A stretch of DNA of 64,000 bases, taken from Halarchaeum grantii. GTDB taxonomy: Archaea > Halobacteriota > Halobacteria > Halobacteriales > Halobacteriaceae. The notes under the pieces were generated by a model that was not told the DNA's origin, searched no databases, and saw only the letters and a program-made list of their open reading frames with translations. Position 1 is the stretch's first letter; each line of letters opens with the position of its first letter. Made by a program: the position numbers and the translations under genes. Shown one piece after another: positions 1-64,000 of this stretch. The stretch is taken from the NCBI RefSeq assembly GCF_014647455.2, contig NZ_BMPF01000003.1, positions 62,001 to 126,000 on the forward strand, written 5' to 3'.

Positions 1-240
1 CCCGTGCTGATAGACGGGTCGCTGGTTCTTGATCGTCTCGCTGATCGTGAGGAACTTCAGCGATAGCTGGTATTTCCCGTCGGACTTGAATGCCAACCCG
101 TTCGCCCGCAGCGTCTGGAGGTGCGTGTACACGGTGCTCTTGTGGTACGGTGTGTCGTCGGCGAGTTCCGTGACTCCCGCACTCCCCTTCTCGAGGAGGA
201 GGTCGACGATCCGGAACAGTTTCTCGTTCGATTTGAGCAC
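1..240 (-). CDS. IclR-family transcriptional regulator, N-terminal part (cut by window edge)
   Basis: Eighty residues are visible, from a GTG start at 238-240 to the window edge. They form the winged helix-turn-helix of an IclR regulator: a first helix (NEKLFRIVDLLLEKG), then ELADDTPYHKSTVYTHLQTL as helix-turn-helix, then a wing (LAFKSDGKYQLSLKFL). The effector-binding domain lies outside the window. An in-frame stop lies 13 codons upstream of the GTG and no ATG comes between, so GTG is the best start. It is read in the same direction as the sugar ABC operon and lies just downstream of it, so local control of that operon is a reasonable inference. The family assignment is firm; the target is inferred. 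Confidence 0.8.
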   Translation of the reverse strand, partial: MLKSNEKLFRIVDLLLEKGSAGVTELADDTPYHKSTVYTHLQTLRANGLAFKSDGKYQLSLKFLTISETIKNQRPVYQHG

Positions 241-601
241 GTGTACCCCTCTACGAGTGGATACTCGTCCACGTGCTCACTAAACTCTGTCGGCACCCGT
301 GGGTGCGCCGCCTGCACTGGGGAGCGGATGACCGAACGGCCGGGCTCGCCGGTCCCCGTCGCCGGCGGGGAGTCGACGCGGGACGACGCGCGCTTCTCGG
401 CGCGGCGCTCGCGGTGGTGGGTAGGTGCTCGAACCGGATGTTCGTCGCCCTCTCGCGCAGAGAACTACACGTCCTGATGTTTCGGTATATGTTCCGATTC
501 GTCGCAGAGCACACGTGTCGGTGTCGATTCCGGTTCAGAACGGCGACAGATCGCTGCGGGGCGCGTCGAATCGTGGTGATGTCGGTTGGTTCGGTCGCCT
601 G

Positions 602-617
602 TTCTCTCTAGAGAGAA
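602..617. promoter_or_regulatory. Perfect 16-base palindrome TTCTCTCTAGAGAGAA
   Basis: A perfect palindrome centred on CTAG, 65 bases beyond the stop of the ABC ATPase gene and 362 bases upstream of the IclR start. It could be a protein-binding site. The distance from both genes leaves the role open. Confidence 0.35.
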
Positions 618-650
618 GTGGACGCCTATCCCCTTCTCGGTCGTCCGATT

Positions 651-680
651 GGACCCCGCGCCCGTCTGGGCGGGGAGTCC
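651..680 (-). terminator. GC-rich hairpin behind the ABC operon
   Basis: GGACCCCGC (651-659) pairs with GCGGGGAGTCC (670-680) with small bulges. It directly follows the stop codon of the last gene of the leftward ABC operon. There is no clear T-run, so it may stabilise the 3' end rather than stop transcription. Confidence 0.35.
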
Positions 681-681
681 G

Positions 682-1779
682 TCACGCGAGAGTCGTGGTC
701 CCCTCGGAGGCCAACGGCGGGTTGTAGACAGCGTCGTCGTTGGTGTCGAACAGATGGACGTGCTTCGGGTCGATCTCGACACCGACGGTGTCACCCGGGT
801 CGAGGTGTTTCGAGCCGTCGACTTGCGCCACGATTGTCTCGTCCAGGCCGTCGATCTCCAGGTGGATGATGTTGTACGCGCCGATCTGCTCGAACACGGT
901 CACCTCCGCGGAGAAGTCGCCGTCTCCGCTGGGGACGATGGTCAGTTCCTCGGGTCTGACTCCCAGCGTCGCGACGTCGCCCGAGATTCCGCTGGGCGCC
1001 TCGACCGAGAACGCGGCGGTCTGGAGCGTCCCGGACGCGTCGTCGTAGCGGCAGTCGAGGAAGTTCATCGAGGGGCTCCCGATGAACCCGGCGACGAAGC
1101 GGTTCGCGGGCTGCGAGTAGACGACCTCCGGGGTGTCGACCTGCTGGAGGTTCCCGTTGTTGAGAATCGCGACGCGATCCGACATCGTCATCGCCTCCTC
1201 TTGGTCGTGCGTGACGTAGATCGTCGTCGTCTGGATCTCCCGATGGAGCTGCTGGAGTTCCGCGCGCATCGACGTGCGGAGTTTCGCGTCGAGGTTCGAG
1301 AGCGGTTCGTCGAGGAGGAAGACCTCCGGGTCCCTGACGATGCTCCGCCCGAGCGCGACGCGCTGTTGTTGCCCGCCGCTGAGCGAGGGCGGGTTCTTGT
1401 CCAGATGGCCCTCGATGCCGAGCATGGAGGCGGTTTCGTCGATCCGACGCTCGATCTCCTCCCGTGAGACGCCGGTGTGATCCAACGCGAACGACATGTT
1501 CTCTCGCGCCGTCATGTGGGGGTACAGCGCGTACGCTTGGAAGACGAACGCGAGCTCGCGCTCCTGCGGGGAGGCGTACGTCACGTCCCGCCCACCGAAG
1601 TCGATGGTTCCCTCCGTCGGCGTCTCCAGGCCGGCGATCATCCGTAGCGTCGTGGTCTTCCCACACCCGGATGGGCCGACGAGCGTCAGGAACTCCCCGT
1701 CCTTGATCGTCATCGACAGGTCGTTGACCGCTACTAGGTCGTCGAAGCGCTTCGTGATGTTGCGTAGTTGTATTTCCAT
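682..1779 (-). CDS. Sugar ABC transporter ATP-binding protein (MalK/UgpC type)
   Basis: A 365-residue cytoplasmic ATPase of a CUT1 carbohydrate importer. Walker A GPSGCGKT is at residues 35-42, the Q-loop follows at VFQAYALYP, the signature LSGGQ is at 133-137, Walker B VFLLDEP at 153-159 and the switch histidine at 191. The roughly 120-residue C-terminal part is the TOBE/regulatory domain of MalK-like ATPases (TLGVRPEEL motif). It is the last gene of the leftward operon solute-binding protein - permease - permease - ATPase, 10 bases after the second permease. Energises uptake; the substrate is probably an arabinose-containing oligosaccharide, judged only from the divergent GH127 gene. Confidence 0.93.
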   Translation of the reverse strand: MEIQLRNITKRFDDLVAVNDLSMTIKDGEFLTLVGPSGCGKTTTLRMIAGLETPTEGTIDFGGRDVTYASPQERELAFVFQAYALYPHMTARENMSFALDHTGVSREEIERRIDETASMLGIEGHLDKNPPSLSGGQQQRVALGRSIVRDPEVFLLDEPLSNLDAKLRTSMRAELQQLHREIQTTTIYVTHDQEEAMTMSDRVAILNNGNLQQVDTPEVVYSQPANRFVAGFIGSPSMNFLDCRYDDASGTLQTAAFSVEAPSGISGDVATLGVRPEELTIVPSGDGDFSAEVTVFEQIGAYNIIHLEIDGLDETIVAQVDGSKHLDPGDTVGVEIDPKHVHLFDTNDDAVYNPPLASEGTTTLA

Positions 1780-1789
1780 TGTATCTCGA

Positions 1790-2662
1790 TTATTCCATTT
1801 CGAGGCCGGCGATTCCTTCGATGAACTGGTCGGAGAACAGCGCGAACAGGATGACGACCGGGAGGGTCGCCAGCGTGCTCATCGCGAAGAGTTGGTTGTA
1901 GACGGTCGCGCCGTGGATCCCCTGGAACGATTGGAGTCCGACACTGATCGTGTACAGCTGCTCCGACTGGAGGAACGTCAGTGCGAACAGGAATTCGTTC
2001 CACGTGAAGACGAAGATCAACATCCCCGTCGCCACCATTCCGGACTTCACCAGCGGAAGGATCACCTTGATGAAGATCTTCCACTCCGGGATTCCGCCGA
2101 TCCTCGCGGCTTCCTCCAAGCTCTCGGGCAGGTTCGTCATGAAGCTGTGTAGGAGGAAGACGGAGAACGCGAGGAAGAACGTGCTGTAGACGAGGATCAG
2201 CCCCACTCGCGTGTCGACGAGGCCGAGACTCGCCAGCAGGTTGTACAGGGGAATGAGGAGGATCTGCGCCGGGATCATCAACAGCCCCAGGAACAGCAGG
2301 TAGACCGGGTTCGAGCCGGGGAAGTCGAAGCGGGCGAGCGCGTAGGCCGCCGGCGTCGAGATCGCGAGCGCCACCACGGTCGACCCGCCGCTGATCAGCA
2401 TCGTGTTCAGGAACCACTGCCCCCACGGCCCGGTCTGCCACGCCGACAGGTACGGCTCGATCGTCGCCGGACTCGGAACGAGCGCCGGTGGGAAGACCCC
2501 GATCTGTGAGGACCCCTTCAGGCTCGTCGCCACCATCCAGTAGAGCGGAACCAGCACGAAGAGCGCCGCGAGCACGACCCCGACGTAGCGGAGGCCGCGC
2601 TCCCACGCGACGCCCTCGCGATCCGGATCGAACAGCCCGCTGATGCGATCGGCGACGCTCAT
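1790..2662 (-). CDS. Sugar ABC transporter permease (MalG/UgpE type)
   Basis: A 290-residue inner-membrane permease with six predicted hydrophobic segments. The EAA loop that docks the ATPase is visible as EEAARIGGIPEWKIFIKVILP in the second half. The family is the CUT1 MalG/UgpE branch, typically 270-300 residues, so it is full length. Its ATG overlaps the TGA of the upstream permease by four bases (ATGA), which points to translational coupling and equal amounts of both permeases. Confidence 0.92.
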   Translation of the reverse strand: MSVADRISGLFDPDREGVAWERGLRYVGVVLAALFVLVPLYWMVATSLKGSSQIGVFPPALVPSPATIEPYLSAWQTGPWGQWFLNTMLISGGSTVVALAISTPAAYALARFDFPGSNPVYLLFLGLLMIPAQILLIPLYNLLASLGLVDTRVGLILVYSTFFLAFSVFLLHSFMTNLPESLEEAARIGGIPEWKIFIKVILPLVKSGMVATGMLIFVFTWNEFLFALTFLQSEQLYTISVGLQSFQGIHGATVYNQLFAMSTLATLPVVILFALFSDQFIEGIAGLEME

Positions 2663-3570
2663 ATCTCCGTCCCTCCGGATAGCTTGATCACGATAATCGA
2701 GAGCACGAGCGACAGCCCGAAGAGGATGAACCCGTACGCGGCACCCTTCCCGAAGTTGAAGTAGCTGAACGCGACCTTGTAGAAGTGCGTGGACAGGATC
2801 TCGCTGGAGTTCGAGGGGCCGCCGCCGGTCATGACGTAGACGTGGGCGAACGCGCGAACGGTGTCGATGATCCCGAGGACGACCGTGATCAGTATCGCCG
2901 GCTTGAGTAGCGGCAGCGTGATGTGCCGGAACATCGCCCAGCGGGATTTCCCCATGATCTTCGCCGCCTCGTAGACGTCACTGGGAAGCCCCTGCAGGCC
3001 GGCGAGGAGGATCACCATGTAGTAGCCCGTCCGCTTCCAGGCGACCATCAGCATCACGCTCGGGAGCGAGAGGGTCACCGAGTTTAGGAACCGCGCCGGC
3101 TCTTGGATGATCCCGATGGTCACTAGCGCCCAGTTCACGAGACCGTCGGGACTGAGCAGCCAACTGAAGACGATCCCGGACACGACGATGGGGACGACGA
3201 CCGGGACGAAGATCAGCGATCGGAGGAAGGACTGGCCCTTGATGCCACGGTTGATCATCATCGCGAGCCCGAGTCCGAGAACGAGCGGCACGATGATCAT
3301 CCCGATACTGAAGATGAGCGTGTTCTTCGCCGCCACCCAGAACAGCGGGTCGGTTACGACGGCGACGTAGTTGTCCAGCCCGACCCATCTCGCTTCGCCG
3401 CCGAGCGTGACGACCTCCTGAAAGCTCAGGATGAACGTGTCCACGAGCGGATACGCCATGAACACGGCGATCATCACGAACGCGGGAAGCAAGTAGAGGT
3501 ACGGCCGCCACTCTCGCCGGCCCTGAGCGGGCGTTAGCTTCCCGAGCAGCCTATCTTGTATTTCGGTCAT
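2659..3570 (-). CDS. Sugar ABC transporter permease (MalF/UgpA type)
   Basis: A 303-residue membrane protein with a cytoplasmic N-terminus (TPAQGRREWRPYLYLLPAF) and six hydrophobic segments. The coupling loop reads YEAAKIMGKSRWAMFRHITLP. It is the partner of the following permease. The start ATG at 3568-3570 lies 33 bases after the solute-binding protein stop. Length and motif match the UgpA branch of CUT1 importers. Confidence 0.92.
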   Translation of the reverse strand: MTEIQDRLLGKLTPAQGRREWRPYLYLLPAFVMIAVFMAYPLVDTFILSFQEVVTLGGEARWVGLDNYVAVVTDPLFWVAAKNTLIFSIGMIIVPLVLGLGLAMMINRGIKGQSFLRSLIFVPVVVPIVVSGIVFSWLLSPDGLVNWALVTIGIIQEPARFLNSVTLSLPSVMLMVAWKRTGYYMVILLAGLQGLPSDVYEAAKIMGKSRWAMFRHITLPLLKPAILITVVLGIIDTVRAFAHVYVMTGGGPSNSSEILSTHFYKVAFSYFNFGKGAAYGFILFGLSLVLSIIVIKLSGGTEI

Positions 3571-3603
3571 GTTTGATGTATTGGACGACAGTGAGGACGC
3601 AGA

Positions 3604-4899
3604 TCAACCCTGTAGGATACCGTCGATCTTCGACTTCGCCTCCGAGAGGGCGGGTTCGACATCCTGCTCACCCAGTAGCGCCCGGGCCAGCGCGTTGTTC
3701 AGGGGGTCCTGCATCTCGATGGTTTTCGGGTGCATCGGCGGCGCGTGTCCCTGCTCCATCGCGCGGGTGAACGCGTCGTATAGGCGGCTGTTCTGCTCGA
3801 CGAACTCCGTTTCGAGGCCGCTCTGTCGCGGCGGGAGGTATCCGATGTCCTCGACCGTCGTCCGCATGCCGTCCTCGGACTGCGACCAGCGGACGAACTC
3901 CTTCGCGGCGTCGAACTTCCGCTCGTTCTCCGTGATCTGCTCGGGGATGACGATGCAGTTGCCGCCGAGGAAACTCGACTGCGTCCCGCCCTCGGGCTTG
4001 GGGAACATCGCGGTGGCCATGTCGTCCCAGACGTCGGGTGCTTGATCCTCGATGTGGGAGATGAACCCGGCGGAGTACGCCATCGACGTCTCCCCGTTCA
4101 TGAAGGACTGCAACGTCCACGTGTCGTTGGACGTCGGGTCCGTGCACAGGTCCTCCTCGACCATCGTCTTGAAGAAGTTGACGGCGTCGATCGCGGGTTG
4201 CTCGTCGATCAGACACTCCGTCATCTCCTCGTTGAACAGCTTGCCGCCGCCGGCCCAGACGTGGGGCATGAAGAAGAACAGCTCCAGTCCGAGGGAGTTC
4301 GAGCCCGCCAGATTGAGCGAGAGGGGCGTGTGGTCCGTGTTGTCCCTGATCGCCCGCGACGCGTCGAGGAACTCCTGGAAGGTCTCCGGCGGGCTCTCGG
4401 GGTCGAGTCCGGCCTCCTCGAAGTGTGACTTGTTGTAGACGTAGACGCTGCAGTCGATCCAGAACGGGAGCGCGCGGACCGTGTCGTTCCACGTGGTGAA
4501 GTCGGGAGTCAACGGGTCGAAGTAGTCGTCGTGCCCGAGGCCGTCGTAGAACGACCCGAGGTCCGAGAGCGCTCCGAGCTGGGAGAATCGCGGCAGGTAG
4601 ATCACGTCGAGACCGACCACCTCGGGCGCGTTCCCCGCGTTGATCTCCGAGATCAGCGAGCGGTATTTCTCCTCGGGAGGCTGGATACTCGCCGTCACCT
4701 CGATGTCCTCGTGAGTCTCGTTGAATCCCGGTTCGTACGCGGCCATCGGGTCGTCGCGCTCACGGAGCGTGATCTGGACGGGTCCCGAGTTCGAGCCGTC
4801 TCCGTTCCCACTGCTGTTTCCGGTACTACAGCCGGCCAGACCGACTGCTCCTGCCGTCGTGATGCCTTGCAGTAGCCGCCGCCTGTTAATTTCTCGCAT
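3604..4899 (-). CDS. Extracellular sugar-binding lipoprotein of ABC transporter
   Basis: A 431-residue type 1 extracellular solute-binding protein. The N-terminus carries a Tat-type RRRLL at residues 6-10 and a lipobox LAGC at 21-24, followed by a Ser/Asn/Gly-rich linker, so it is predicted to be exported folded and lipid-anchored. The start at 4899 is preferred over an in-frame ATG at 4926: the later one gives a normal Tat signal, and a TATA-like stretch on the minus strand (ATTTTTAAT, 4925-4933) sits about 30 bases upstream, as for a leaderless mRNA. It opens the importer operon and is divergent from the GH127 gene. Confidence 0.92.
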   Translation of the reverse strand: MREINRRRLLQGITTAGAVGLAGCSTGNSSGNGDGSNSGPVQITLRERDDPMAAYEPGFNETHEDIEVTASIQPPEEKYRSLISEINAGNAPEVVGLDVIYLPRFSQLGALSDLGSFYDGLGHDDYFDPLTPDFTTWNDTVRALPFWIDCSVYVYNKSHFEEAGLDPESPPETFQEFLDASRAIRDNTDHTPLSLNLAGSNSLGLELFFFMPHVWAGGGKLFNEEMTECLIDEQPAIDAVNFFKTMVEEDLCTDPTSNDTWTLQSFMNGETSMAYSAGFISHIEDQAPDVWDDMATAMFPKPEGGTQSSFLGGNCIVIPEQITENERKFDAAKEFVRWSQSEDGMRTTVEDIGYLPPRQSGLETEFVEQNSRLYDAFTRAMEQGHAPPMHPKTIEMQDPLNNALARALLGEQDVEPALSEAKSKIDGILQG

Positions 4900-5147
4900 G
4901 CAATCTGGACAGTCACGATAGTACATTAAAAATCTTTCCCCGGGGCGGTTCGGACTGCTGCGTGGTCACGCGTACCGCCTCGTCGTTGGGAATACCCGTC
5001 ACAGAACGGCCGACCCGTTCTTCCACCACCTCCAGTTTCGTTCCTCGGCCGCCGTACGACCGGTGACCACGGCCGAACCAATACTGACTCGGCGCGGAGT
5101 ACGACCCTCCCAAACGTTTATTATCTTTGCTTAGTCGGGTTTAAGTG
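4900..5147. promoter_or_regulatory. Divergent promoter region of ABC operon and GH127 gene
   Basis: The region holds two TATA-like boxes facing away from each other: minus-strand TTTTTAAT at 4925-4932 for the ABC operon and TTTATTA at 5117-5123 for the GH127 gene. Each is 25-33 bases before its start codon, so both mRNAs are probably leaderless. A shared regulator binding between them is likely, but no clear repeat was found. Confidence 0.6.
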
Positions 5148-7070
5148 ATGTCTGAGCAGCGAAAGCCGTTGTCGATCGGGAGTGTCGAGATCGAGGATGA
5201 CTTCTGGCGACAGCGCCGCGAAGTCAACCGCGAGAAGACGATCGAGTACCAGTATCAACAGCTTCGAGAGTCCGGGACGCTGGAAAACTTCCGGCGCGCC
5301 AGCGAGGGCGAGAGCGGTGGTCACAACGGCATGTGGTTCCAGGACTCGGACGCCTACAAGTGGCTGGAGGCGGCGAGCTACGTGCTGGCCACCCGCGACG
5401 ACCCCGAGTTGAGGGAGCGAGTCGAGGAGGTCATCGAGCTGGTGGGGGCGGCCCAAGAGGAGGACGGCTACCTGAACACGTACTTCGCGCTCGAGGAGCC
5501 GGAGAAGCGGTGGACGAACCTGAACATGATGCACGAACTCTACTGCGCGGGCCACCTGATCGAGGCGGCCGTCGCCCACCACCGCGCGACCGGCGAGACG
5601 TCGCTCCTCGCCGTCGCGACCGACCTCGCCGACCACATCGACCGAACGTTCGAGGACGACGTTGATGGCGCGCCGGGGCACCAGGAGATCGAACTCGCGC
5701 TGATGGAGCTCGCCGACGTCACCGACGAGGAGCGCTACCGCGACCTCGCGCAGTACTTCGTCGACATCCGCGGCCACAACGACCGACTCGCCTGGGAGTT
5801 CGCGAACATCGAGGAAATCGCGGGGTACGACCCGGACGACGACGAGGGCGGTATCGCCGGGCAGGCCGTGAACGTGTTCCTCGAGGACGGCGAGTACGAC
5901 GGCAGCTACGCCCAAGCACACGCGCCGCTGCGTGAACAGGAGACCGTCGAAGGCCACTCCGTCCGGGCGATGTACTACTTCGCCGGTGCCACCGACGTCG
6001 CCGTCGAGACGGGCGACGACGACCTCCTCCAGCATCTCGATCTGCTCTGGCGGAACATGACGGAAAAGCGCATGTACGTCACCGGCGGCATCGGGTCCCA
6101 GCACGTCGGCGAGCGGTTCACGACGGACTACGACCTCCCGAACGACACCGCCTACGCCGAGACGTGTGCAGCGATCGGGAGCATCTTTTGGAACCAGCGC
6201 CTGTTCGAGGAGACCGGGGAGTCGAAGTACGTCGACCTCATCGAGCGGCAGTTGTACAACGCCACGCTCGTGGGTGTCTCGCTGGACGGGACGGAGTTCT
6301 TCTACGACAACGTCCTGGAGAGCGACGGCTCCCACGACCGCGAGGGCTGGTTCGAGTGCGCGTGCTGTCCGCCGAACATCGCGCGCCTGATCGCGTCCCT
6401 CGAACGGTATCTCTATGCGGTCGACGACGACGGTCTCTACGTCAACCAGTACGTCAGCGGGACCGCGACGCCGACGATCGACGGGACGACCGCGACGGTG
6501 ACACAGACGACCGACTTCCCTTGGGAGGGCACGGTCGAACTCGACGTGGAGACCCCCGAGGAGGCGGAGTTCGCCGTCAGACTCCGCGTCCCCGAGTGGT
6601 GTACGGACGTGTCCGTCTCCGTGAACGGGACCTCGGTCGCCGTCGACGCGGACGAGGACTACGTCACGCTCGATCGAGTCTGGGACGACGACCGAATCAC
6701 CGCCGAGTTCGAGATGGACGTACAGGTGCTCGAAGCGCATCCGGAGGTGGAAGCCGACAGCGGGCGCGTCGCCTTACAGCGCGGCCCCCTCGTCTACTGC
6801 GTCGAGGGCGTCGATAACGACCGGCCGCTGCATCAGTACGCGATCGACCCGGAGACGGAGTTCGACGTGACGTACCGCGAGGACCTTCTCGACGGGGTCG
6901 CCACCCTGGACGCGACGGCGACCGTCCCCGCGAAGGACGGCTGGGACGGGGAGCTCTATCGGTCGGCCGACGAGACCGACGAGACGACCGCCCCGATCAC
7001 CGCCGTGCCGTACTACGCGTGGAACAACCGGGGGCCGAACCGGATGCAGGTCTGGATCCGGGAGGCGTAG
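5148..7070 (+). CDS. GH127 beta-L-arabinofuranosidase family protein
   Basis: About 640 residues, the usual length of GH127 (formerly DUF1680). This family hydrolyses beta-L-arabinofuranosides with a zinc-bound cysteine nucleophile. The diagnostic residues are present: E338-T-C340 in AYAETCAAIG and C406-C407 in ECACCPPN, the equivalents of the Glu, Cys, Cys, Cys zinc and nucleophile set known from the Bifidobacterium enzyme. An (alpha/alpha)6-barrel fills the first two thirds and beta-sandwich sequence the rest. There is no signal peptide, so it should act in the cytoplasm on imported sugar. Start ATG at 5148; a GTG three bases earlier is also in frame. It is divergent from the importer operon. 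Confidence 0.9.
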   Translation: MSEQRKPLSIGSVEIEDDFWRQRREVNREKTIEYQYQQLRESGTLENFRRASEGESGGHNGMWFQDSDAYKWLEAASYVLATRDDPELRERVEEVIELVGAAQEEDGYLNTYFALEEPEKRWTNLNMMHELYCAGHLIEAAVAHHRATGETSLLAVATDLADHIDRTFEDDVDGAPGHQEIELALMELADVTDEERYRDLAQYFVDIRGHNDRLAWEFANIEEIAGYDPDDDEGGIAGQAVNVFLEDGEYDGSYAQAHAPLREQETVEGHSVRAMYYFAGATDVAVETGDDDLLQHLDLLWRNMTEKRMYVTGGIGSQHVGERFTTDYDLPNDTAYAETCAAIGSIFWNQRLFEETGESKYVDLIERQLYNATLVGVSLDGTEFFYDNVLESDGSHDREGWFECACCPPNIARLIASLERYLYAVDDDGLYVNQYVSGTATPTIDGTTATVTQTTDFPWEGTVELDVETPEEAEFAVRLRVPEWCTDVSVSVNGTSVAVDADEDYVTLDRVWDDDRITAEFEMDVQVLEAHPEVEADSGRVALQRGPLVYCVEGVDNDRPLHQYAIDPETEFDVTYREDLLDGVATLDATATVPAKDGWDGELYRSADETDETTAPITAVPYYAWNNRGPNRMQVWIREA

Positions 7071-7185
7071 TGGCCGCCCGCTCGGTCGGGGCGCTCCCGG
7101 CCGCCTGATTCCCCGTCGCGGCCTGATCGGATCGGCCTCGTGGCGGAGTACCGTTCGCGGGCGCTTCCTGCCGCCCTCCGAGTCA

Positions 7186-7200
7186 TTTACTCACAGTAAA
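7186..7200. promoter_or_regulatory. Inverted repeat TTTACT-CAC-AGTAAA
   Basis: Perfect 6-base arms around a 3-base centre, 116 bases behind the GH127 stop. A similar looser repeat, GTTTA-N7-TAAAC, is at 7378-7394. Binding sites or short hairpins; role unknown. Confidence 0.3.
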
Positions 7201-7464
7201 CGCCCGCCGTCGTCCGAGCGGACCGTGTCCGAACGTCCGGTCGTTCGGGCAGGGCCCGAACAACTTCCGCTTCCCGTAGTGCCACCGCAAATATACCTTA
7301 TTATTGGTTATATGGGGTGCTGTCGCGCGCCCTCGACGGGACCCGACCGAATCGGTTGTAACTGGCGCGACACCGATGTTTACTCTCGATAAACGGAGGG
7401 ACAGGACCGCTCGACTCACGACCGTGCCGACGGACGGCCTTCACACGCCACACCGACCCAAGAA

Positions 7465-7532
7465 TTACACCGATACGTGTGTAATGATTGCTGCGAGCGT
7501 CCCACCCAGACGTTACACCGGTAGTACTGTAA
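7465..7532. promoter_or_regulatory. Two copies of a 20-base inverted repeat
   Basis: TTACACCGATACGTGTGTAA (7465-7484) and TTACACCGGTAGTACTGTAA (7513-7532) share TTACACCG(A/G)TA at the left and TGTAA at the right. Both are 20 bases and imperfectly palindromic. They start 48 bases apart, between four and five helical turns. This is the pattern of a dimeric repressor or activator bound twice. No gene start is within 700 bases on the plus strand, so the regulated transcript is unknown. Confidence 0.4.
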
Positions 7533-8287
7533 GAAGCGTGTTGCCGGATTCGCTGACCCCTCCCGTGCACGGCGCCAGTCGCCGGAGTTGGGGTTCAACG
7601 AGCCCCGGTGCTCGCCCGATCGACGACCGACGTGCCACACACAACCCATGCCCCATTAATATACGAAAATAGACTGTTTAGAAATACTATCGATATTCTA
7701 TCAAACAATAGTATACTCACGTATTCTCTGGCCGTCTCCGTGCCGGTCACACATCAACATCTGGCAGAAGCGAGAAAAAACACCACTATCGACCACATTA
7801 TACCGGAAATATGTCTCTAAATTTTCTGGTCCAGAATGACCTACCACACTCTTCGGATCTCTTTTCCGGGCACTCTCTCACTCCGCGTGGGTTTTTACGC
7901 TGGTCTTTCCTAACAACCAGCTCATATCGTATCCGCTCTCATATCTCCCCTATCCGGGAAATTCTCGTATTGCGACCGCTCGGCTCCTCCAGCGAAACCG
8001 ATCGCTGAACCGATTGGACTGTCGGTCCTGACTCGTGGCTTCTCTCCCCACTTATCACTCTCACAGGTATATTAGCAAAATGTCTATTTACCTCTCAGAT
8101 TCTGTGATCCGACCCATCCACCTACTGTCGGCCGACCGTTCGATACCTGATTTGAGGTGGTCTGTTGTCTCTGATCGAACGCGCGATCCGGGCCCCCTCG
8201 GGGTCGGCCCACCTCGACGTCCGCCATCACGACGCTCGTCCTCCGAACGCCCACAGGGCTATCCGACTGGGGCACCTCCTGTTTCGG

Positions 8288-8887
8288 ATGGCAGACGACA
8301 AACGCGGTCGCGAGAAGCAGGCCCGGGACGCCGAGCGACGCCAGCAGGAGCGCGACATCGAAACCGAACTGGAGCGCGGCGACGAGCGCGAACCGCCGGT
8401 CGACGTCGTGGAGCGCGACGCGTTCGAGGTCGACCTCGACGCGATCCAGTTCCCGGCGACGGGCGCGGAGGTCGTCGCGGAAGTCGGCGACCACACGGTG
8501 GAGTCGGCGGCGAATCGCTACACCGTTCGGGACCTCGTTCCGGAGACGGACGCCGAGCGCTTCGACTCGCCGGCGGCCGTCCGAGTGCAGGTGCGGCGAC
8601 CGACCGTCGCGGCGGCGATGACGCGCGTCATCGAGGCGAGCGAGACGCTGCCGAACGCGGAGTTCGGGTGGTCACAGCGCAACGCCTACGAGCTCACGTT
8701 CGCGGCCCTCGTCGCGGCCGACGCCCAGGACGACGACGCGGGCGTCACCGCTGTCTGCGACTGGGTCGTCGAACGCGTCCGCAAAAAGAACGCGCTCCCG
8801 ACGTCGCGGGAGGTTCGGCGCCACGCGGCGTCGTTCTGCCGGGAGAACGGCTACGCGGTCCGCGACGACGAGTGGCTCGGGATCTAG
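8288..8887 (+). CDS. Conserved haloarchaeal protein of unknown function
   Basis: 199 residues. The N-terminus is a charged helix (MADDKRGREKQARDAERRQQERDI, residues 1-24 in outline), then an acidic mixed domain containing FPATGAEVVAEVGDHTVES and a C-terminus ending RENGYAVRDDEWLGI. The pattern resembles a protein found widely in haloarchaea, but I cannot assign a function. The internal ATG at 8288 is chosen over an upstream in-frame start because the preceding codons read as Arg/Pro-rich non-coding sequence and the charged helix is the usual beginning. No membrane segment or signal peptide. It stands alone after the AT-rich gap. Confidence 0.75.
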   Translation: MADDKRGREKQARDAERRQQERDIETELERGDEREPPVDVVERDAFEVDLDAIQFPATGAEVVAEVGDHTVESAANRYTVRDLVPETDAERFDSPAAVRVQVRRPTVAAAMTRVIEASETLPNAEFGWSQRNAYELTFAALVAADAQDDDAGVTAVCDWVVERVRKKNALPTSREVRRHAASFCRENGYAVRDDEWLGI

Positions 8888-8984
8888 GTCGGCACCACTG
8901 ACTGCGACACGCGCGTCGGCCAACCCCCGTATGCCGGTCGCCGACCGGCCGTGAGCGGCCTCCGGGTTCCTCCCGGTCGGCTCG

Positions 8985-9956
8985 CTACTCCTCGATATCG
9001 ATGTCGCCGGCCTCGATCAGGGCGTCGACGGCTTCGCGGGTGGCTTCGAGGGAGGTGTAGCGGGGCTCGTAGCCGAGTTTCTCGCGGGCCTTCTCGATGC
9101 TCGCGTTCGGGCTGTAGCGGATGTGTTCCTCGGTCGCCTCGGCGGCGTCGGCGTCGTACTCGGGGCGCTCGGCCCACTCCTCGAAGGGGAGGTAGGTGAG
9201 GTCGGCGTCGCGGCCGAACCAGTCGGCGACGGCTTCGGCGTAGCCCCGGAGTGTGAGCGCGCGCGGGGAGACGACGTGGAAGCTCTCGCCGACGGCGGCC
9301 GACCAGTTCTCGAGCGCGCGCTGGAAGCCCTGCGCGACGTCGTCGGCGTGGACGTGGTGGATGGTCTCGAGGCCGAAGTTCGGGAGCGCGACTTCCTCGC
9401 CGCGCGCGAGCCGCCCGAAGACGTCGGTGTCGAAGTTCCCGGCGGGGTTGAGGGGCGCCCACCCGGGGCCGACGATGTGCCCGGGGTGGAGGACGCTGAC
9501 GGGGACGCCGTTGCGCCGCGCCTCGTCGAGCAAGTACTCCTCGATTGCGGCCTTCTTGCGGCCGTACTCGCCGAGCGGCCGGCGAGTGCGGGGTTCGTCC
9601 TCGGTCGTGGGGACGACGTCGCTCGGGCCGTGCACCCAGACCGTCCCGCAGTGCAGGAGGTGCTGTACCTCGCCGCGAAGCGCGTCGACGAGCGCGCGGG
9701 CGCTCTCCGGCTCGAAGCAGATGAGGTCGACGACGGCGTCCGGGTCCGTGCCCAGAATTGCGTCGCCGAACTCGCCGCGCTCCTCGGCGGCCTCGCGGTC
9801 CAGTTCGACTGATTCGACGTCGGCCCACGCGCCGTCGTCCCGATAGGGGTCGCGCTCGCCCCGACTGATGGCGACGACGTCGTGGCCGGCGCGCACGAGT
9901 CGCGGCACGAGATAGCTCCCGATGTGTCCGGTCGCGCCGATGACGGTGACACGCAT
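8985..9956 (-). CDS. NAD-dependent epimerase/dehydratase family protein
   Basis: 323 residues, an extended short-chain dehydrogenase. The Rossmann nucleotide-binding motif GATGHIGSYLV is at the N-terminus, starting MRVTVIGATGHIG. A YGRKKAAIEEYL segment supplies the usual YxxxK catalytic pair. The C-terminal half (VVSPRALTLRGYAEAVADWFGRDADLTYLPFEEW in outline) is the substrate-binding part typical of sugar-nucleotide epimerases. The start at 9956 is chosen because it gives the glycine motif at the correct distance. Substrate unknown. It is divergent from the secreted arabinanase gene. Confidence 0.85.
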   Translation of the reverse strand: MRVTVIGATGHIGSYLVPRLVRAGHDVVAISRGERDPYRDDGAWADVESVELDREAAEERGEFGDAILGTDPDAVVDLICFEPESARALVDALRGEVQHLLHCGTVWVHGPSDVVPTTEDEPRTRRPLGEYGRKKAAIEEYLLDEARRNGVPVSVLHPGHIVGPGWAPLNPAGNFDTDVFGRLARGEEVALPNFGLETIHHVHADDVAQGFQRALENWSAAVGESFHVVSPRALTLRGYAEAVADWFGRDADLTYLPFEEWAERPEYDADAAEATEEHIRYSPNASIEKAREKLGYEPRYTSLEATREAVDALIEAGDIDIEE

Positions 9957-10115
9957 GGGTAGCGCTGTCGCTCGTCCGGGCGAAAAGGGTTCGCCTACCC
10001 CACGCGCGACTCCGGCTTTCGGCCGTCGGATGGATACGGCCGCCCGCGTCCGCGACGACCGGACGCCACGGCGGTTTCCGTCGAGTGGACCCACCGGCTT
10101 CTCTCCATAACTCGT

Positions 10116-10153
10116 GTTCTTTCGATAGTAACACACCACGAAAAGAACTATTA
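10116..10153 (+). promoter_or_regulatory. Promoter of GH43 gene with inverted repeat
   Basis: A TATA-like AACTATTA at 10146-10153 lies 26-33 bases before the ATG at 10179. GTTCTTTCG (10116-10124) and CGAAAAGAAC (10139-10148) form an inverted repeat (one extra A) that overlaps the TATA element, a layout suited to repression. A second pair AGTAAC (10127-10132) / GTTACT (10154-10159) also flanks it. Confidence 0.45.
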
Positions 10154-10178
10154 GTTACTCATCGTTTGTGATGATTGC

Positions 10179-11669
10179 ATGTTCGACGAGAACACTCGCG
10201 ACGCGATGGACAGGCGGAGCGTACTGAAGGGTCTCGGCGTCGGCGCGCTGGCGGCGGCGGGCGGCGTCGGCGTGAGCGGGTCGGCGTCGGCCGACGAGAG
10301 CAGCCAGCACTACCACAACCCCGTCGGGCCGGTCGGCTTCGGCGACGTCTCCGTGATTCAGGCGGGCGACACCTACTACGCCTACGGCACGGAGACCCCG
10401 AACGACATCGTTCCGGTAGCGGAGTCGACGAACCTCGTCGACTGGACGTACACGCACTCCGCGTTCGACAGCTATCCGGACTGGCGCAGCGACGACGCGG
10501 GCGTCTGGGCGCCGGACATCAACTACTACGACGGGCAGTACCACCTCTACTACTCCTACTCGACGTGGGGGAGCAGCGACAACCCCGGCATCGGGCTGGC
10601 GACGGCGGCGAACCCGGGCGACACCTTCACCGATCAGGGGCCGGTCTTCCGCGCGAACGACCTCGGGATGACGAACTGCATCGACGCCGAGTTCCGCGTC
10701 GTCGACGGGACGCCCTACATGATCTGGGGGAGCTGGTACGGCATCTACGGCGTCCAACTCACCAGCGACGGCGCCGATTACGTCCCCGGGACGACCTTCC
10801 AGCTCGCCGGCGACATGCGCGAGGGGCCGATGCTCGTCGAGGAGAACGGCTACTACTACCTCTTCTACTCGACTGGCCACTGCTGTGAGGGCGCCGACAG
10901 CACGTACGAGGTCGAGGTGGGGCGCTCGGAGAGCCTCACCGGCCCGTACTACAACCGGGAGGGCACCGACCTGCGCGACCTCAACGAACACCGGAGCGGC
11001 GTCACGATCCTCTCCGGCGACGACCAGTTCACGGGGCCCGGCCACAACGACGCGATCCGGGACGCGAACGGCGACTGGTGGATGGTGTACCACGTCGAGG
11101 CGACCACGAGCAACGAGACGCGCCAGATGATGATCGACCGCATCCAGTGGACGGACACCGACTGGCCGGTCGTCGCGCGCACCGGCACGCCGAGCGCGCA
11201 GAGCCCGCGACCGAACGCCGGGAGCTACGACCGTGGCGCGCTCCCCGACGGCACCTACCACGTCCGCAACGTCAACAGCGGGCGGCTCCTCGAAGTCGCG
11301 GGCGCGTCGACGAGTGACGGCGCGAACGTCCAGCAGTACGTGGAGACCGGGAACACCTGTCAGGACTGGACCGTCAGCGCGAACGGCGACGGCACCTACA
11401 CGCTCACGAACGTCAACAGCGGGAAGCTCCTCGAAGTCGCGGGCGCGTCGACGAGCGACGGCGCGAACGTCCAGCAGTACGCCGACACCGGGAGCGCCTG
11501 CCAGGACTGGATCGTCGAGGACGTCGGCGGCGGCCAGTTCCGCGTCACGAACGCCAACAGCGGGAAGCTCCTCGAAGTCGCGAACGCCGGCACCGCGAAC
11601 GGCGACAACGTCCAGCAGTACGCCGCCACCGGCGACCCCTGCCAGCTCTGGACGTTCACGGAGGTCTAA
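10179..11669 (+). CDS. Tat-secreted GH43 arabinanase-like glycosidase with ricin-type carbohydrate-binding repeats
   Basis: 496 residues. A Tat signal (DRRSVLKGLG, residues 11-20, then an Ala/Gly core ending ASA) shows export. Residues about 45-340 form a five-bladed GH43 domain: general base D56 (FGDVSVI), WAPDINYY, D169 (CIDAEFR) and acid E215 (REGPMLVEENGYYYLFYS). This resembles endo-1,5-alpha-L-arabinanases. Residues 358-496 are three ricin B/CBM13-like repeats of about 47 residues (NVNSGKLLEVAGAS, QQY, CQDW). The start at 10179 fits a leaderless promoter; an in-frame ATG at 10206 is possible. Probably degrades plant arabinan outside the cell and supplies the importer at 1-5 kb. Confidence 0.88.
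   Translation: MFDENTRDAMDRRSVLKGLGVGALAAAGGVGVSGSASADESSQHYHNPVGPVGFGDVSVIQAGDTYYAYGTETPNDIVPVAESTNLVDWTYTHSAFDSYPDWRSDDAGVWAPDINYYDGQYHLYYSYSTWGSSDNPGIGLATAANPGDTFTDQGPVFRANDLGMTNCIDAEFRVVDGTPYMIWGSWYGIYGVQLTSDGADYVPGTTFQLAGDMREGPMLVEENGYYYLFYSTGHCCEGADSTYEVEVGRSESLTGPYYNREGTDLRDLNEHRSGVTILSGDDQFTGPGHNDAIRDANGDWWMVYHVEATTSNETRQMMIDRIQWTDTDWPVVARTGTPSAQSPRPNAGSYDRGALPDGTYHVRNVNSGRLLEVAGASTSDGANVQQYVETGNTCQDWTVSANGDGTYTLTNVNSGKLLEVAGASTSDGANVQQYADTGSACQDWIVEDVGGGQFRVTNANSGKLLEVANAGTANGDNVQQYAATGDPCQLWTFTEV
11253..11666 (+). repeat. Three tandem 141-base coding repeats (ricin-type modules)
   Basis: The coding sequence repeats three times with an exact 141-base period; equivalent Asn codons are at 11268, 11409 and 11550. 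The first two copies are nearly identical in DNA over AACGTCAACAGCGGG and the following GAAGTCGCGGGCGCGTCGAC, which suggests recent duplication or gene conversion. Confidence 0.8.
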
Positions 11670-11785
11670 GGCCGCGCCCATCCCGGACGCCCCGGGGGCA
11701 CGCTGACCGACGCCTCGTCTCTGCGCGCTCGAACGGAACGATTAATAGGTGAATACGTGCTCACCATAGAGCGTCAGAGCGACCC

Positions 11786-12022
11786 ATGGAGAACGTCCAG
11801 TTGACCGCGATTTCGCCGAAAAGTTGGCAGCTACTGCGTGTCGCCGCCGACTACACGCAGCGCGCGGTCGAGCGCGAAGTCGACGGGCTCGTCCAAGCGC
11901 ACATCTCGATGCTGGAGGGCGGGAACCGCTCGCTCTCCGAGCCACGCCGGCGCCTCCTCTTCGACCTCTACACGGCGGAGTTGACGCACACGCAAGTGAG
12001 CGCGATCGTCGAGAACTTCTGA
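11786..12022 (+). CDS. Small helix-turn-helix (XRE-like) protein
   Basis: 78 residues. LRVAADYTQRAVEREVDGLVQAHISMLEGGNRSLSEPRRRLLFDLY follows the XRE pattern: helix 1, TQ..VE, then a recognition-helix region and the E-x-GNR-L motif. There is no room for an effector domain, so it is a single-domain DNA-binding protein or antitoxin-like regulator. No toxin-like partner adjoins it; the next gene is a membrane protein 78 bases downstream. Function not known. Confidence 0.7.
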   Translation: MENVQLTAISPKSWQLLRVAADYTQRAVEREVDGLVQAHISMLEGGNRSLSEPRRRLLFDLYTAELTHTQVSAIVENF

Positions 12023-12100
12023 GCGTCGCCCCGCGACGCACGCTGCGGGGCGGCCGGAAGCCCTACCCGCCCGCGCGCGGAAACCGGGACCGATGAAACG

Positions 12101-12847
12101 ATGAGTGTGCACGCGACGCCGGTGGCCGTCGAACTCGTCGCGGTGGCGCTCGCGCTCGGCCTCGCGCTCGTCCACCTCTACGGTCGTCGCCTCCGTGTCC
12201 TCGATCGCCTCCCACGGAGTCGCTGGCTCTCCGTGGCGGGCGGCGTCTCCGTCGCGTACGTCTTCGTGCACGTCCTCCCGGAGATCGGTCGCGCCTCCGC
12301 GCACGTCGGCCCCGAACCGTTCGGCCTCGCGTTCCTCGAACACCACGTCTACCTCGTCGCGCTCGTCGGCTTCCTCGCCTACTACGGCGTCGAGCGCGCC
12401 GCGAAACGCTCGACGCGCGAGCCGGACGCCGACGCGAGCGGCGGCCTGCGCGTGTTCTGGATGCACGTGCTCGCGTTCGCGCTCTACAACCTCCTCGTCG
12501 GCTACCTCCTCCTGCATCGCGAGGAGAGCGGCCTCGCGAGCCTCGTCCTCTTCGGCGTCGCGATGGCGCTCCACTTCCTCGTGAACGACTGGGCGTTGCG
12601 CCAGCACCACGGCGACGCCTACCACGCTCGCGGGCGGTGGGTGCTCGCCGCCGCCGTCCTCCTCGGCCTCGGCGTCGGGTTCGTCGTCCCGATCGGCCGG
12701 CAGGCGCTCGCCGTGCTCTTCGCGTTCCTCGCGGGCGGCGTCATCCTCAACGTCATCAAGGAGGAGGTGCCAGAGGAGCGCGAGAGCCGTTTCGCGGCGT
12801 TCGCGCTCGGTGCGGCCGGCTACACCGCCGTCCTCCTGCTCGTGTGA
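12101..12847 (+). CDS. Multi-pass membrane protein, ZIP metal-transporter-like
   Basis: 248 residues with about eight hydrophobic segments. AYVFVHVLPEI, a central histidine-containing helix ALHFLVNDWALRQHH, and FLAGGVILNVIKEEVPEE near the end resemble parts of ZIP (SLC39) transporters, where His and Glu in helices IV and V bind zinc. A soluble linker (ERAAKRSTREPDADASGG) splits the protein. The classical HNxPEG signature is absent, so metal transport is only a suggestion. A tiny ATG-AAA-CGA-TGA frame at 12093 precedes the start. Confidence 0.6.
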   Translation: MSVHATPVAVELVAVALALGLALVHLYGRRLRVLDRLPRSRWLSVAGGVSVAYVFVHVLPEIGRASAHVGPEPFGLAFLEHHVYLVALVGFLAYYGVERAAKRSTREPDADASGGLRVFWMHVLAFALYNLLVGYLLLHREESGLASLVLFGVAMALHFLVNDWALRQHHGDAYHARGRWVLAAAVLLGLGVGFVVPIGRQALAVLFAFLAGGVILNVIKEEVPEERESRFAAFALGAAGYTAVLLLV

Positions 12848-12948
12848 CGCCGCGGCTCGGTACGGGCGATAGTGTCGGGTTCGGCGCCCCACTTTCGCCC
12901 CGGCGCCTTTTAGTCCGCTCCCGTCCTCAGTTCTACCACTGACAGGTA

Positions 12949-14634
12949 ATGCCGTGGCAATCGACTCCGTACGTGCTGGTGTTGTTCCTCGCAGCGACGA
13001 CGTCGTTCGTCTGGGCGTGCTATGGGTCGCTGGTGTTGCGCCGCGAGGGGCGGCGCTGGTATCTGGGGTCGTTCGTGGTGCTCTGTCTCGCGGGGGCGGT
13101 GTGGGCGGGCGTCTACGCGGTGTCGCTCGCCGCGACGGGCTTCGAGGTGAAGTTCTTCGCGTACAAGCTCCTCCACCTCGGCGCGGCGCTCGTCCCGCCC
13201 GCGTGGCTCTGCTTCGCGATCGCGTACACGGGCCGCGAGCGCTGGCTGACGTGGCGGCGCGTCCTCGTCGTCGCCGCGGTTCCGCTCGTCTTCCTCTGCG
13301 CGCTCCCGACGAACCCGGGGTCGCTCGTCCTCATCGACGCGCACCTCTCGGTAGCGTCCTCGCTCGTCGTGCTCGACACGACGCTGGGCCCGCTCTACCA
13401 CCTCTTCCTCGCGTACTCCTACACGGCGGTCGCGGCGGGGGCGTTGCTCATCACGTGGTACGTCACGGAGACGGGCACGTCGCGTCGCCGAGAGGGCGCG
13501 CTCCTCGTCGGGGGCGCGCTCGTCCCGCTCGCGCTGAACGCCCTCGGCCTCGTCGGCCCGTCGCCGTTCGGGGCGGTCGGCGTGAACCTCACGCCGGTGT
13601 CGATCGCGGTTTCGACGGTGTGCTTCGGGCTCGCGATCTTCCGCTATCGCGTCCTCGACGTGGTGCCGGTGGCGTGGGACGTCGTCCTCTCGCAGATGAG
13701 CGACGGCGTCGTCGTCCTCGATGCGGACGAGCGCGTCGTCGAGTTGAACCCGACGGCGGAGGCGATACTCGGGACGCGCGCGGACGCCCTCGGGCGCGAC
13801 GCGTCGGCCGTGCTCCCGCAGTACGAGCGCGTCGCGGCGGAATCACCGGTGCTCGTGACGCTCGAGGAGGCGGACGCGGAGGGGCGCGAGCGCATCGTCC
13901 AGTTCGCGCGCTCGCCGCTCACGCGCGGCGGGGAGACGTACGGCTGGGTCGTCCTCCTGCAGGACGTCTCGGCCATTGAGCGCGAGCGCCGCGACGCCGA
14001 GCGCCGGAACGTCCGCCTCGACGAGTTCGCGACCGTCGTCGCGCACGACCTGCGGAACCCGCTGGCGCTCATCGCGGGCTACGCGGACCTCGCGGAGGAG
14101 ACCGGCGACCCGCGCCACTTCGAGACGATACGCACGACCGCCGCTCGGTCGAACGCGTTCTTGGAGGAGTTGCTCACGCTCTCACGGCAGGGCGAAACGG
14201 TGACCGACCCCCAGCCGGTCCGGCTCGCCGACGTCGTCGAGACGGCGAGCGCGGCGGTCCCCGGGGCGTCCCTGCACGTTGACGTCGAGACGGACGCGGT
14301 CGTCCTCGCGGACGAGAACCGCCTGCGGCAGGTGCTCGATAACCTCCTGCGGAACGCTCGCGACCACAACGACGCGGCGACGGTCGTTCGCGTCGGCGAC
14401 CTCCCGGACGGCTTCTACGTCGAGGACGACGGGCGCGGCATCCCGGTCGCGAGCCGCGAGAACGTCTTCGACTCGGGGTTCTCGACGCGCGACGGTGGCT
14501 CCGGGTTCGGCCTCTCCATCGTCCGCGACGTTGCGACCGCTCACGGGTGGAGCGTCAGAATAACGACCGGGACGGCGGGCGGCGCGCGCTTCGAGTTCAC
14601 TGGCGTCGACCGCGTCGACGACGACGCGGCGTGA
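12949..14634 (+). CDS. Membrane sensor histidine kinase with 7-TM N-terminus and PAS domain
   Basis: 561 residues. The first about 235 residues contain seven hydrophobic helices like the 7TM histidine kinase N-terminal domain. A PAS domain follows (about 245-345, MSDGVVVLDADERVVELN). The HisKA dimerisation helix has the phospho-acceptor H366 in VVAHDLRNPLALIAGY. The ATPase domain shows the N-box DNLLRNARDHN, G1 VEDDGRGIP and G2 GSGFGLSIV. No response regulator adjoins it, which is common in haloarchaea. Signal unknown. Confidence 0.9.
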   Translation: MPWQSTPYVLVLFLAATTSFVWACYGSLVLRREGRRWYLGSFVVLCLAGAVWAGVYAVSLAATGFEVKFFAYKLLHLGAALVPPAWLCFAIAYTGRERWLTWRRVLVVAAVPLVFLCALPTNPGSLVLIDAHLSVASSLVVLDTTLGPLYHLFLAYSYTAVAAGALLITWYVTETGTSRRREGALLVGGALVPLALNALGLVGPSPFGAVGVNLTPVSIAVSTVCFGLAIFRYRVLDVVPVAWDVVLSQMSDGVVVLDADERVVELNPTAEAILGTRADALGRDASAVLPQYERVAAESPVLVTLEEADAEGRERIVQFARSPLTRGGETYGWVVLLQDVSAIERERRDAERRNVRLDEFATVVAHDLRNPLALIAGYADLAEETGDPRHFETIRTTAARSNAFLEELLTLSRQGETVTDPQPVRLADVVETASAAVPGASLHVDVETDAVVLADENRLRQVLDNLLRNARDHNDAATVVRVGDLPDGFYVEDDGRGIPVASRENVFDSGFSTRDGGSGFGLSIVRDVATAHGWSVRITTGTAGGARFEFTGVDRVDDDAA

Positions 14635-14638
14635 GTCG

Positions 14639-14839
14639 CTACTTGACGCGCTCTTTCAGGTCCGTGTAGGTGTCCGCGACGCCGACGCTCGTCTCGCCGA
14701 GTACCGCGCCGACGAGGCCGCCGAGTGCGCCGCCCGTGCTCGCCGCGTTCCGACTGACGAGACCGCCGAGGCCGGCGCCGACCGCTGCACCGACCGCTGC
14801 GTACTTCGCTCGACTGACCGCACGCGTGAGTCTGTCCAT
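14639..14839 (-). CDS. Small glycine-zipper protein
   Basis: 66 residues. An N-terminal basic segment (MDRLTRAVSRAKYAA) is followed by a Gly/Ala-rich hydrophobic zone (VGAAVGAGLGGLVSRN then GGALGGLVGAVLGE) and a polar tail. It resembles glycine-zipper proteins that insert into or associate with membranes. The internal ATG at 14839 is chosen because the sequence upstream is Arg/Pro-rich and unlike coding sequence. It is convergent with the histidine kinase gene, ending four bases after it. Function unknown. Confidence 0.6.
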   Translation of the reverse strand: MDRLTRAVSRAKYAAVGAAVGAGLGGLVSRNAASTGGALGGLVGAVLGETSVGVADTYTDLKERVK

Positions 14840-15080
14840 ACCCGAGACAACGGTCGGTGGACGGATAAAGCGTGTGCCCGAACGCGTCGACGCCGCACGT
14901 CTCGGCCGGTCGCCGGGTGCGGCCCGCGTACGGCGAGCGAGATCCATCAACGGGCCAAAAGCAAAGCTATACGCTCCGGTTATCCCCTATCGGCTTAAAT
15001 CCCGGGGCCGCGTCGAGAGCCCGGCTTCCATCCCCCGTGCCAGCGCTGACTCGCGGCCGACGCCACCGCTGCCGAAGGGA

Positions 15081-15087
15081 GTTTATT
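15081..15087 (+). promoter_or_regulatory. TATA box of nitroreductase gene
   Basis: TTTATTT lies 24-30 bases before the ATG at 15111 and supports that start as a leaderless one. The 271 bases between the glycine-zipper gene and this gene hold nothing else clear. Confidence 0.5.
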
Positions 15088-15110
15088 TCACTACCGCGTA
15101 TCGGTCTACA

Positions 15111-15719
15111 ATGACTCACCCTGAACCCTCGCGACCGCTCCGCGAGGAGGTCGCCGCGAATCGGACGCCGGAGCACGACGTCGACCCGCTCTTCCTCAAC
15201 CGCTGGTCGCCGCGCGCGATGACGGGCGCGTCGCTCGCGGAGTCGGAGTACCTCCCGCTCTTCGAGGCGGCACGCTGGGCGCCGTCCTCGCGCAACAGCC
15301 AGCCGTGGCGGTTCGCGTACGCCGAGCGCGGCGACGACGAGTGGGAGACCTTCCTCGGATTCGTGAACGACCACAACCGACGGTGGGCGGCCGACGCCGC
15401 CGTGCTCGCCGTCCTCTGCTCGGAGACGACGGACGCGAAGGGCCGCACGCTCTCCGCGCACACCTTCGACGCGGGCGCGGCGTGGGAGAACCTCGCGCTT
15501 GAGGGCACGCGACGCGGCCTCGTCGTCCACCCGATGGGCGGGTTCGACCGCGACGCCGCGGCCAACGCCCTCGACGTGCCCGCCGACTACGACGTCGAGG
15601 TGATGATCGCGATCGGCGAACGCGCGCCGCCCGAGACGCTCCCGGACGACCTCCGTGGCGGCGAGACGCCGAACGGCCGCAAACCCCTCTCGGAGATCGT
15701 CACGCGCGGCGGCTTCTAA
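15111..15719 (+). CDS. Nitroreductase family protein
   Basis: 202 residues, an FMN-dependent oxidoreductase of the nitroreductase fold. Diagnostic parts: NRWSPRAMTG near residue 25 (the R-S-x-R FMN phosphate region), FEAARWAPSSRNSQPWRFAYAER (binding to flavin and N-terminal face), and GAAWENLALEGTRRGLVVHPMGGF for the dimer and flavin contacts. Length matches the small NfsA/NfnB-like group. Likely reduces quinones or nitro compounds with NAD(P)H. The leaderless ATG at 15111 is favoured over longer upstream frames by the TATA box. Confidence 0.88.
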   Translation: MTHPEPSRPLREEVAANRTPEHDVDPLFLNRWSPRAMTGASLAESEYLPLFEAARWAPSSRNSQPWRFAYAERGDDEWETFLGFVNDHNRRWAADAAVLAVLCSETTDAKGRTLSAHTFDAGAAWENLALEGTRRGLVVHPMGGFDRDAAANALDVPADYDVEVMIAIGERAPPETLPDDLRGGETPNGRKPLSEIVTRGGF

Positions 15720-15773
15720 CGGCGGCGCTCACAGGCCGCTTGACGGAGCGGCTCCGTCGCACCCCTCACGCGC

Positions 15774-16400
15774 TTACGCCGTGCCGTCCTCGGGTTCGAG
15801 CGTCGGGAAGACGTGCTCGACGACGGCGCGGCGCGCCTGCTCGGGGGCGTCGTCGTGGCCGAGCGAGATCTTGCGCGCTCGCGCGGCGTGAATGACGTCG
15901 GTGAGGAGCTGGGCGACGTCGTCGACGTCGACGTCGCGGAACGCGCCCTGCTCGATGCCGGCGCGCAGCACCGTGGCGACGTTCTCGCGGAGGACCGCGT
16001 AGTGCTCGGTGAACAGCTCGCGGTGGCGCTCGTGGTGCTGGGCCTGCGAGAAGAGCTCGTGGTAGACGGTCATGCGCTCCCAGTGGTCGAAGTCGGCGCC
16101 GAGCTCGGGGCCGAAGAGACACTGCTCGATGCGCGCCTCGAGGGTCGCCCACGGGTCGGCCTCGGCGTCGATGTCGGGCTGGTCCTCGTACTGCTCGACG
16201 AGGTACTCGAGGAACGCGGAGATGAGGTCGTGTTTGCCGTCGAAGTGGTAGTGGATGAGGGTGCGACTCTTCTCGAACTCCTCGCCGATGTCGCGCACGC
16301 GGAGGTCGGTGTAGCCGTGCTCGCTGAGCGCACGGAACGTCGCCTCCATGATGGCTTCGCGCGTCTCCCGTGACGACGCGGAGTCGTTCGCGGCGGGCAT
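15774..16400 (-). CDS. TetR/AcrR-family transcriptional regulator
   Basis: 208 residues. The N-terminal helix-turn-helix reads IMEATFRALSEHGYTDLRVRDIGEEFEKSRTLIHYHFDGKHDLISAFL, the standard TetR pattern with the Y-x-H-F segment. The rest is an all-helical ligand-binding and dimerisation domain that includes a BetI-like C-terminal half. An inverted repeat sits directly before the start codon, so self-repression is likely. It is convergent with the nitroreductase and follows the Rieske gene. Effector unknown. Confidence 0.9.
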   Translation of the reverse strand: MPAANDSASSRETREAIMEATFRALSEHGYTDLRVRDIGEEFEKSRTLIHYHFDGKHDLISAFLEYLVEQYEDQPDIDAEADPWATLEARIEQCLFGPELGADFDHWERMTVYHELFSQAQHHERHRELFTEHYAVLRENVATVLRAGIEQGAFRDVDVDDVAQLLTDVIHAARARKISLGHDDAPEQARRAVVEHVFPTLEPEDGTA

Positions 16401-16403
16401 ACG

Positions 16404-16421
16404 CGCTCCTACGCGGGAGCG
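16404..16421 (-). promoter_or_regulatory. Putative TetR operator CGCTCC-N6-GGAGCG
   Basis: Six-base perfect arms with a 6-base centre, 3 bases from the tetR start codon and 2 bases from a TATA-like TAATAAG (minus strand, 16424-16430). Bound protein would block transcription start, which fits autorepression. Confidence 0.5.
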
Positions 16422-16439
16422 ACTTATTAGGCTCGCGTC

Positions 16440-16856
16440 TCAGAACGAGAGGTGTGAGGTCGAACCGGGGCCGTCGTCCTCCGCTGCGGGACCCGCATGG
16501 AGGTAGGTGTAGTCGTCGTCCGTGAGATAGACGGCGCCGTCCTCGACGGCGATGTCGACGTCCGGGAGCGTCGTTCCGGCGGCTTCGCCGTTGTCGCACT
16601 CGCCGGTACAGGCGTCGAAGTGCGAGCCGTGCTTCGGGCAGACGATCTCGCCGTCGCGCATCGGCGCGCCGTCCCCCCGGTCGAAGCGCTGGCTCTCGTG
16701 CGGGCAGTTGTTCATCCACGCCTCGACACCGGGGTCGTCGTCGCAGCGCACGAGGATGACCTCCTCCTCGTTCGTGAACATGTCCTCGGCGGTGAAGAGG
16801 TACGATCCGAGGAGCGGGACCGACTCGAGGTCGGTGATCTTGGTGCCGTCGACCAT
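16440..16856 (-). CDS. Rieske [2Fe-2S] ferredoxin-like protein
   Basis: 138 residues. The cluster ligands are C51-P-H53 and C73-P-K-H76-G, in the standard CxH...CxxH pattern, with GSHFDACTGECDNG after the second pair as in Rieske-type ferredoxins of dioxygenases. No membrane anchor, so a soluble electron carrier is expected. The partner oxygenase or reductase is not adjacent. The start at 16856 is preferred over upstream frames, which are Arg/Ala-rich. It is divergent from the zinc-ribbon regulator gene. Confidence 0.87.
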   Translation of the reverse strand: MVDGTKITDLESVPLLGSYLFTAEDMFTNEEEVILVRCDDDPGVEAWMNNCPHESQRFDRGDGAPMRDGEIVCPKHGSHFDACTGECDNGEAAGTTLPDVDIAVEDGAVYLTDDDYTYLHAGPAAEDDGPGSTSHLSF

Positions 16857-16954
16857 AGCCGGGCTACGGGGAAGCCCGGCAAAAGCGTGGCGTCCGCAGC
16901 GCGCGACGCCGTGAACGCGGTCACGAGCGGTGGCGCCGTTCCACCCGATAGGTT

Positions 16955-16968
16955 TTACCACTTGGTAA
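16955..16968 (+). promoter_or_regulatory. Palindrome TTACCA-CT-TGGTAA over promoter
   Basis: A perfect 14-base palindrome 15-28 bases before the ATG at 16983, the place of the TATA box in a leaderless archaeal gene. A near copy (TGACCA-GA-TGGTAA) lies at 20812-20825. Likely the operator of a winged-helix regulator, perhaps the gene that follows. Confidence 0.5.
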
Positions 16969-16982
16969 GCGATAGGGCGACC

Positions 16983-17927
16983 ATGAGCCAGTTCGACCGG
17001 ACGGCCGACGCCGGCGCGGAGGCGGACACCGAGCGCGCCGACCCGCCCACCCCCCGGACCGAATCGCGGATGCTCCCGGCGGAGGTGTTCTCCGTCCTCG
17101 GCAACGACACGCGCGTCGACATCCTCCGCGCGCTCCTCGAGCTCGGCGCCGACGACGACCCCGTCAGCTTCACCGACCTCTTCGAGCGCGTCGACATTGA
17201 CGACAGCGCGAACTTCAGCTACCACCTCCGCAAGCTCACCGGCCACTTCGTCAAGCAGGGCGACGACGGCTACGAGTTCCGCTCACCGGGACGCAAGGTC
17301 GTGAGCGCCATCTTCACGGGGACGCTCACCGAGCGCGCGCAGCTCGGCTTCTTCCCCGCGAGCGGCAACTGCTACGACTGCGGGGGCGACCTCCACGGCT
17401 GGTACGTCGACGACACGCTCACCATCGGCTGCACGGACTGCGGCGCCGTCCAAGTGAGCTATCCGTTCCCCTCCGGCGGCCTCGACGACCGCTCCACCGA
17501 GGACCTCCTCGCGGCCTTCCACCACTACGTTCGCCACCATTACTGTCTCGCCGCCGACGGCGTCTGCCCCGAATGTACCGGCAGCGTCGAGACGACGCTC
17601 GTCCGCGACCCCGACGATTCGGCCCTCGACGTCGCCGTCGAGCACGTCTGCGAGCGCTGTAACTACCGCCTCCAGTCCACGCTCGGCGTCACCCTCCTCG
17701 ACGCCGCGCCCGTCCTCGTCTTCTTCGCCGAACGCGACGTCGACCTCAGCACCGAGCCCTTCTGGCACTTCGACTGGTGCGTCAGCGACACGCGCACGGA
17801 CGTCGTCTCCGAGGACCCGCTCCGCGTCGAACTCGCGCTCCCCTGCGCGGGCGACGAACTCCGCGTGCGCGTCGACGAGACCGGTGCCGTCGCCGACACC
17901 GCGGTCGTCGAAGGCCTCACGCAGTAG
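16983..17927 (+). CDS. Winged-helix (ArsR-like) regulator with zinc-ribbon C-terminal region
   Basis: 314 residues. Residues about 30-105 are an ArsR-type winged helix (EVFSVLGNDTRVDILRALLELG, then NFSYHLRKLTGHFVKQ). The remainder holds paired cysteines: CYDCGG, CTDCG, CPEC and CERCNY, so two or more zinc-ribbon-like knuckles are likely. This architecture is seen in haloarchaeal regulators of unknown signal. The start at 16983 follows a palindrome that covers the promoter. It faces the superoxide dismutase gene tail to tail. Confidence 0.82.
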   Translation: MSQFDRTADAGAEADTERADPPTPRTESRMLPAEVFSVLGNDTRVDILRALLELGADDDPVSFTDLFERVDIDDSANFSYHLRKLTGHFVKQGDDGYEFRSPGRKVVSAIFTGTLTERAQLGFFPASGNCYDCGGDLHGWYVDDTLTIGCTDCGAVQVSYPFPSGGLDDRSTEDLLAAFHHYVRHHYCLAADGVCPECTGSVETTLVRDPDDSALDVAVEHVCERCNYRLQSTLGVTLLDAAPVLVFFAERDVDLSTEPFWHFDWCVSDTRTDVVSEDPLRVELALPCAGDELRVRVDETGAVADTAVVEGLTQ

Positions 17928-18075
17928 CACGCCTCACGCGTCGGCGCCGTCGGCCGATGCGGTCGCTCTGCGGAACGTGAGACCGGGGCCGAGTGGCCCC
18001 GCGACGGGATGCCAACCGTCGGAGAATAAATGGGCCGGTCGCGTGTGCGGGGTTTGCTACGGAACCGCGTTACTC

Positions 18076-18180
18076 ACGGGCCTGCGGCCCGTTCGTGTGT
18101 CCGTCCGACTCTCCGAGTCGGACTACTCGCGGGTCGCGTGCACGCCCCGCTCGTTTCTTCGAGACTCCGGGGGAGTCTCG
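18076..18180. repeat. Three tandem perfect stem-loops
   Basis: Hairpins with 3-base loops: ACGGGCC-TGC-GGCCCGT (18076-18092), GTCCGACTC-TCC-GAGTCGGAC (18103-18123) and CGAGACTCC-GGG-GGAGTCTCG (18160-18180). Each has TACTC or TTACTC next to it. The third abuts the superoxide dismutase stop codon. They lie between two convergent genes and so may end or protect both mRNAs. Similar short palindromes are scattered in haloarchaeal genomes, so a REP-like mobile element is possible. Confidence 0.7.
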
Positions 18181-18783
18181 TTACTCGAAGCGCTCGACGG
18201 CCTGCTCGTAGCGCGCCGAGGGCTCCTCCCAGTCGACGACGTCGAAGAACGCGCTGACGAAGTCGCCGCGAGCGGGACCGTAGTCGTAGTAGTAGGAGTG
18301 CTCCCAGACGTCGAGAGCGAGGATGGGCTGTGCACCCCAGAGCGCGCCCTGGTCGTGCTTGTCGACGACGAGGTTGCGAAGCTGGTTGCTGTGCGTGTCG
18401 TACACCAGCAGCGCCCAGCCACCGGCGGCGCCGGCGGCCGCCTCGAACTCGCCCTTCCACGCCTCGTACGACCCGAAGTCCTCCTCGATGCGCTCTGCGA
18501 GGTCGCCCTCGGGCGCGTCGCCGCCCTCGGGGCCCATGGACTCCCAGAAGAGCGTGTGGAGAACGTGGCCGGAGCCGTTGTGGGTGACGTTCCGGATGGC
18601 GCCAGCGGAGCCGGAGAAGTCGCCCTCCTCGCGGGCCTCTTCGAGGGTTTCCTCGGCGGCGTTCCAGCCGTTCACGTAGCCCTGATGGTGCGTGTCGTGA
18701 TGCCAGTTCAGCACCTGCTCGGAGATGCTCGGTTCCAGTGCGTCGTACTCGTACGGCAGCGGCGGTAGCTCGTAATCGCTCAT
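18181..18783 (-). CDS. sod: Superoxide dismutase (Fe/Mn family)
   Basis: 200 residues, the standard length. Converts superoxide to hydrogen peroxide and oxygen in the cytoplasm. Metal ligands are in NWHHDTHHQGYV (first His), HNGSGHVLHTLFW (second His) and LALDVWEHSYYYDYG (Asp and His). Haloarchaeal enzymes of this type usually use manganese. The internal ATG at 18783 gives the canonical start MSDYELPPLPYEYDALEP; the upstream in-frame ATG would add an unusual extension. Divergent from the pirin gene. Confidence 0.95.
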   Translation of the reverse strand: MSDYELPPLPYEYDALEPSISEQVLNWHHDTHHQGYVNGWNAAEETLEEAREEGDFSGSAGAIRNVTHNGSGHVLHTLFWESMGPEGGDAPEGDLAERIEEDFGSYEAWKGEFEAAAGAAGGWALLVYDTHSNQLRNLVVDKHDQGALWGAQPILALDVWEHSYYYDYGPARGDFVSAFFDVVDWEEPSARYEQAVERFE

Positions 18784-18948
18784 GTCTACACCGCCCACTA
18801 TACGCGGGACGGATATGAACGTTCGCTGTACCACATTCAAGTACGATAGGTGACTATTTCGATAAGGATTCCTAAGGGCCTATTGAACAAGCAAGTGAGG
18901 GTATTAGAATCAGCAAGTCAGACATATACCATCACTCCACTTCCGCAT

Positions 18949-18981
18949 ACGGGATGCTTATCAGTACTGAGGGCATCCCGT
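18949..18981 (+). promoter_or_regulatory. Long inverted repeat around the pirin promoter
   Basis: ACGGGATGC (18949-18957) and GCATCCCGT (18973-18981) are perfect 9-base arms 15 bases apart, ending 5 bases before the pirin ATG at 18987. The loop contains TTATCAG, in TATA position. Either an operator or an RNA hairpin at the 5' end. Confidence 0.5.
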
Positions 18982-18986
18982 CGTGT

Positions 18987-19739
18987 ATGGCTACAGACGA
19001 GACCGCGCGCGGTCCCGACGACCCCGTCGCGGGGCAGACCGTCCAGCACGGGACCGGCGTGAACTCGAATCGCGCGTTCCCGACGAACAACTATCCGGGG
19101 AACCTCGACCCGTTCGTCCTCTTCGAGCGCTTCTACATCGACCCGGACAAGGGGTTCCCGATGCACCCGCACAAGGGGTTCGAAATCGTCTCCTACATGA
19201 TCGAGGGCGGGATGGACCACGAGGACTCCCTCGGCGTCGAGCACACCGCCTACGAGGACGACGTGATGCGCATCACGACCGGGAGCGGCATCCGCCACTC
19301 CGAGTTCCCCGCCGACGGGCAGGCCTGTAACGGCCTCCAGCTCTGGGTGAACCTCCCGCGCTCGGAGAAGGAGGCCGACCCCGACTACATCGACGCCTCG
19401 AGTGAGGACCTCCCCACGGAGGCGCGCGACGGCGCGACCGTCACCACCGTCGTCGGCGAGGGCTCCCCCATCGACCTCCGGACGGAGATGGAGTATCTCG
19501 ACGTCCATGTCTCGGACGCGTGGACGTGGTCGATGCCCGAGGGCTGGTCGGGCTTCCTCTACGGCGTCGAGGGCGAGGGCACCGTGGCCGGGAGCGACTT
19601 CGGCGTCGGCGACGTCCTCCCCGTTACGGACGCACGCGACGTCGAGGTGGCGAGCGACGAGGGCGTACTGCGTCTCGTCGCCGTCGCCGGCGAACCCCAC
19701 GATGAGCCGATCCGCCAGCAGGGCCCGTTCGTCTTCTGA
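18987..19739 (+). CDS. Pirin family protein
   Basis: 250 residues with the two cupin-like barrels of pirins. The metal-binding residues H60, H62, H104 and E106 are all present in FPMHPHKGFEIVSYM and GSGIRHSEF. Pirins bind iron or other metals; bacterial members can show quercetinase activity and eukaryotic ones act as transcription co-factors, so the role here is open. The internal ATG at 18987 is chosen because the metal motif then sits at the normal distance and the promoter repeat remains upstream. Divergent from superoxide dismutase, which suggests an oxidative-stress link. Confidence 0.88.
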   Translation: MATDETARGPDDPVAGQTVQHGTGVNSNRAFPTNNYPGNLDPFVLFERFYIDPDKGFPMHPHKGFEIVSYMIEGGMDHEDSLGVEHTAYEDDVMRITTGSGIRHSEFPADGQACNGLQLWVNLPRSEKEADPDYIDASSEDLPTEARDGATVTTVVGEGSPIDLRTEMEYLDVHVSDAWTWSMPEGWSGFLYGVEGEGTVAGSDFGVGDVLPVTDARDVEVASDEGVLRLVAVAGEPHDEPIRQQGPFVF

Positions 19740-19769
19740 GGTCTGCGTCTTTTCCCTTCTACGCGCTCG

Positions 19770-20072
19770 CTACCGACAGCGACGCCTGAGTTCGACGACC
19801 GTGTCGTGCGTCGTCCACGCGCCGTCGAGTCGCCGCTCGAAGCGCGGCGAGCGCCACGCGCCGCGGGTGCGCGGGACGCGAACGCGCCAGCGCGTCGACG
19901 CCGGACTCACGCCGGTCGGCACGAGGGCGGCGCGGACGCCCGCCGCGTCGCGTTCGGCCCCGACGACGTCCGCGTCGAACACGTCGCCCTCGGCGAGGCG
20001 GCCCCGAACGCAGTCGCCCGGTCGGAGGCGGCCGACGACGCGCGCCCGGGCGGCCATCGGGGCGTCACTCAC
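19770..20072 (-). CDS. Small basic protein, unknown
   Basis: About 100 residues from GTG at 20072 (95 from ATG at 20057). ARVVGRLRPGDCVRGRLAEGDVFDADVVGAERDAAGVRAALVP looks like a small beta-barrel, and the tail WRVRVPRTRGAWRSPRFERRLDGAW is basic and aromatic. The GTG lies 5 bases behind the stop of the Fe-S carrier gene, so the two are probably one transcript. It is unusually basic for this genome, but its tight spacing and the codon-like composition favour a real gene. No family recognised. Confidence 0.5.
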   Translation of the reverse strand: MSDAPMAARARVVGRLRPGDCVRGRLAEGDVFDADVVGAERDAAGVRAALVPTGVSPASTRWRVRVPRTRGAWRSPRFERRLDGAWTTHDTVVELRRRCR

Positions 20073-20077
20073 GGCGC

Positions 20078-20431
20078 TCACGTTCGGAAGGACTCGCCGC
20101 AGCCGCATTCGCGCGAGACGTTCGGGTTCTCGACGTCGAAGCCCGCGTTCTCGAGGCCGGTTTCGTAGGTGAGCACGGACCCCTCGACGTACTGCTCGCT
20201 CGCGGGGTCGACGAAGACGCGGAGACCGTGGGCCTCGACGACGTCGTCGTCGTCCTCGGGCGCGCCGTCGAAGCGCATCCCGTAGGAGAGGCCGGCACAA
20301 CCGCCCTGCTGGACGAAGAGGCGCAGGCCCGCGACGTCCGTGTCCATGCCCTCGCCCTCCAGGAGGTCGAGCGCCTGTTCGGCGGCCGGTTCGGTGACGT
20401 CGACGGTCGGCGTGGCGTCTGCGGTGGACAT
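20078..20431 (-). CDS. IscA/ErpA-type iron-sulfur cluster carrier
   Basis: 117 residues of the A-type carrier (HesB/IscA/ErpA) family. The three cluster-binding cysteines are C45 (GGCAGLSYGMRF), C109 and C111 (ECGCGESF). The usual FVDPASEQYVEGSVLTYETGLENAGFDVENPN block is present. Delivers Fe-S clusters to target enzymes. Start at 20431; upstream in-frame sequence is not typical of the family. Other isc or suf genes are not nearby. Confidence 0.92.
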   Translation of the reverse strand: MSTADATPTVDVTEPAAEQALDLLEGEGMDTDVAGLRLFVQQGGCAGLSYGMRFDGAPEDDDDVVEAHGLRVFVDPASEQYVEGSVLTYETGLENAGFDVENPNVSRECGCGESFRT

Positions 20432-20811
20432 GCGCGTGGATACGCGCTCCACCGACAAGAGGCGTTCCTGTACGGGAATACAGGACGCGGACGCACGGCC
20501 CTTCGGGACACGCTCGGGTGTCGCCCGCCGTGGATGCGACATGCACGTCAGGGGCTGAGACACGGCCGACGCGTGCACCGACGTCGTGGTCGGCGACGCG
20601 TACCTCGACGGAGGCGACGTCGAGCGGCTGGCCGTGGCCGGTGGCGACGACGGCCGGGTCGTGCCGTCGAGCGTCCCGCCGGGACGCGTCGCCCGCCCCG
20701 AGGGGACCTCTCGGTATTACAACTGTATCCGTGTACAGCGAGTGCGTATACGTCTTTGGGCCGTCGAACCACGGGCGAGCGGTGTGGGCGGCCGGCGCGT
20801 GGCTTGGATCT

Positions 20812-20825
20812 TGACCAGATGGTAA
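20812..20825 (+). promoter_or_regulatory. Near-palindrome TGACCA-GA-TGGTAA before oxidoreductase gene
   Basis: It lies 33-46 bases upstream of the ATG at 20858 and directly before a TATA-like AACCTCTTTA. It differs from the perfect palindrome at 16955-16968 in one arm base and the two centre bases, so the same regulator may bind both. Confidence 0.4.
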
Positions 20826-20857
20826 ACCTCTTTACGTCCGCGCCGTCACGAACACGT

Positions 20858-21421
20858 ATGGTAGACGTAGCAGTCGTCGGCGGCGGTCCCGCCGGCCTGA
20901 GTGCCGCACAGTTCGCCGCGAAGAACGACCTCGAGACGGTCGTCTTCGACACCGACGAGACGTGGATGCACAAGGCCCACCTCTTCAACTACCCGGGCGT
21001 GCGCTCCATCGACGGGATGTCGTTCATCGACGTCGCGCAGAAGCAGGCGGACGCACGCGGTGCCGACCTCCACGAGGACGAGGAGGTCACGAGCGTCGAA
21101 GAGACCGAGAACGGCTTCGCGCTCACGACCGAGGACGGCGAGTACGAGGCCGACTACGTCGTGCTCGCGACCGGCGGCAATCGCGACCTCGCCGAGGACC
21201 TCGGCTGTGCGTTCACCGACGAGGACGTCGTCGACGTGAACGTCGACATGCAGACCTCCATCGACGGCGTCTACGCGACCGGCGCGATGGGTCGCGACAC
21301 GAAGTGGCAGGCCGCGATCGCCGTCGGTGACGGCGCCGCCGCCGTCCTCGACATCCTCTCGAAGGAGAAGGGCGAGTACTATCACGACTTCGACATGCCG
21401 TCCGACGTTCCCGAACTCTGA
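20858..21421 (+). CDS. FAD-dependent oxidoreductase (short thioredoxin-reductase-like)
   Basis: 187 residues. The N-terminal FAD motif is VVGGGPAGLSAAQFAAKN, a second flavin-contact motif is VVLATGGNRDLAEDLG, and the C-terminal YATGAMGRDTKWQAAIAVGDGAAAVLDIL matches the thioredoxin reductase end. There is no CxxC redox pair and no separate NAD(P)H domain, so this is a single-domain form whose reductant and acceptor are unknown. Short proteins of this kind are common in haloarchaea. The start at 20858 fits the TATA box. Confidence 0.85.
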   Translation: MVDVAVVGGGPAGLSAAQFAAKNDLETVVFDTDETWMHKAHLFNYPGVRSIDGMSFIDVAQKQADARGADLHEDEEVTSVEETENGFALTTEDGEYEADYVVLATGGNRDLAEDLGCAFTDEDVVDVNVDMQTSIDGVYATGAMGRDTKWQAAIAVGDGAAAVLDILSKEKGEYYHDFDMPSDVPEL

Positions 21422-21501
21422 GGGGAACGAAGTCGGACGCGGCCCCGTAGCGACCGGCGCACACGCGCCCGAACCGCCGCACTCTCCTCCCGCCTCACCG
21501 C

Positions 21502-21822
21502 ATGGTAGACAGAACCGACGAAGACGGTCCTACGCGCGCGATTCGGTGGTTCGCCGAGACGGTCGGCTCCGAGTGGCATCTCCGAATCCTCCACGCCCTT
21601 CGGGACGGCGAACACCGCTTCAGCGAACTCGAGCGCCGAACTGGGAGCAGTCCGTCGACGCTCTCGCGCGTCCTCGACGACCTCGCGACCACCGGACTCG
21701 TCGAGCGCCGCGTGCAGGAGCGCCCGATTGCGACCTATTACCGACTGACGGCGCGTGGCCGCGCTCTCGCGCCGGTATTCGACGCCGTCGAAACGTGGGC
21801 CGACGAGTATCGGGACGCGTAA
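21502..21822 (+). CDS. HxlR/MarR-like winged-helix regulator
   Basis: 106 residues. AIRWFAETVGSEWHLRILHALRDGEHRFSELERRTG, then SPSTLSRVLDDLATTGLVERRV and YYRLTARGRALAPVF, follow the HxlR pattern: a recognition helix, wing, and C-terminal helix for dimerisation. No cysteine, so a thiol-redox switch is not expected. Located 80 bases after the oxidoreductase gene and read in the same direction; may regulate it. Target not established. Confidence 0.87.
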   Translation: MVDRTDEDGPTRAIRWFAETVGSEWHLRILHALRDGEHRFSELERRTGSSPSTLSRVLDDLATTGLVERRVQERPIATYYRLTARGRALAPVFDAVETWADEYRDA

Positions 21823-22120
21823 CCCCACAGCTGACACCGCCTCGACACGCGGTACATGTCTGATTCGGGAACAGTATCTATCGCTGGTGACTTCCTCGAA
21901 TCCACCCCCGACGACGACGCACGCCCCGCTTGGCGGCGCACACGAGAACGGCGGACAGCGCGGTGTCGGGTCGGTCGCCGCCGTCGCCAGCGTTGTCGCC
22001 ACCTCGAAGGGGGCGAGAGAGGTCGACGCCGCCGCGGCGAGTGAGCGCGTCATCGAGAGCCGTACGCGCGAGCCAATACGCGTCGCTGTGGCGTACGCCC
22101 GCTATACGGTCGTGGCGGAC

Positions 22121-22369
22121 TCAGCGGTAGTCGTCGAGCGAGACGTACGACCCCTCGCGCGCCGACAGCCACGTCGTCGCGAGGGCGGCTTCCTCGACGT
22201 CGGGCGGGTAGAGCGTGAACTCCGACTCGCCGCCGCTCACTTCGACGACGCCGCGGACGGCGGGCGGGTCGCCGGCGTCGCCGTCCGCGGTGCGCACCGC
22301 GTCGACCGTCGACTCGAAATCCGCATCGTACGATTTATCTCCGGACTTCGTGGACACATCATCAGTCAT
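22121..22369 (-). CDS. Small haloarchaeal protein (DUF7511-like)
   Basis: 82 residues, acidic. The C-terminal block ESEFTLYPPDVEEAALATTWLSAREGSYVSLDDYR matches the pattern of a small haloarchaeal family: a beta strand with FTLYP followed by TTWLSA..GSYVSLD. No function is known. Divergent from bat with 108 bases between start codons, so the two may share control. The family number is from memory and should be treated as tentative. Confidence 0.7.
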   Translation of the reverse strand: MTDDVSTKSGDKSYDADFESTVDAVRTADGDAGDPPAVRGVVEVSGGESEFTLYPPDVEEAALATTWLSAREGSYVSLDDYR

Positions 22370-22477
22370 ACTTCGGCTTTGAACCCGGATGAACTTATAC
22401 TATGTGAATATAGTCAAATACGACCAGTTCTACCCGTCCGGAACGCTCATTTGGCCACTCGCTCCCTAGTGTCGGTC

Positions 22478-24058
22478 ATGGACGCATCGGCCGACCCGAT
22501 CCCCGACGTGCGACTCCGGGCGATGGAGGAGGCCCCGGTCGGTATCGCTGTCACCGACCCGACCCGCTCCGACAACCCGCTCGTCTACGTCAACGACGCC
22601 TTCGAGCGCATCACGGGCTACGCGCGCGAGGACGTCCTCGGGCACAACTGCCGGTTCCTCCAGGGGCCCGAGACGGCCGACGAGGCGGTCGCCGACCTTC
22701 GCGATGCCGTCGCCAACGAGGAGCCGACGACGGTCGTCCTCCGCAACTACCGCGCCGACGGCGAGGCGTTCTGGAACGAGGTGACGGTCGCGCCCCTGCG
22801 CGACGACGACGGGCGCGTGACGCACTTCGTCGGCTTCCAGTCGGACGTCACGGCGCGCAAGCGCGCGGAGGCCGCCCTCGAGCGCGAGCGCGCGTCGCTC
22901 GCCCGCCTCCTTGAGCGCCTCGAAGGCGTCGTCGCTGACGTGACGCGCGCCGTCGTGAGCGCGGACGGGCGCGCGAACGTCGAGGACGCCGTCTGTGAGC
23001 GCCTCGCCGCGGTCGACGCCTACTCGCTCGTCTGGCTCGGCGACGTCGACCACGCGTCCGGGGAGATCCGCCCGCACGCGTGGCGCGCCCGCGACACGAC
23101 CGACGTCGACGCCGCCGCGCTCACCGTCCCCCGGGACGCCGACCACCCGGCGGCGCGCGCCGTGCGGACCGGGCGCGTCCAGCACGTCACCGGCGCTCGC
23201 GCGAGCGACTGCGTACCGCTCGCGGACGTCGGCGGCGTCGCCGCGATCCCGCTCCGTTATCGCGGGACGACGTACGGCGTGCTCGTGGTCGCCGCGCCGA
23301 CCGCCGCCGCGCTCGACGAGTCGGAGCGGACGGTCCTTGAATCGCTCGGCCGCACCGTCGCGACGGCGCTGAGCGCGCGCGAGTCACGCCGCCTCATCGC
23401 GGCCGACCAGACGGTCGCCGTCGAGTTCGAGCTGGCCGATCCGTCGCTGTTCGTCGTCGACCTCTCGACGCGTCTCGACGCGACAGTGCGCTATCGCGGA
23501 ATGGTCGACGAGGCGGACGCGCCGCTGCTCTTCTTCGACGTCGACGCCGACGCCGAGACCGTGGTGGCGGCAGCGGACGACGTCCCCGCGATCGCGTCGA
23601 TGGGCGTCGTCGGGGACGCCGAGACGGCGAGCCTCTTCGAGTGTCGCCTCCGCGGCGGGTCGCTCGTCGACGACCTCGCGGAGCGCGGCGTGCGCGTGCG
23701 CGAGATGCGTGCGACGAATGGCGTCGGGCGCATCGAGGTCGACCTCCCGGCGAGCTCGGACGCCCGCGCCGTCGTCGAGCGCGTCCGCGAGCGCTACCCG
23801 GCCGTCGAGGTCGTCAGCTACCGGGAGAGCGAGCGCCCGCCGACGACGGAGCGCGCGGCGCTCGAGAGCCTCGGGGACGCGCTCACCACCCGCCAGTTCA
23901 CGGCGCTCCAGAAGGCCTACCTCTCGGGCTACTACGACGCCAACCGCTCGGTGACCGGCGACGCGCTCGCCGAGTCGATGGGCATCTCGCGCTCGACCTT
24001 CCACCAGCACCTCCGGGCCGCCGAGCGGAAGGTGTTCGCCGCCGCCTTCGACTGGTGA
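22478..24058 (+). CDS. bat: Bacterioopsin activator-type regulator with LOV domain (Bat)
   Basis: 526 residues. Residues about 10-125 are a PAS domain of LOV type: GHNCRFLQG carries the photoactive-type cysteine C58, and N90, N100 (NYRADGEAFWN) and Q121 (GFQSDVT) match flavin contacts. A coiled-coil linker (KRAEAALERERASLARLLERLEG) leads to a GAF domain (about 150-305), a Bat-specific domain, and a C-terminal HTH_10 (LTTRQFTALQKAYLSGYY...SMGISRSTFHQHL). Bat activates bacteriorhodopsin and carotenoid genes in Halobacterium. Here it precedes the bacterioruberin operon, but no bop or brp gene is seen. Start ATG at 22478. Confidence 0.9.
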   Translation: MDASADPIPDVRLRAMEEAPVGIAVTDPTRSDNPLVYVNDAFERITGYAREDVLGHNCRFLQGPETADEAVADLRDAVANEEPTTVVLRNYRADGEAFWNEVTVAPLRDDDGRVTHFVGFQSDVTARKRAEAALERERASLARLLERLEGVVADVTRAVVSADGRANVEDAVCERLAAVDAYSLVWLGDVDHASGEIRPHAWRARDTTDVDAAALTVPRDADHPAARAVRTGRVQHVTGARASDCVPLADVGGVAAIPLRYRGTTYGVLVVAAPTAAALDESERTVLESLGRTVATALSARESRRLIAADQTVAVEFELADPSLFVVDLSTRLDATVRYRGMVDEADAPLLFFDVDADAETVVAAADDVPAIASMGVVGDAETASLFECRLRGGSLVDDLAERGVRVREMRATNGVGRIEVDLPASSDARAVVERVRERYPAVEVVSYRESERPPTTERAALESLGDALTTRQFTALQKAYLSGYYDANRSVTGDALAESMGISRSTFHQHLRAAERKVFAAAFDW

Positions 24059-24060
24059 TA

Positions 24061-24074
24061 CCTTACTAGTCGGG
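24061..24074 (+). promoter_or_regulatory. ACTAGT-centred partial palindrome between bat and crtB
   Basis: CCTTACTAGTCGGG starts two bases after the bat stop, 101 bases before crtB. It is symmetric around CTAG at most positions. It could be an upstream activating site for the carotenoid operon. Weak evidence from position and symmetry only. Confidence 0.25.
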
Positions 24075-24174
24075 CACCACTCTCTTACCGGCGCCGAGTG
24101 TAGCGTTACTGAAGCCACGGGCCCGCGCGTACCGACCGTCTTCGACGCCGCCGGGTGTGGCCGCGTCACGAATC

Positions 24175-25191
24175 ATGGTATCCTCCGACGACGTCGCCAC
24201 GAGCAAGGCGATACAGCAGCGGACCGGCCCCACGTTCCACCTCGCGACGCGCCTCCTCCCCGAGCGCGTCCGTCGCCCCACGTACGTCCTCTACGGGTTC
24301 TTCCGCGTCGCGGACGACGTGGTGGACGACACCGACCGGGACGCCGAGCGCCAGCGCCACGAACTCGCGGAGATCCGCGCCGCCGTCCTCGACGGCGCGG
24401 AGACGGACAACCCCGTCATCGAGGCCTATCGCGAGCTCGCGGACACCTACGACATCCCGAGCGAGGAGACGGAGACGTTCCTCGACGTGATGGCGATGGA
24501 TCTGGAGACGCGCCGCTACGAGACCCACGACGACCTCGAGGCCTACCTGCGCGGCTCCGCCGTCTCCGTCGGCTACATGATGCTCGACGTGATGGCGGCC
24601 GGCGACGAGATGAGCGAGGCGGACGTCGCGGCCGCCCGGCCGCACGCGAAGGCGCTCGGCGAGGCGTTCCAGCTCACGAACTTCCTCCGGGACGTTCGGG
24701 AGGACGTTCGGGACTACGACCGCATCTACCTCCCCACGGAGCGCCTCGACGCCCACGGCGTCACCGTCGAGGAGATCGAGGACTGTTCGTTCTCCGAGCG
24801 GTACGCCGCATTGATGCGCGCGGAGCTCCGGCGCACCGAGCGCCTCTACCGCGAGGGCGTCGCCGGCATCGAGTTCCTCCCCGAGGACTGCCGGTTCGCG
24901 GTCCTGCTCGCCGCCGTCCTCTACGCCGACCACCACCGCGTCATCCGCGAGCACGGCTACGACACGCTCAGCGAGCGCCGCACCCTCTCGACACCACGGC
25001 GACTCTCCCTCGTCGCCGCGACCGGCTACCACTGGTGGCGCACCCACGACCCCGTCGAGACGTTCTACGCCGTCAGCGACGTCCCACGCGTCGATGGGAG
25101 CGAGGCCGAGCGCGGGTCGCGGCGCTCCGCGCGCTCCGTCCGAACGCGTGCGCGTGCCGCCGTCTCCACGCTCCGGGGGGTGTGGGAGTGA
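24175..25191 (+). CDS. crtB: Phytoene synthase
   Basis: 338 residues of the squalene/phytoene synthase family. Joins two geranylgeranyl diphosphates into 15-cis-phytoene. The two Asp-rich metal-binding motifs are seen: DDVVDDTD at residues 47-54 and DVREDVRDYDRIYLP from 173. The start ATG at 24175 gives MVSSDDVATSKAIQQRTGPTF; an in-frame GTG at 24157 would add six residues. First gene of the carotenoid operon, and its TGA overlaps the next GTG (GTGA). Confidence 0.93.
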   Translation: MVSSDDVATSKAIQQRTGPTFHLATRLLPERVRRPTYVLYGFFRVADDVVDDTDRDAERQRHELAEIRAAVLDGAETDNPVIEAYRELADTYDIPSEETETFLDVMAMDLETRRYETHDDLEAYLRGSAVSVGYMMLDVMAAGDEMSEADVAAARPHAKALGEAFQLTNFLRDVREDVRDYDRIYLPTERLDAHGVTVEEIEDCSFSERYAALMRAELRRTERLYREGVAGIEFLPEDCRFAVLLAAVLYADHHRVIREHGYDTLSERRTLSTPRRLSLVAATGYHWWRTHDPVETFYAVSDVPRVDGSEAERGSRRSARSVRTRARAAVSTLRGVWE

Positions 25192-26699
25192 GCCGTCCGT
25201 CCGTCACCGTCGTCGGCGGCGGGTTCGGCGGACTCGCGACGGCGTGCTACCTCGCGGACGCCGGCTGTGACGTCACCGTCGTCGAGAAGAACGACCAGCT
25301 CGGCGGGCGCGCGAGCGTCCTCGAACGCGACGGCTTCCGCTTCGACATGGGACCGTCGTGGTACCTGATGCCGGACGTCTTCGAGCGCTTCTTCGCCGCC
25401 TTCGACCGCGAGCCCACGGACTACTACGCCCTCGACCGCCTCGACCCGCATTATCGGGTCTTCTGGAAGGGCGGCGAGTCGCGAGCGGACGGCGACACCG
25501 TGGACGTCACCGGCGACCTCGCGGCGATGCGCGCGCTCTTCGAGTCCTACGAGGACGGCGCCGGCGACGCCCTCGATGAGTACCTCGCGCAGTCCGAGGA
25601 GGCCTACGAGGTCGGCATGGAGCACTTCGTCTACACGGACCGCCCGCGCTTCCGGGACTACGTCGACTGGGACGTCATTCGGAACGCGCGCGGCCTCGGC
25701 CTCCTCTCCTCGATGCAGGAGCACGTCGAGGAGTACTTCGAGCACCCGAAGCTCCAGCAGCTCGTCCAGTACTCGCTCGTCTTCCTCGGCGGGTCGCCGA
25801 CGAACACGCCCGCGCTCTACACGCTGATGAGTCACGTCGACCTGAACCTCGGCGTCTACTACCCCGAGGGCGGCCTCGGCGCCGTCGTCGACGGTATCGC
25901 CGACCTCGGCGCGGAGCGCGGCGTGACCTACCGGACGGGCGCGGACGTGACCGCGATTCGCGGGGAACGCGGGGCGATGCGCGTCGAGCTCGCGGGCGGC
26001 GAGCGCGTCACGAGCGACGTCGTCGTCTCCGACGCCGACTACAAGCACACCGAGCAGGAACTGCTCGCCCCCGACGACCGCCAGTACGACGCCGACTACT
26101 GGGAGTCGCGCACCTACGCGCCCTCCGCGTTCCTCGTCTACCTCGGCGTCGAGGGCGACCTCGCGGAGCTCGCCCACCACACGCTCGTCCTCCCCGAGGA
26201 CTGGAGTCCGCACTTCGAGGCCATCTTCGACGACCCCGCGTGGCCCGACGACCCCGCCTACTACCTCTGTGCGCCCTCGAAGACGGACGACACCGTCGCG
26301 CCCGACGGGCACAGCAACCTCTTCGCGCTCGTCCCCATCGCGCCCGGCCTCGACGACACCGAGGCGGTTCGGGAGGCCTACCGCGACCGACTCCTCGACG
26401 ACATCGCCGCGAACACCGGCGTCGACCTCCGCGACCGCATCGTCGTTGAGGAACGGTTCTCGGTCTCCGAGTTCACCGAGCGCTACAACGCCGCCGAGGG
26501 GACGGCGCTCGGCCTCGCGCACACCCTCCGGCAGACCGGCCCGCTGCGCCCCGACCACCGCTCGGACGCGCTCGACGGCCTCTACTACACCGGCGGCTTC
26601 ACGCGGCCCGGCATCGGCGTCCCGATGTGCCTCATCAGCGGCGAGCACGCCGCCGACGCCGTCCTCGAGGATGCGCGCCGACGCACGCACACGACATGA
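25188..26699 (+). CDS. crtD: Carotenoid desaturase (phytoene desaturase / 3,4-desaturase, CrtI/CrtD family)
   Basis: 503 residues. N-terminal FAD-binding motif VVGGGFGGLATACYLADAG, substrate loop FDMGPSWYLMPDVFERFFAAF, and the C-terminal family signature LYYTGGFTRPGIGVPMCLISGEHAADAVLED in outline. In Haloarcula japonica the gene beside lyeJ and cruF is the carotenoid 3,4-desaturase CrtD, so that name is preferred. With crtB next door it could instead carry out the earlier phytoene-to-lycopene steps. GTG start overlaps the crtB stop by three bases; the gene itself overlaps lyeJ by four. Confidence 0.87.
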   Translation: MSRPSVTVVGGGFGGLATACYLADAGCDVTVVEKNDQLGGRASVLERDGFRFDMGPSWYLMPDVFERFFAAFDREPTDYYALDRLDPHYRVFWKGGESRADGDTVDVTGDLAAMRALFESYEDGAGDALDEYLAQSEEAYEVGMEHFVYTDRPRFRDYVDWDVIRNARGLGLLSSMQEHVEEYFEHPKLQQLVQYSLVFLGGSPTNTPALYTLMSHVDLNLGVYYPEGGLGAVVDGIADLGAERGVTYRTGADVTAIRGERGAMRVELAGGERVTSDVVVSDADYKHTEQELLAPDDRQYDADYWESRTYAPSAFLVYLGVEGDLAELAHHTLVLPEDWSPHFEAIFDDPAWPDDPAYYLCAPSKTDDTVAPDGHSNLFALVPIAPGLDDTEAVREAYRDRLLDDIAANTGVDLRDRIVVEERFSVSEFTERYNAAEGTALGLAHTLRQTGPLRPDHRSDALDGLYYTGGFTRPGIGVPMCLISGEHAADAVLEDARRRTHTT

Positions 26700-27523
26700 G
26701 TCGGCTTCGGCGCCTCCTCGTCCAGTCGCGCCCCCGGTTCTGGCTCTACCTCGCCGGCCCCGCGCTCGTCGGCATCGCGTACGGGGCGCGCTCGACGGCG
26801 GACCTCTACGCGCCCGCGTCGCTCGCGCTCCTCGCGTACTTCCTCCTCCCCGCGAACGTCTACCTCTACGGCGTCAACGACGTCTTCGACGCGGACGTGG
26901 ACGCGGAGAACCCGAAGAAGGAGGGGCGAGAGCGCCGCTATCGCGGCGACCCCGTGCTCGTCGCCGCCGTCGCCGTGAGCGCCCTCCTCGGCGTCGCCCT
27001 CGTCGTCGCCCTCCCCGCGACTGCACCGTGGATTCTGGCCTTCCTCGCCCTCGGCTGGGCGTACAGCGCGCCGCCGCGCCTGAAGACGAAGCCGCCGCTC
27101 GACTCGCTCTCGAACGGCCTCTACGTCCTCCCCGGCGTCGCCGCCTACGCCGCGCTCACCGGCGAGACGGCGCCGCTCCCCGCCATCGCCGGCGGGTGGC
27201 TGTGGACGATGGCGATGCACACGTTCTCCGCGATTCCCGACATCGAACCGGACCGGCGCGCCGGCATCGACACGACCGCGACCGTCCTCGGGGAGACACG
27301 CGCGCTCGCCTACTGCGGGGCGTGCTGGCTCCTCGCCGCCGTCGTCTTCGGCCTCCTCGACGTCCGCGCCGGCGCCCTGCTCGCCGTCTACCCGCTCTTC
27401 GCGCTCGGCCTCCACGCCAGCGACGTCGCACTCGATCGCGCGTACTGGTGGTTCCCCGCCGTCAATGCCGTCGTCGGCGCGATACTCACCATCGGCGGGC
27501 TGTGGGGTGTCGTGCGTGCGTGA
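26696..27523 (+). CDS. lyeJ: Lycopene elongase / 1,2-hydratase (UbiA prenyltransferase family)
   Basis: 275 residues with about eight membrane segments. The two aspartate motifs of UbiA prenyltransferases are NDVFDADVD at residues 61-69 and D182-x3-D186 (PDIEPDRRAGI). LyeJ adds C5 prenyl units to lycopene to start C50 bacterioruberin. The assignment rests on the family plus its place between crtD and cruF. The start ATG overlaps the crtD stop (ATGA), suggesting translational coupling. Confidence 0.9.
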   Translation: MSRLRRLLVQSRPRFWLYLAGPALVGIAYGARSTADLYAPASLALLAYFLLPANVYLYGVNDVFDADVDAENPKKEGRERRYRGDPVLVAAVAVSALLGVALVVALPATAPWILAFLALGWAYSAPPRLKTKPPLDSLSNGLYVLPGVAAYAALTGETAPLPAIAGGWLWTMAMHTFSAIPDIEPDRRAGIDTTATVLGETRALAYCGACWLLAAVVFGLLDVRAGALLAVYPLFALGLHASDVALDRAYWWFPAVNAVVGAILTIGGLWGVVRA

Positions 27524-28364
27524 GCGCCTCCCGCCGCGCGGGCGCGTCGAGCGCGCGCTCGACGCGTTCGTCACCGAGAACCGCCTCACGCTCGCCGTCG
27601 TCGCGCCGCTCGTCGGCGCGTGCTCGATGATCGCGGGCGCGAAGGGCTACCTCCCGGCTGCCATCGCGTTCAGCCCCGTCGCGCTCGTCGCGGGCACGCT
27701 CATGTTGCGCCTCCCGCTCGCCGCCGGCCTCGCACCGCTCTTCGACCGGCGGGCCGCCGGCGCGCTCGGCGGCCTCTGCGCGTACAGCTACGCAATCGAG
27801 TACGTCGGCACCACGACCGGGTGGCCGTACGGCGAGTTCGCCTACGGCGTCGAGCTCGGGCCGATGCTCGCGGGCGTCCCGCTCGCGCTCCCGCTGTTCT
27901 TCGTGCCGCTCGTCGTCAACGCCTTCCTCCTCACCGTCCTCCTGCTCGGCCCGCGCGCCGACGACCCCCGGGTCCGCCTCCCCGCCGTCGTCCTCCTCGT
28001 CGTCGGTATCGACGGCGTCCTCGACCCGGGCGCGGTCGCGCTCGGCTTCTGGGCGTACGCGGACGGCGGCGTCTACTACGGCGTCCCGCTCTCGAACTAC
28101 GCGGGGTGGGTCCTCTCCGCGAGCGTCGCCGCGTTCGCGCTCGACCGCGCGTTCGACTACGAGCGACTGCGCGCGCGCCTCGAGGCCTGCGCGTTCGCGC
28201 TCGACGACCTCGTGAGCTTCGTCCTCCTCTGGGGCCTCGTCAACCTCGCGTTCGCGAACTGGCTCCCGGTGCTCGGGGCGCTCGCGCTCGTCGCCGCGCT
28301 CTGGCGGACCGAGCGCTTCGACGTCGCGCTCGAGTGGCCGGTTCGGGGCCGCCCGTGGCGCTGA
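27516..28364 (+). CDS. cruF: Bisanhydrobacterioruberin hydratase (CruF family)
   Basis: 282 residues with seven to eight hydrophobic segments. Motifs of CruF membrane hydratases include YAIEYVGTTTGWPYGEFAYG and VVGIDGVLDPGAVALGFWAYADGGVYYGVPLSNYAGW in outline. Adds water to bisanhydrobacterioruberin in the last step to bacterioruberin. The GTG start at 27516 overlaps the lyeJ end by eight bases and continues the chain of overlapping genes. The terminal part (about 230-282) is another short hydrophobic stretch. Confidence 0.9.
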   Translation: MRERLPPRGRVERALDAFVTENRLTLAVVAPLVGACSMIAGAKGYLPAAIAFSPVALVAGTLMLRLPLAAGLAPLFDRRAAGALGGLCAYSYAIEYVGTTTGWPYGEFAYGVELGPMLAGVPLALPLFFVPLVVNAFLLTVLLLGPRADDPRVRLPAVVLLVVGIDGVLDPGAVALGFWAYADGGVYYGVPLSNYAGWVLSASVAAFALDRAFDYERLRARLEACAFALDDLVSFVLLWGLVNLAFANWLPVLGALALVAALWRTERFDVALEWPVRGRPWR

Positions 28365-28435
28365 GCCGCGCGCGAGTGACGTGCGAGCACGCGGCGCCCG
28401 AACGGTTTTCCTGACGCCGCGCGAGCTAGCAGCGT

Positions 28436-29137
28436 ATGTCCACGACAGGCAGCCCCGCGCGAGCGGCGGCGGACGCCGTCGGCCTCACGGTCGCCGCGCT
28501 CCTCGTCTCGCTCCTCGTCGGCGTCGTCTTCCTCGTTCCGCTCTTCGTCCTCGGCTACGACGTCCAGTCCATGGGCGTCCTCCTCGCGTCGACCGCCGCC
28601 GGTCAGCTCGGGTTCCTCGCCGTCGGCTACGGCTACGTCCGCCGGCGAGGCGTCCCCGTCCGACTCGCCGCGCCGTCGCGTCGCGACGCGCTCGTCGCGG
28701 CCGGTGGCGTCGTCGCCGCCGTGGCGCTCGCCGTCGCCCTCTCCGCGCTGCTGAGCGCGCTCGACCTCGTTCCGGGCTCCGTCGTCGGCGACGTCGGCGC
28801 GCACGACCCCGTCTTCTTCCTCGGTCTCGCCGCGCTCTCGGTCGTCCTCGTCGCGCCCGCCGAGGAACTCCTCTTCCGGGGTGCCGTTCAGGGCCGACTC
28901 CGCCAGCACATCGGCCCCGTCCCGGCCGTCCTCGGTTCGAGCCTCCTCTTCGGCTCGATGCACCTCGCGAACTACACGGGCGCGCTCGCGCCCATCGTCG
29001 CTGGCGCGCTCCTCATCGCCGCCGTCGGCGCCGTCCTCGGCGCGCTCTACGAGTACACGGGGAACCTCACCGTTCCCATCGCGACGCACGCGACGTACAA
29101 CGCGGTCCTGCTCGTCGTCGCCTACGCCACGGCATAG
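28436..29137 (+). CDS. CPBP family intramembrane metalloprotease
   Basis: 233 residues, about seven membrane segments. The CPBP (Abi/CAAX protease and bacteriocin-processing) motifs are EELLFRGAVQGRL, LLFGSMHLANY and the C-terminal HATYNAV. These supply the glutamates and histidines of the catalytic site. Substrate unknown. It follows cruF by 71 bases in the same direction and may be cotranscribed, but a pigment role is not implied. Confidence 0.9.
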   Translation: MSTTGSPARAAADAVGLTVAALLVSLLVGVVFLVPLFVLGYDVQSMGVLLASTAAGQLGFLAVGYGYVRRRGVPVRLAAPSRRDALVAAGGVVAAVALAVALSALLSALDLVPGSVVGDVGAHDPVFFLGLAALSVVLVAPAEELLFRGAVQGRLRQHIGPVPAVLGSSLLFGSMHLANYTGALAPIVAGALLIAAVGAVLGALYEYTGNLTVPIATHATYNAVLLVVAYATA

Positions 29138-29138
29138 G

Positions 29139-30581
29139 CTACCCGCCCGAGGGCTGATCCGGGCGGTACTCGCGGCTGATCCGGCGCCACGCACCCGAGC
29201 GGAAGCGCCAGTAGTTGACGAGCGCCGGGACGGTGGTCTCCGCGAAGAAGGAGAGGTAGATCCCGAGGAGGCCGAGCGACGTGGTCGCGCCGAGATACGT
29301 GAACGGGACGGCGAGGAAGAACATGGAGACGATGCGCCCGTAGAACGGCCAGCGCGTGTCGCCGGTGGCGTCGAGCGCGCCGTCGAGACTGCTCGCGACG
29401 CCCTGCGGGACGATGGCGAGCGCGGCGACGTAGACGAAGTCGCGTGCGATCGGCACCGTCTTCGAGGCGGGGTCGTCGACGAAGAGGACGACGATCTGCT
29501 CCGCGAACGCGACGACGAGGACCGCCGAGAGGAGGTAGGTGGCGGCCGAGAACACGGATATCTCGCGGCCGTAGATGGCGGCGCTCGCCTCGTCGTCCTG
29601 CCCGAGCGCCTGCCCGACGAGGCTGCTCGTCGCGAGGCCGAACCCCCACCCGGGCGTGTTCATCAACCCCCAGATGCGTCGCGCGACGATGTACGCGGCG
29701 ACGACCTGTGGCCCGAAGAGGCCGACGAACGCGAGCATCGGGAAGCGCGCGACCGTCCAGATGCTGCCGCGTCCGATGACCGGGAGGCCGATGGTGGTGA
29801 TGTCGCGCGCGAACTCCCGGACGAAGTAGCGCCCGGTCGGGTCGACGCTGATGGGGAAGTCGCCGACGAGCGGGAGGCGCCCGCGCGCGAGCCCGACCGC
29901 GAACGCGGCGGCGATGAGGGCGTTCGAGAGGGCGGTGCCGAGGCCGGCGCCGACGACGCCGAGGCCGAGGCCGAAGATGAAGACGGCGTTCAGGCCGATG
30001 TTCGCGATCGCGCCGGTCGCCCGGAGGACCATTGGCGTCCACGCGTCGTCCGCGCCGATGAGCGCGCGACTCCCGACGAGGTTCAGCGCGGCGAACGGCA
30101 CGCCGAAGCCGAGGACGCGGAGGTAGTCGGCGCCGTAGCGGATCGTCCGCGCGTCGTCGGTGAGGACCGAGATGAGCTCCGTCGGCGCGAGGACGAAGAG
30201 CGCGCCGACGGGCGCGGAGACGGCGAGGACGATGACGCCGCTCGTGCGGATCGCCTGCCCGAGCTCGTCGTAGGCGCCCGCGCTGTAGCGCTGGGAGACG
30301 AGCGCGATGGTGCCGGCGGCGAGCCCGCCACCCAACGCGAACGCCATCCCCCAGTAGGGGCCGGCGAAGCCGACGCCCGCGATTGCGACCTCGCCGAGCG
30401 CGACGCCGACCATCGCGACGTCGGCCGCGCCCTTCGACATGCGCGCGAGGCCGGTGAGGATGCGCGGCCACGCGAGGTCGACGGTCCGGCGGACGTTGGC
30501 GTCGTCGATGAGGCCGACGCGCGCGAGGGCGAGGCCGATGTAGACGAGGACGAGACGCAGGGGGTTCGGGAGCGAGAACAC
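29139..30581 (-). CDS. MATE family efflux transporter
   Basis: 480 residues with 12 hydrophobic segments in two related halves, as in MATE exporters. Visible marks are LAWPRILTGLARMSKGAADVAMVG at the N-terminus and a repeat-like VIGRGSIWTVARFPMLAFVGLFGPQVVAAY in the second half (outline). Cation-coupled export of drugs or metabolites across the membrane is the family function. GTG start at 30581. Convergent with the CPBP protease gene, with a single-base gap. Confidence 0.9.
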   Translation of the reverse strand: MFSLPNPLRLVLVYIGLALARVGLIDDANVRRTVDLAWPRILTGLARMSKGAADVAMVGVALGEVAIAGVGFAGPYWGMAFALGGGLAAGTIALVSQRYSAGAYDELGQAIRTSGVIVLAVSAPVGALFVLAPTELISVLTDDARTIRYGADYLRVLGFGVPFAALNLVGSRALIGADDAWTPMVLRATGAIANIGLNAVFIFGLGLGVVGAGLGTALSNALIAAAFAVGLARGRLPLVGDFPISVDPTGRYFVREFARDITTIGLPVIGRGSIWTVARFPMLAFVGLFGPQVVAAYIVARRIWGLMNTPGWGFGLATSSLVGQALGQDDEASAAIYGREISVFSAATYLLSAVLVVAFAEQIVVLFVDDPASKTVPIARDFVYVAALAIVPQGVASSLDGALDATGDTRWPFYGRIVSMFFLAVPFTYLGATTSLGLLGIYLSFFAETTVPALVNYWRFRSGAWRRISREYRPDQPSGG

Positions 30582-30790
30582 GATACGGTATGGGGTATTT
30601 CGTGACGCGGGTTTTAGGCGTTCGTTCCCCGGCCGCGTGTTCCGGTTCGACGCTCCGCGTACTGCGGGCTGACACCACTCACGCGCCCACTTCCGGGTGG
30701 TTCGACGCGAGCGCCGGGCCGCGTGAGACGCGCCGTGCTCGTCGCGGGGAGCGACGCGTATATTCCGGGGGCGCGACTATTCCGTGCCGT

Positions 30791-32032
30791 ATGGGGCATC
30801 GCCTCGCCGCTCGCCGGGACGCGCTCGCGCCCGTTCAGCGTGACCGCGTCGCGCTCGCGCTCGTGGTCTTCGCCGTCCTCTTCGGGCAGGTCCTCCTCTA
30901 CCCGGGTGTCACCGACCTCGTCGCGGCGCTCGGCGCGCACGCGGGGAGCGCGACGGGCGCCCTCGACGCGAGCGCGTGGTTCCTCGGCGCCGAGTTCGTC
31001 GGTTTCGTCCTCTGTGCCGGCCTCTGGGGTCACCTGAGCGACCGGACCGGCCGACGGACGCCGTTCGTCGTCGCGGGCGCGCTCGGCGGCGCGCTCGGCT
31101 ACCTCGTGCTCGTGCTCCTCGGCCGTGGCGGCGCGCTCGCCTACGAGTGGCTCCTCCTCGCGCGCTTCGTGCAGGGGGCGTTCACCATCGGCGCGTTCTC
31201 GCTCTCGATGACGATGCTGATGGACCTCGAGGGCGGGCACGGGAAGAACATGGGTGCCGCCGGCATCGCCATCGGCTCCGGGACGGCGCTCGGCGCGCCC
31301 GTCGGCGGCCAGCTCTACGAGATGGGCGTGTTCGTTCCGTTGCTCGTCGCGGGCGGCGCGCTCGGCGGCGCCGCGCTCCTCGCGACGCGCGTTGCCGACC
31401 GCGCCCCGTCCGGGACGACGACCGGGCTCGGCGACGCGCTCGCGCGCCTCCGGGAGACGCCCGCGCTCTCCTTCCCGTACGCCTTTGGCTTCATGGATCG
31501 GCTGACCGCGGGGTTCTTCGCGCTCGTCGGCACCGTCTACTTCCGCGAGACGTTCGGCCTCGACGCGGGGAGCGCCGGCCTCGTCCTCGGCCTCTTCTTC
31601 GCGCCGTTCGCGCTCCTCCAGTACCCGATGGGCGTCCTCTCCGACCGCGTCGGGCGCAAACTCCCGGTCGCCGTCGGCTCGCTCTGCTACGGCGCCGTCG
31701 TCGTCGCCGTCTATCTCGCGCCGACGCTCGCGCTCGCCGCCGTCGCGATGGTGTGTCTCGGCGTCGCGGGCGCGTTCGTCTCCCCGGCGACGATGGCGCT
31801 CGTGACGGACCTCGCGAACGCGGACGACCGCGGCGTCGCCATGGGCGGGTTCAACGTCTTCGGGAACCTCGGCTTCCTCGGCGGGTTCGCGGTCGGGAGC
31901 GCCGTCGTCGAGGCGGCGGGCTACGGCGCCGCCTTCCTCACCGCCGGCCTCCTCGAGGCCGGGGTGGTCGCGCTCGCGCTTCCGGCGTTCCTCCGACTCG
32001 ACCTCCCCGGTTCGCCGACGAACCCGAAATAA
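30791..32032 (+). CDS. MFS transporter
   Basis: 413 residues with 12 hydrophobic helices. The major facilitator loop motif is seen twice: GHLSDRTGRRTPF after helix 2 and GVLSDRVGRKLPVAVG in the second half. TMLMDLEGGHGKNMGAAGIAIGSGTALGAPVGGQLYE is in the drug-exporter-like region (outline). Substrate unknown. Upstream sequence before the ATG at 30791 is Arg-rich and not membrane-like, so the later start is used. Divergent from the MATE gene. Confidence 0.88.
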   Translation: MGHRLAARRDALAPVQRDRVALALVVFAVLFGQVLLYPGVTDLVAALGAHAGSATGALDASAWFLGAEFVGFVLCAGLWGHLSDRTGRRTPFVVAGALGGALGYLVLVLLGRGGALAYEWLLLARFVQGAFTIGAFSLSMTMLMDLEGGHGKNMGAAGIAIGSGTALGAPVGGQLYEMGVFVPLLVAGGALGGAALLATRVADRAPSGTTTGLGDALARLRETPALSFPYAFGFMDRLTAGFFALVGTVYFRETFGLDAGSAGLVLGLFFAPFALLQYPMGVLSDRVGRKLPVAVGSLCYGAVVVAVYLAPTLALAAVAMVCLGVAGAFVSPATMALVTDLANADDRGVAMGGFNVFGNLGFLGGFAVGSAVVEAAGYGAAFLTAGLLEAGVVALALPAFLRLDLPGSPTNPK

Positions 32033-32141
32033 ACACTGTTGACAGAAATTCCGGCGGAAACGGCCGCCTCTGGCGTTGTATCGCGACCGCAGGGGAGAGG
32101 GTTTATCACTCCCCCGGTTCTACGACCCTACCGAATCATTC

Positions 32142-33440
32142 ATGACCGATGCCACAGCGAGCAAGAATCGGTGGTTGATCGCGATCTCCGCCGTCGCGAT
32201 CCACCTCTCGATTGGTGGGATCTACGCGTACAGCATCTACCAGATACCGCTGAACGAGGCGCTCGGCTGGGACAGCTCCAGCGTCTCGCTGGCGTTCTCC
32301 ATCGCCATCTTCGTCCTCGGGATGACGGCCGCCTTCCTCGGTAGCTACGTCGAGAAGTACGGCCCACGGAAGGCCGGATTGGGCGCCGCCGTCCTCTACG
32401 GCCTCGGCACCATCGGCGCCGGCCTCAGCGTTCAGATGGGGAGTCGGACCCTGTTCTTCATCACCTTCGGCCTCATCGGCGGGATGGGCCTCGGTCTCGG
32501 GTACATCTCCCCCATCGGGACGCTCCTCGAGTGGTTCCCGGACCGTCGCGGGATGGCGACCGGTCTCGCAGTCATGGGCTTCGGTGCCGGTGCGCTCCTC
32601 ACCGCGCCCGTCGGCAACGAGCTCATGCTCCGCTTCAGCACCGGGAGCGCCCAGTACACGCAGGGCGGCATCGCGACGACGTTCTTCACGCTCGGCGCGC
32701 TCTACTTCGTGCTGATGGCGCTCGGCGCGAGCTACCTCGCGAAGCCCCCGAAGGACTGGCTCCCGTCGGGCATGGAGCAGACGGAGTCCGCGGCCGAGGA
32801 GGCTCGCTCCGCGATCTCCGGCCTCAGTAACCTCACCGCGCGCGAGTCCCTCCGGACGCCGCGCTTCTACATGGTGTGGCTCATCATCTTCATCAACGTC
32901 TCGGCGGGCATCATGCTGCTCGCGTACGCCTCGCCGATCCTCGTGCAGCTCGGCGGCGCGACGACGACGACCGCCGCGTTCATCACCGGCTACATCGGCA
33001 TCTTCAACGGTGGCGGCCGCATCTTCTGGTCGAGCCTCTCCGACTATGTCGGCCGGACGACGACCTACGGTGCGTTCTTCGCCATCCAGATCGTCGCGTT
33101 CTTCCTGATGCCCCAGATCACGGGCGTCTGGGTCCTCGCGGCGATCCTCTTCGCCATCATCACGTGTTACGGCGGCGGGTTCGCCTGCCTCCCCGCGTAC
33201 CTCAGCGACCTCTTCGGCACGAAGGAGGTCAGCGCGATCCACGGCTACGCGCTCACCGCGTGGGGCTTCGCCGGCGTCGCCGGTCCGACGCTCGCCTCCA
33301 CCATCCTCGAGTCGACGGGGAGCTACACGACCGCGCTCTACATCATCAACATCGTGCTCGTCGTCGGTCTCGCGATCGTGCTCCTGCTGCGCTGGCGTAT
33401 CGGCAAGCTGCAGGACATCAGCACCGCAGCGTCGATCTGA
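32142..33440 (+). CDS. OFA-family MFS transporter (oxalate/formate antiporter-like)
   Basis: 432 residues with 12 membrane helices. SIGGIYAYSIYQIPLNEALGW at helix 1, SYVEKYGPRKAG in the loop after helix 2, and YISPIGTLLEWFPDRRGMATG are typical of the oxalate:formate antiporter family. A longer charged loop divides the halves (PPKDWLPSGMEQTESAAEEAR). Exchanges small carboxylates such as oxalate, formate or lactate in known members; the substrate here is unknown. Start ATG at 32142. Followed by a T-rich stretch (CTCATTTTTG, near 33477). Confidence 0.9.
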   Translation: MTDATASKNRWLIAISAVAIHLSIGGIYAYSIYQIPLNEALGWDSSSVSLAFSIAIFVLGMTAAFLGSYVEKYGPRKAGLGAAVLYGLGTIGAGLSVQMGSRTLFFITFGLIGGMGLGLGYISPIGTLLEWFPDRRGMATGLAVMGFGAGALLTAPVGNELMLRFSTGSAQYTQGGIATTFFTLGALYFVLMALGASYLAKPPKDWLPSGMEQTESAAEEARSAISGLSNLTARESLRTPRFYMVWLIIFINVSAGIMLLAYASPILVQLGGATTTTAAFITGYIGIFNGGGRIFWSSLSDYVGRTTTYGAFFAIQIVAFFLMPQITGVWVLAAILFAIITCYGGGFACLPAYLSDLFGTKEVSAIHGYALTAWGFAGVAGPTLASTILESTGSYTTALYIINIVLVVGLAIVLLLRWRIGKLQDISTAASI

Positions 33441-33558
33441 ACTGACGACGCTCGCGGTTCGCGGACTCGACCGCACCTCATTTTTGACCACGACGCGCAC
33501 GGTGTCGTGTGGTACCGCGACGCACGAAATAACGTCGCGCGGACCCGAACGTTTTTAC

Positions 33559-33574
33559 TTTAGGTCTGCCTAAA
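33559..33574 (+). promoter_or_regulatory. Iron-regulator-type operator TTTAGG-TCTG-CCTAAA
   Basis: Perfect 6-base arms with a 4-base centre, 9-24 bases before the ATG at 33583 and partly overlapping a T-rich TATA-like element (33551-33562). TTAGG...CCTAA operators are characteristic of DtxR/SirR-type metal regulators of haloarchaea. The overlap with the promoter suggests repression. Confidence 0.6.
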
Positions 33575-33582
33575 CAGCGCTA

Positions 33583-33777
33583 ATGACTCCCACGCGCCGG
33601 TCGACACGCACCGAGCACACGGAGGACACCGCAGACCACCCCGACTTCGACGCCGAGCAGACCGACACACCGACCGTCAACTGTCGAGAGGTGCACGGCG
33701 AGCGCCGCGTCTTCACCGAGAGCGGCAACACCGACGGCTGGATCGCCACCGACCACACCGTCGAACTCGAAGAATAG
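33583..33777 (+). CDS. Small acidic protein under an iron-type operator
   Basis: 64 residues: an acidic, Thr-rich N-terminus (TEHTEDTADHPDFDAEQTD) and a more ordered C-terminal part (VNCREVHGERRVFTESGNTDGWIATDHTVELEE in outline) with one cysteine. The ending resembles other tiny haloarchaeal proteins of unknown function. No membrane segment. It ends six bases before the end of the convergent Dps gene. The DtxR-type operator at its promoter is the main clue: it is likely made when iron is low. Confidence 0.65.
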   Translation: MTPTRRSTRTEHTEDTADHPDFDAEQTDTPTVNCREVHGERRVFTESGNTDGWIATDHTVELEE

Positions 33778-33783
33778 CGAGCG

Positions 33784-34341
33784 TCAGTCGCGGCGGACGA
33801 GCGTGTCGTCCGCCAACATCTTCTCCACGTCGTGCGCGTCCACCTCGACCGTCCGGAGGTGCCCGCGCACGAGTTCGAGCGTCGCCTCGTCGCCGAGCTC
33901 GGCGGCGAGTTCGACGTGCTCGCGCATCTGGGCCGCGAGCGTCGCGTACCCCTCGAGGTCGTTCGCGAGCGAATCGCGGAGGCTGTAGACGTCGCCCGCC
34001 TCGATCCCGATCGGCGTGTGCTGGCGGAACCCCATCGGGCCGTTGACGGGGACGCCGCCGAGCGCGTGCACGCGGATCGCGAGGTCGTCCGTCATCTCCG
34101 CGAGGCGGTCCGCCGCGCCTTCGAGGAACTCGACGACCGGGCCGACCTCGGCGCCCTCGAGCGTCCAGTAGTGCTTGCGCACCTGATTGAAGAGGATGTA
34201 GAGGCCGGCGAGGTCCGCGTTCAGCGCCTTGACCAGCCGCTCGGCGGCCGCCGGGTCGATACGGAGGTCGTTTCCGCCGACGGTGCCCCACTCGCGCCGC
34301 AGGGCGTCCTCGCCGGGGTTGCGCAGGTGTGGCGCGCTCAT
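33784..34341 (-). CDS. Dps-like ferritin paralogue lacking most ferroxidase ligands
   Basis: 185 residues of the Dps/ferritin-like four-helix family, third gene of a tandem triplet. Compared with DpsA at 34921-35466, the ferroxidase ligands His51, His63 and Glu82 are replaced by Y58, V70 and I89; only D85 (equal to Asp78) remains. The core pattern is kept: KHYWTLEGAE, LGGVPVNGP and LADDTLV at the end. It probably keeps the shell-forming fold but cannot oxidise iron in the standard way. ATG overlaps the stop of the gene before it by four bases. Confidence 0.85.
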   Translation of the reverse strand: MSAPHLRNPGEDALRREWGTVGGNDLRIDPAAAERLVKALNADLAGLYILFNQVRKHYWTLEGAEVGPVVEFLEGAADRLAEMTDDLAIRVHALGGVPVNGPMGFRQHTPIGIEAGDVYSLRDSLANDLEGYATLAAQMREHVELAAELGDEATLELVRGHLRTVEVDAHDVEKMLADDTLVRRD

Positions 34342-34919
34342 CGCCGCATCGCCTCCGTCGTGACGAGCGTGTCGTCCGCGAGGAACTCCTCGATGTCGTG
34401 GGCGTCGTCCTCGAGGTCTTCGAGGTGCTCGCGGAGGAGTTCGCTCGTCGCCTCGTCGCCGAGGTCGTCCGCGAGCGCGACGTGCTCGCGCATGCTCGCG
34501 ACGAGCGTCGCGTACGCGTCGAGGTCGCCCTCGAGCGACGCGCGCAGGTCGAAGAGGTGTTCGGCCTCGAGGTGGACGGGCGCGTACTCCTGGAGCTGCG
34601 GGGGCGTGCTCGCGGGGACGCCGCCGAGCTGCGTGATGCGCTCGGCGAGGTCGTCGTTGATGGTGCGCGCGCGCTGATAGCCGCGCTTCAGGACGTCCGC
34701 GACGTCCTCGTGCTCGGCGCCCTCCGCCGTCCAGTAGTGCTTGCGCAGGAGGTAGAAGAGGTTGAACGCGCCCGCGTGGTCGGCGTTCAGCGCCCCGACC
34801 AGCCGCTCGGCGTCCGCCCGGTCGATGCGGACGGCGTTCTCCTCCATCGTCCCCCACGCCTGTCGGACGGTCGCGCCCTCGAGGTCGTGGACGAGTCGCC
34901 CGTGCTGTGGACTCGTCAT
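34338..34919 (-). CDS. Dps-like ferritin paralogue with altered ferroxidase site
   Basis: 193 residues, middle gene of the Dps triplet. Aligned with DpsA, H51 and H63 are replaced by Y62 and A74, while the opposite-subunit pair is kept as D89 and E93. The segment KHYWTAEGAEHEDVADVLKR replaces KHHWNVEGAEFNDLHGFLGE. The family length is normal. Could form mixed shells with DpsA, giving half-sites, or have another role. Starts one base after the dpsA stop and overlaps the next gene (ATGA); an operon of three is therefore likely. Confidence 0.85.
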   Translation of the reverse strand: MTSPQHGRLVHDLEGATVRQAWGTMEENAVRIDRADAERLVGALNADHAGAFNLFYLLRKHYWTAEGAEHEDVADVLKRGYQRARTINDDLAERITQLGGVPASTPPQLQEYAPVHLEAEHLFDLRASLEGDLDAYATLVASMREHVALADDLGDEATSELLREHLEDLEDDAHDIEEFLADDTLVTTEAMRR

Positions 34920-34920
34920 C

Positions 34921-35466
34921 TCACTGGGTCGCGCTCTCGAGGACGAGGGTGTCGTCCTCGAGGTAGTGGTCGATCTCGTGAGCGGCGTCCTCGAGGCCCT
35001 CGAGGACGTCGCGGAGGAGCTCGCTCGTCGCGTAGTCCCCGAGGTCCTCCGCGAGGCCGACGTGCTCGCGGACGGACTCGATGACGTCGCCGTACATCTC
35101 GCGGTCGTTCTCGAGCGAGGTGCGGATGTCGTAGACGTCCTCGCCCTCGAACTCGACGGGCGCGCGCTCCTCGAGGGTCGCGGGACCGCTCACGGGGACG
35201 CCGCCGAGGGCTTGGGCGCGCTCGGCGAGGGCGTCCGCCGCGTCCTCCGCCTCCTCGGCCTTCTCGCCGAGGAACCCGTGGAGGTCGTTGAACTCGGCAC
35301 CCTCGACGTTCCAGTGATGCTTGCGAAGCTGGTGGTAGAGAACGTACGACGCGGCGAGGTCGACGTTCAGCGCGTCGACGACCTGCTCTGCCTTCTCCGT
35401 GTCGAGTCGGAGGGCGTTCTCTTCGACGGTACCCGCTTCGCGGCGAATCGTCTTCTGGGTGCTCAT
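34921..35466 (-). CDS. dpsA: DNA protection during starvation protein DpsA
   Basis: 181 residues, very like Halobacterium DpsA in length and in the segments YVLYHQLRKHHWNVEGAEF and IDHYLEDDTLV. Stores iron by oxidising Fe(II) with peroxide inside a 12-subunit shell. The inter-subunit ferroxidase residues are intact: H51, H63, D78 and E82. The internal ATG at 35466 is chosen over one at 35490 because it fits the family start MSTQK and a TATA-like box 26-33 bases upstream. First gene of the dps triplet. Confidence 0.93.
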   Translation of the reverse strand: MSTQKTIRREAGTVEENALRLDTEKAEQVVDALNVDLAASYVLYHQLRKHHWNVEGAEFNDLHGFLGEKAEEAEDAADALAERAQALGGVPVSGPATLEERAPVEFEGEDVYDIRTSLENDREMYGDVIESVREHVGLAEDLGDYATSELLRDVLEGLEDAAHEIDHYLEDDTLVLESATQ

Positions 35467-35491
35467 TGCGTTCCGTAGTTGGCCCGGCACC

Positions 35492-35552
35492 TACTTAAAG
35501 CTTCTTGCATCAGAAACAAAATTTTGTGCTACCTTAATTTCGGTTGGCCTAA
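35492..35552 (-). promoter_or_regulatory. dpsA promoter with two palindromic sites
   Basis: Reading leftward: an imperfect iron-type site TTAGGCCAACCGAA (35539-35552), a perfect 12-base palindrome ACAAAATTTTGT (35516-35527), then the TATA-like TTTAAGTA (35492-35499) before the ATG at 35466. The iron-type site lies about 40 bases upstream of the TATA box, a position that suits activation more than repression. Confidence 0.55.
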
Positions 35553-35639
35553 AACAACCCCCCTCTTCCTCGTAGGGGTCATCATGGCCCGCAGCTGACT
35601 CGACACGCACGCTCGTCTCGTACACTTCGTCCGGCCGCC

Positions 35640-36281
35640 TCAGCTCAACGGAGCCGCCAGCGCCTCCCGGATCGGCGTCTCCCCGCTCAGCACCTCGAAC
35701 GTCAGCCCGTACGTCGCCTCGGCGTCGAGCGCCGCGACCAGCGTCGCCGCGACGTCCGCTCGCGGAATCGTCGCCTCCGACCGGTCGAGATGGCGGCCGA
35801 CCCGGACTCGCCCCGTCCCGTCCGCGTCCGTCAGCGCGCCCGGTCGCAGCACCGTCTCCGTCAGCGCGCTCTCGCGGAGGTACTCGTCCGCTTCGGCCTT
35901 CGCACGCAGGTACTCGCGCAACTCGACCGGGCTCTCCTCCGGCCGGTCGGCGTTGATAGAGGAGAGCATCACGAAGCGCTCGACGCCCACCTCCTCGCAG
36001 GTGTTCACGCAGTTGATCGCGCCGTCCCGGTCGACGCCCCACACGTCCGCCCCGCTGGAGCCGGCGGCGAAGATCAGGGCGTCACAGCCCGCGAGCGCGT
36101 CGCCGAGCTCTCCGGGGGCGGTGACGTCCCCGGCGACCGACTCGGCGCCGAGCGCCTCGATATCGTCGCGATACGCCGCCTCGCGACACATCCCCACCGC
36201 TTCGTGGTCGTCGTGCTCGGCGAGGAGTCGCGTGACGTGCTGTCCGACCTGCCCGTGTGCGCCGGCGACGAGAACGCGCAT
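35640..36281 (-). CDS. NAD(P)-binding protein (atypical SDR / NmrA-like)
   Basis: 213 residues. Rossmann motif VAGAHGQVGQHVTRLLAEHD at the N-terminus, then DALIFAAGSS and FVMLSSINADRPEESP, and YLRAKAEADEYLRESALTETVLRPGAL, all typical of the atypical SDR_a5 group. The active-site YxxxK is shifted (YLRAK), as usual in this group. It may bind NADPH as a sensor or reduce small molecules. Upstream of the dps operon in the same direction, 173 bases from dpsA. Confidence 0.87.
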   Translation of the reverse strand: MRVLVAGAHGQVGQHVTRLLAEHDDHEAVGMCREAAYRDDIEALGAESVAGDVTAPGELGDALAGCDALIFAAGSSGADVWGVDRDGAINCVNTCEEVGVERFVMLSSINADRPEESPVELREYLRAKAEADEYLRESALTETVLRPGALTDADGTGRVRVGRHLDRSEATIPRADVAATLVAALDAEATYGLTFEVLSGETPIREALAAPLS

Positions 36282-36425
36282 GCGCGACCCTACTCACGGG
36301 CGCGTGAAGAACGCCGCGGCCGCCCGACGCTCGCGCTCTGGGGCCGCGAAAAACGGGGAGACATCGGTCGTCGGCGCGGTTGAGCGCCGCTCGCGCTCGC
36401 GCGTCCGTCGCCGACCGCTCCGCGC

Positions 36426-37763
36426 TTACTCGGTGAGCTGGACGACGTTACCGTTCCGGGAGATGTGGAGGTCCTCGCCGACCGTGTAGCCCTGCGTCTC
36501 CGCGAGGTCGACGTACGGCGCGATGCCGCTGAGGGACTGGTGGGCGGGGATGATGTTCTCCGGCTGGACGGCCTGCAGCATCCGGTAGTGCCCCTCCTCG
36601 CGGAGGTGGCCGGAGACGTGGATGTCGTCGTAGATGCGCGCGCCCTGCATCTTCAGGAGCTTCTCGGCGGCGTAGCGCTGGCCCTCGTTCGTGGGCTCGG
36701 GGATGACGCGCGCGCTGAAGACGACCTTGTCGCCGTCGTCGAACTGGAACGGCGTCTCGTCGCGCGCCATTCGGGTGAGCATCGCGCGCGGCTCGCCCTG
36801 ATGGCCGGTGACGACCGGGAGGAAGTTGCCCTTCCCCTCGTTCATGATGCGCTTGAATGCGCGCTCGCGGGAGCGCCGGTGGCCGTAGATCTCGAGGTCG
36901 TCCGGGATCGGGTAGCCCAGATCGCGCGCCGTGTTCGTGTACTTCTCCATCGAGCGCCCGAGGAGGATGGGCTTGCGGCCGATCTCCTTCGCGAACTCGA
37001 CGATGCTGGAGACACGGGAGACGTGACTGGAGAACGTCGTCGCGACGATGCCGCCCGTGTAGTCCTCGAAGCTCTTCAGCGTGTCGTGGAGGTGCTTTCG
37101 CGCGACGGACTCGCTGGGCGTGCGGCCCTTTCGGCCCGCGTTCGTGCAGTCCTCGATGTAGCAGAGCACGCCCTCGCGGCCGAGCTCCTCGAAGCGCTCC
37201 ATGTCGAAGGGGTCCTCGAGGACGGGGTCGTGGTCGATGCGCTTGTCGAGGCCGTAGACGACCGCGCCCTCGGGCGTGTGGAGGACGGGGCTGACGGCGC
37301 CGACGATGGAGTGCGTCACGTGGACGAACTCCATGTCGACCTCGTCGCCGATCTCCATCGTCTCGCCGGCCTCCATCTTCACGAGGTCGTTGTCGACGTC
37401 GAACTTCGACTCGTCGTCGATCTCCTGGCGGACGAGTTCGATGGTGAACGGGCTCCCGACGATCGGCGCGTCGTAGCGGTGCGCGAGCTTCCCGATGGCG
37501 CCGATATGGTCGAGGTGGCCGTGCGTCGGCACGATGGCCTTCACGTCGCCCTCGAGTTCGCTCATGACGCGGTCGTCCGGGATGGCGCCCATGTCGATGA
37601 GGTCGAGGCTGTGCATCTGCTCCGTCCGCACGTCGTCGTGAATCAGGACCTGCGAGAGGTTGAGGCCCATGTCGAAGACGACGATGTCGTCGTCCATGCG
37701 GACGGCCGTCATGTTGCGGCCGACTTCCTGATAACCGCCGATTGTCGCGATTTCGATTTCCAT
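36426..37763 (-). CDS. rnj: Ribonuclease J
   Basis: 445 residues, the archaeal RNase J size. A metallo-beta-lactamase/beta-CASP nuclease that degrades or trims RNA 5' to 3'. Zinc-binding HGHLDH is at residues 81-86; other motifs are [14 protein letters not shown] (His), [11 protein letters not shown], and in the beta-CASP part [14 protein letters not shown] and the C-terminal [10 protein letters not shown] and IIPAHQ. The start at 37763 ([18 protein letters not shown]) matches the family; the in-frame ATG at 37781 would add six residues. Confidence 0.95.
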
Positions 37764-38184
37764 AGGTATGTGGCCGATCAATGCGTTCCGACGGTGACGC
37801 GTGCGACCGGCGTCGACGCACAGCCCACCCGACCACCGCAGTCGAACATGGCTGTGCGTCCGCGCCGAGCGTCAGTGCCGCGGACCGCACGTCTTTCGGA
37901 TACGCGACCAAAGGAGGCCGGGGCTTAAGAGCTTCAGGGTTCCGTCTCGGGTGATGCACTCACGCGTCCCGGGCACGCGCGGGCGTGGCGCTCGCTCGAC
38001 GGCGGATGCGGCACGTGCGGGCGGCGAGCGCGGCGCCGACGCGTTCGCGGCAGGGCGGCCTCGGGACGACTGTCGAGCCCCCTCCTCGATGGGGCGCTTG
38101 CGGTCGGCGGCTCCGCTCGCGCCCGCTGATTCTGTCACTGGGGTATAAGGACACGGGGTGGATAGTGACGGACGAGCGCACACT
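37764..38184. other. Intergenic region upstream of RNase J
   Basis: 421 bases without a supported gene. A TATA-like CTTAAG (37923-37928) lies about 160 bases upstream of rnj on the minus strand; if used, the rnj mRNA has an unusually long leader for a haloarchaeon. Near 38145, GGTATAAGG is a possible TATA element for the GlcG-like gene at 38185. Confidence 0.4.
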
Positions 38185-38595
38185 ATGACAGAGACGATCA
38201 CGCTCGAGGAGGCGACGGAACTGATAGAGGCCGCCGAAGAGGCGGCCGAAGAGATGGGGCTGGCGATGGTGATTACGGTGGCGAACCCGGCGGGGAACCT
38301 CGTGGCCCAACACCGGATGGACGGCGCGTGGCTGGCGAGCGTCTCCATCTCGCGAAACAAGGCGTACACGGCGGCGGCGCTCCAGATGCCGACTCACGAG
38401 TTGGCCGATCCCACGCAACCGGGCGAGTCGCTGTGGGGGCTCCAGACCACCGACGAGAACCGCCTCGTCGTCTTCGGCGGCGGCTATCCCCTCGAGGAGG
38501 ACGGCGACATCGTCGGCACCGTCGGCGTCAGCGGCGGCGAGGTTGCACAGGACATGGCCGTCGCCGAAGCCGCCGTCGACGCGTTCGAGTCGTAG
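38185..38595 (+). CDS. GlcG/HbpS family (heme-binding-like) protein
   Basis: 136 residues of the GlcG/HbpS/PduO family. LEEATELIEAAEEAAEEMGLAMVITVANPAGNLVAQHRMDGAWLASVSISRNKAYTAA (outline) and GGYPLEEDGDIVGTVGVSGG match the family's alpha/beta fold. Known members bind heme or cobalamin-related ligands, but several have no assigned role. Start ATG at 38185; the upstream in-frame codon is non-standard. 163 bases before the aldo/keto reductase, same direction. Confidence 0.87.
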   Translation: MTETITLEEATELIEAAEEAAEEMGLAMVITVANPAGNLVAQHRMDGAWLASVSISRNKAYTAAALQMPTHELADPTQPGESLWGLQTTDENRLVVFGGGYPLEEDGDIVGTVGVSGGEVAQDMAVAEAAVDAFES

Positions 38596-38758
38596 GGCGG
38601 CCCGCGCGCCGCGCGCGTCGGCGCGTCGGCGGCATCGGTGCTGCCGACTCGACGCCGGCGACACGATCACCATCGGGACCCCGCTATCGGTGACCTGCGG
38701 CCCGAACGGGGTTCCGCGACGCGAACCTACTTGCTCCTGCGTCGGGACACCACACACC

Positions 38759-39724
38759 ATGGAGTACACGACGCTCGGGAACACGGGCACGACGGTGAGC
38801 GAGCTTTGTCTGGGCTGTATGAGCTTCGGGAGCGGCGACGACTGGATGCTCGAGGAGGAGGAGTCGCGGGAGATAATCGAGCGGGCGATCGACTTGGGGA
38901 TCAACTTCTTCGACACGGCGAACGTCTACTCGACCGGCGAGTCCGAGGAAGTCCTCGGAAACGTGCTCGATGACTACGAGCGCGACGAGCAGGTGGTGGC
39001 GACGAAGGTGTTCGGCGAGATGGGCGAGGACCCGAACAAGCAGGGGCTCTCCCGGAAGGCCATCGAGCAGGAGTTGGAGAACTCCCTCGAACGGCTCGGC
39101 ATGGACACCGTCGACCTCTACCAGATCCACCGCTGGGACTACGACACACCCATCGAAGAGACGCTCCGAGCGCTCGACGACGCCGTTCGTCGCGGGCAGA
39201 CCCGATACATCGGCGCGTCGTCGATGTGGGCCCACCAGTTCGCCGACGCTCTCCACACCAGCGACGCACTCGGCCTCGAGCGCTTCGCGACGATGCAGAA
39301 CTGCTACAACCTCGGCTATCGCGAGGAGGAGCGCGAGATGCTCCCCCTGTGTGAGAAAGAGGACGTCGGCGTCATCCCGTGGAGCCCGCTCGGCGCGGGC
39401 TTCCTCACGCGCCCCCACGAGGAGTCGACGGCGACGACCCGCGGCGAGCACGAGGCCGAATACGGCGTCCCCTACCTCGAGGGTGGCGGCGAGGAGATCA
39501 ACGAGCGCGTCGAGGAGCTGGCGGCGGAGAAGGACCTGACGATGGCGCAGGTCAGTCTCGCGTGGCTCCTCCACAAGGATTGGGTGGACGCGCCCATCGT
39601 CGGGACGTCGAGCGTCGAGCACCTCGAACAGGCCGTCGAGGCCACCGACGTCGACCTCTCGGACTCCGAGATGGAGTACCTCGAGGAACCCTACGAGCCA
39701 ATGGAGGTCTTCGGGCACGAGTAA
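38759..39724 (+). CDS. Aldo/keto reductase
   Basis: 321 residues, a TIM-barrel NADPH-dependent reductase. The catalytic tetrad is seen as D and Y in FFDTANVYSTGESEEVLG, K in VVATKVFG and H in DLYQIHRWDYDTP. The C-terminal cofactor-binding region reads APIVGTSSVEHLEQAVEA. It is close to the YajO/Gcy-like group. Substrate unknown. Start ATG at 38759, which immediately precedes MEYTTLGNTGTTVSELCLG, the standard beginning. Confidence 0.93.
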   Translation: MEYTTLGNTGTTVSELCLGCMSFGSGDDWMLEEEESREIIERAIDLGINFFDTANVYSTGESEEVLGNVLDDYERDEQVVATKVFGEMGEDPNKQGLSRKAIEQELENSLERLGMDTVDLYQIHRWDYDTPIEETLRALDDAVRRGQTRYIGASSMWAHQFADALHTSDALGLERFATMQNCYNLGYREEEREMLPLCEKEDVGVIPWSPLGAGFLTRPHEESTATTRGEHEAEYGVPYLEGGGEEINERVEELAAEKDLTMAQVSLAWLLHKDWVDAPIVGTSSVEHLEQAVEATDVDLSDSEMEYLEEPYEPMEVFGHE

Positions 39725-39847
39725 CCGTAGTTCTGAGCGTCGGCGAAGAACTACGAAAAAGCGAGCGCTGAACGGAGTGAGGCGCGAGTAAACGCGGCAA
39801 CCGAGCGACAGTGAGGCGCCGCGAACGACGAGCGGGAGGACGGGGCG
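39725..39847. repeat. Short-repeat intergenic element (REP-like)
   Basis: About 100 bases rich in GAGCG and AGTGAG words: GAACGGAGTGAGGCGCGAG, then CGAGCGACAGTGAGGCGCCG, then CGAACGACGAGCGGGAGG. These are imperfect copies of one another. Lies between two convergent genes (aldo/keto reductase and thioredoxin). Such GAGCG/AGTGAG clusters are frequent in haloarchaeal spacers and may form RNA hairpins. Confidence 0.4.
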
Positions 39848-40177
39848 CTAGTTCTCGTCGAGGAATGCCTCGATGGCGTGGCCGCCCTGGAAGCCCTCGG
39901 CGAGCGTCGCGACGACGTCGCCGTCCTCGATGAGGACGAGCGTGGGGACGCTGCGGACGTCGTAGCGGTCGACGAAGTCGAGGTCGTCGCCGGCGTTCGC
40001 CATGGCGACGGTGACGTCGTCGCGGGCGCGAGCGACGTTGCCGAGGACGGGCTCGATGGCGTTGCAGAGCGTGCAGCCGGACGTGTAGAGGTCAAGGAGG
40101 ACGCGGTCTTCGCGGTCGAGGAGGTCGTCGAGGTCGTCGGTGTCGTCGAGGCGGACGACGGGCGCTGTCTCCTGCAT
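39848..40177 (-). CDS. Thioredoxin family protein with CTLC active site
   Basis: 109 residues, a single thioredoxin fold. The redox pair is C35-T-L-C38 (YTSGCTLCNAIEP) in place of the usual CGPC, and the cis-proline loop is SVPTLVLIEDG. Thiol-disulfide exchange in the cytoplasm is expected; the changed dipeptide should shift redox potential. Start at 40177. 46 bases after the DUF420 gene, same direction, so possibly cotranscribed. Confidence 0.9.
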   Translation of the reverse strand: MQETAPVVRLDDTDDLDDLLDREDRVLLDLYTSGCTLCNAIEPVLGNVARARDDVTVAMANAGDDLDFVDRYDVRSVPTLVLIEDGDVVATLAEGFQGGHAIEAFLDEN

Positions 40178-40223
40178 GGTCTTGCGTACGCGCTGCACGG
40201 CTATCAACCCGTTCCGAGGACTG

Positions 40224-40787
40224 CTACCACGCGACGTGGAGGAGGACGTAGACGACGACGCCGAGACCGAAGGAGACGAGCCAGAGCGGCGCGGCGACGC
40301 GGCCGACGCGCGGGTGGTTCGTGCGCGGGAGGGCCGCGACCGGCCGGGTGAGTGCGAGCAGGACGACGTAGTAGAGCAGGGGGATGCAGACGATGGCGAG
40401 GAAGACGTGGACGGCGAGCACGGGCAGGTAGACGTACTGCTCGACGACCGCCGGGCCGGTGAACGGCGTCGGGCCGCGCAGGCTGACGCGGTAGAGGTAG
40501 CAGACGAGGAAGAGCGCGAAGAGGCCGAGACCGGTGAGCATCGCGCGCCGGTGGCGGTGGACGTCACCGCGGCGGATGGCGCGCCAGCCGACCGCGACGA
40601 CGACGAACGCGACCGCGCAGATCGCGGCGTTCAGCGTCGGAATCAGGGCGAGTACCCAGTCCGGTGCGACGGGCAGGAGCGCGGACGGGAGCGCGCCGAG
40701 GACGGCGCCGAAGACGAGCGCGAGCGAGACGGCGCTCAGGACGGCGGTCGCGGCGGGGACGTGGTCGGCGAGTGGGTGGTCTGACAT
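40224..40787 (-). CDS. DUF420 family membrane protein
   Basis: 187 residues with five to six hydrophobic helices. The DUF420 pattern is visible: LIPTLNAAICAVAFVVVAVGWRAIRRGDVHRHRRAML and later VYLPVLAVHVFLAIVCIPLLYYVVLLAL (outline). These proteins are often linked to cytochrome oxidase assembly; H in HRHRRAM and in AVHV may bind heme or copper. Start at 40787. CtaA, a heme A synthase, is elsewhere in the window but not adjacent. Confidence 0.85.
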   Translation of the reverse strand: MSDHPLADHVPAATAVLSAVSLALVFGAVLGALPSALLPVAPDWVLALIPTLNAAICAVAFVVVAVGWRAIRRGDVHRHRRAMLTGLGLFALFLVCYLYRVSLRGPTPFTGPAVVEQYVYLPVLAVHVFLAIVCIPLLYYVVLLALTRPVAALPRTNHPRVGRVAAPLWLVSFGLGVVVYVLLHVAW

Positions 40788-40873
40788 CGCGGATGGTCGT
40801 ACCCGGTGCTTCTGGCGCCTCGACAATCAACGCTTCCGTCGCGACCGACCGCCCTCACGCGACGGGAACGCTT

Positions 40874-41284
40874 CTACACCGGGACGAGCGCGACGGGGAC
40901 GGCGCGCGTCTCGAGGACGGCCTTCGTCATGCTCGCGTGGGTGACGCCCTCGACGGCGGTGCGCTCGACGGCGCCCATGACGACGTACTCGTACTCGTGT
41001 CCGGACTCGAGGATGGCGTCCGTGAGGCGCTTTTGCGGCGAGACGTTCGTGTCGTCCGAGAAGGACTCGCGCTCCTCGACAGCGATTTCGGCGGCGACGC
41101 CGGGCGCGACGCGCGCGAGCAGCTCCTCGGCCTCCGAGCGGAGCGCCGTCGCGTCCTCTTCCTCGCCCTCTTGGACGTGATAGACGTAGAGGTCGTGTCC
41201 GCTCGCGGACGCCTGGCGCGCCGCGAACTCCAGTACCGCCGTCCGTCGCTCCGGCTCCCCGTACGCGACGAAGATGGTGCCCAT
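40874..41284 (-). CDS. Universal stress protein family, single domain
   Basis: 136 residues. The N-terminal beta strand is TIFVAYGEPERR, the central part YVYHVQEGEEED, and the end VVMGAVERTAVEGVTHASMTKAVLETRAVPVALVPV. The nucleotide-binding G-x2-G-x9-G(S/T) loop is changed to GAVERTAVEGVTHAS, so ATP binding is uncertain. Role in stress response inferred from family. Divergent from the PAC2 gene. Confidence 0.85.
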   Translation of the reverse strand: MGTIFVAYGEPERRTAVLEFAARQASASGHDLYVYHVQEGEEEDATALRSEAEELLARVAPGVAAEIAVEERESFSDDTNVSPQKRLTDAILESGHEYEYVVMGAVERTAVEGVTHASMTKAVLETRAVPVALVPV

Positions 41285-41379
41285 ACCCCGCCCGTTCGAA
41301 CGGTCGGCCCTTTAGCGGTTCGGCGACGACCGCCGCGTCGGGATAGAGTTACGGTGCCGGGCGCCGACGAACGCGACGT

Positions 41380-42132
41380 ATGACGGCAGACCTCTCGTTC
41401 GACGTGACCGCCGATGACGCCGAAACCGGTTCGACGCTCGTCGTCGGCCAGTCACAGCCCGGATTCGCGGGTGTGACGGCCGCCGACTACCTGGTTCGCC
41501 ACCTCGAAAGCACCGAGGCCGGCCACGTCTCCTCGGCCGACCTCCCGGCCATCGCGCCCGTTCAGGACGGAACGCCGCGCCACCACAGCCGCCTCTACAC
41601 GCTCGCGAACGCCGACTGCAGCGTCCTCGTCGGCGAGCTCTTCGTCCCCGGCGCGGCCGCGCGTTCCTACGCCGACGCGCTCCTCGCGTGGGCGGCGGCG
41701 AACGGCATCACGGAGATCGCGGTCCTCCACGGCGTCCCGTTCCAGCACGGCCCCGACGAGCACGCGGTCTTCCACGTCGCCACCGGCGACTATCGGTCGA
41801 ACCGACTCCCTGAGGGGGTCTTCCGCCCGCTACAGGGCGGGTTCCTCGACGGCGTGGTCGGCGAGCTCGTCACGCGCAGCCTCGAGGACCGGGCGCCCGA
41901 CGTCGGCGTCTACGTCACGCCCGCGCACCCGCCCGGCCCGGACGTCGATGCGGCGCTGCGACTCATCGACGCGCTCCAGTCGGTCTACGGCATCGACGTC
42001 GATGCCTCCGAACTCGAGGAACTCAGCGAACAGCTCCGGAGCTACTACGCGCAACTGGCGAACCGGACCGCGAGCGTGGCCGAGGAGGAACCGCTCTCCG
42101 GCTACGGCTACGACGACACCACCTATATGTGA
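41380..42132 (+). CDS. PAC2 family protein (proteasome assembly chaperone-like)
   Basis: 250 residues. PAC2 pattern: LVVGQSQPGFAGVTAADYLVRHLESTEAGHV at the N-terminus (outline), HHSRLYTLANADCSVLVGELFVP in the middle, GFLDGVVGELVTRSLEDRAPDVGVYVTPAHPPGPDVDAA (outline), and an acidic C-terminal tail. Archaeal members may help proteasome assembly or act as ATP-grasp-linked chaperones; a specific role is unknown. Divergent from a universal stress gene. Confidence 0.85.
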   Translation: MTADLSFDVTADDAETGSTLVVGQSQPGFAGVTAADYLVRHLESTEAGHVSSADLPAIAPVQDGTPRHHSRLYTLANADCSVLVGELFVPGAAARSYADALLAWAAANGITEIAVLHGVPFQHGPDEHAVFHVATGDYRSNRLPEGVFRPLQGGFLDGVVGELVTRSLEDRAPDVGVYVTPAHPPGPDVDAALRLIDALQSVYGIDVDASELEELSEQLRSYYAQLANRTASVAEEEPLSGYGYDDTTYM

Positions 42133-42136
42133 GCAC

Positions 42137-42724
42137 TCAGTCGTCGAGCGCCCGCCGGAACCTCCGGACCTCCTCGCGGATCGCCCGCCACTGCTCGACG
42201 GTGCCCGGAACCGCGTCTCGCGACCCGGACTCGCCCGCGATGCCGTCGCCCTGCGTGGCGCGGTCGACGAGCGCGCGCACCTCGCCGGGGTTCGGGACGC
42301 CCCGGAAGACGAGGTCGCCGCCGCCCGCGAGTTCGAACCCCACGTTCCCGTAGTCGAAGAGCGACCCGGTGAAGGACTGCGTGTACGCGCTGTTCTGGAC
42401 GGTTTCGAGCGCGGCCTGCGTGACCGCGCGCGAGAGCACGCCCGTCTTCACGTAGAGCGCGTCGTCGCTCACGACGTACTGCGTGTGCCGGTTGACGAGG
42501 TAGCGCCACGCCGCGACCGCCACCCCGACGGGGACGAGCGCGAGCGCGAGCGGCGTCTCGATCAGCCAGCCGGCGACGCCGGCGACGGCGAGCACACAGC
42601 CCACGAGCACGGCCGGGAGGACGCGCGTGAGTCGCGGGCGCGCCGTCCACGCCACCGTCTCGTCGGCCGCGAGCGGCACCGCCGCGTCGACGTCTTCGCG
42701 CCCCGCTGCCCCGGACCCCGTCAT
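42137..42724 (-). CDS. PH-domain membrane protein (YdbS/bPH2-like), second of a pair
   Basis: 195 residues. Two hydrophobic helices near residues 35-75, then a PH-like domain (RHTQYVVSDDALYVKTGVLSRAVTQAALETVQNSAYTQSF in outline) and a C-terminal helix. Bacterial PH domain 2 proteins of this type are membrane-linked with unknown function. It overlaps the preceding paralogue by four bases (ATGA). The acidic, alanine-rich N-terminus is short. Confidence 0.85.
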   Translation of the reverse strand: MTGSGAAGREDVDAAVPLAADETVAWTARPRLTRVLPAVLVGCVLAVAGVAGWLIETPLALALVPVGVAVAAWRYLVNRHTQYVVSDDALYVKTGVLSRAVTQAALETVQNSAYTQSFTGSLFDYGNVGFELAGGGDLVFRGVPNPGEVRALVDRATQGDGIAGESGSRDAVPGTVEQWRAIREEVRRFRRALDD

Positions 42725-43371
42725 CGCTCCGTCCCGCCGGCGTCCACGCCGTCGCCCGCGCGGGGTTCGGCTTCGTCGCCGTCCGCCACGTCCGCGGCCA
42801 CGCCCTCCGCGCGCTCGCCGTCGCTCGCGTCGCCGTCGCGCGCTTCGAGCGCCCGGCGGATCGCGCGGAGTTCCTCGCGGATGTCGTCGAGGACGTCCGC
42901 GGCCGTCTCCTCGTCCTCGTTCGCCCGCTCGCCGCGCGCGGCCTTCACGCGCTCGTTGATGCGCTCTTGAACCGCACGCGGGTCCGGCACCGACTGGAAC
43001 CGCATCTCGACGCCGGAGCCGCCGGCCGTCGAGACGTCGACGGTCCCGTAGCCGAAGCGCGACCCGAAGAACCCCTGACTGTACGAGGTGTTCTGCACCT
43101 TCCCGAAGTCGATGCGCTGGACGTCGCGCGAGAGCACGCCCGACTTCCGGTAGAGCGCGTCGGTGGTGACGACGTACTGTGTGTTCTCGCGGTTGAGGTA
43201 GGCGCCCGCGATGACGAGCAGGCCGACGAGGACGAGCGAGAGCGGGACGCCGACGACGAGCGCCGGAATCAGACTGCTCTCGTGGGGCTTGCCCGCCCAG
43301 ACGACGGACTCGTCGTCGTCGAGCGTCAGCCAGTCGAGCGTCGCGGGGTCGAGGTCGCCGTGCTCGGCCAT
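42721..43371 (-). CDS. PH-domain membrane protein (YdbS/bPH2-like), first of a pair
   Basis: 216 residues with the same plan as its downstream neighbour: two hydrophobic helices (about 38-60), PH-like domain (NTQYVVTTDALYRKSGVLSRDVQRIDFGKVQNTSYSQGFFG in outline), and an additional long acidic coiled-coil tail (ERINERVKAARGERANEDEETAADVLDDIREEL outline) with a disordered end. The pair probably arose by duplication and may form a heteromer. Start at 43371. Confidence 0.85.
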   Translation of the reverse strand: MAEHGDLDPATLDWLTLDDDESVVWAGKPHESSLIPALVVGVPLSLVLVGLLVIAGAYLNRENTQYVVTTDALYRKSGVLSRDVQRIDFGKVQNTSYSQGFFGSRFGYGTVDVSTAGGSGVEMRFQSVPDPRAVQERINERVKAARGERANEDEETAADVLDDIREELRAIRRALEARDGDASDGERAEGVAADVADGDEAEPRAGDGVDAGGTER

Positions 43372-43490
43372 ACGCGTCGTTCCCCGGACGCGGACAAGAA
43401 GCTTCCCCCGGCACGCTCGTCGAGTCCGACGGAGTGCGGTCACGCCCCGCCGACTGCCGCTCACGCGGTCACAGCCACGCATTGGCGCGC

Positions 43491-44252
43491 TCAGGAGCGG
43501 GAGAACTCGTCTATGATCGCCGTCCCCGCCGACTCCTTCTCGTACGAGACGGAGACCGTGTAGTCCCCGTTCACGCCGACAGTGAAGTCGTCGCCCGGGG
43601 CGAACCGCGTATACGCGGTCGATTCACTGAGCGCCGCGCCGTCGGTCGAGACGTCGACGTCCGCGCCGGCCGGGTCGACGATCGACCCCGAGACGTACAC
43701 GCTGTCGGCCGGCATCGTACCACCACCGGTATGCGAGAGCGTCAGGACACCGGTATCGGCGTCGCTGGTCGCGGACGGGTCGTACGTGCTCTCGAGAAAC
43801 GCGCTCGGCAGTCCCAGAAGGGTGCCGCCGACGATGAGGCCGCCGGTGGCGTCGATCCGAACGATATACCGGTCCGACTCGGAACCGGACACGCCGAAGA
43901 CGGTTTCCTCCGTCCGGGTCTCCTCCCCGTGCGAGATCGTGAGTTGGGTCTGGAACGCGGCGTCACCGACGACCGCCCGCGACTGGTCGAGACGGGTCAG
44001 CGTCCCGTAGTCGAGCGTGTATTCGCCGATCGTGCTCTCGGTGAACCCACCGGCCGCCCACTCACTCACCGACGCGGTCGCGGTTTCGACGTCGTCCTCG
44101 TTGACTGCGGCGACGAACCGCTCGATCGCCGCTTTCTCCGCGTCCCCGCTCGAGGACGATGCCGGGTCACTCGAACCCGTCGAGCACCCCGCGAGCCCCG
44201 TCGCGGAAGCCCCACCGAGGGCGGCCATGAACTGCCGTCTGGACGGTGACAT
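43491..44252 (-). CDS. Tat lipoprotein with pilin-like beta domain
   Basis: 253 residues. Tat motif SRRQFMAALGG at residues 4-14 and lipobox LAGC (20-23), then a Ser/Gly linker: a lipid-anchored outer-face protein. Residues about 40-150 form an NTF2-like or unknown alpha/beta domain. The later part VLTLSHTGGGTMPADSVYVSGSIVD resembles the extracellular beta domain of archaeal type IV pilins, although no pilin-type signal is present. No binding partner is adjacent. Start ATG at 44252. Confidence 0.7.
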   Translation of the reverse strand: MSPSRRQFMAALGGASATGLAGCSTGSSDPASSSSGDAEKAAIERFVAAVNEDDVETATASVSEWAAGGFTESTIGEYTLDYGTLTRLDQSRAVVGDAAFQTQLTISHGEETRTEETVFGVSGSESDRYIVRIDATGGLIVGGTLLGLPSAFLESTYDPSATSDADTGVLTLSHTGGGTMPADSVYVSGSIVDPAGADVDVSTDGAALSESTAYTRFAPGDDFTVGVNGDYTVSVSYEKESAGTAIIDEFSRS

Positions 44253-44421
44253 TACCTCGACGTGGAATCCCGTGGTGATTAAGTGTTCCCGCCGACGCGA
44301 GTCAGGACGGACTCCCTCGGGCGGGGCAGTATCGTCGAGTATCGACCGTGCGACCGCGGGCACAGACCCTCGACGTCGCCGAGGCGACGAGCGGAAACCC
44401 GCCCGGCGCCAACGCGTCCGT

Positions 44422-44703
44422 ATGCCCGAGACGATTCGCGGGACCGTCCTCCACGTCGTCCCACCAGCCGACCTCGACGACCACGACCTCGACCCGGAAC
44501 TCGCCGCCCTCGCGGCGGGCCACACCGTCGCGGTCTGTCGACGCGGCGGCGACCCGTCGCTCCGCCAGCGCCTCCGAACCTTCCTCACCGGCGGCACCAT
44601 CGACGCCGTCACGGTCGTCCTCGACTCCACGCCCGAGACGGGCGACTCGCTCGCCGTCACCGCGCGCGAGACCGACCTCGCGGGCGTCTACGACGCGACC
44701 TAG
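44422..44703 (+). CDS. Small protein, unknown
   Basis: 93 residues. TIRGTVLHVVPPADLDDHDLDPELAALAAGHTVAVCRRGGDP (outline) followed by TIDAVTVVLDSTPETGDSLAVTARETDLAGVYDAT. It looks like a small alpha/beta domain. The stop (44701-44703) overlaps the convergent stress-protein gene by four bases. No family recognised. Codon composition and acid-rich sequence support a real gene. Confidence 0.55.
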   Translation: MPETIRGTVLHVVPPADLDDHDLDPELAALAAGHTVAVCRRGGDPSLRQRLRTFLTGGTIDAVTVVLDSTPETGDSLAVTARETDLAGVYDAT

Positions 44704-45563
44704 TCGTCGCGGACCGTGACGACGGGAACCGGCGAGGTGCGGACGGTCTGCTCGGTGACGCTTCCGAGGAGGACGCGCGCGACGCCGCGTCGCCCGGTCG
44801 TTCCCATCACGACCGCGTGGATGTCCTCCTCGGCGACCGCCTCCCGGATGGCGTCCGCCGGCGCGTCGTGGACGACGTGTCCGACCGCGTCGAGGCCGCG
44901 CTCCTCGGCCATTCCGACCACGTCGTCGACGGCGTCCTGCGCGGCCGCCTCCAGCTCGCCGCTCACGGTCGCCGAGCGCACGTCGATGCCGAGCGAGTAG
45001 TCGTCGACCGCCGATATCACGTGGACGGTGGCGTCGAGCGCGTCAGCGAGCGCGAGGCCGTGCTCGGCGGCGAGCGCCGCGCGCTCGCTCCCGTCCGTCG
45101 GTATCAGGACGCGCTCGTAGGGGAACGCGAGGCGCTCGCTGTCGGGCATCCGTGCGGTGAGCACGGGCACCTCGGAGAGGCGAACAACCTTCTCGGTGAC
45201 GCTCCCGAGGAGGTGGCGCGCGAGGCCGGTGCGGCCGTGCGTCGGCATCACCACGAGGTCGAACCCCTCCTCGGCGGCGTACTCGACGACGGTTTCGGCC
45301 GGCCCGCCCTGCACGACCACGGTGTCGGCCTCAACGCCGAGCGTCCCGAGGGTGTCGGCGGCGTCCTCGACGATCGCTTCCCCCTCCCTGACGAGCGCGT
45401 CCACGACGGAGCGCCCGACCGTGGTGACGCTGTCCCGCGTCGTGTCCGCGACGTGGAGGACGCGAACGGTGGCGTCCGCCCACTGTGCGAGTTCGGCCGC
45501 GTGATGGAGGACGGCGCTCGCGCCCTCGCTGCCGTCGACCGGGAGGAGTACGTCGTCGTACAT
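44700..45563 (-). CDS. Universal stress protein, two tandem Usp domains
   Basis: 287 residues made of two Usp domains (about 1-140 and 146-287). Both carry a nucleotide-binding loop of the type G-x2-G-x9-G-S: MPTHGRTGLARHLLGSVTEKVV and MGTTGRRGVARVLLGSVTEQTV. Each domain also begins with the D-G-S-E motif (PVDGSEGAS, PTDGSERAA). Probably binds ATP and acts in stress survival. It is last of a pair with the histidine kinase gene, both leftward, 42 bases apart. Confidence 0.92.
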   Translation of the reverse strand: MYDDVLLPVDGSEGASAVLHHAAELAQWADATVRVLHVADTTRDSVTTVGRSVVDALVREGEAIVEDAADTLGTLGVEADTVVVQGGPAETVVEYAAEEGFDLVVMPTHGRTGLARHLLGSVTEKVVRLSEVPVLTARMPDSERLAFPYERVLIPTDGSERAALAAEHGLALADALDATVHVISAVDDYSLGIDVRSATVSGELEAAAQDAVDDVVGMAEERGLDAVGHVVHDAPADAIREAVAEEDIHAVVMGTTGRRGVARVLLGSVTEQTVRTSPVPVVTVRDD

Positions 45564-45605
45564 ACGGGGCCGATACGGACGAGGGCGTGTAAGGTGTTTC
45601 CCCCG

Positions 45606-47069
45606 CTAGCGCGAGAAGCGCGCCGCGATGGCGGCCGCGCGGTCCCCGCTCAGCGACGTCGCCGCCCCCATGGTTCGCGGGAGCGTGAGCGTGACGACCG
45701 TCCCTCGGGGGTCGCGCTCGGACTTCGAGAGCTCGCCCCCGGAGCGCGCGCACGCCCACTGCATCACCCAGAGGCCGAGGCCGGAGCCGTGTCGGAGCGG
45801 CGCCTCGTCGCCGGCGACGATGGGGTCCCATTCCGCGTCCGGGATCCCCGGGCCCGTGTCAGCCACCGACACCCGGACGCTGTCCGAGTCCGCGTCGCAC
45901 GTGATGTCGACCGCCACCGTCGGCTCCGCGTCGTCCGCGTGGACGACGGCGTTCTCGACGGCTTCGGTGATCGCGTCCCGGATCGCGGGGACGGTCTGCG
46001 CCCACGCGGTCTCGGGTACGTCGACGGTGATCGACGCCTCTGGGTGGCGGGTGCGCGCTTCCTCGACGACCTCCGTGGTGATCGCGGTGACGTCGCGCGA
46101 CGCGACGGTGTCGTCGAGGTGGCGCAGGCGGTCGACGTGCTCGGAGAGCGAGTGGAGGCGGTCGGCGGCGTCGCGGATCGCGTCGAGCGCGCGCACCTCG
46201 GCGTCGTCGTCGGCATCGACCTCCCGCGCGTACCCCTGAATGACGGTCAGTTCGTTGCGGAGGTTGTGCCGGAGGACGCGTTCGAGGACGGCGTGCTCCT
46301 GTTCGAGGATGAGCGTGCGCGTGAGGTCGCGGAGGACGAAGACGGCGGCGCCCTCCCCGTCCGGGTGCGTCATCGGCGACGCCCACAGTTCGACGTCGAG
46401 AAGGGTGCCGTCCCGGTGGCGGCGCTGGGTGCGCGCGCCCTCGACGCGCCGGCCGGCCTCAAGGCGGGCGAGGAACTCCTCGCGCTCCGACTCGCGCGCA
46501 GGCGGCACCATCGGCACGGGTTCGCCGAGCACCTCCTCGGGAGTGTAGCCGAACGTCTCCTCGGCGGCGGCGTTCCACAGCGAGACGGTGTCGTCGCCCT
46601 CGACGACGACGACGGGGAGCGGGACGTTCTGGACGACGGTCTCGAAGCGCTCGCGGTGTGAGGCCGCGCGCGCCATCTCGCGGTGCATCAGCGCGTGATA
46701 GCCGCCGACGACCGTCCCGCCGAGGCAGCCGAAGACGGTGAACTGGAGGACGAAGAAGCGGGGGTTCGTCACCGGACCGGTGGTGAGGCGTCCGAGGAGG
46801 CTGAGGACGGTGAGGGCGGCGAGGAACCCCGCGCCGAGGAGCGTCCAGCTGAGGACGCGGCGCTGCTCGCTCGGCGTCCACTCGCGACGCACGGTCAACG
46901 CGCCGCCGGCGGCGACGAAGAGCGCGGCGGTTCCGACGTAGGCGGCGTGGAGGGCGCTGACGGGGTCGGTACCGGAGTGGAGGGTCAGCGCGATGGTCGC
47001 GGCGAACAGGAGGCTCCCGAGGAGTGCGAGCGCGACGCCCGCGTCCGGGCGCCACCGAGGCGTGCTCAC
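45606..47069 (-). CDS. Sensor histidine kinase with PAS domain
   Basis: 487 residues. Four hydrophobic segments in the first 125 residues, a PAS domain (about 140-250, VEGDDTVSLWNAAAEETFGYTPEEVLGE), then the H-box with H268 in RVLRHNLRNELTVIQGYA. The ATPase domain shows the N-box region ITEAVENAVVH, G1 VADTGPGIP and a glycine lid HGSGLGLWVMQW. The kinase core matches haloarchaeal PAS/HisKA kinases. GTG start at 47069. Response regulator not seen nearby. Confidence 0.9.
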   Translation of the reverse strand: MSTPRWRPDAGVALALLGSLLFAATIALTLHSGTDPVSALHAAYVGTAALFVAAGGALTVRREWTPSEQRRVLSWTLLGAGFLAALTVLSLLGRLTTGPVTNPRFFVLQFTVFGCLGGTVVGGYHALMHREMARAASHRERFETVVQNVPLPVVVVEGDDTVSLWNAAAEETFGYTPEEVLGEPVPMVPPARESEREEFLARLEAGRRVEGARTQRRHRDGTLLDVELWASPMTHPDGEGAAVFVLRDLTRTLILEQEHAVLERVLRHNLRNELTVIQGYAREVDADDDAEVRALDAIRDAADRLHSLSEHVDRLRHLDDTVASRDVTAITTEVVEEARTRHPEASITVDVPETAWAQTVPAIRDAITEAVENAVVHADDAEPTVAVDITCDADSDSVRVSVADTGPGIPDAEWDPIVAGDEAPLRHGSGLGLWVMQWACARSGGELSKSERDPRGTVVTLTLPRTMGAATSLSGDRAAAIAARFSR

Positions 47070-47241
47070 CGTTCCCGAGCCGTTCGGTCGTTCATGGTTC
47101 TCTGCTCTGGAAGCCCCGTAGTCTCTCCGGGTATATGTCTCCTCGGTGTTTTTTCCCGCGTCGCAATCGGCGGGCGCGGGGGCGGGAGCCCCGCGGCGGT
47201 GACTCCGCGAGGCATTTAGTGTGCGACCCCCACCCTCGAGT

Positions 47242-47871
47242 ATGGACGCAGACCCGGACCCCGAGGAGGTTCGCCGCGACTGGGCCGAACGCGAGGGGGA
47301 GTTCTCGCCGCGCTACTACGCGCACCTCGGTCCGAACGAGGTGAGCGAGACGCTCGCGGAGGTGCTCGCACACTACGTCACCGAGGACGCCGACATCCTC
47401 GAACTCGGCTGTAGTTCGGGGCGCCACCTCGAGCACCTCCGCCGGCAGGGCTTCGAGAACCTCACCGGTATCGACCTGAACGACGAGTCCTTCGAGGTGA
47501 TGGCCGAGGAGTTCCCGCGCCTTCACGAGACGGGGACGTTCCACGTCGGCGCACTCGAGGAGTACCTCCCGGACGTTGCGGACGGCGCGTTCGACGTCGT
47601 CTACACGGTGGAGACGCTCCAGCACGTCCCGCCGGAGGACGCGTGGGTGTTCGAGGACGTCGCGCGCGTCACCTCCGACCTGCTCGTGACGGCGGAGAAC
47701 GAGGGGAACGGCCCGACGCGCGGCCGCGAGGACACCGACGTGAGCTTCGTGAACGACGACTTCCCGCTCTATCACCGCAACTGGAAGGACGTCTTTTCCG
47801 AATTCGGCCTCGCACAACTCATGCGCGAGCCGACGAAGCGCGACACCATTCGGACCTTCCGAAAAGTCTGA
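47242..47871 (+). CDS. SAM-dependent methyltransferase
   Basis: 209 residues, class I methyltransferase. Motif I is DILELGCSSGRHLEHLRRQG, motif II LTGIDLNDESFEVM, and motif IV AFDVVYTVETLQHVPPED. Substrate unknown. The internal ATG at 47242 is chosen because it gives the usual short N-terminal extension and is 21 bases inside a longer frame that starts with Pro/Ser residues. Divergent from the histidine kinase gene. Confidence 0.88.
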   Translation: MDADPDPEEVRRDWAEREGEFSPRYYAHLGPNEVSETLAEVLAHYVTEDADILELGCSSGRHLEHLRRQGFENLTGIDLNDESFEVMAEEFPRLHETGTFHVGALEEYLPDVADGAFDVVYTVETLQHVPPEDAWVFEDVARVTSDLLVTAENEGNGPTRGREDTDVSFVNDDFPLYHRNWKDVFSEFGLAQLMREPTKRDTIRTFRKV

Positions 47872-47960
47872 TCAGGCATACTGTCCAGTAATACTGGCCA
47901 CTTCTCCCATCCAGCCCGACCGGGGTGATTACGCTCGCATACCGTCTCGCCGGAAACCCT

Positions 47961-47967
47961 GTTTATA
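47961..47967 (+). promoter_or_regulatory. TATA box of quinone oxidoreductase gene
   Basis: GTTTATA is 27-33 bases before the ATG at 47994. A small perfect hairpin CCAGT-AAT-ACTGG (47885-47897) lies just behind the methyltransferase stop and may mark its 3' end. Confidence 0.5.
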
Positions 47968-47993
47968 CCCCGTCGGCGACCCGACGTGTACGC

Positions 47994-48992
47994 ATGCCTT
48001 CGGAGATGACCGCATACGTCGTCGAGGAGTACGGTGACCCGGACGTCTTCACCGAGCGACGCGTCGACGTCCCCGACCCCGCGCCGGACGAGATTCGCGT
48101 GGAGGTCGCGGCCTCCAGCGTCAACCCCGTGGACTACAAGATCCGACAGGGCGCCATCCCGGACTTCACGCCGCCGCTCCCCGCGACGCTCGGCTGTGAC
48201 GTCGCGGGCGTCGTCGACGCCGTCGGCGGCGACGTCGAGCGCTTCGAGGAAGGCGACGAGGTGTACGGCATGCCGGGCGGCGCCGGCCGGCAGGGCGCGC
48301 TCGCCGACTACGCCGTCGGCCACGCCGGGACGTTCGCGCACGCCCCCGATTCCATCCCGCTCGAGGACGCCGCCGCGCTCCCCGTCGTCGCGCTCACCGC
48401 CTACGAGATGCTCGCCGACAAGACCACCGTCGACATCGGTGAGGACGTTCTCGTCTACGGCGCGAGCGGCGGCGTCGGCCACATCGGCGTCCAGCTCGCC
48501 GACTGGTTCGGCGCGGACGTCACCGCCACCGGCTCCACCGAGGCGAAGCGCGACCTCGCCGCCGACCTCGGCGCGGACGCCACCGTCGACTACACGACCA
48601 CCGACATCGCGGACTACGTCGCCGACCACACCGACGGAGCGGGCTTCGACACCGTCTTCGACCCCATCGGCGACGACCACCTCCAGACCGCCTTCGAGGC
48701 GGTGCGTCCCTTCGGGAGCGTCGTCACCACCGAGTCCTCCTCCACGCAGGACCTCGCCGCGATGCACGCGAACTCGCTCGAACTCGGCGTCGTCCTCGTC
48801 ATCCTCCCGGTCCTCCTCGGCGAGCGCCAGGAGCGCGTCGGCGCGGAACTCGCCGACATCGCCGCCCTCGTGGACGACGGCGCCGTCGAACCCGTCATCG
48901 ACGAGCGCTTCGCGTTCGCCGACGTCGCGGACGCCCACCGCCGCGCCGAGTCCGGCGACTTCGTCGGGAAGCTCCTCCTCGTCAACGAGTAG
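47994..48992 (+). CDS. NADPH:quinone oxidoreductase-like zinc-independent alcohol dehydrogenase
   Basis: 332 residues, medium-chain dehydrogenase/reductase. GroES-like N-terminal part (VAASSVNPVDYKIRQG, LGCDVAGVV, FEEGDEVYGMP) and the nucleotide-binding GASGGVGHIGVQLADWFGADVTATGS. There are no catalytic zinc cysteines or structural zinc cluster, so it belongs to the quinone oxidoreductase branch. Substrate likely a quinone or enone. Start ATG at 47994 (MPSEMTAYVVEEYGDP); ATG 48006 is an alternative. Confidence 0.9.
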   Translation: MPSEMTAYVVEEYGDPDVFTERRVDVPDPAPDEIRVEVAASSVNPVDYKIRQGAIPDFTPPLPATLGCDVAGVVDAVGGDVERFEEGDEVYGMPGGAGRQGALADYAVGHAGTFAHAPDSIPLEDAAALPVVALTAYEMLADKTTVDIGEDVLVYGASGGVGHIGVQLADWFGADVTATGSTEAKRDLAADLGADATVDYTTTDIADYVADHTDGAGFDTVFDPIGDDHLQTAFEAVRPFGSVVTTESSSTQDLAAMHANSLELGVVLVILPVLLGERQERVGAELADIAALVDDGAVEPVIDERFAFADVADAHRRAESGDFVGKLLLVNE

Positions 48993-49051
48993 ACGGCGCG
49001 ACGTCGCGCGCGTGACCGGGTACTTATGACGGTGGCTCCCCAATCGGGACC

Positions 49052-49711
49052 ATGACTTACGATACCGTCGTCTTCGACAACGACGGTGTCCTCGTCGGTC
49101 GGACGCGTTTCGACGTCCTCCGCGACGCCACCGCGGAGACGTTCGCGCAGTTCGGCGTGACCGACCCGGACACCGAGCACGTCGAGGACATGGCCGTCGG
49201 CGCCACCCCCGAGCGCGTCGACGACGTCTGCACCGTCTACGACCTCGACCCCGAGTCCTTCTGGCGGACGCGCGACCGCACGCTCTCGGCGGCCCAGCGC
49301 GTCGAAGCCCGCGAGGGCCGCAAGACGCCCTACGAGGACATCGACACGCTCGCGGACCTCGACGCCGACCTCGGCGTCGTCAGCTCGAACCAGCAGGAGA
49401 CGGTCGACTTCCTCGTCGAGCACTTCGGACTCGATGCGTTCGTCGACACCGCGTACGGCCGCGAGGAGACCATCGAGAGCCTCGACCGCCGGAAGCCGAA
49501 CCCCCACTACGTCGAGCGCGCGCTCGCGGACCTCGACGCGGACTCCGCGCTCTTCGTCGGCGACAACGAGTCCGACATCGAGGCCGCCGAGAACGCCGGC
49601 ATCGACTCGGCGTTCATCCGCCGCCCGCACCGCGACCGCTGGGAGCTGAACGTCTGGCCGACGTGGGACATCGACTCGCTCGAGGACCTCCACGACATCT
49701 GCGCGCCCTAA
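49052..49711 (+). CDS. HAD-superfamily hydrolase (phosphoglycolate phosphatase-like)
   Basis: 219 residues. Motif I VVFDNDGVLV (nucleophile Asp; usual form DxDGxL with the second Asp replaced: DNDG keeps it), motif II SSN in VVSSNQQE, motif III lysine in RRKPNPHYVERAL, motif IV VGDNESDIEAAENAG. The cap domain occupies about residues 16-80. Dephosphorylates a small phosphate ester; substrate unknown. Same direction as the neighbouring genes, 59 bases after the quinone reductase. Confidence 0.9.
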   Translation: MTYDTVVFDNDGVLVGRTRFDVLRDATAETFAQFGVTDPDTEHVEDMAVGATPERVDDVCTVYDLDPESFWRTRDRTLSAAQRVEAREGRKTPYEDIDTLADLDADLGVVSSNQQETVDFLVEHFGLDAFVDTAYGREETIESLDRRKPNPHYVERALADLDADSALFVGDNESDIEAAENAGIDSAFIRRPHRDRWELNVWPTWDIDSLEDLHDICAP

Positions 49712-49757
49712 CCCGCGTCCCGACACGCCTTTTCGACGGCCGGTCGTAGCGCCGCGC

Positions 49758-50717
49758 ATGGATGAGGGCATCCACCCGGACGCGCGCGCCGTCCTCGAGC
49801 GCCGGCGCTCGCTCGGACTGACGCCGGTCCACGAGCAGGGCCGACACCGAGTGCGCCTCCTCGAACGCCTCACGAGTCGTATCGGCGACGGCGGCCCGGC
49901 CGTCGCGGCGACCACGGACCTGACGGTGCCCGGCCCCGGCGGCCGGATTCCGGTGCGCGCCTACCGGCCGGAGGGCGAGGGGCCGTATCCGACCGTCGTC
50001 TACCTCCACGGCGGCGGCTTCGTCTTCGGGAGCATCGCGTCGCACGACGCGCTCTGTCGCACGCTCGCGAACGCGAGCGACAGCGTTGTCCTCTCCGTCG
50101 ACTACCGCCTCGCGCCCGAACACCCGTTCCCGGCGGCGGTCGAGGACGCCTATGCCGCGACCGCGTGGGCGGCCGCGAACCCGGAGAAGCTGCGCTCGAC
50201 CGGCGACCTCTCGGTCGTCGGCGACAGCGCGGGCGGGACGCTCGCCGCCGTCGTCGCCCTCGTGGCCGCCGAGCGCGCCGCCGGTGTCGAGCGCGACGGC
50301 GTCACCGTCGCGGCGGACGTCGTCCCCGATATCGACCGCCAAGCCCTCCTCTATCCGAGCGTCGGCGTCGCGGAGCGGCAGGCGTCCGTCGAGGCGTACG
50401 ACGGCCTCGTCCTCACGCGCGCGGACCTCGAGTGGTTCCACGACTGCTACTACGGCGACGACGCCACCCAACGCCACCCCTACGCGGACCCGATCCACGC
50501 CGACGACCTCTCCGGCGTCGCGCCCGCGACGGTGCTCACCGCCGGCTTCGACCCGCTTCGCGACGGCGGGCGCGCGTACGCCGCGCGACTCGCCGAGGCC
50601 GGCGTCGACACGGATTTCGTCGAGTACGAGGACATGATTCACGGCTTCGCGACCGACCTCGCGCGGATCGAGCGCGCCCGCGAGGCCGTCGAGCGCGTCG
50701 CCGCCGGCCTCCCCTAG
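49758..50717 (+). CDS. Alpha/beta hydrolase (HSL-family esterase/lipase)
   Basis: 319 residues. The oxyanion-hole motif HGGG is at residues 84-87, the nucleophile S157 in GDSAGG, with Asp in AGFDPLRDGG and His in DMIHGFATD completing the triad. This is the hormone-sensitive-lipase (group IV) esterase pattern. No signal peptide, so intracellular. Substrate unknown; short-chain esters are usual. Confidence 0.93.
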   Translation: MDEGIHPDARAVLERRRSLGLTPVHEQGRHRVRLLERLTSRIGDGGPAVAATTDLTVPGPGGRIPVRAYRPEGEGPYPTVVYLHGGGFVFGSIASHDALCRTLANASDSVVLSVDYRLAPEHPFPAAVEDAYAATAWAAANPEKLRSTGDLSVVGDSAGGTLAAVVALVAAERAAGVERDGVTVAADVVPDIDRQALLYPSVGVAERQASVEAYDGLVLTRADLEWFHDCYYGDDATQRHPYADPIHADDLSGVAPATVLTAGFDPLRDGGRAYAARLAEAGVDTDFVEYEDMIHGFATDLARIERAREAVERVAAGLP

Positions 50718-50895
50718 CGGCGGCTCGCGCGCCGAACCGACGTCTCGGGGCGTATCCGACGGGCGAGGCGTCGAACGAGAGCGAGGGGGCGGCGGTGTCC
50801 CGGACGGACCGACTCGCGCTCGGGTCGCGGCGAGCGCACCGTCCGACGCGTCTCGGTGACCAACGCTTATGCCGTCGGGTCTTGAGTCGGCGGAT

Positions 50896-52068
50896 ATGGC
50901 ACCGGAAATCACGAAGATCGAGAGCACGGAGTTCTCCTACACGCTCGACGACGTCGGGACGGACGAGCACGGCTTCAACCTCGTCTACGAGCCCGGCGAG
51001 AGCACGGAACGCAAACTGTTCGCGGTGAAGATCCACACGGACGAGGGCATCACGGGCGAGTACGTCGGCGGGAATTCGCCGGGCGCCGCCCAGTACAACC
51101 TCGTCGCGAACTACCTCGTCGGGAAGAACCCCCTCGAGCGCGAGAAGCACTGGTCGGAGCTGAAGCGCGCGCTCCGCAAGTACGACCGCATGGGCATCGG
51201 CCCGATGGACATCGCGCTCTGGGACTTCGCCGGGAAGTACTACGACGCGCCGATCCACGAACTCCTCGGAACGTACCGGACGAAGGTGCCCGCGTACGCC
51301 TCGACCTATCACGGCGACGAGAACGGCGGCCTCGACTCCCCGGCGGCGTTCGCCGAGTTCGCCGAGGAGTGTGCGGAGATGGGCTACGAGGGCTTCAAGA
51401 TTCACGGGTGGGGCGGCGGCGACCACGCCCGCGACCTCCAGCGCGAGATCGACGCCGTGCGCGCCGTCGGGGACGCCGTCGGCGACCGCATGGACCTCAT
51501 GCACGACCCCGCCTGCGAACTCGAGACGTTCGCGGACGCCCTCAAACTCGGGCGCGCGCTCGACGACGCGGGCTTCTACTGGTACGAGGACCCGTTCCGC
51601 GACGCGGGCATCAGCCAGCACGCCCACCGGAAGCTCCGGCAGAAGCTCGACACGCCCATCCTCCAGACCGAGCACATCCGTGGCCTCGAGATCAAGTCCG
51701 ACTTCGCGGCGAGCGAGTCCACGGACTTCCTCCGCGCGGACCCCGAGTACGACGGCGGCATCACGGGCGCGATGAAGGTCGCGAACGTCGCCGAGGGCTT
51801 CGGTATCGACGTCGAGTTCCACGCGCCCGGGCCCGCCCAGCGCCAGTGCATCGCGGCGACGCGCAACACGAACTACTACGAGATGGCGCTCGTCCACCCC
51901 GAGGCCGCGAACACGACGCCGCCGGTCTACGAGGAGTACGACGACCAGCTCGACTCCATCGACTCCGAGGGCATGATCGAAATCCCGGACGGCCCGGGTC
52001 TCGGCGTCACTTACGACTGGGACTACATCGAGGCCAACACCACCGGGAGCGTCCACACCTACGAGTAA
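50896..52068 (+). CDS. Enolase-superfamily enzyme (mandelate racemase/muconate lactonising subgroup)
   Basis: 390 residues. N-terminal capping domain followed by a TIM barrel. Metal ligands D204 (LMHDPACEL), E231 (YWYEDPF) and E259 (LQTEHIRG); barrel acid/base pair K168-x-H170 (GFKIHGW) and D282/D286 with H309 (EFHAPG). This family dehydrates or epimerises sugar acids. The KxH in place of the more common KxK is notable. Next to sugar isomerase and dehydrogenases, so an acid-sugar dehydratase is likely, e.g. for an arabinonate- or xylonate-type acid (inferred). Start ATG 50896. Confidence 0.88.
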   Translation: MAPEITKIESTEFSYTLDDVGTDEHGFNLVYEPGESTERKLFAVKIHTDEGITGEYVGGNSPGAAQYNLVANYLVGKNPLEREKHWSELKRALRKYDRMGIGPMDIALWDFAGKYYDAPIHELLGTYRTKVPAYASTYHGDENGGLDSPAAFAEFAEECAEMGYEGFKIHGWGGGDHARDLQREIDAVRAVGDAVGDRMDLMHDPACELETFADALKLGRALDDAGFYWYEDPFRDAGISQHAHRKLRQKLDTPILQTEHIRGLEIKSDFAASESTDFLRADPEYDGGITGAMKVANVAEGFGIDVEFHAPGPAQRQCIAATRNTNYYEMALVHPEAANTTPPVYEEYDDQLDSIDSEGMIEIPDGPGLGVTYDWDYIEANTTGSVHTYE

Positions 52069-52114
52069 CGCGGCTCGCGCCCCGTTCGCGCTCTGCTCGC
52101 GGCCTGCTCGCGCC

Positions 52115-52915
52115 TCACTCCCGGACGGTGTCCGCGAGCGCGACGAACGACTCGACGGCGTCGTCCGGGTCGCCCGACGGCGCGAACTCCCCGGAGACGG
52201 CGCCCTCGTAGCCCGCCTCATCGAGCGCACCGAGGACGTGTGCGTAGTCGAGTTCGCCCGTTCCGGGTTCGTGGCGGCCCGGGACGTCCGCGACGTGGAC
52301 GTGCCCGACGAGGTCGATATGCTCGGTGAGCGTCCCCGTCACGTTCCCCTCCGTTATCTGCTGGTGATAGACGTCGTAGAGGAGCTTCACGTTCGGCGAG
52401 TCGACGGCCGCGACGATCTCGAAGCCACGGTCGCTCGTCCGCACGAAATAGCCGGGATGGTCGACGCGCGCGTTCAGCGGCTCGAGCACCACCGTCACGC
52501 CGTGTGCCTCCGCAGTGGGCGCCACCTCCCGGAGGACGCGCACGACGGCGTTCTGCTGGGCGGCCGCCGAGCGCGTGTCGACGCGCTGGCCGACCGTCGT
52601 GATGACCGTGGACGCGCCGAGGTCGGCGGCCGCCTCGATCGACCGCTCGAGGTCCGCGACCGCCTGTTCGCGGTCCTCGGGATAGCTGACTGCGGGGCGT
52701 TCGGTGCTGTCGATGTTCGCGCCCGCGCCCGCCGCGAGGACGCCGCTCACCGCGACACCGCTCGCCTCGGCGGTCTCCCGGACGGCGTCGATGTTGGCGG
52801 CCTCCCAGTCGAAGAACTCGACGGCGTCCGCGCCCGCCGCCGCCGCGCGCTCGATGCCTTCGCGGAGGCCACACGAGTAGACCATCGGCACCGTGACGCC
52901 GACGTCGAAGCTCAT
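52115..52915 (-). CDS. Sugar phosphate isomerase/epimerase (hydroxypyruvate isomerase-like)
   Basis: 266 residues, TIM-barrel xylose isomerase-like fold. ADAVEFFDWEAANIDAVRE, VVLEPLNARVDHPGYF, KLLYDVYHQQITEGN and HVHVADVPGRHEPGTGELDY are the metal and substrate motifs of the Hyi group. Interconverts a hydroxyketo acid or sugar; substrate unknown. The ATG at 52915 overlaps the stop of the upstream Gfo/Idh gene (ATGA), so the two are coupled. Confidence 0.9.
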   Translation of the reverse strand: MSFDVGVTVPMVYSCGLREGIERAAAAGADAVEFFDWEAANIDAVRETAEASGVAVSGVLAAGAGANIDSTERPAVSYPEDREQAVADLERSIEAAADLGASTVITTVGQRVDTRSAAAQQNAVVRVLREVAPTAEAHGVTVVLEPLNARVDHPGYFVRTSDRGFEIVAAVDSPNVKLLYDVYHQQITEGNVTGTLTEHIDLVGHVHVADVPGRHEPGTGELDYAHVLGALDEAGYEGAVSGEFAPSGDPDDAVESFVALADTVRE

Positions 52916-53883
52916 CGCTCCACCGCCAGTTTCCCGTCGGCGTCGACGGCTTCCGTGACGGCGAGCGTCGTCGCGAACGTCCCCATCGCGTCCGCGTAGG
53001 GCGAGCGACACAGCGAGGCGTCGCCCGCCGCGACGGCGTCGACGAACGCGTCCACCTCCGTGTGGTGGCCGTCGTTCTCGCCCTCGAAGCGGACGTCCTC
53101 GCCGTCGACGACGCCCTCGCAGACGTTCTCGTGGACGCGCAGGTCGAGGTGGACGCCGTCGCCGACGAGCGTCACGCCGACGTCGCCCGACGGCGAGGCC
53201 GAACTCGTCGTCACCTGACTCGGGAGGCCGTCCTCGTGGTGGAGCGTCGCCGCGACGGCGTCGGGGAAGTCGAGGGCGTCCTCGCGCACCCGCAGGTCGC
53301 CCTCGGCGGCGACGCGCGCGACGTCCCCGCCGAAATACCGCACGAGGTCGAAGACGTGCGTGGACTGCTCGACGACCTGCCCGCCCGAGCGCTCTCGGCG
53401 CCGCCACCAGTGACCCTCGCTCCCCGGAACGCCGCCGACCCACTGGCCGTAGACGGTCGCGAGCGACCGGTCGGCGACGAGGTCGCGCGCGTGCTCGACG
53501 CACTCGAGGTAGCGGAAGTGGTGGCCGACCTGCGTGATGACGTCCGCATCCCGGAGGGCGGCCTCGACCTCGCGGGCGTACTCGCGCCCGAGCGCGAGCG
53601 GCTTCTCCACGAAGAGGTGGACGCCCTCCTCGACGGCGCGGAGTTCCTGACCCTCGTGGGCGAACGGCGGCACGCAGACGAACACCGCCTCGAAGCCGCC
53701 CGCGTCGAAGAGCGCTTCCCAGTCGTAGTAGGCGTCGGCGTCGTGCGTCGCCGCCCACTCGTCGGCCGCCGACTCGTCGATGTCGCAGACGGCGACGACG
53801 TTCGCGCGGTCGTTCCCCGTGAGGTGCTCGAGGTGCTTGCTCGCGATGCCGCCCGCGCCGACGAACGCGATGTCGACTGTCAT
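52912..53883 (-). CDS. Gfo/Idh/MocA family oxidoreductase
   Basis: 323 residues. N-terminal NAD(P)-binding motif FVGAGGIASKHLEHL, the second family motif VFVEKPLALGREYAREVEAAL (K of EKP) and the C-terminal dimer sheet (SFATTLAVTEAVDADGKLAVE). Oxidises a sugar or inositol-like substrate. Start ATG at 53883. Upstream of the isomerase in the same transcript and beside the enolase-superfamily gene. Substrate cannot be told. Confidence 0.9.
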   Translation of the reverse strand: MTVDIAFVGAGGIASKHLEHLTGNDRANVVAVCDIDESAADEWAATHDADAYYDWEALFDAGGFEAVFVCVPPFAHEGQELRAVEEGVHLFVEKPLALGREYAREVEAALRDADVITQVGHHFRYLECVEHARDLVADRSLATVYGQWVGGVPGSEGHWWRRRERSGGQVVEQSTHVFDLVRYFGGDVARVAAEGDLRVREDALDFPDAVAATLHHEDGLPSQVTTSSASPSGDVGVTLVGDGVHLDLRVHENVCEGVVDGEDVRFEGENDGHHTEVDAFVDAVAAGDASLCRSPYADAMGTFATTLAVTEAVDADGKLAVER

Positions 53884-53943
53884 TATCGACCACACACTAT
53901 CGGCGGTGTTGTAGCTACGGGTGGCGGAAAACGTGCGCCCGAC

Positions 53944-54870
53944 TCAGAACGTGAGTCCGACGTCCGCGACCGTCTCCGCGAGGATGTCGGCACAGCGCTT
54001 CCAGTACTGGGGCGTGTGACCGGCGTTGTGGGGTGTGACGAGGCAGTTGGAGAGGCCCCAGAGCGGGTGGTCGGCGGGGAGCGGTTCGGGGTCGGTGACG
54101 TCGAGGGCGGCGCTCCCGATGTCGTTGCCCCTGAGCGCGGCGACGAGGGCGTCGGTATCGACGACGGGGCCGCGCGCGACGTTCACGAGCATCGCGTCCG
54201 TCGGCAGGGTGAGGAAGGCCTCCTCGCCGACGAGGCCCTCGGTGGTGTCGGTGAGCGGGCACGCGAGCACGAGGTAGTCCGAGCGGCCGAACGCGTCGAA
54301 GAGCGCCTCGTCGTCGAAGCCGACGACTTCGTCGGCGTTCCCGCCCTTCTCGGGGGTGTAGCGGACGCCGATGGTTTCGACGCCGAAGTCCCGAAAGCGG
54401 GCGATGATCTCCTCGCCGATGGGGCCCATGCCGACGACGGTGGCGGTCGAGCGCCGGAGCTCGCCGCCCTGGAAGTGGTTCCACTCGGCGCGCTCGGTCT
54501 GCTCCCACGCCTGCCGGAGGTTCCGGACGTCCGCGAGTACGTAGCCGAGCACCTGCTCGGCGATGTTCGGCCCGTGCACGCCCGAGGCGTTCGCGACGGT
54601 GACGCCCGCGTCCTCGAGGGCGTCGAGCGGCAGGTGGTCGGTGCCGGCGAACGTGCAGACGAACGCCTCGAGGGTGTCGGACTCCGCGACGAGCTCGGGG
54701 TCGATCTGGAACCCGGTCGCGACGCTCGCCTCCATGAGGAGCTCGCGCTCCTCGGCGGGCGTGCGTGCGCACTCGACGTCCGCGTCCGGGAGGACGTCGC
54801 GTATCTCGGCGGCGTAGTCCGCCGGGTCGAGACCGTGAATCTTCTGTCGGAGGACGACGACGTCGGTCAT
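53944..54870 (-). CDS. D-2-hydroxyacid dehydrogenase
   Basis: 308 residues. NAD-binding motif VVGMGPIGEEIIARF; catalytic R in LVNVARGPVVDT, E in DVTDPEPLP and H in VTPHNAGHTP. Oxidises a D-2-hydroxy acid or reduces a 2-keto acid, which suits the final step of a sugar-acid path. Start ATG at 54870 (MTDVVVLRQKIHGL). Same direction as the neighbouring Gfo/Idh gene, 60 bases upstream. Confidence 0.92.
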   Translation of the reverse strand: MTDVVVLRQKIHGLDPADYAAEIRDVLPDADVECARTPAEERELLMEASVATGFQIDPELVAESDTLEAFVCTFAGTDHLPLDALEDAGVTVANASGVHGPNIAEQVLGYVLADVRNLRQAWEQTERAEWNHFQGGELRRSTATVVGMGPIGEEIIARFRDFGVETIGVRYTPEKGGNADEVVGFDDEALFDAFGRSDYLVLACPLTDTTEGLVGEEAFLTLPTDAMLVNVARGPVVDTDALVAALRGNDIGSAALDVTDPEPLPADHPLWGLSNCLVTPHNAGHTPQYWKRCADILAETVADVGLTF

Positions 54871-54941
54871 CGCTTCGTGATAGCTCCGCCCGCCCAATAA
54901 AGCACGACGGTACCGGTAGTGACTCCGCCGACTCGCGGCGC

Positions 54942-55478
54942 CTACTCCCGGACGCGGACGTTCCCCATCATCCCCGCCGGCAGGTGGGGGATGCAGAAGT
55001 AGTGGTACCACCCCGGCACCTCGAAGGTGTGCGCGTAGCGCTCGCCGGGCGCGATGGCGCCCCCGCCGTTCGTCTCCTCGATGAACGAGCGCGTCGCCGC
55101 GACCTCGTTCGCGAAGTCGCCCGAGGAGAAAAAGGAGGCGCCCTCCGGGAGGAACGACGGGTGGGAGTGTCCGCCGTCGTCGGGGATGCCGAGGACGGCC
55201 TCGACCTCGCCGTGGCGCCGCGTCGCCGCCGTCACCGTGTGATTGCGCGCGCCCGTGTTCTCCCAGACGACCTCGTCGCCGACCGACACCTCGAGCGTCG
55301 GGACGTCGCGGGGCACCCAACTCGGGGCGTCGTCGGGCACCGCGACGGTCGACTGCGGGACGAAGCCGTCCGAGACCATCGCGACGTCGTAGGCGTCCGC
55401 CGACCCCCGGCCGAGACAGCCGGCGACGGCCGTGCCGAGCGTCGCCGCGCCGCCCGCGAGGAACGCGCGCCGATCCAT
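54942..55478 (-). CDS. Halocyanin-like blue copper protein
   Basis: 178 residues. Tat signal DRRAFLAGGAA (residues 2-12) and lipobox VAGC (18-21) show a lipid-anchored exported protein. The type I copper ligands are H80 (GARNHTVTA), C162, H165 and M170 (FCIPHLPAGMMG). Carries electrons at the outer membrane face, like plastocyanin. The usual spacing of Cys, His and Met near the C-terminus is intact. Divergent from ctaA, which provides heme A for the oxidase; a respiratory link is likely. Confidence 0.92.
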   Translation of the reverse strand: MDRRAFLAGGAATLGTAVAGCLGRGSADAYDVAMVSDGFVPQSTVAVPDDAPSWVPRDVPTLEVSVGDEVVWENTGARNHTVTAATRRHGEVEAVLGIPDDGGHSHPSFLPEGASFFSSGDFANEVAATRSFIEETNGGGAIAPGERYAHTFEVPGWYHYFCIPHLPAGMMGNVRVRE

Positions 55479-55577
55479 GCACGACTCTTGGGGTGACGCC
55501 GGACAAGTATTGTGCGGTCTCCCCGTCGAGGACCGCGAACCTGCAGGCATTTATAGCGGGTGTCCCTACCCCGGCGT

Positions 55578-56456
55578 ATGGACACGTCGACGACGGGCGC
55601 GTCGGCCGCCTCCCTGCCGCGACGCGTCGGTGGCGTCTTCGTCCGCCACGCGCGCGGGTTCGCCGCGCTCACGCTCGCGGTGACCTTCCTGCTCGTCCTC
55701 CTCGGGGAGTACACCGCCGCCGCCGGCGCCGGCGCGACCTGCAACAACACCTACCCGGGCTGTGCCGGCCAGTTCTCGCCCGCCGGCCTCTCGGTCCCGC
55801 AGTTCATCGAGTGGTTCCACCGCCTCGTCGCGATGGGCGTCGGCTACCTCATCGTCGGGAACGCCGTCCTCCTCTGGTGGACGCACAAGAAGAGCCGCGT
55901 CTCCCGGAGCGCCGGCCTCGCCGCGCTCCTCCTCCCCGTGCAGGTGGCGTTCGGCGCGCTCACCGTCACCGTCGCCGGCCTCTTCCCCGGTGGGTATGCG
56001 CCCCCGACCCAGCTCGTCCACCTCACCACCGCGCTCGCCATCTTCGTCGCGCTCGTCGCCGCCGTCGTCTGGCTTGACGCCGCCGAGGGCGCGGGCGCGA
56101 CGCCGACGCGCCTGCGCTACGCCGCCACCGGCGGCCTCCTCCTCCCGCTCGCGCAGGCCGTCTTCGCGCGCGACCTCTTTTTCACCTTCTGGCCGGCCGT
56201 CCAGACCGCCTACCACTTCTTCGGCCTGCTCGGCCTCGCCGCCCTCCTCGCGCTCGCGCTCTGGGCGCGCGACCTCGAACGCGTCGACGTCGGGATTCTC
56301 GCGGCGCTCGGCGCGCTCTGCACGCTCCTCAACAGCTACCTCGTCGCCGGGCTCTTCGTCGTCACCGCGCGCGTCGAGGCCTTCACGTACGTCCTGCTCG
56401 TCGCACAGGTCGCCCTCTTCTGTCTGCTCGCCGTCGCCGCACGCCGCGTGAACTGA
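55578..56456 (+). CDS. ctaA: Heme A synthase (CtaA/COX15)
   Basis: 292 residues with eight hydrophobic helices. Converts heme O to heme A for cytochrome oxidase. The first extracytoplasmic loop has the C55/C62 pair (CNNTYPGC). Heme-ligand histidines are seen as H81 (IEWFHRLVAM), H148 (QLVHLTTAL) and H213 (TAYHFFGLL); the fourth His expected in the last helices of bacterial CtaA is not seen. The start ATG at 55578 gives a short N-terminus; a longer in-frame start adds six residues. Divergent from the halocyanin gene. Confidence 0.88.
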   Translation: MDTSTTGASAASLPRRVGGVFVRHARGFAALTLAVTFLLVLLGEYTAAAGAGATCNNTYPGCAGQFSPAGLSVPQFIEWFHRLVAMGVGYLIVGNAVLLWWTHKKSRVSRSAGLAALLLPVQVAFGALTVTVAGLFPGGYAPPTQLVHLTTALAIFVALVAAVVWLDAAEGAGATPTRLRYAATGGLLLPLAQAVFARDLFFTFWPAVQTAYHFFGLLGLAALLALALWARDLERVDVGILAALGALCTLLNSYLVAGLFVVTARVEAFTYVLLVAQVALFCLLAVAARRVN

Positions 56457-56465
56457 AAAAGGGGG

Positions 56466-56939
56466 TTACTCGCTCGCCGCGACGGGTTCCGCGAACGCCA
56501 CCGTCTCCTTCACGTCCGTCACCTCGACGTTCAACTGGTCGCCCGGCTCGGTGCCGGGGACGATGACGATGAAGCCGCGCTCGACCTTCGCGATGCCGTC
56601 GCCCTGATCGCCGAGCGTGTCGATGGTGACGGTGCGGATGTCGCCCTCGTCGACCGGCGGGCGCTGGGTCTGCTGGCTCGACGACGCCGTCGACGTGCGC
56701 TCGGTGTCTCGCTCGGTCGTCGCGGAGCGCGAACTCCCGCCCGCCTCCGCGTCCGTGTCCGCGGTCGCGCTCGCCCCGCCCTCGTCGTCGGCGGCGAGGA
56801 GCGCGACGCGGTACGCATCGCCCGCCGAGAGCGTGCCGTTCTCGACGAGCTCGCGCGGGATCTGGATGTGGTACTGGTCACCGTCGGACTCGATGGACGT
56901 CTCGTACAGCAGGCGAAGCGAATCAGATATCTCAGCCAT
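56466..56939 (-). CDS. TRAM-domain RNA-binding protein
   Basis: 157 residues. N-terminal alpha/beta part (SDSLRLLYETSIESDGDQYHIQIPREL), a Ser/Thr-rich disordered linker (about 65-95) and a C-terminal TRAM domain (TIDTLGDQGDGIAKVERGFIVIVPGTEPGDQLNVEVTDV outline). TRAM folds bind RNA; in haloarchaea such proteins may act as RNA chaperones. Convergent with ctaA; 9 bases after its stop. Confidence 0.9.
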   Translation of the reverse strand: MAEISDSLRLLYETSIESDGDQYHIQIPRELVENGTLSAGDAYRVALLAADDEGGASATADTDAEAGGSSRSATTERDTERTSTASSSQQTQRPPVDEGDIRTVTIDTLGDQGDGIAKVERGFIVIVPGTEPGDQLNVEVTDVKETVAFAEPVAASE

Positions 56940-56985
56940 TACCTCCGCATACGGCCCGCCACGCTAAAACCTGCGGGGATTCCGC

Positions 56986-57255
56986 TCAGTCGTCCGCGCG
57001 CGCCTCGAAAACGAACGCCGTCTCCGCGTCCACCACGTCGCCGTCAGCGGCTTCGACGCGAAGCGTGACGTCGCGCGTGCTCCCGCAGCCACAGCTCACG
57101 AACTCCGCCCACTCGTCGCCGATCGCGACGGGGCCCTCGTGCGCTCGCGTGAGGTAGCGCCGATACGAGGGGGCGTCGAGCTCCGATGCGGTCCGCTCGT
57201 CCGCCGGCGCGAACGACACGACGACCTCGTCGGCCCGAGTCCGGGTCTCGCTCAT
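56986..57255 (-). CDS. Small haloarchaeal protein, unknown
   Basis: 89 residues. The internal ATG at 57255 gives MSETRTRADEVVVSFAPADE; the tail reads WAEFVSCGCGSTRDVTLRVEAADGDVVDAE. Two adjacent cysteines (CGC) could bind a metal. 46 bases upstream of the TRAM-domain gene in the same direction. No family recognised. Confidence 0.5.
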   Translation of the reverse strand: MSETRTRADEVVVSFAPADERTASELDAPSYRRYLTRAHEGPVAIGDEWAEFVSCGCGSTRDVTLRVEAADGDVVDAETAFVFEARADD

Positions 57256-57501
57256 GTCGAGTCGTAGGGGTCGAAGCCGAAAATAGCTGTCCGTGACCGA
57301 GGCGGATATTGCCCGCACCGCACACTCAATCGAGTCGAAACCACACGAAAGAGGCTCCTGTATCGGTATTCTTTATCGCAGTTGTCGGCTACGGACACGG
57401 CTACCTCTGTACTTTTCCCTCTGAGGCGACTACATCGTCGCTATGCGCACAGCGAGATACCCTGACGGCGGGCGACCCGACGACTCGGAGGTGCGCTCAC
57501 C

Positions 57502-57996
57502 GTGAGCGGCGCCGCGACGCCGCTCCTCCTCGGCGCGAGCGAGTTCTTCCCGCGCGGCGTCCTCCCCTATCTCCTCGGTGGCGTGCTGATCGGCGTCGGA
57601 ACCGCCGCCATCTACCTCGGCACCGGCATCCACGCGGGCGCGAGCACGTTTCTCGAATCGACGCTCTCCTACGTCTCGGACGTCCCGCGCTTCCGGCGCT
57701 ACACCGGCTCGCGGCGCTGGCGCCTGCTCTTCACCGCCGGCATCGTCAGCGGCGCCGCCGTCTACGCGCTCCTCACGCAGTCCGCGCCGTGGACGACGGA
57801 CGTCCAGTGGTGGCGCCTGCTCGGCGGCGGCCTCCTGGTGGGAGTTGGCACGCGCCTCGGGAAGGGCTGTACGAGCGGGCACGGCATCTGCGGCGTCGGC
57901 TCGCTCTCCGAGACGTCGCTCGCGAACGTCGCGACGTTCCTCGCCGTCGCGATCGGCACCGCACAACTCGTCGCCGCGCTCGGGGTGAGCCCCTGA
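57502..57996 (+). CDS. YeeE/YedE sulfur transporter, N-terminal half
   Basis: 164 residues with four to five hydrophobic helices. GKGCTSGHGICGVGS (C123) is the thiosulfate-path motif of YeeE/YedE/TsuA. In bacteria one protein of about 350 residues carries both halves; here only the N-terminal half is present and the next gene supplies the rest. GTG start at 57502. It overlaps the next gene by one base (TGATG), so the halves are probably translated together as a complex. Confidence 0.88.
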   Translation: MSGAATPLLLGASEFFPRGVLPYLLGGVLIGVGTAAIYLGTGIHAGASTFLESTLSYVSDVPRFRRYTGSRRWRLLFTAGIVSGAAVYALLTQSAPWTTDVQWWRLLGGGLLVGVGTRLGKGCTSGHGICGVGSLSETSLANVATFLAVAIGTAQLVAALGVSP

Positions 57997-58436
57997 TGGG
58001 CGACGACGGACGCGGCCCCGCGTTCGGTGCCGTCGTCTACCTCGGCGGCCTCGTCTTCGGTGTCGGCCTCGCCGTCAGCGGGATGGCGAAACCCGAAGTC
58101 GTCCTCGACTTCCTCCAGCTTGAGGACCTCGGCCTCCTCTTCGTCATGGGCGGCGCCGCCGCCGTCGCCGGCACGGCCGTCTTCCTCGCTACGCGCTCCG
58201 GACGTCGCGCGCCGCTCACCGGCCGCGCGTACGGCCGCCGCCTGAAGTCGATGGACCGCAACGTCCTGCTCGGCGGCGCGGTGTTCGGCGTCGGCTGGGG
58301 GATTTCGGGGATCTGTCCGGGCGCCGCCTACGCCAGCGTCGGCATCGGCAACCTCCCCGTCCTCTGGGCGGTCGCGGGGATGTTCCTCGGCGCCTACGCC
58401 CAAGGGTACGTCCGCAGTCGCCTCGCGGGCGCGTGA
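57996..58436 (+). CDS. YeeE/YedE sulfur transporter, C-terminal half
   Basis: 146 residues with four hydrophobic helices. FGVGLAVSGMAKPEVVLDFL and GWGISGICPGAAYASVG (C107) are the second-half signatures of YeeE/YedE. With the preceding gene it should rebuild a full sulfur (probably thiosulfate) permease. The start is the ATG at 57996-57998, sharing a base with the stop of the first half. Same direction as the MBL-rhodanese gene. Confidence 0.88.
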   Translation: MGDDGRGPAFGAVVYLGGLVFGVGLAVSGMAKPEVVLDFLQLEDLGLLFVMGGAAAVAGTAVFLATRSGRRAPLTGRAYGRRLKSMDRNVLLGGAVFGVGWGISGICPGAAYASVGIGNLPVLWAVAGMFLGAYAQGYVRSRLAGA

Positions 58437-58480
58437 GCGCCGTCGCCACTTCTTAGCGTCTGGTCGCCGTCGGTCACCCC

Positions 58481-59599
58481 ATGTCCGAGACGGAACTCGA
58501 CCCGACGGTGCTCGCCCGGCGCATCCACGCCGGTGACGCGCCGTTCGTCCTCGACGTCCGCGCGGAACCGGAGCACGAGGCGTGGCACATCCCCGGGAGC
58601 GTGAACGTCCCGATCTACGAGGACCTCCTCGAACGCGACTTCGGCTCGCTCGCCGAACACCTCGACGACCTCCCGGACGGCCGCGACATCGTCGTCGTCT
58701 GCGGCGCCGGCGTCACGTCCGCACGCGCCGCGCGCTTCCTCCGCGAACGCGGCTACGACGCGTTCTCCGTCGCGGACGGGATGCGCGGCTGGGCGCGCGT
58801 CCACCTCGACGAACCCGTCGAGGGCGTCCCCGGCGTCGTCCGCGTCGTCCGCCCCGGAACCGGCTGTCTCTCCTACCTCGTCGGCGATGGCGAGCGCGCG
58901 CTCGTCGTCGATCCCAGCCAGTACGCGGGCGAGTACCGCCGCCTCGAAGAGGAGTACGCCCTCGAGGTCGTCGGCGTCCTCGACACGCACCTCCACGCCG
59001 ACCACGTCTCCGGCGCGCGTCGACTCGCCGACGCCCTCGACGTCCCGCACTACCGGCATCCGGCGGACGTCGCGGCGACCGAGGACGGCGTCACGCCGCT
59101 CGCGGACGGCGGGACGCTCGCGGCGGGCGAGCGTACCGTCGGCGTCCTGCACACGCCCGGCCACACCGAGGGGAGCGTCACGCTCGACCTCGGCGGGGCG
59201 CTCTGCACGGGCGACACGCTCTTCCTCGGGAGCGTCGGTCGCCCCGACCTCGCGGACGCCGACGACGAGGCCGTCCGCGCGGCCGCACGCCGCCTCTACG
59301 AGAGCCTCGAACGGCTCCTCGACTACCCGGACGACACCGTCGTCCTCCCCGGCCACGCCGCCGACGGCACCACCTCGCCGCTCACGGCGTCGCTCGGCCA
59401 CCTCCGCGAGTCCGAGGGGAACGCCTTCCTCGCGCACGTCGTCGCCGGCGACGAGCGCGCGTTCGTCGACGCCGTCCGCGACGGCCTCGGCGAGGAGCCC
59501 GCGAACTTCGAGCGCATCAAGGAGATAAACCGGGGCGCGACGCCCGGCATCGACGTCGAGGACCTCGAACTCGGCCCGAACAACTGCGCCATCGAGTGA
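58481..59599 (+). CDS. MBL-fold/rhodanese fusion (sulfur dioxygenase-like)
   Basis: 372 residues. The first about 115 residues are a rhodanese domain with the sulfur-carrier C74 (VVVCGAGVTSARA). The rest is a metallo-beta-lactamase domain: THLHADHVSG at 169-178, HTPGHTEGSV, GDTLFLGSVGRPDL and LPGHAADG. The pattern resembles persulfide dioxygenases (ETHE1-like) with the domain order reversed compared with most fusions. With the upstream sulfur permease it may use or detoxify sulfane sulfur. 44 bases after the C half of YeeE. Confidence 0.9.
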   Translation: MSETELDPTVLARRIHAGDAPFVLDVRAEPEHEAWHIPGSVNVPIYEDLLERDFGSLAEHLDDLPDGRDIVVVCGAGVTSARAARFLRERGYDAFSVADGMRGWARVHLDEPVEGVPGVVRVVRPGTGCLSYLVGDGERALVVDPSQYAGEYRRLEEEYALEVVGVLDTHLHADHVSGARRLADALDVPHYRHPADVAATEDGVTPLADGGTLAAGERTVGVLHTPGHTEGSVTLDLGGALCTGDTLFLGSVGRPDLADADDEAVRAAARRLYESLERLLDYPDDTVVLPGHAADGTTSPLTASLGHLRESEGNAFLAHVVAGDERAFVDAVRDGLGEEPANFERIKEINRGATPGIDVEDLELGPNNCAIE

Positions 59600-59684
59600 G
59601 CTGGCGCCGCCGAACCGCGCTCGCTCGGTCCGTTTTCACCCCGGCACGGTCGGTCGATGAGAACTGGCTACCGGCGACCACAGC

Positions 59685-59717
59685 CACCCCGCCGGCCTTC
59701 GGGGGGTGATGTTTTTT
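59685..59717 (+). terminator. Hairpin followed by a T-run
   Basis: CACCCC (59685-59690) pairs with GGGGTG (59703-59708) and TTTTTT follows (59712-59717). It could end the sulfur gene transcript. The T-run is also 28-33 bases before the ATG at 59745, so it may instead serve as that gene's promoter. Confidence 0.4.
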
Positions 59718-59744
59718 GTCCGCGATACACGTCCCGTCGCGTGT

Positions 59745-60077
59745 ATGCACCCCGCCCTCCGATACGTCGCGTCGCTGTGCGTCGCGCTGATACTCACCCT
59801 CCCCATCGCGGCTTTCACAACGGCGAATCGCTTCCTCGTGGTCTCGCTGCTCCCGCTCTACTGGACCGTCGCCTCGCTGACGCTCGCACATCGGCACGCG
59901 CTCCTCTCCATTCCGCGTGACGCCGCCCCCGCCCGGAAGCGTGGCGCACTCGTCGGCGGCGTCGGCGCACTCACCGGGGGATTCCTCTTGCAGACCTCGA
60001 TCCCGGCCGGCGCCGCTGGCCTCGGGCTGCTCCTCCTCGGGACCGTCAGCACCGTCGCCGACGTCGACGACCGGTGA
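59745..60077 (+). CDS. Small membrane protein
   Basis: 110 residues with three hydrophobic helices: YVASLCVALILTLPIAAFT, FLVVSLLPLYWTVASLTL, and a C-terminal GALVGGVGALTGGFLLQTSIPAGAAGLGLLLLGTV (outline). No family recognised. The ATG at 59745 is favoured as leaderless; an in-frame ATG at 59706 or 59709 would extend it. Confidence 0.55.
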   Translation: MHPALRYVASLCVALILTLPIAAFTTANRFLVVSLLPLYWTVASLTLAHRHALLSIPRDAAPARKRGALVGGVGALTGGFLLQTSIPAGAAGLGLLLLGTVSTVADVDDR

Positions 60078-60093
60078 CCGACTGCACGGTGAG

Positions 60094-61131
60094 CTATCCG
60101 GCGTCCGCGAGGCGCTCGCCGACCTCGAGGCCGGAGCGGAGCGCGACGTGGACGCGCGCCGCCCCGCCCACCCAGTCACCGACCGGGTAGAGGCCCTCGG
60201 CCTCGGCTCGACGGCGGACGTCGGCGTCGAGGCCGGCGTCCGGGAGCGCGTAGCGCCATCCCTGATGGTCCGTCCAGTCCGGGTCGCGCAGGCGCTCGTC
60301 GTCGAGGAGGTCGGCGGCGACGCCCGCGAGCGCCGCGACGTTCGCGTCCGGGTCGGCGTCGTAGTGCGCGCGCGACCACTCGTCGTTCGCCTGCACGACG
60401 AGAAGCGACTCCCCGTCGGGAACGTGCCCGGGCTTGCACGCCTCGCGCGCCACCCACCCCACCTCGTGGTCCCGCTCCGGGTTCACGAGCGCGTAGTACG
60501 GCTTCGAGAGCGCGAACGGGTAGTGAAGGACCGCCGTCCAGATGGTGCGATACGGGACGGCCGCGGCCGCGTCCCGGAGCGCCCCGCGCACCGGCGCGTC
60601 CCAGTCGGCGTCGGCGAGCAACTCGGCGCTCTGCGGCGCCGGCGGGTTCAGTACGACGGCGTCGAACGGCCCGTGCGACGCGCCGTCGGCGTCGACGAGC
60701 GTCCACGACTCCCCCCGCTTCCGTATCGTCTCGACGCGCGTCTCGCGTTCGACCGTCGCGTCCGTCTCCGCGAAGAGGCGTTTCGCCAACTGGGTGATCC
60801 CCCGTCGATACGTCCACTTCGGGCCGTCCGGCGGGCGGCCCTCGCTCACCGCCCCCGCTCCGTCGAACGTGTAGATGGGGTCGGTGACGTCCACGAGGCC
60901 GTCCGCGTCGAGGTCCTCCGTGAGCAGATCGTTCACGCGCTCGTCCTCGCTTCGGACGTAGTTCGCGCCGTAGTCGTACGTACAGCCCTCGCGCCGGCGG
61001 GTGGCCGCGCGCCCGCAGACGCCGCGGGACTTCTCGAGGACCGTCACGTCCGCGTCCGGGCGCCGCTGTGCGAGTTCGTACGCCGCGCCGGCCGCCCCCG
61101 CGCCCGCGCCGACGATGCCGATGTGCGTCAT
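60094..61131 (-). CDS. FAD-dependent amine oxidase-like protein (renalase-like)
   Basis: 345 residues. N-terminal FAD motif IVGAGAGAAGAAYELAQRRPDADVTVLEKSRGVCGRAATRR (outline), a middle part with QLAKRLFAETDATV, and the end GLYPVGDWVGGAARVHVALRSGLEVGERLADAG for the second flavin site. Resembles renalase-type flavoproteins. It may oxidise NAD(P)H-derived or amine substrates; role unknown. Same direction as the photolyase and helicase genes, 66 bases after the photolyase gene. Confidence 0.88.
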   Translation of the reverse strand: MTHIGIVGAGAGAAGAAYELAQRRPDADVTVLEKSRGVCGRAATRRREGCTYDYGANYVRSEDERVNDLLTEDLDADGLVDVTDPIYTFDGAGAVSEGRPPDGPKWTYRRGITQLAKRLFAETDATVERETRVETIRKRGESWTLVDADGASHGPFDAVVLNPPAPQSAELLADADWDAPVRGALRDAAAAVPYRTIWTAVLHYPFALSKPYYALVNPERDHEVGWVAREACKPGHVPDGESLLVVQANDEWSRAHYDADPDANVAALAGVAADLLDDERLRDPDWTDHQGWRYALPDAGLDADVRRRAEAEGLYPVGDWVGGAARVHVALRSGLEVGERLADAG

Positions 61132-61197
61132 ACGCCGCCTTCTCGCGGGTTCGTGAAAGCCCTACTGCCGGCGTCGCCGACGCACGGGCGCGCACCG

Positions 61198-62697
61198 CTA
61201 CACGTCGCCGTCGCGGACGCGTCGGCGCACCTCGGCGGCGCGCTCGCGTATCCCTCCGAGGGCGTCGGCGTCGCGCTTGTCGTCGAGGTGCGCGTAGACG
61301 AGCCCCATCCGGTGGTTCGAGCGGAGCTCGGACTCGTGCTCGGCGAGGAAGTCCCAGTAGAGCGCGTTGAACGGGCAGGCGCCGTCGCCGACGGTCGCGT
61401 CCGGGTCGTACTGACAGCCGGCGCAGTGGTCGCTCATCCGGTCGATGTAGTTCGCGGACGCCGCGTACGGCTTCGTCGCGAAGCGGTCGCCCGCGTACTG
61501 CCCCATCTCGACGGTGTTCGGCGTCGATACCCAGTGATACCCATCTATAAACGCGACGTGGAACCACCGGTTGAGCTCGTGCGGGTCGACGCCGTAGAGT
61601 AAGCCGAAGTTCGAGAGCACCATCAGGCGCTGGATGTGGTGGGCGTACCCCCGCTTTCGGACGCCGTCCACTGCGGCGTCGAGACACGCCATCGCGGTGT
61701 CGCCGTCCCAGTAGACGTCCGGGAGCGGGCGCGTCGCGTCGAGGCGATTCGCCTCGCCGAGGGCGGGCATGCCGCGCCGGTAGACGTGGCGGACGAACTC
61801 GCGCCACCCGATGACCTGCCGGACGAAGCCCTCGACGCTCGCGAGGGGGACGTCGTCGCGGGCCTCGTAGGCGTCGATGGCGGCCTCGACGACCTCGCGG
61901 GGGTGGAGGAGGCCGAGGTTCAGCGCGGGCGAGAGGAGGGCGTGGTCGAGCGCCCACTCGTCGCCGACCATCGCGTCCTCGTACGGGCCGAAGTCGCGGA
62001 GGCGGTGCTCGCAGAAGTCCGCGAGGGCGTCGAGCGCGTCCGAACGCGTCACCGGCCACCCGAACGCCTCGGGGTCGGCCCAGCTCTCCGCGTCGTCCCA
62101 CTCCCGCTGGACCTCCCGCGTCGTCTCGTCCGGCTCGTACCGGGGCACCTCGGGAGGTTCGTAGTCGTCGGGCGGCGTCTCGCGGTTCTCCTCGTCGTAG
62201 TTCCACGCGCCGCCCACCGGGTCGCCGTCGGCCATCAGGTAGCCCGTCTCGCGGCGCATATACCGATAGAAGTCCTCGTGGCGGAGGCGGTTCCCCTCCA
62301 GCCAGCCGTCGAACCCCTCGGGCGTGCAGAGGAACGTCTCGTTCGTGACGACGTCGAGCGTCCCGCCGCGCTCGGTGACGAGGTCGCGCAGGCGCTCGGT
62401 GGCGCCGTGACTCGACGGCCGCATCACCGTGAGCGCGTCGCCCGGGTGGGCGTCGAAGTGCGCGTCGAGGCCGTCGGCGAACGAGTCGACGACGTGGTAG
62501 TCGACGTCGCGGCCCGCCTCCCGTAGCTCGTCGCGGAAGTGGCGCATCGCCGACGAGACGAGGACGCGCTTGTGCGGGTGGTAGGGGTGGCGCGTCGCGA
62601 ACGCGCGCGCCTCGATCATGAGAGCGCGCTCGTCGGGCGCGTCCGCGAGCGGGCCGACCCGGTCGGTGAGCTGGTCGCCGAGGACGAGGACGGTCAC
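61198..62697 (-). CDS. Fe-S cluster photolyase/cryptochrome (PhrB-like)
   Basis: 499 residues, full length. Deoxyribodipyrimidine photolyase-related family. The N-terminal Rossmann domain begins VLVLGDQL; the FAD-binding domain contains GWREFVRHVYRRGMP, DTAMACLDAAVDG and VSTPNTVEMGQ. The four Fe-S cysteines C338, C425, C428 and C441 have spacing (87, 3, 13) like PhrB of Agrobacterium (88, 3, 13), so a [4Fe-4S] (6-4) photolyase-type enzyme is expected. GTG start at 62697. Confidence 0.92.
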   Translation of the reverse strand: MTVLVLGDQLTDRVGPLADAPDERALMIEARAFATRHPYHPHKRVLVSSAMRHFRDELREAGRDVDYHVVDSFADGLDAHFDAHPGDALTVMRPSSHGATERLRDLVTERGGTLDVVTNETFLCTPEGFDGWLEGNRLRHEDFYRYMRRETGYLMADGDPVGGAWNYDEENRETPPDDYEPPEVPRYEPDETTREVQREWDDAESWADPEAFGWPVTRSDALDALADFCEHRLRDFGPYEDAMVGDEWALDHALLSPALNLGLLHPREVVEAAIDAYEARDDVPLASVEGFVRQVIGWREFVRHVYRRGMPALGEANRLDATRPLPDVYWDGDTAMACLDAAVDGVRKRGYAHHIQRLMVLSNFGLLYGVDPHELNRWFHVAFIDGYHWVSTPNTVEMGQYAGDRFATKPYAASANYIDRMSDHCAGCQYDPDATVGDGACPFNALYWDFLAEHESELRSNHRMGLVYAHLDDKRDADALGGIRERAAEVRRRVRDGDV

Positions 62698-62742
62698 GTC
62701 CCCGCCATCGGCGCCGACCGGTATGGTGGTTGCGGCCCGCGC

Positions 62743-64000
62743 TCAGAGCTCGGCGAGCACGTCCTCGAGGAGGCGGCGCGCGACTGCCGTGTTCAGCGGG
62801 TCGTTCTCGTCGCCGCAGTTCGCGTCCATCACGCAGCAGGGACAGCCCCCGACGCCGCAGTCGCAGGCGGCGATGCGCTCGCGCGCCCGCGTGCCGACGG
62901 CGTCGAGTTGCTCGAAGAGGGCCTTCGAGAACCCCACGCCGCCCGCGACGCCGTCGTAGACGAAGAGCGTCGCGCCGCCCGTCTCCGGGTGCTCGCGGAC
63001 GGAGAGTCCACCGAGGTCGTCCGCCGAGAGCTTCAGCTCGAGCGGCGCGAGCGTGATGAGCGCGTGCTCGGCGGCGTGGATGCCGCCCATGTACTCGCGC
63101 TCGGCGTCGCCGGGCGCGAACTCGCGGGCGTCAGCGTCGTCGTCGCTCTCCAGCCAGTCGCCGACGAGGCGGGTCGCGGCGCCGTCCGGGAGCTCGAGCC
63201 AGCAGAGCTGCGTCTGGAGGCTGAGCGGGCCGAGCCCCGTTGGCTGAGGCGGCTCGACGAGGTCGCCGCTCTGGACCTCGCGGCGCGCGTACTCCGCGTG
63301 GTGGACGTCGACGACACCCTCGCCCCAGCAGAGCGCGTACTCGCCCAGACGCCGGCGCTCGCGCTCCTCGAGGTCGTGGATGCGCGTCGTCGAGCGCGTC
63401 TCCGTGTACTCCTCGACGGCCACTTCCGCGACGGTGACGTGCGGGCTCGCGGTGTCCTCCTCGAACGCGGTCACCTCGTAGGTCCGGCCGTCGTGGAGGA
63501 AGAGCGCGCCCTCGTGGTACTCCCGGTAGGCGCGCTCGCGGTCCACCGGCTCGTGGTCGATCTCGCCGTTCGCACAGCGGACGTCGAAGCTGACCTCGGA
63601 GCTGTTGTACATTGAGATGCCGGACTGCGGGCGGGGCGCGCCGTCGTAGCGCACGCCCCGGTCGAGGTCGCCGACGAGGTCGCCGGCGCGCCGCCACATC
63701 TCCACCGCGCGCGCCATGCGGTCGTCGGCCGCGCCCTCGACGGCCGCGCCCCCGAACCACCGCTCGTCCGCGTGCGTCAGCGGAAGCTCGGAGGCCGCAC
63801 AGCGGAGGTGGCGCGCGTACACCGGGTCGTTCGCGAGGTCGACGACGGCGTCCTCGACCGGGTCCGAGAGGAGGTAGTCGGGGGTGTCGACGACGTACTG
63901 GTCGATGGCGTCCGAGCGCGCGACCAGCACGCCGAGCGCGTCGCTCGCGCCGCGCCCCGCGCGCCCGAGCTGCTGCCAGAACGACTGTCTGGTGCCCGGG
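62743..64000 (-). CDS. DEAD/DEAH-box helicase with zinc-binding C-terminal domain (MrfA-like), C-terminal part
   Basis: About 418 residues up to the window edge; the N-terminal helicase core is outside. Motif VI QQLGRAGR is seen near the edge. The C-terminal zinc domain is CDCGVGGCPCCVMDANCG near the end. Upstream, YMGGIHAAEHALI and YDGVAGGVGFSKALFEQ are typical of DUF1998 helicases (MrfA/YprA-like), which act in DNA repair such as mitomycin crosslink removal. The frame is open to the edge, so the gene is a fragment by the window, not broken. It is 45 bases upstream of the photolyase gene. Confidence 0.88.
   Translation of the reverse strand, partial: PGTRQSFWQQLGRAGRGASDALGVLVARSDAIDQYVVDTPDYLLSDPVEDAVVDLANDPVYARHLRCAASELPLTHADERWFGGAAVEGAADDRMARAVEMWRRAGDLVGDLDRGVRYDGAPRPQSGISMYNSSEVSFDVRCANGEIDHEPVDRERAYREYHEGALFLHDGRTYEVTAFEEDTASPHVTVAEVAVEEYTETRSTTRIHDLEERERRRLGEYALCWGEGVVDVHHAEYARREVQSGDLVEPPQPTGLGPLSLQTQLCWLELPDGAATRLVGDWLESDDDADAREFAPGDAEREYMGGIHAAEHALITLAPLELKLSADDLGGLSVREHPETGGATLFVYDGVAGGVGFSKALFEQLDAVGTRARERIAACDCGVGGCPCCVMDANCGDENDPLNTAVARRLLEDVLAEL

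Follow-up and report, generated by a model that had tools for sequence, protein, structure and literature searches.

Two paralogues of the canonical DpsA of Halarchaeum grantii, which we call DpsB and DpsC, are most likely an obligate, non-catalytic Dps pair whose members assemble with each other and DpsA into a mixed shell within the iron regulon; we give this reading a probability of about 0.55. A preliminary description of this DNA had raised the idea of a heteromeric iron store, which gains strength from the strict pairing of the two genes (50/50 genomes), two natural fusions with different linkers, matched trees and a common iron-regulon promoter. A DpsB-DpsC complex is the best reading of the invariable pairing, the fusions and the matching of the trees; from the common operon, the iron box and the Dps fold, it is likely that such a complex is included in the DpsA shell or works beside it.

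The window analysed here is a stretch of 64,000 nt, positions 62,001-126,000 (forward strand) of contig NZ_BMPF01000003.1 in assembly GCF_014647455.2. The three genes lie in tandem on its minus strand: dpsA (34921-35466, 181 aa), dpsB (34338-34919, 193 aa) and dpsC (33784-34341, 185 aa). Overlapping genes had been proposed for the whole operon; dpsB and dpsC do overlap, by 4 nt (ATGA), but dpsA and dpsB are separated by 1 nt. An SDR-type gene (35640-36281) precedes dpsA. By their ferritin-like four-helix fold and sequence similarity, all three products belong to the Dps miniferritins: each matches PF00210 (E = 1e-31, 8e-20 and 2e-17 for DpsA, DpsB and DpsC), each exceeds the cutoff of 170 bits of the NCBIfam DpsA model NF041388 (294, 194 and 189 bits), and each carries the LxDDTLV C-terminal end reported previously. 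The bacterioferritin model TIGR00754 (cutoff 125.6) gave 21.7 for DpsA and 13.8 for DpsB and did not list DpsC. The closest solved structure for DpsB and DpsC by sequence is DpsA of H. salinarum. The only other ferritin-domain protein of the host genome, encoded on another contig (L002:1477-1929), is a 150-aa protein with an ExxH-type pattern, unlike Dps, and the DpsA of the window is thus the sole canonical DpsA found. The plasmid pCBA1220-01 (603 kb) of Halarchaeum sp. CBA1220 carries a near-identical locus (DpsC 99.5%); its record names all three genes dpsA, so that current annotation masks the pair.

The ferroxidase centre of Dps is intersubunit, and its residues are complete in DpsA (H51, H63, D78 and E82). 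The corresponding residues are Y62, A74, D89 and E93 in DpsB, and Y58, V70, D85 and I89 in DpsC, as the preliminary description had correctly read them. Counted over 50 DpsA, 47 DpsB and 47 DpsC rows, the four positions read HHDE in 50/50 DpsA, and the full set occurs in 0/94 DpsB and DpsC. The second histidine is found in none of these 94 proteins and the first in four, while the aspartate is kept in 93. DpsB reads mainly YADV or YADI, with the glutamate (E93 position) present in 9/47; DpsC reads mainly Y-x-D-I/V/L, with a glutamate in 0/47. By this residue criterion DpsB and DpsC are Dps-fold homologues predicted not to be functional ferroxidase Dps. Half-sites shared between subunits, suggested earlier, do not hold up as a general function, given the missing second histidine, the invariable loss of the glutamate in DpsC and its loss in 38/47 DpsB; sites combining the histidines of DpsA with the Asp and Glu of DpsB would be possible in no more than a few lineages, of which Halarchaeum is one.

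The two paralogues have also acquired residues of their own. DpsA H45 is replaced by Tyr in 47/47 DpsB and by Asn in 47/47 DpsC, the cavity position E74 by Arg in 46/47 DpsB, and E130 by Ala or Val in nearly all DpsB and DpsC. Invariant or nearly so are Y56, R85, H116 and E118 in DpsB, and N52, T84, H108 and E114 in DpsC. Moreover, DpsB and DpsC carry N-terminal motifs that are absent from DpsA (LVR and PHLR, respectively). The three-fold axis residue E154 of H. salinarum DpsA nucleates a 4-iron cluster (PMC12532284); counting along the alignment, E154 corresponds to residue 153 of the window DpsA, and the equivalent position is acidic in 45/50 DpsA, 37/47 DpsB and 17/47 DpsC. Values of dN/dS, given for the nearest relative only because many distant pairs are unreliable (saturation, codon bias), were 0.15 for DpsA, 0.35 for DpsB and 0.27 for DpsC. 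As judged from these sequences, DpsB and DpsC represent divergence into fixed types, not decay. The earlier term "degraded" is misleading, both proteins being old and each having residues fixed in 47/47 sequences. Two further observations concern single positions. A cysteine in the VPVCGPMG loop of DpsC is conserved in most genera (33/44), Halarchaeum having Asn there (N100). At F106 and L158, the DpsA of triplet genomes could be distinguished from single DpsA; we set these aside as triplet-specific changes, as they may reflect merely one clade.

DpsC orthologues were found in 37 genomes of a sample of 392 from the taxonomic order (the order sample). Full searches of five haloarchaeal families found them in 6/26, 6/146, 16/171, 2/18 and 20/125 genomes, that is in 50/486, and the DNA of all 50 loci was read. 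A dpsB lies upstream of dpsC on the same strand in every one of them, and dpsC without dpsB was not seen among the 50. The gap between the two genes is -4 to +6 nt in 46/50 genomes, one of which has a dpsB truncated at the end of its contig; larger gaps occur at locus L065 (361 nt) and at L109 (403 nt), where dpsC has no start. This constant order over 50 genomes is far beyond chance and is not local decay. The search for Dps triplets in other haloarchaea, proposed as a check of the locus, was positive: dpsA directly precedes dpsB-dpsC in 30 genomes, does not in 18 and was left unclassed in two. At least three Dps-type matches occurred in each of the 37 order-sample genomes with dpsC, which implies that a DpsA is present besides DpsB and DpsC. 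No neighbour of dpsB-dpsC other than dpsA was widely common. In two Halogranum genomes the pair is fused into a single reading frame, a natural fusion protein, at L070:5317-6561 (Halogranum rubrum) and on the minus strand of L156; the linkers, acidic or polar, differ (about 43 and 26 aa, respectively). The pairing and the fusions together support two or more distinct, obligate-partner subunits, as far as gene arrangement can indicate. In another Halarchaeum (genome G005, L076, around 6430-7004) dpsB is apparently frameshifted, which could be a sequencing error, with dpsA and dpsC intact. Apparent stop codons within dpsC of one genus (g55) turned out to be normal stops that come two codons early.

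In a tree of 148 proteins, including 47 DpsB and 47 DpsC, DpsB was monophyletic (support 99), as was DpsC (97), and the two together formed a single, long-stemmed clade (100). Thus, as the phylogeny indicates, a single duplication from the DpsA line gave DpsB and DpsC, both without the histidine pair. In the 29 genomes with all three proteins, the evolutionary distances of DpsB and DpsC were strongly correlated (0.958; partial correlation 0.93 given DpsA), and the partial correlations were 0.07 for DpsA-DpsB, given DpsC, and 0.16 for DpsA-DpsC. Part of the agreement between the DpsB and DpsC trees is to be expected of genes that are permanently linked, yet the adjacent DpsA from the same genomes does not follow them. 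The DpsA tree being tied only loosely to those of DpsB and DpsC, and dpsA being non-adjacent in 18/48 classifiable genomes, DpsA may stand outside the shell.

A single-chain model of DpsC adopted the Dps fold (pLDDT 78), with H. salinarum DpsA (1moj) as the best PDB match. In a model of the Halogranum fusion both halves folded (pTM 0.46), but one half had no alignment and the docking of the halves was not fixed; the alignment held DpsB rows only, as MAFFT had stacked DpsB and DpsC rows onto one half. Symmetry allows a prediction, which we do not count as evidence. The rotation group of the Dps 12-mer, T, is of order 12; it contains no order-6 subgroup (index 2), whereas D2 is a subgroup of index 3. 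A two-component 6:6 shell would thus not be fully equivalent, and a three-component 4:4:4 shell with D2 symmetry can be. An ordered shell of this kind, with two homodimers of each protein on the two-fold axes, an A-B-C heterotrimer at every three-fold pore and working ferroxidase sites at 4 of 12 positions, is a rather doubtful arrangement. If it existed, it would be a three-component miniferritin whose composition is genetically fixed.

The operon is preceded by a palindromic box, TTTAGGCCAACCGAAA (35538-35553, minus strand), which starts 87 nt ahead of the start codon of dpsA and follows the pattern TTTNGGNNNNCCNAAA. A TATA-like element, TTTAAG (35494-35499, minus strand), recognized by pattern and distance only, lies about 28 nt before the dpsA ATG, a position that fits a leaderless-type haloarchaeal promoter. 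A second copy of the box, TTTAGGTCTGCCTAAA (33559-33574, plus strand), is situated just past dpsC and before a small convergent ORF (33583-33777, plus strand, 64 aa); related ORFs adjoin dpsC in four loci, and the one on the Halarchaeum sp. CBA1220 plasmid is annotated as "hypothetical protein". Exact matches to TTTNGGNNNNCCNAAA precede 18/30 dpsABC operons and 5/18 operons with dpsBC only. Allowing up to two mismatches, the counts rise to 27/30 and 8/18, where shuffled sequences predict 2.6 and 0.7, although the operons are related and the counts therefore not independent. The box is missing from several dpsBC-only operons, namely those of Natronococcus, Halogranum and family f6. In most genera, dpsBC-only operons included, it lies 18-22 nt upstream of the TATA-like element; the distance is larger in other genera (31 or 38-39 nt).

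The pattern occurs at 14 sites in the H. grantii genome, against none for the reversed pattern used as a control, and at 11-22 sites in nine other haloarchaea (control 0-2). Genes beside the H. grantii sites encode four PF01497 binding-protein lipoproteins, another solute-binding protein and a class-III aminotransferase, which suggests iron uptake and perhaps siderophore synthesis. The box marks what looks like the host iron regulon. Such a palindrome common to iron-uptake genes is what a DtxR-family (Idr/SirR) iron regulon should display, and the candidate DtxR-type assignment is drawn from the form of the palindrome and from the gene neighbours. The DtxR-family regulators Idr and SirR have been linked to haloarchaeal iron homeostasis (PMC11349517). 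At the 14 sites (e.g. at loci L176, L177, L179, L180, L178 and L173) are several ferric-siderophore-type binding lipoproteins, each with its own box, and an NAD(P)-binding PF13460 gene adjoins another iron-type box on contig C8 (L181:2602-3240). At the other sites the box mostly precedes the start codon by 4-40 nt, which would suit a repressor, whereas at dps the box lies upstream of the promoter, which would suit an activator. This activator-like placement agrees with the reported decrease of DpsA in iron-deficient H. salinarum (PMC3600143).

Several other explanations must be weighed against a mixed shell. DpsB and DpsC may form a shell of their own, apart from DpsA, and serve a function other than ferroxidase activity, for example DNA packing, the binding of a different ligand or the storage of another metal. 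The pair without adjacent dpsA in 18 genomes, its fusion in two, the near-zero partial correlations with DpsA, the N-terminal motifs that DpsA lacks and the E74 to Arg change of DpsB all speak for such a shell; yet its regulatory box is that of iron uptake, dpsA is directly upstream in 30 genomes, the Dps-type matches imply a DpsA in all 37 order-sample genomes with dpsC, and a 6:6 shell cannot place all DpsB subunits equivalently, lower-symmetry arrangements being possible. We regard this as the lesser possibility, though one with an appreciable chance of being right. Unlikely, by comparison, is that DpsB and DpsC are separate homo-oligomers with roles of their own, joined in an operon for expression only. 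Streptomyces and cyanobacteria do keep several Dps paralogues that are described as separate proteins (PMC3613396, PMC6675082), and both DpsB and DpsC are modelled to retain the Dps fold, but the strict pairing, the two fusions and the failure to find dpsC without dpsB argue otherwise.

The remaining two explanations concern the lost centre itself. A new metal or redox site in its place would agree with the retention of the old-site aspartate in 93/94 proteins, where the second histidine is gone from all and the first from nearly all, and with the invariant or nearly invariant residues specific to each paralogue; these residues, however, form no His/Glu cluster of known diiron type, and we find the idea quite improbable. 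Least credible is that DpsB and DpsC are decaying duplicates without function: catalytic residues are lost, one dpsB is apparently frameshifted (L076) and one dpsC broken (L109), but the pair is conserved across five families, with residues fixed in 47/47 sequences and the dN/dS values given above.

Dps shells have been described as homo-dodecamers; we found no description of a hetero-dodecameric Dps in the searchable literature. H. salinarum DpsA, which has been called ferritin-like, shares fold and family with the proteins of the locus (PDB 1moj/1tjo; NF041388), the window DpsA being a canonical member; DpsB and DpsC differ from it in lacking the histidine pair and, always in DpsC and mostly in DpsB, the glutamate, and DpsC often lacks the acid that nucleates iron at the three-fold axis. 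The genomes of Nostoc punctiforme and Streptomyces likewise encode several Dps paralogues, of which some have an atypical ferroxidase centre (PMC6675082, PMC3613396), but these are described as separate proteins that keep some centre, whereas the two paralogues described here are centre-less and inseparable. That a catalytic and a silent subunit can build a mixed cage is established for bacterioferritins, in Magnetospirillum gryphiswaldense (Bfr1/Bfr2) and Shewanella oneidensis (SoBfr12), which also have tandem operon paralogues, one of them site-less (PMC6529640, PMC12120770). Bacterioferritins, however, are 24-mer haem proteins with an intrasubunit site and one inactive paralogue, in contrast to a 12-mer-type Dps with an intersubunit site and two inactive paralogues, fused in some species. 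The H and L chains of vertebrate ferritin divide catalytic and non-catalytic tasks in one shell, a division that is proposed here for the Dps trio; vertebrate ferritin is a 24-mer, without an operon, and its division is of unrelated origin.

The mixed shell that we favour would work as follows. DpsB and DpsC would be produced together through coupled translation, and DpsA would be supplied by the same operon or from elsewhere in the genome. Working ferroxidase sites would stay in DpsA dimers, and DpsB and DpsC would occupy the remaining places, as ferritin L chains do in vertebrates. They probably dilute the DpsA sites, so that the subunit ratio would set the oxidation rate, the cavity charge and mineral nucleation. 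The operon belongs to the haloarchaeal iron regulon, and its box, on the upstream side of the core promoter, is well placed for activation at high iron. A conserved, catalytically silent and sometimes fused pair of this kind offers a natural test of whether miniferritins tune iron chemistry through the mixing of subunits, as ferritins and bacterioferritins do.
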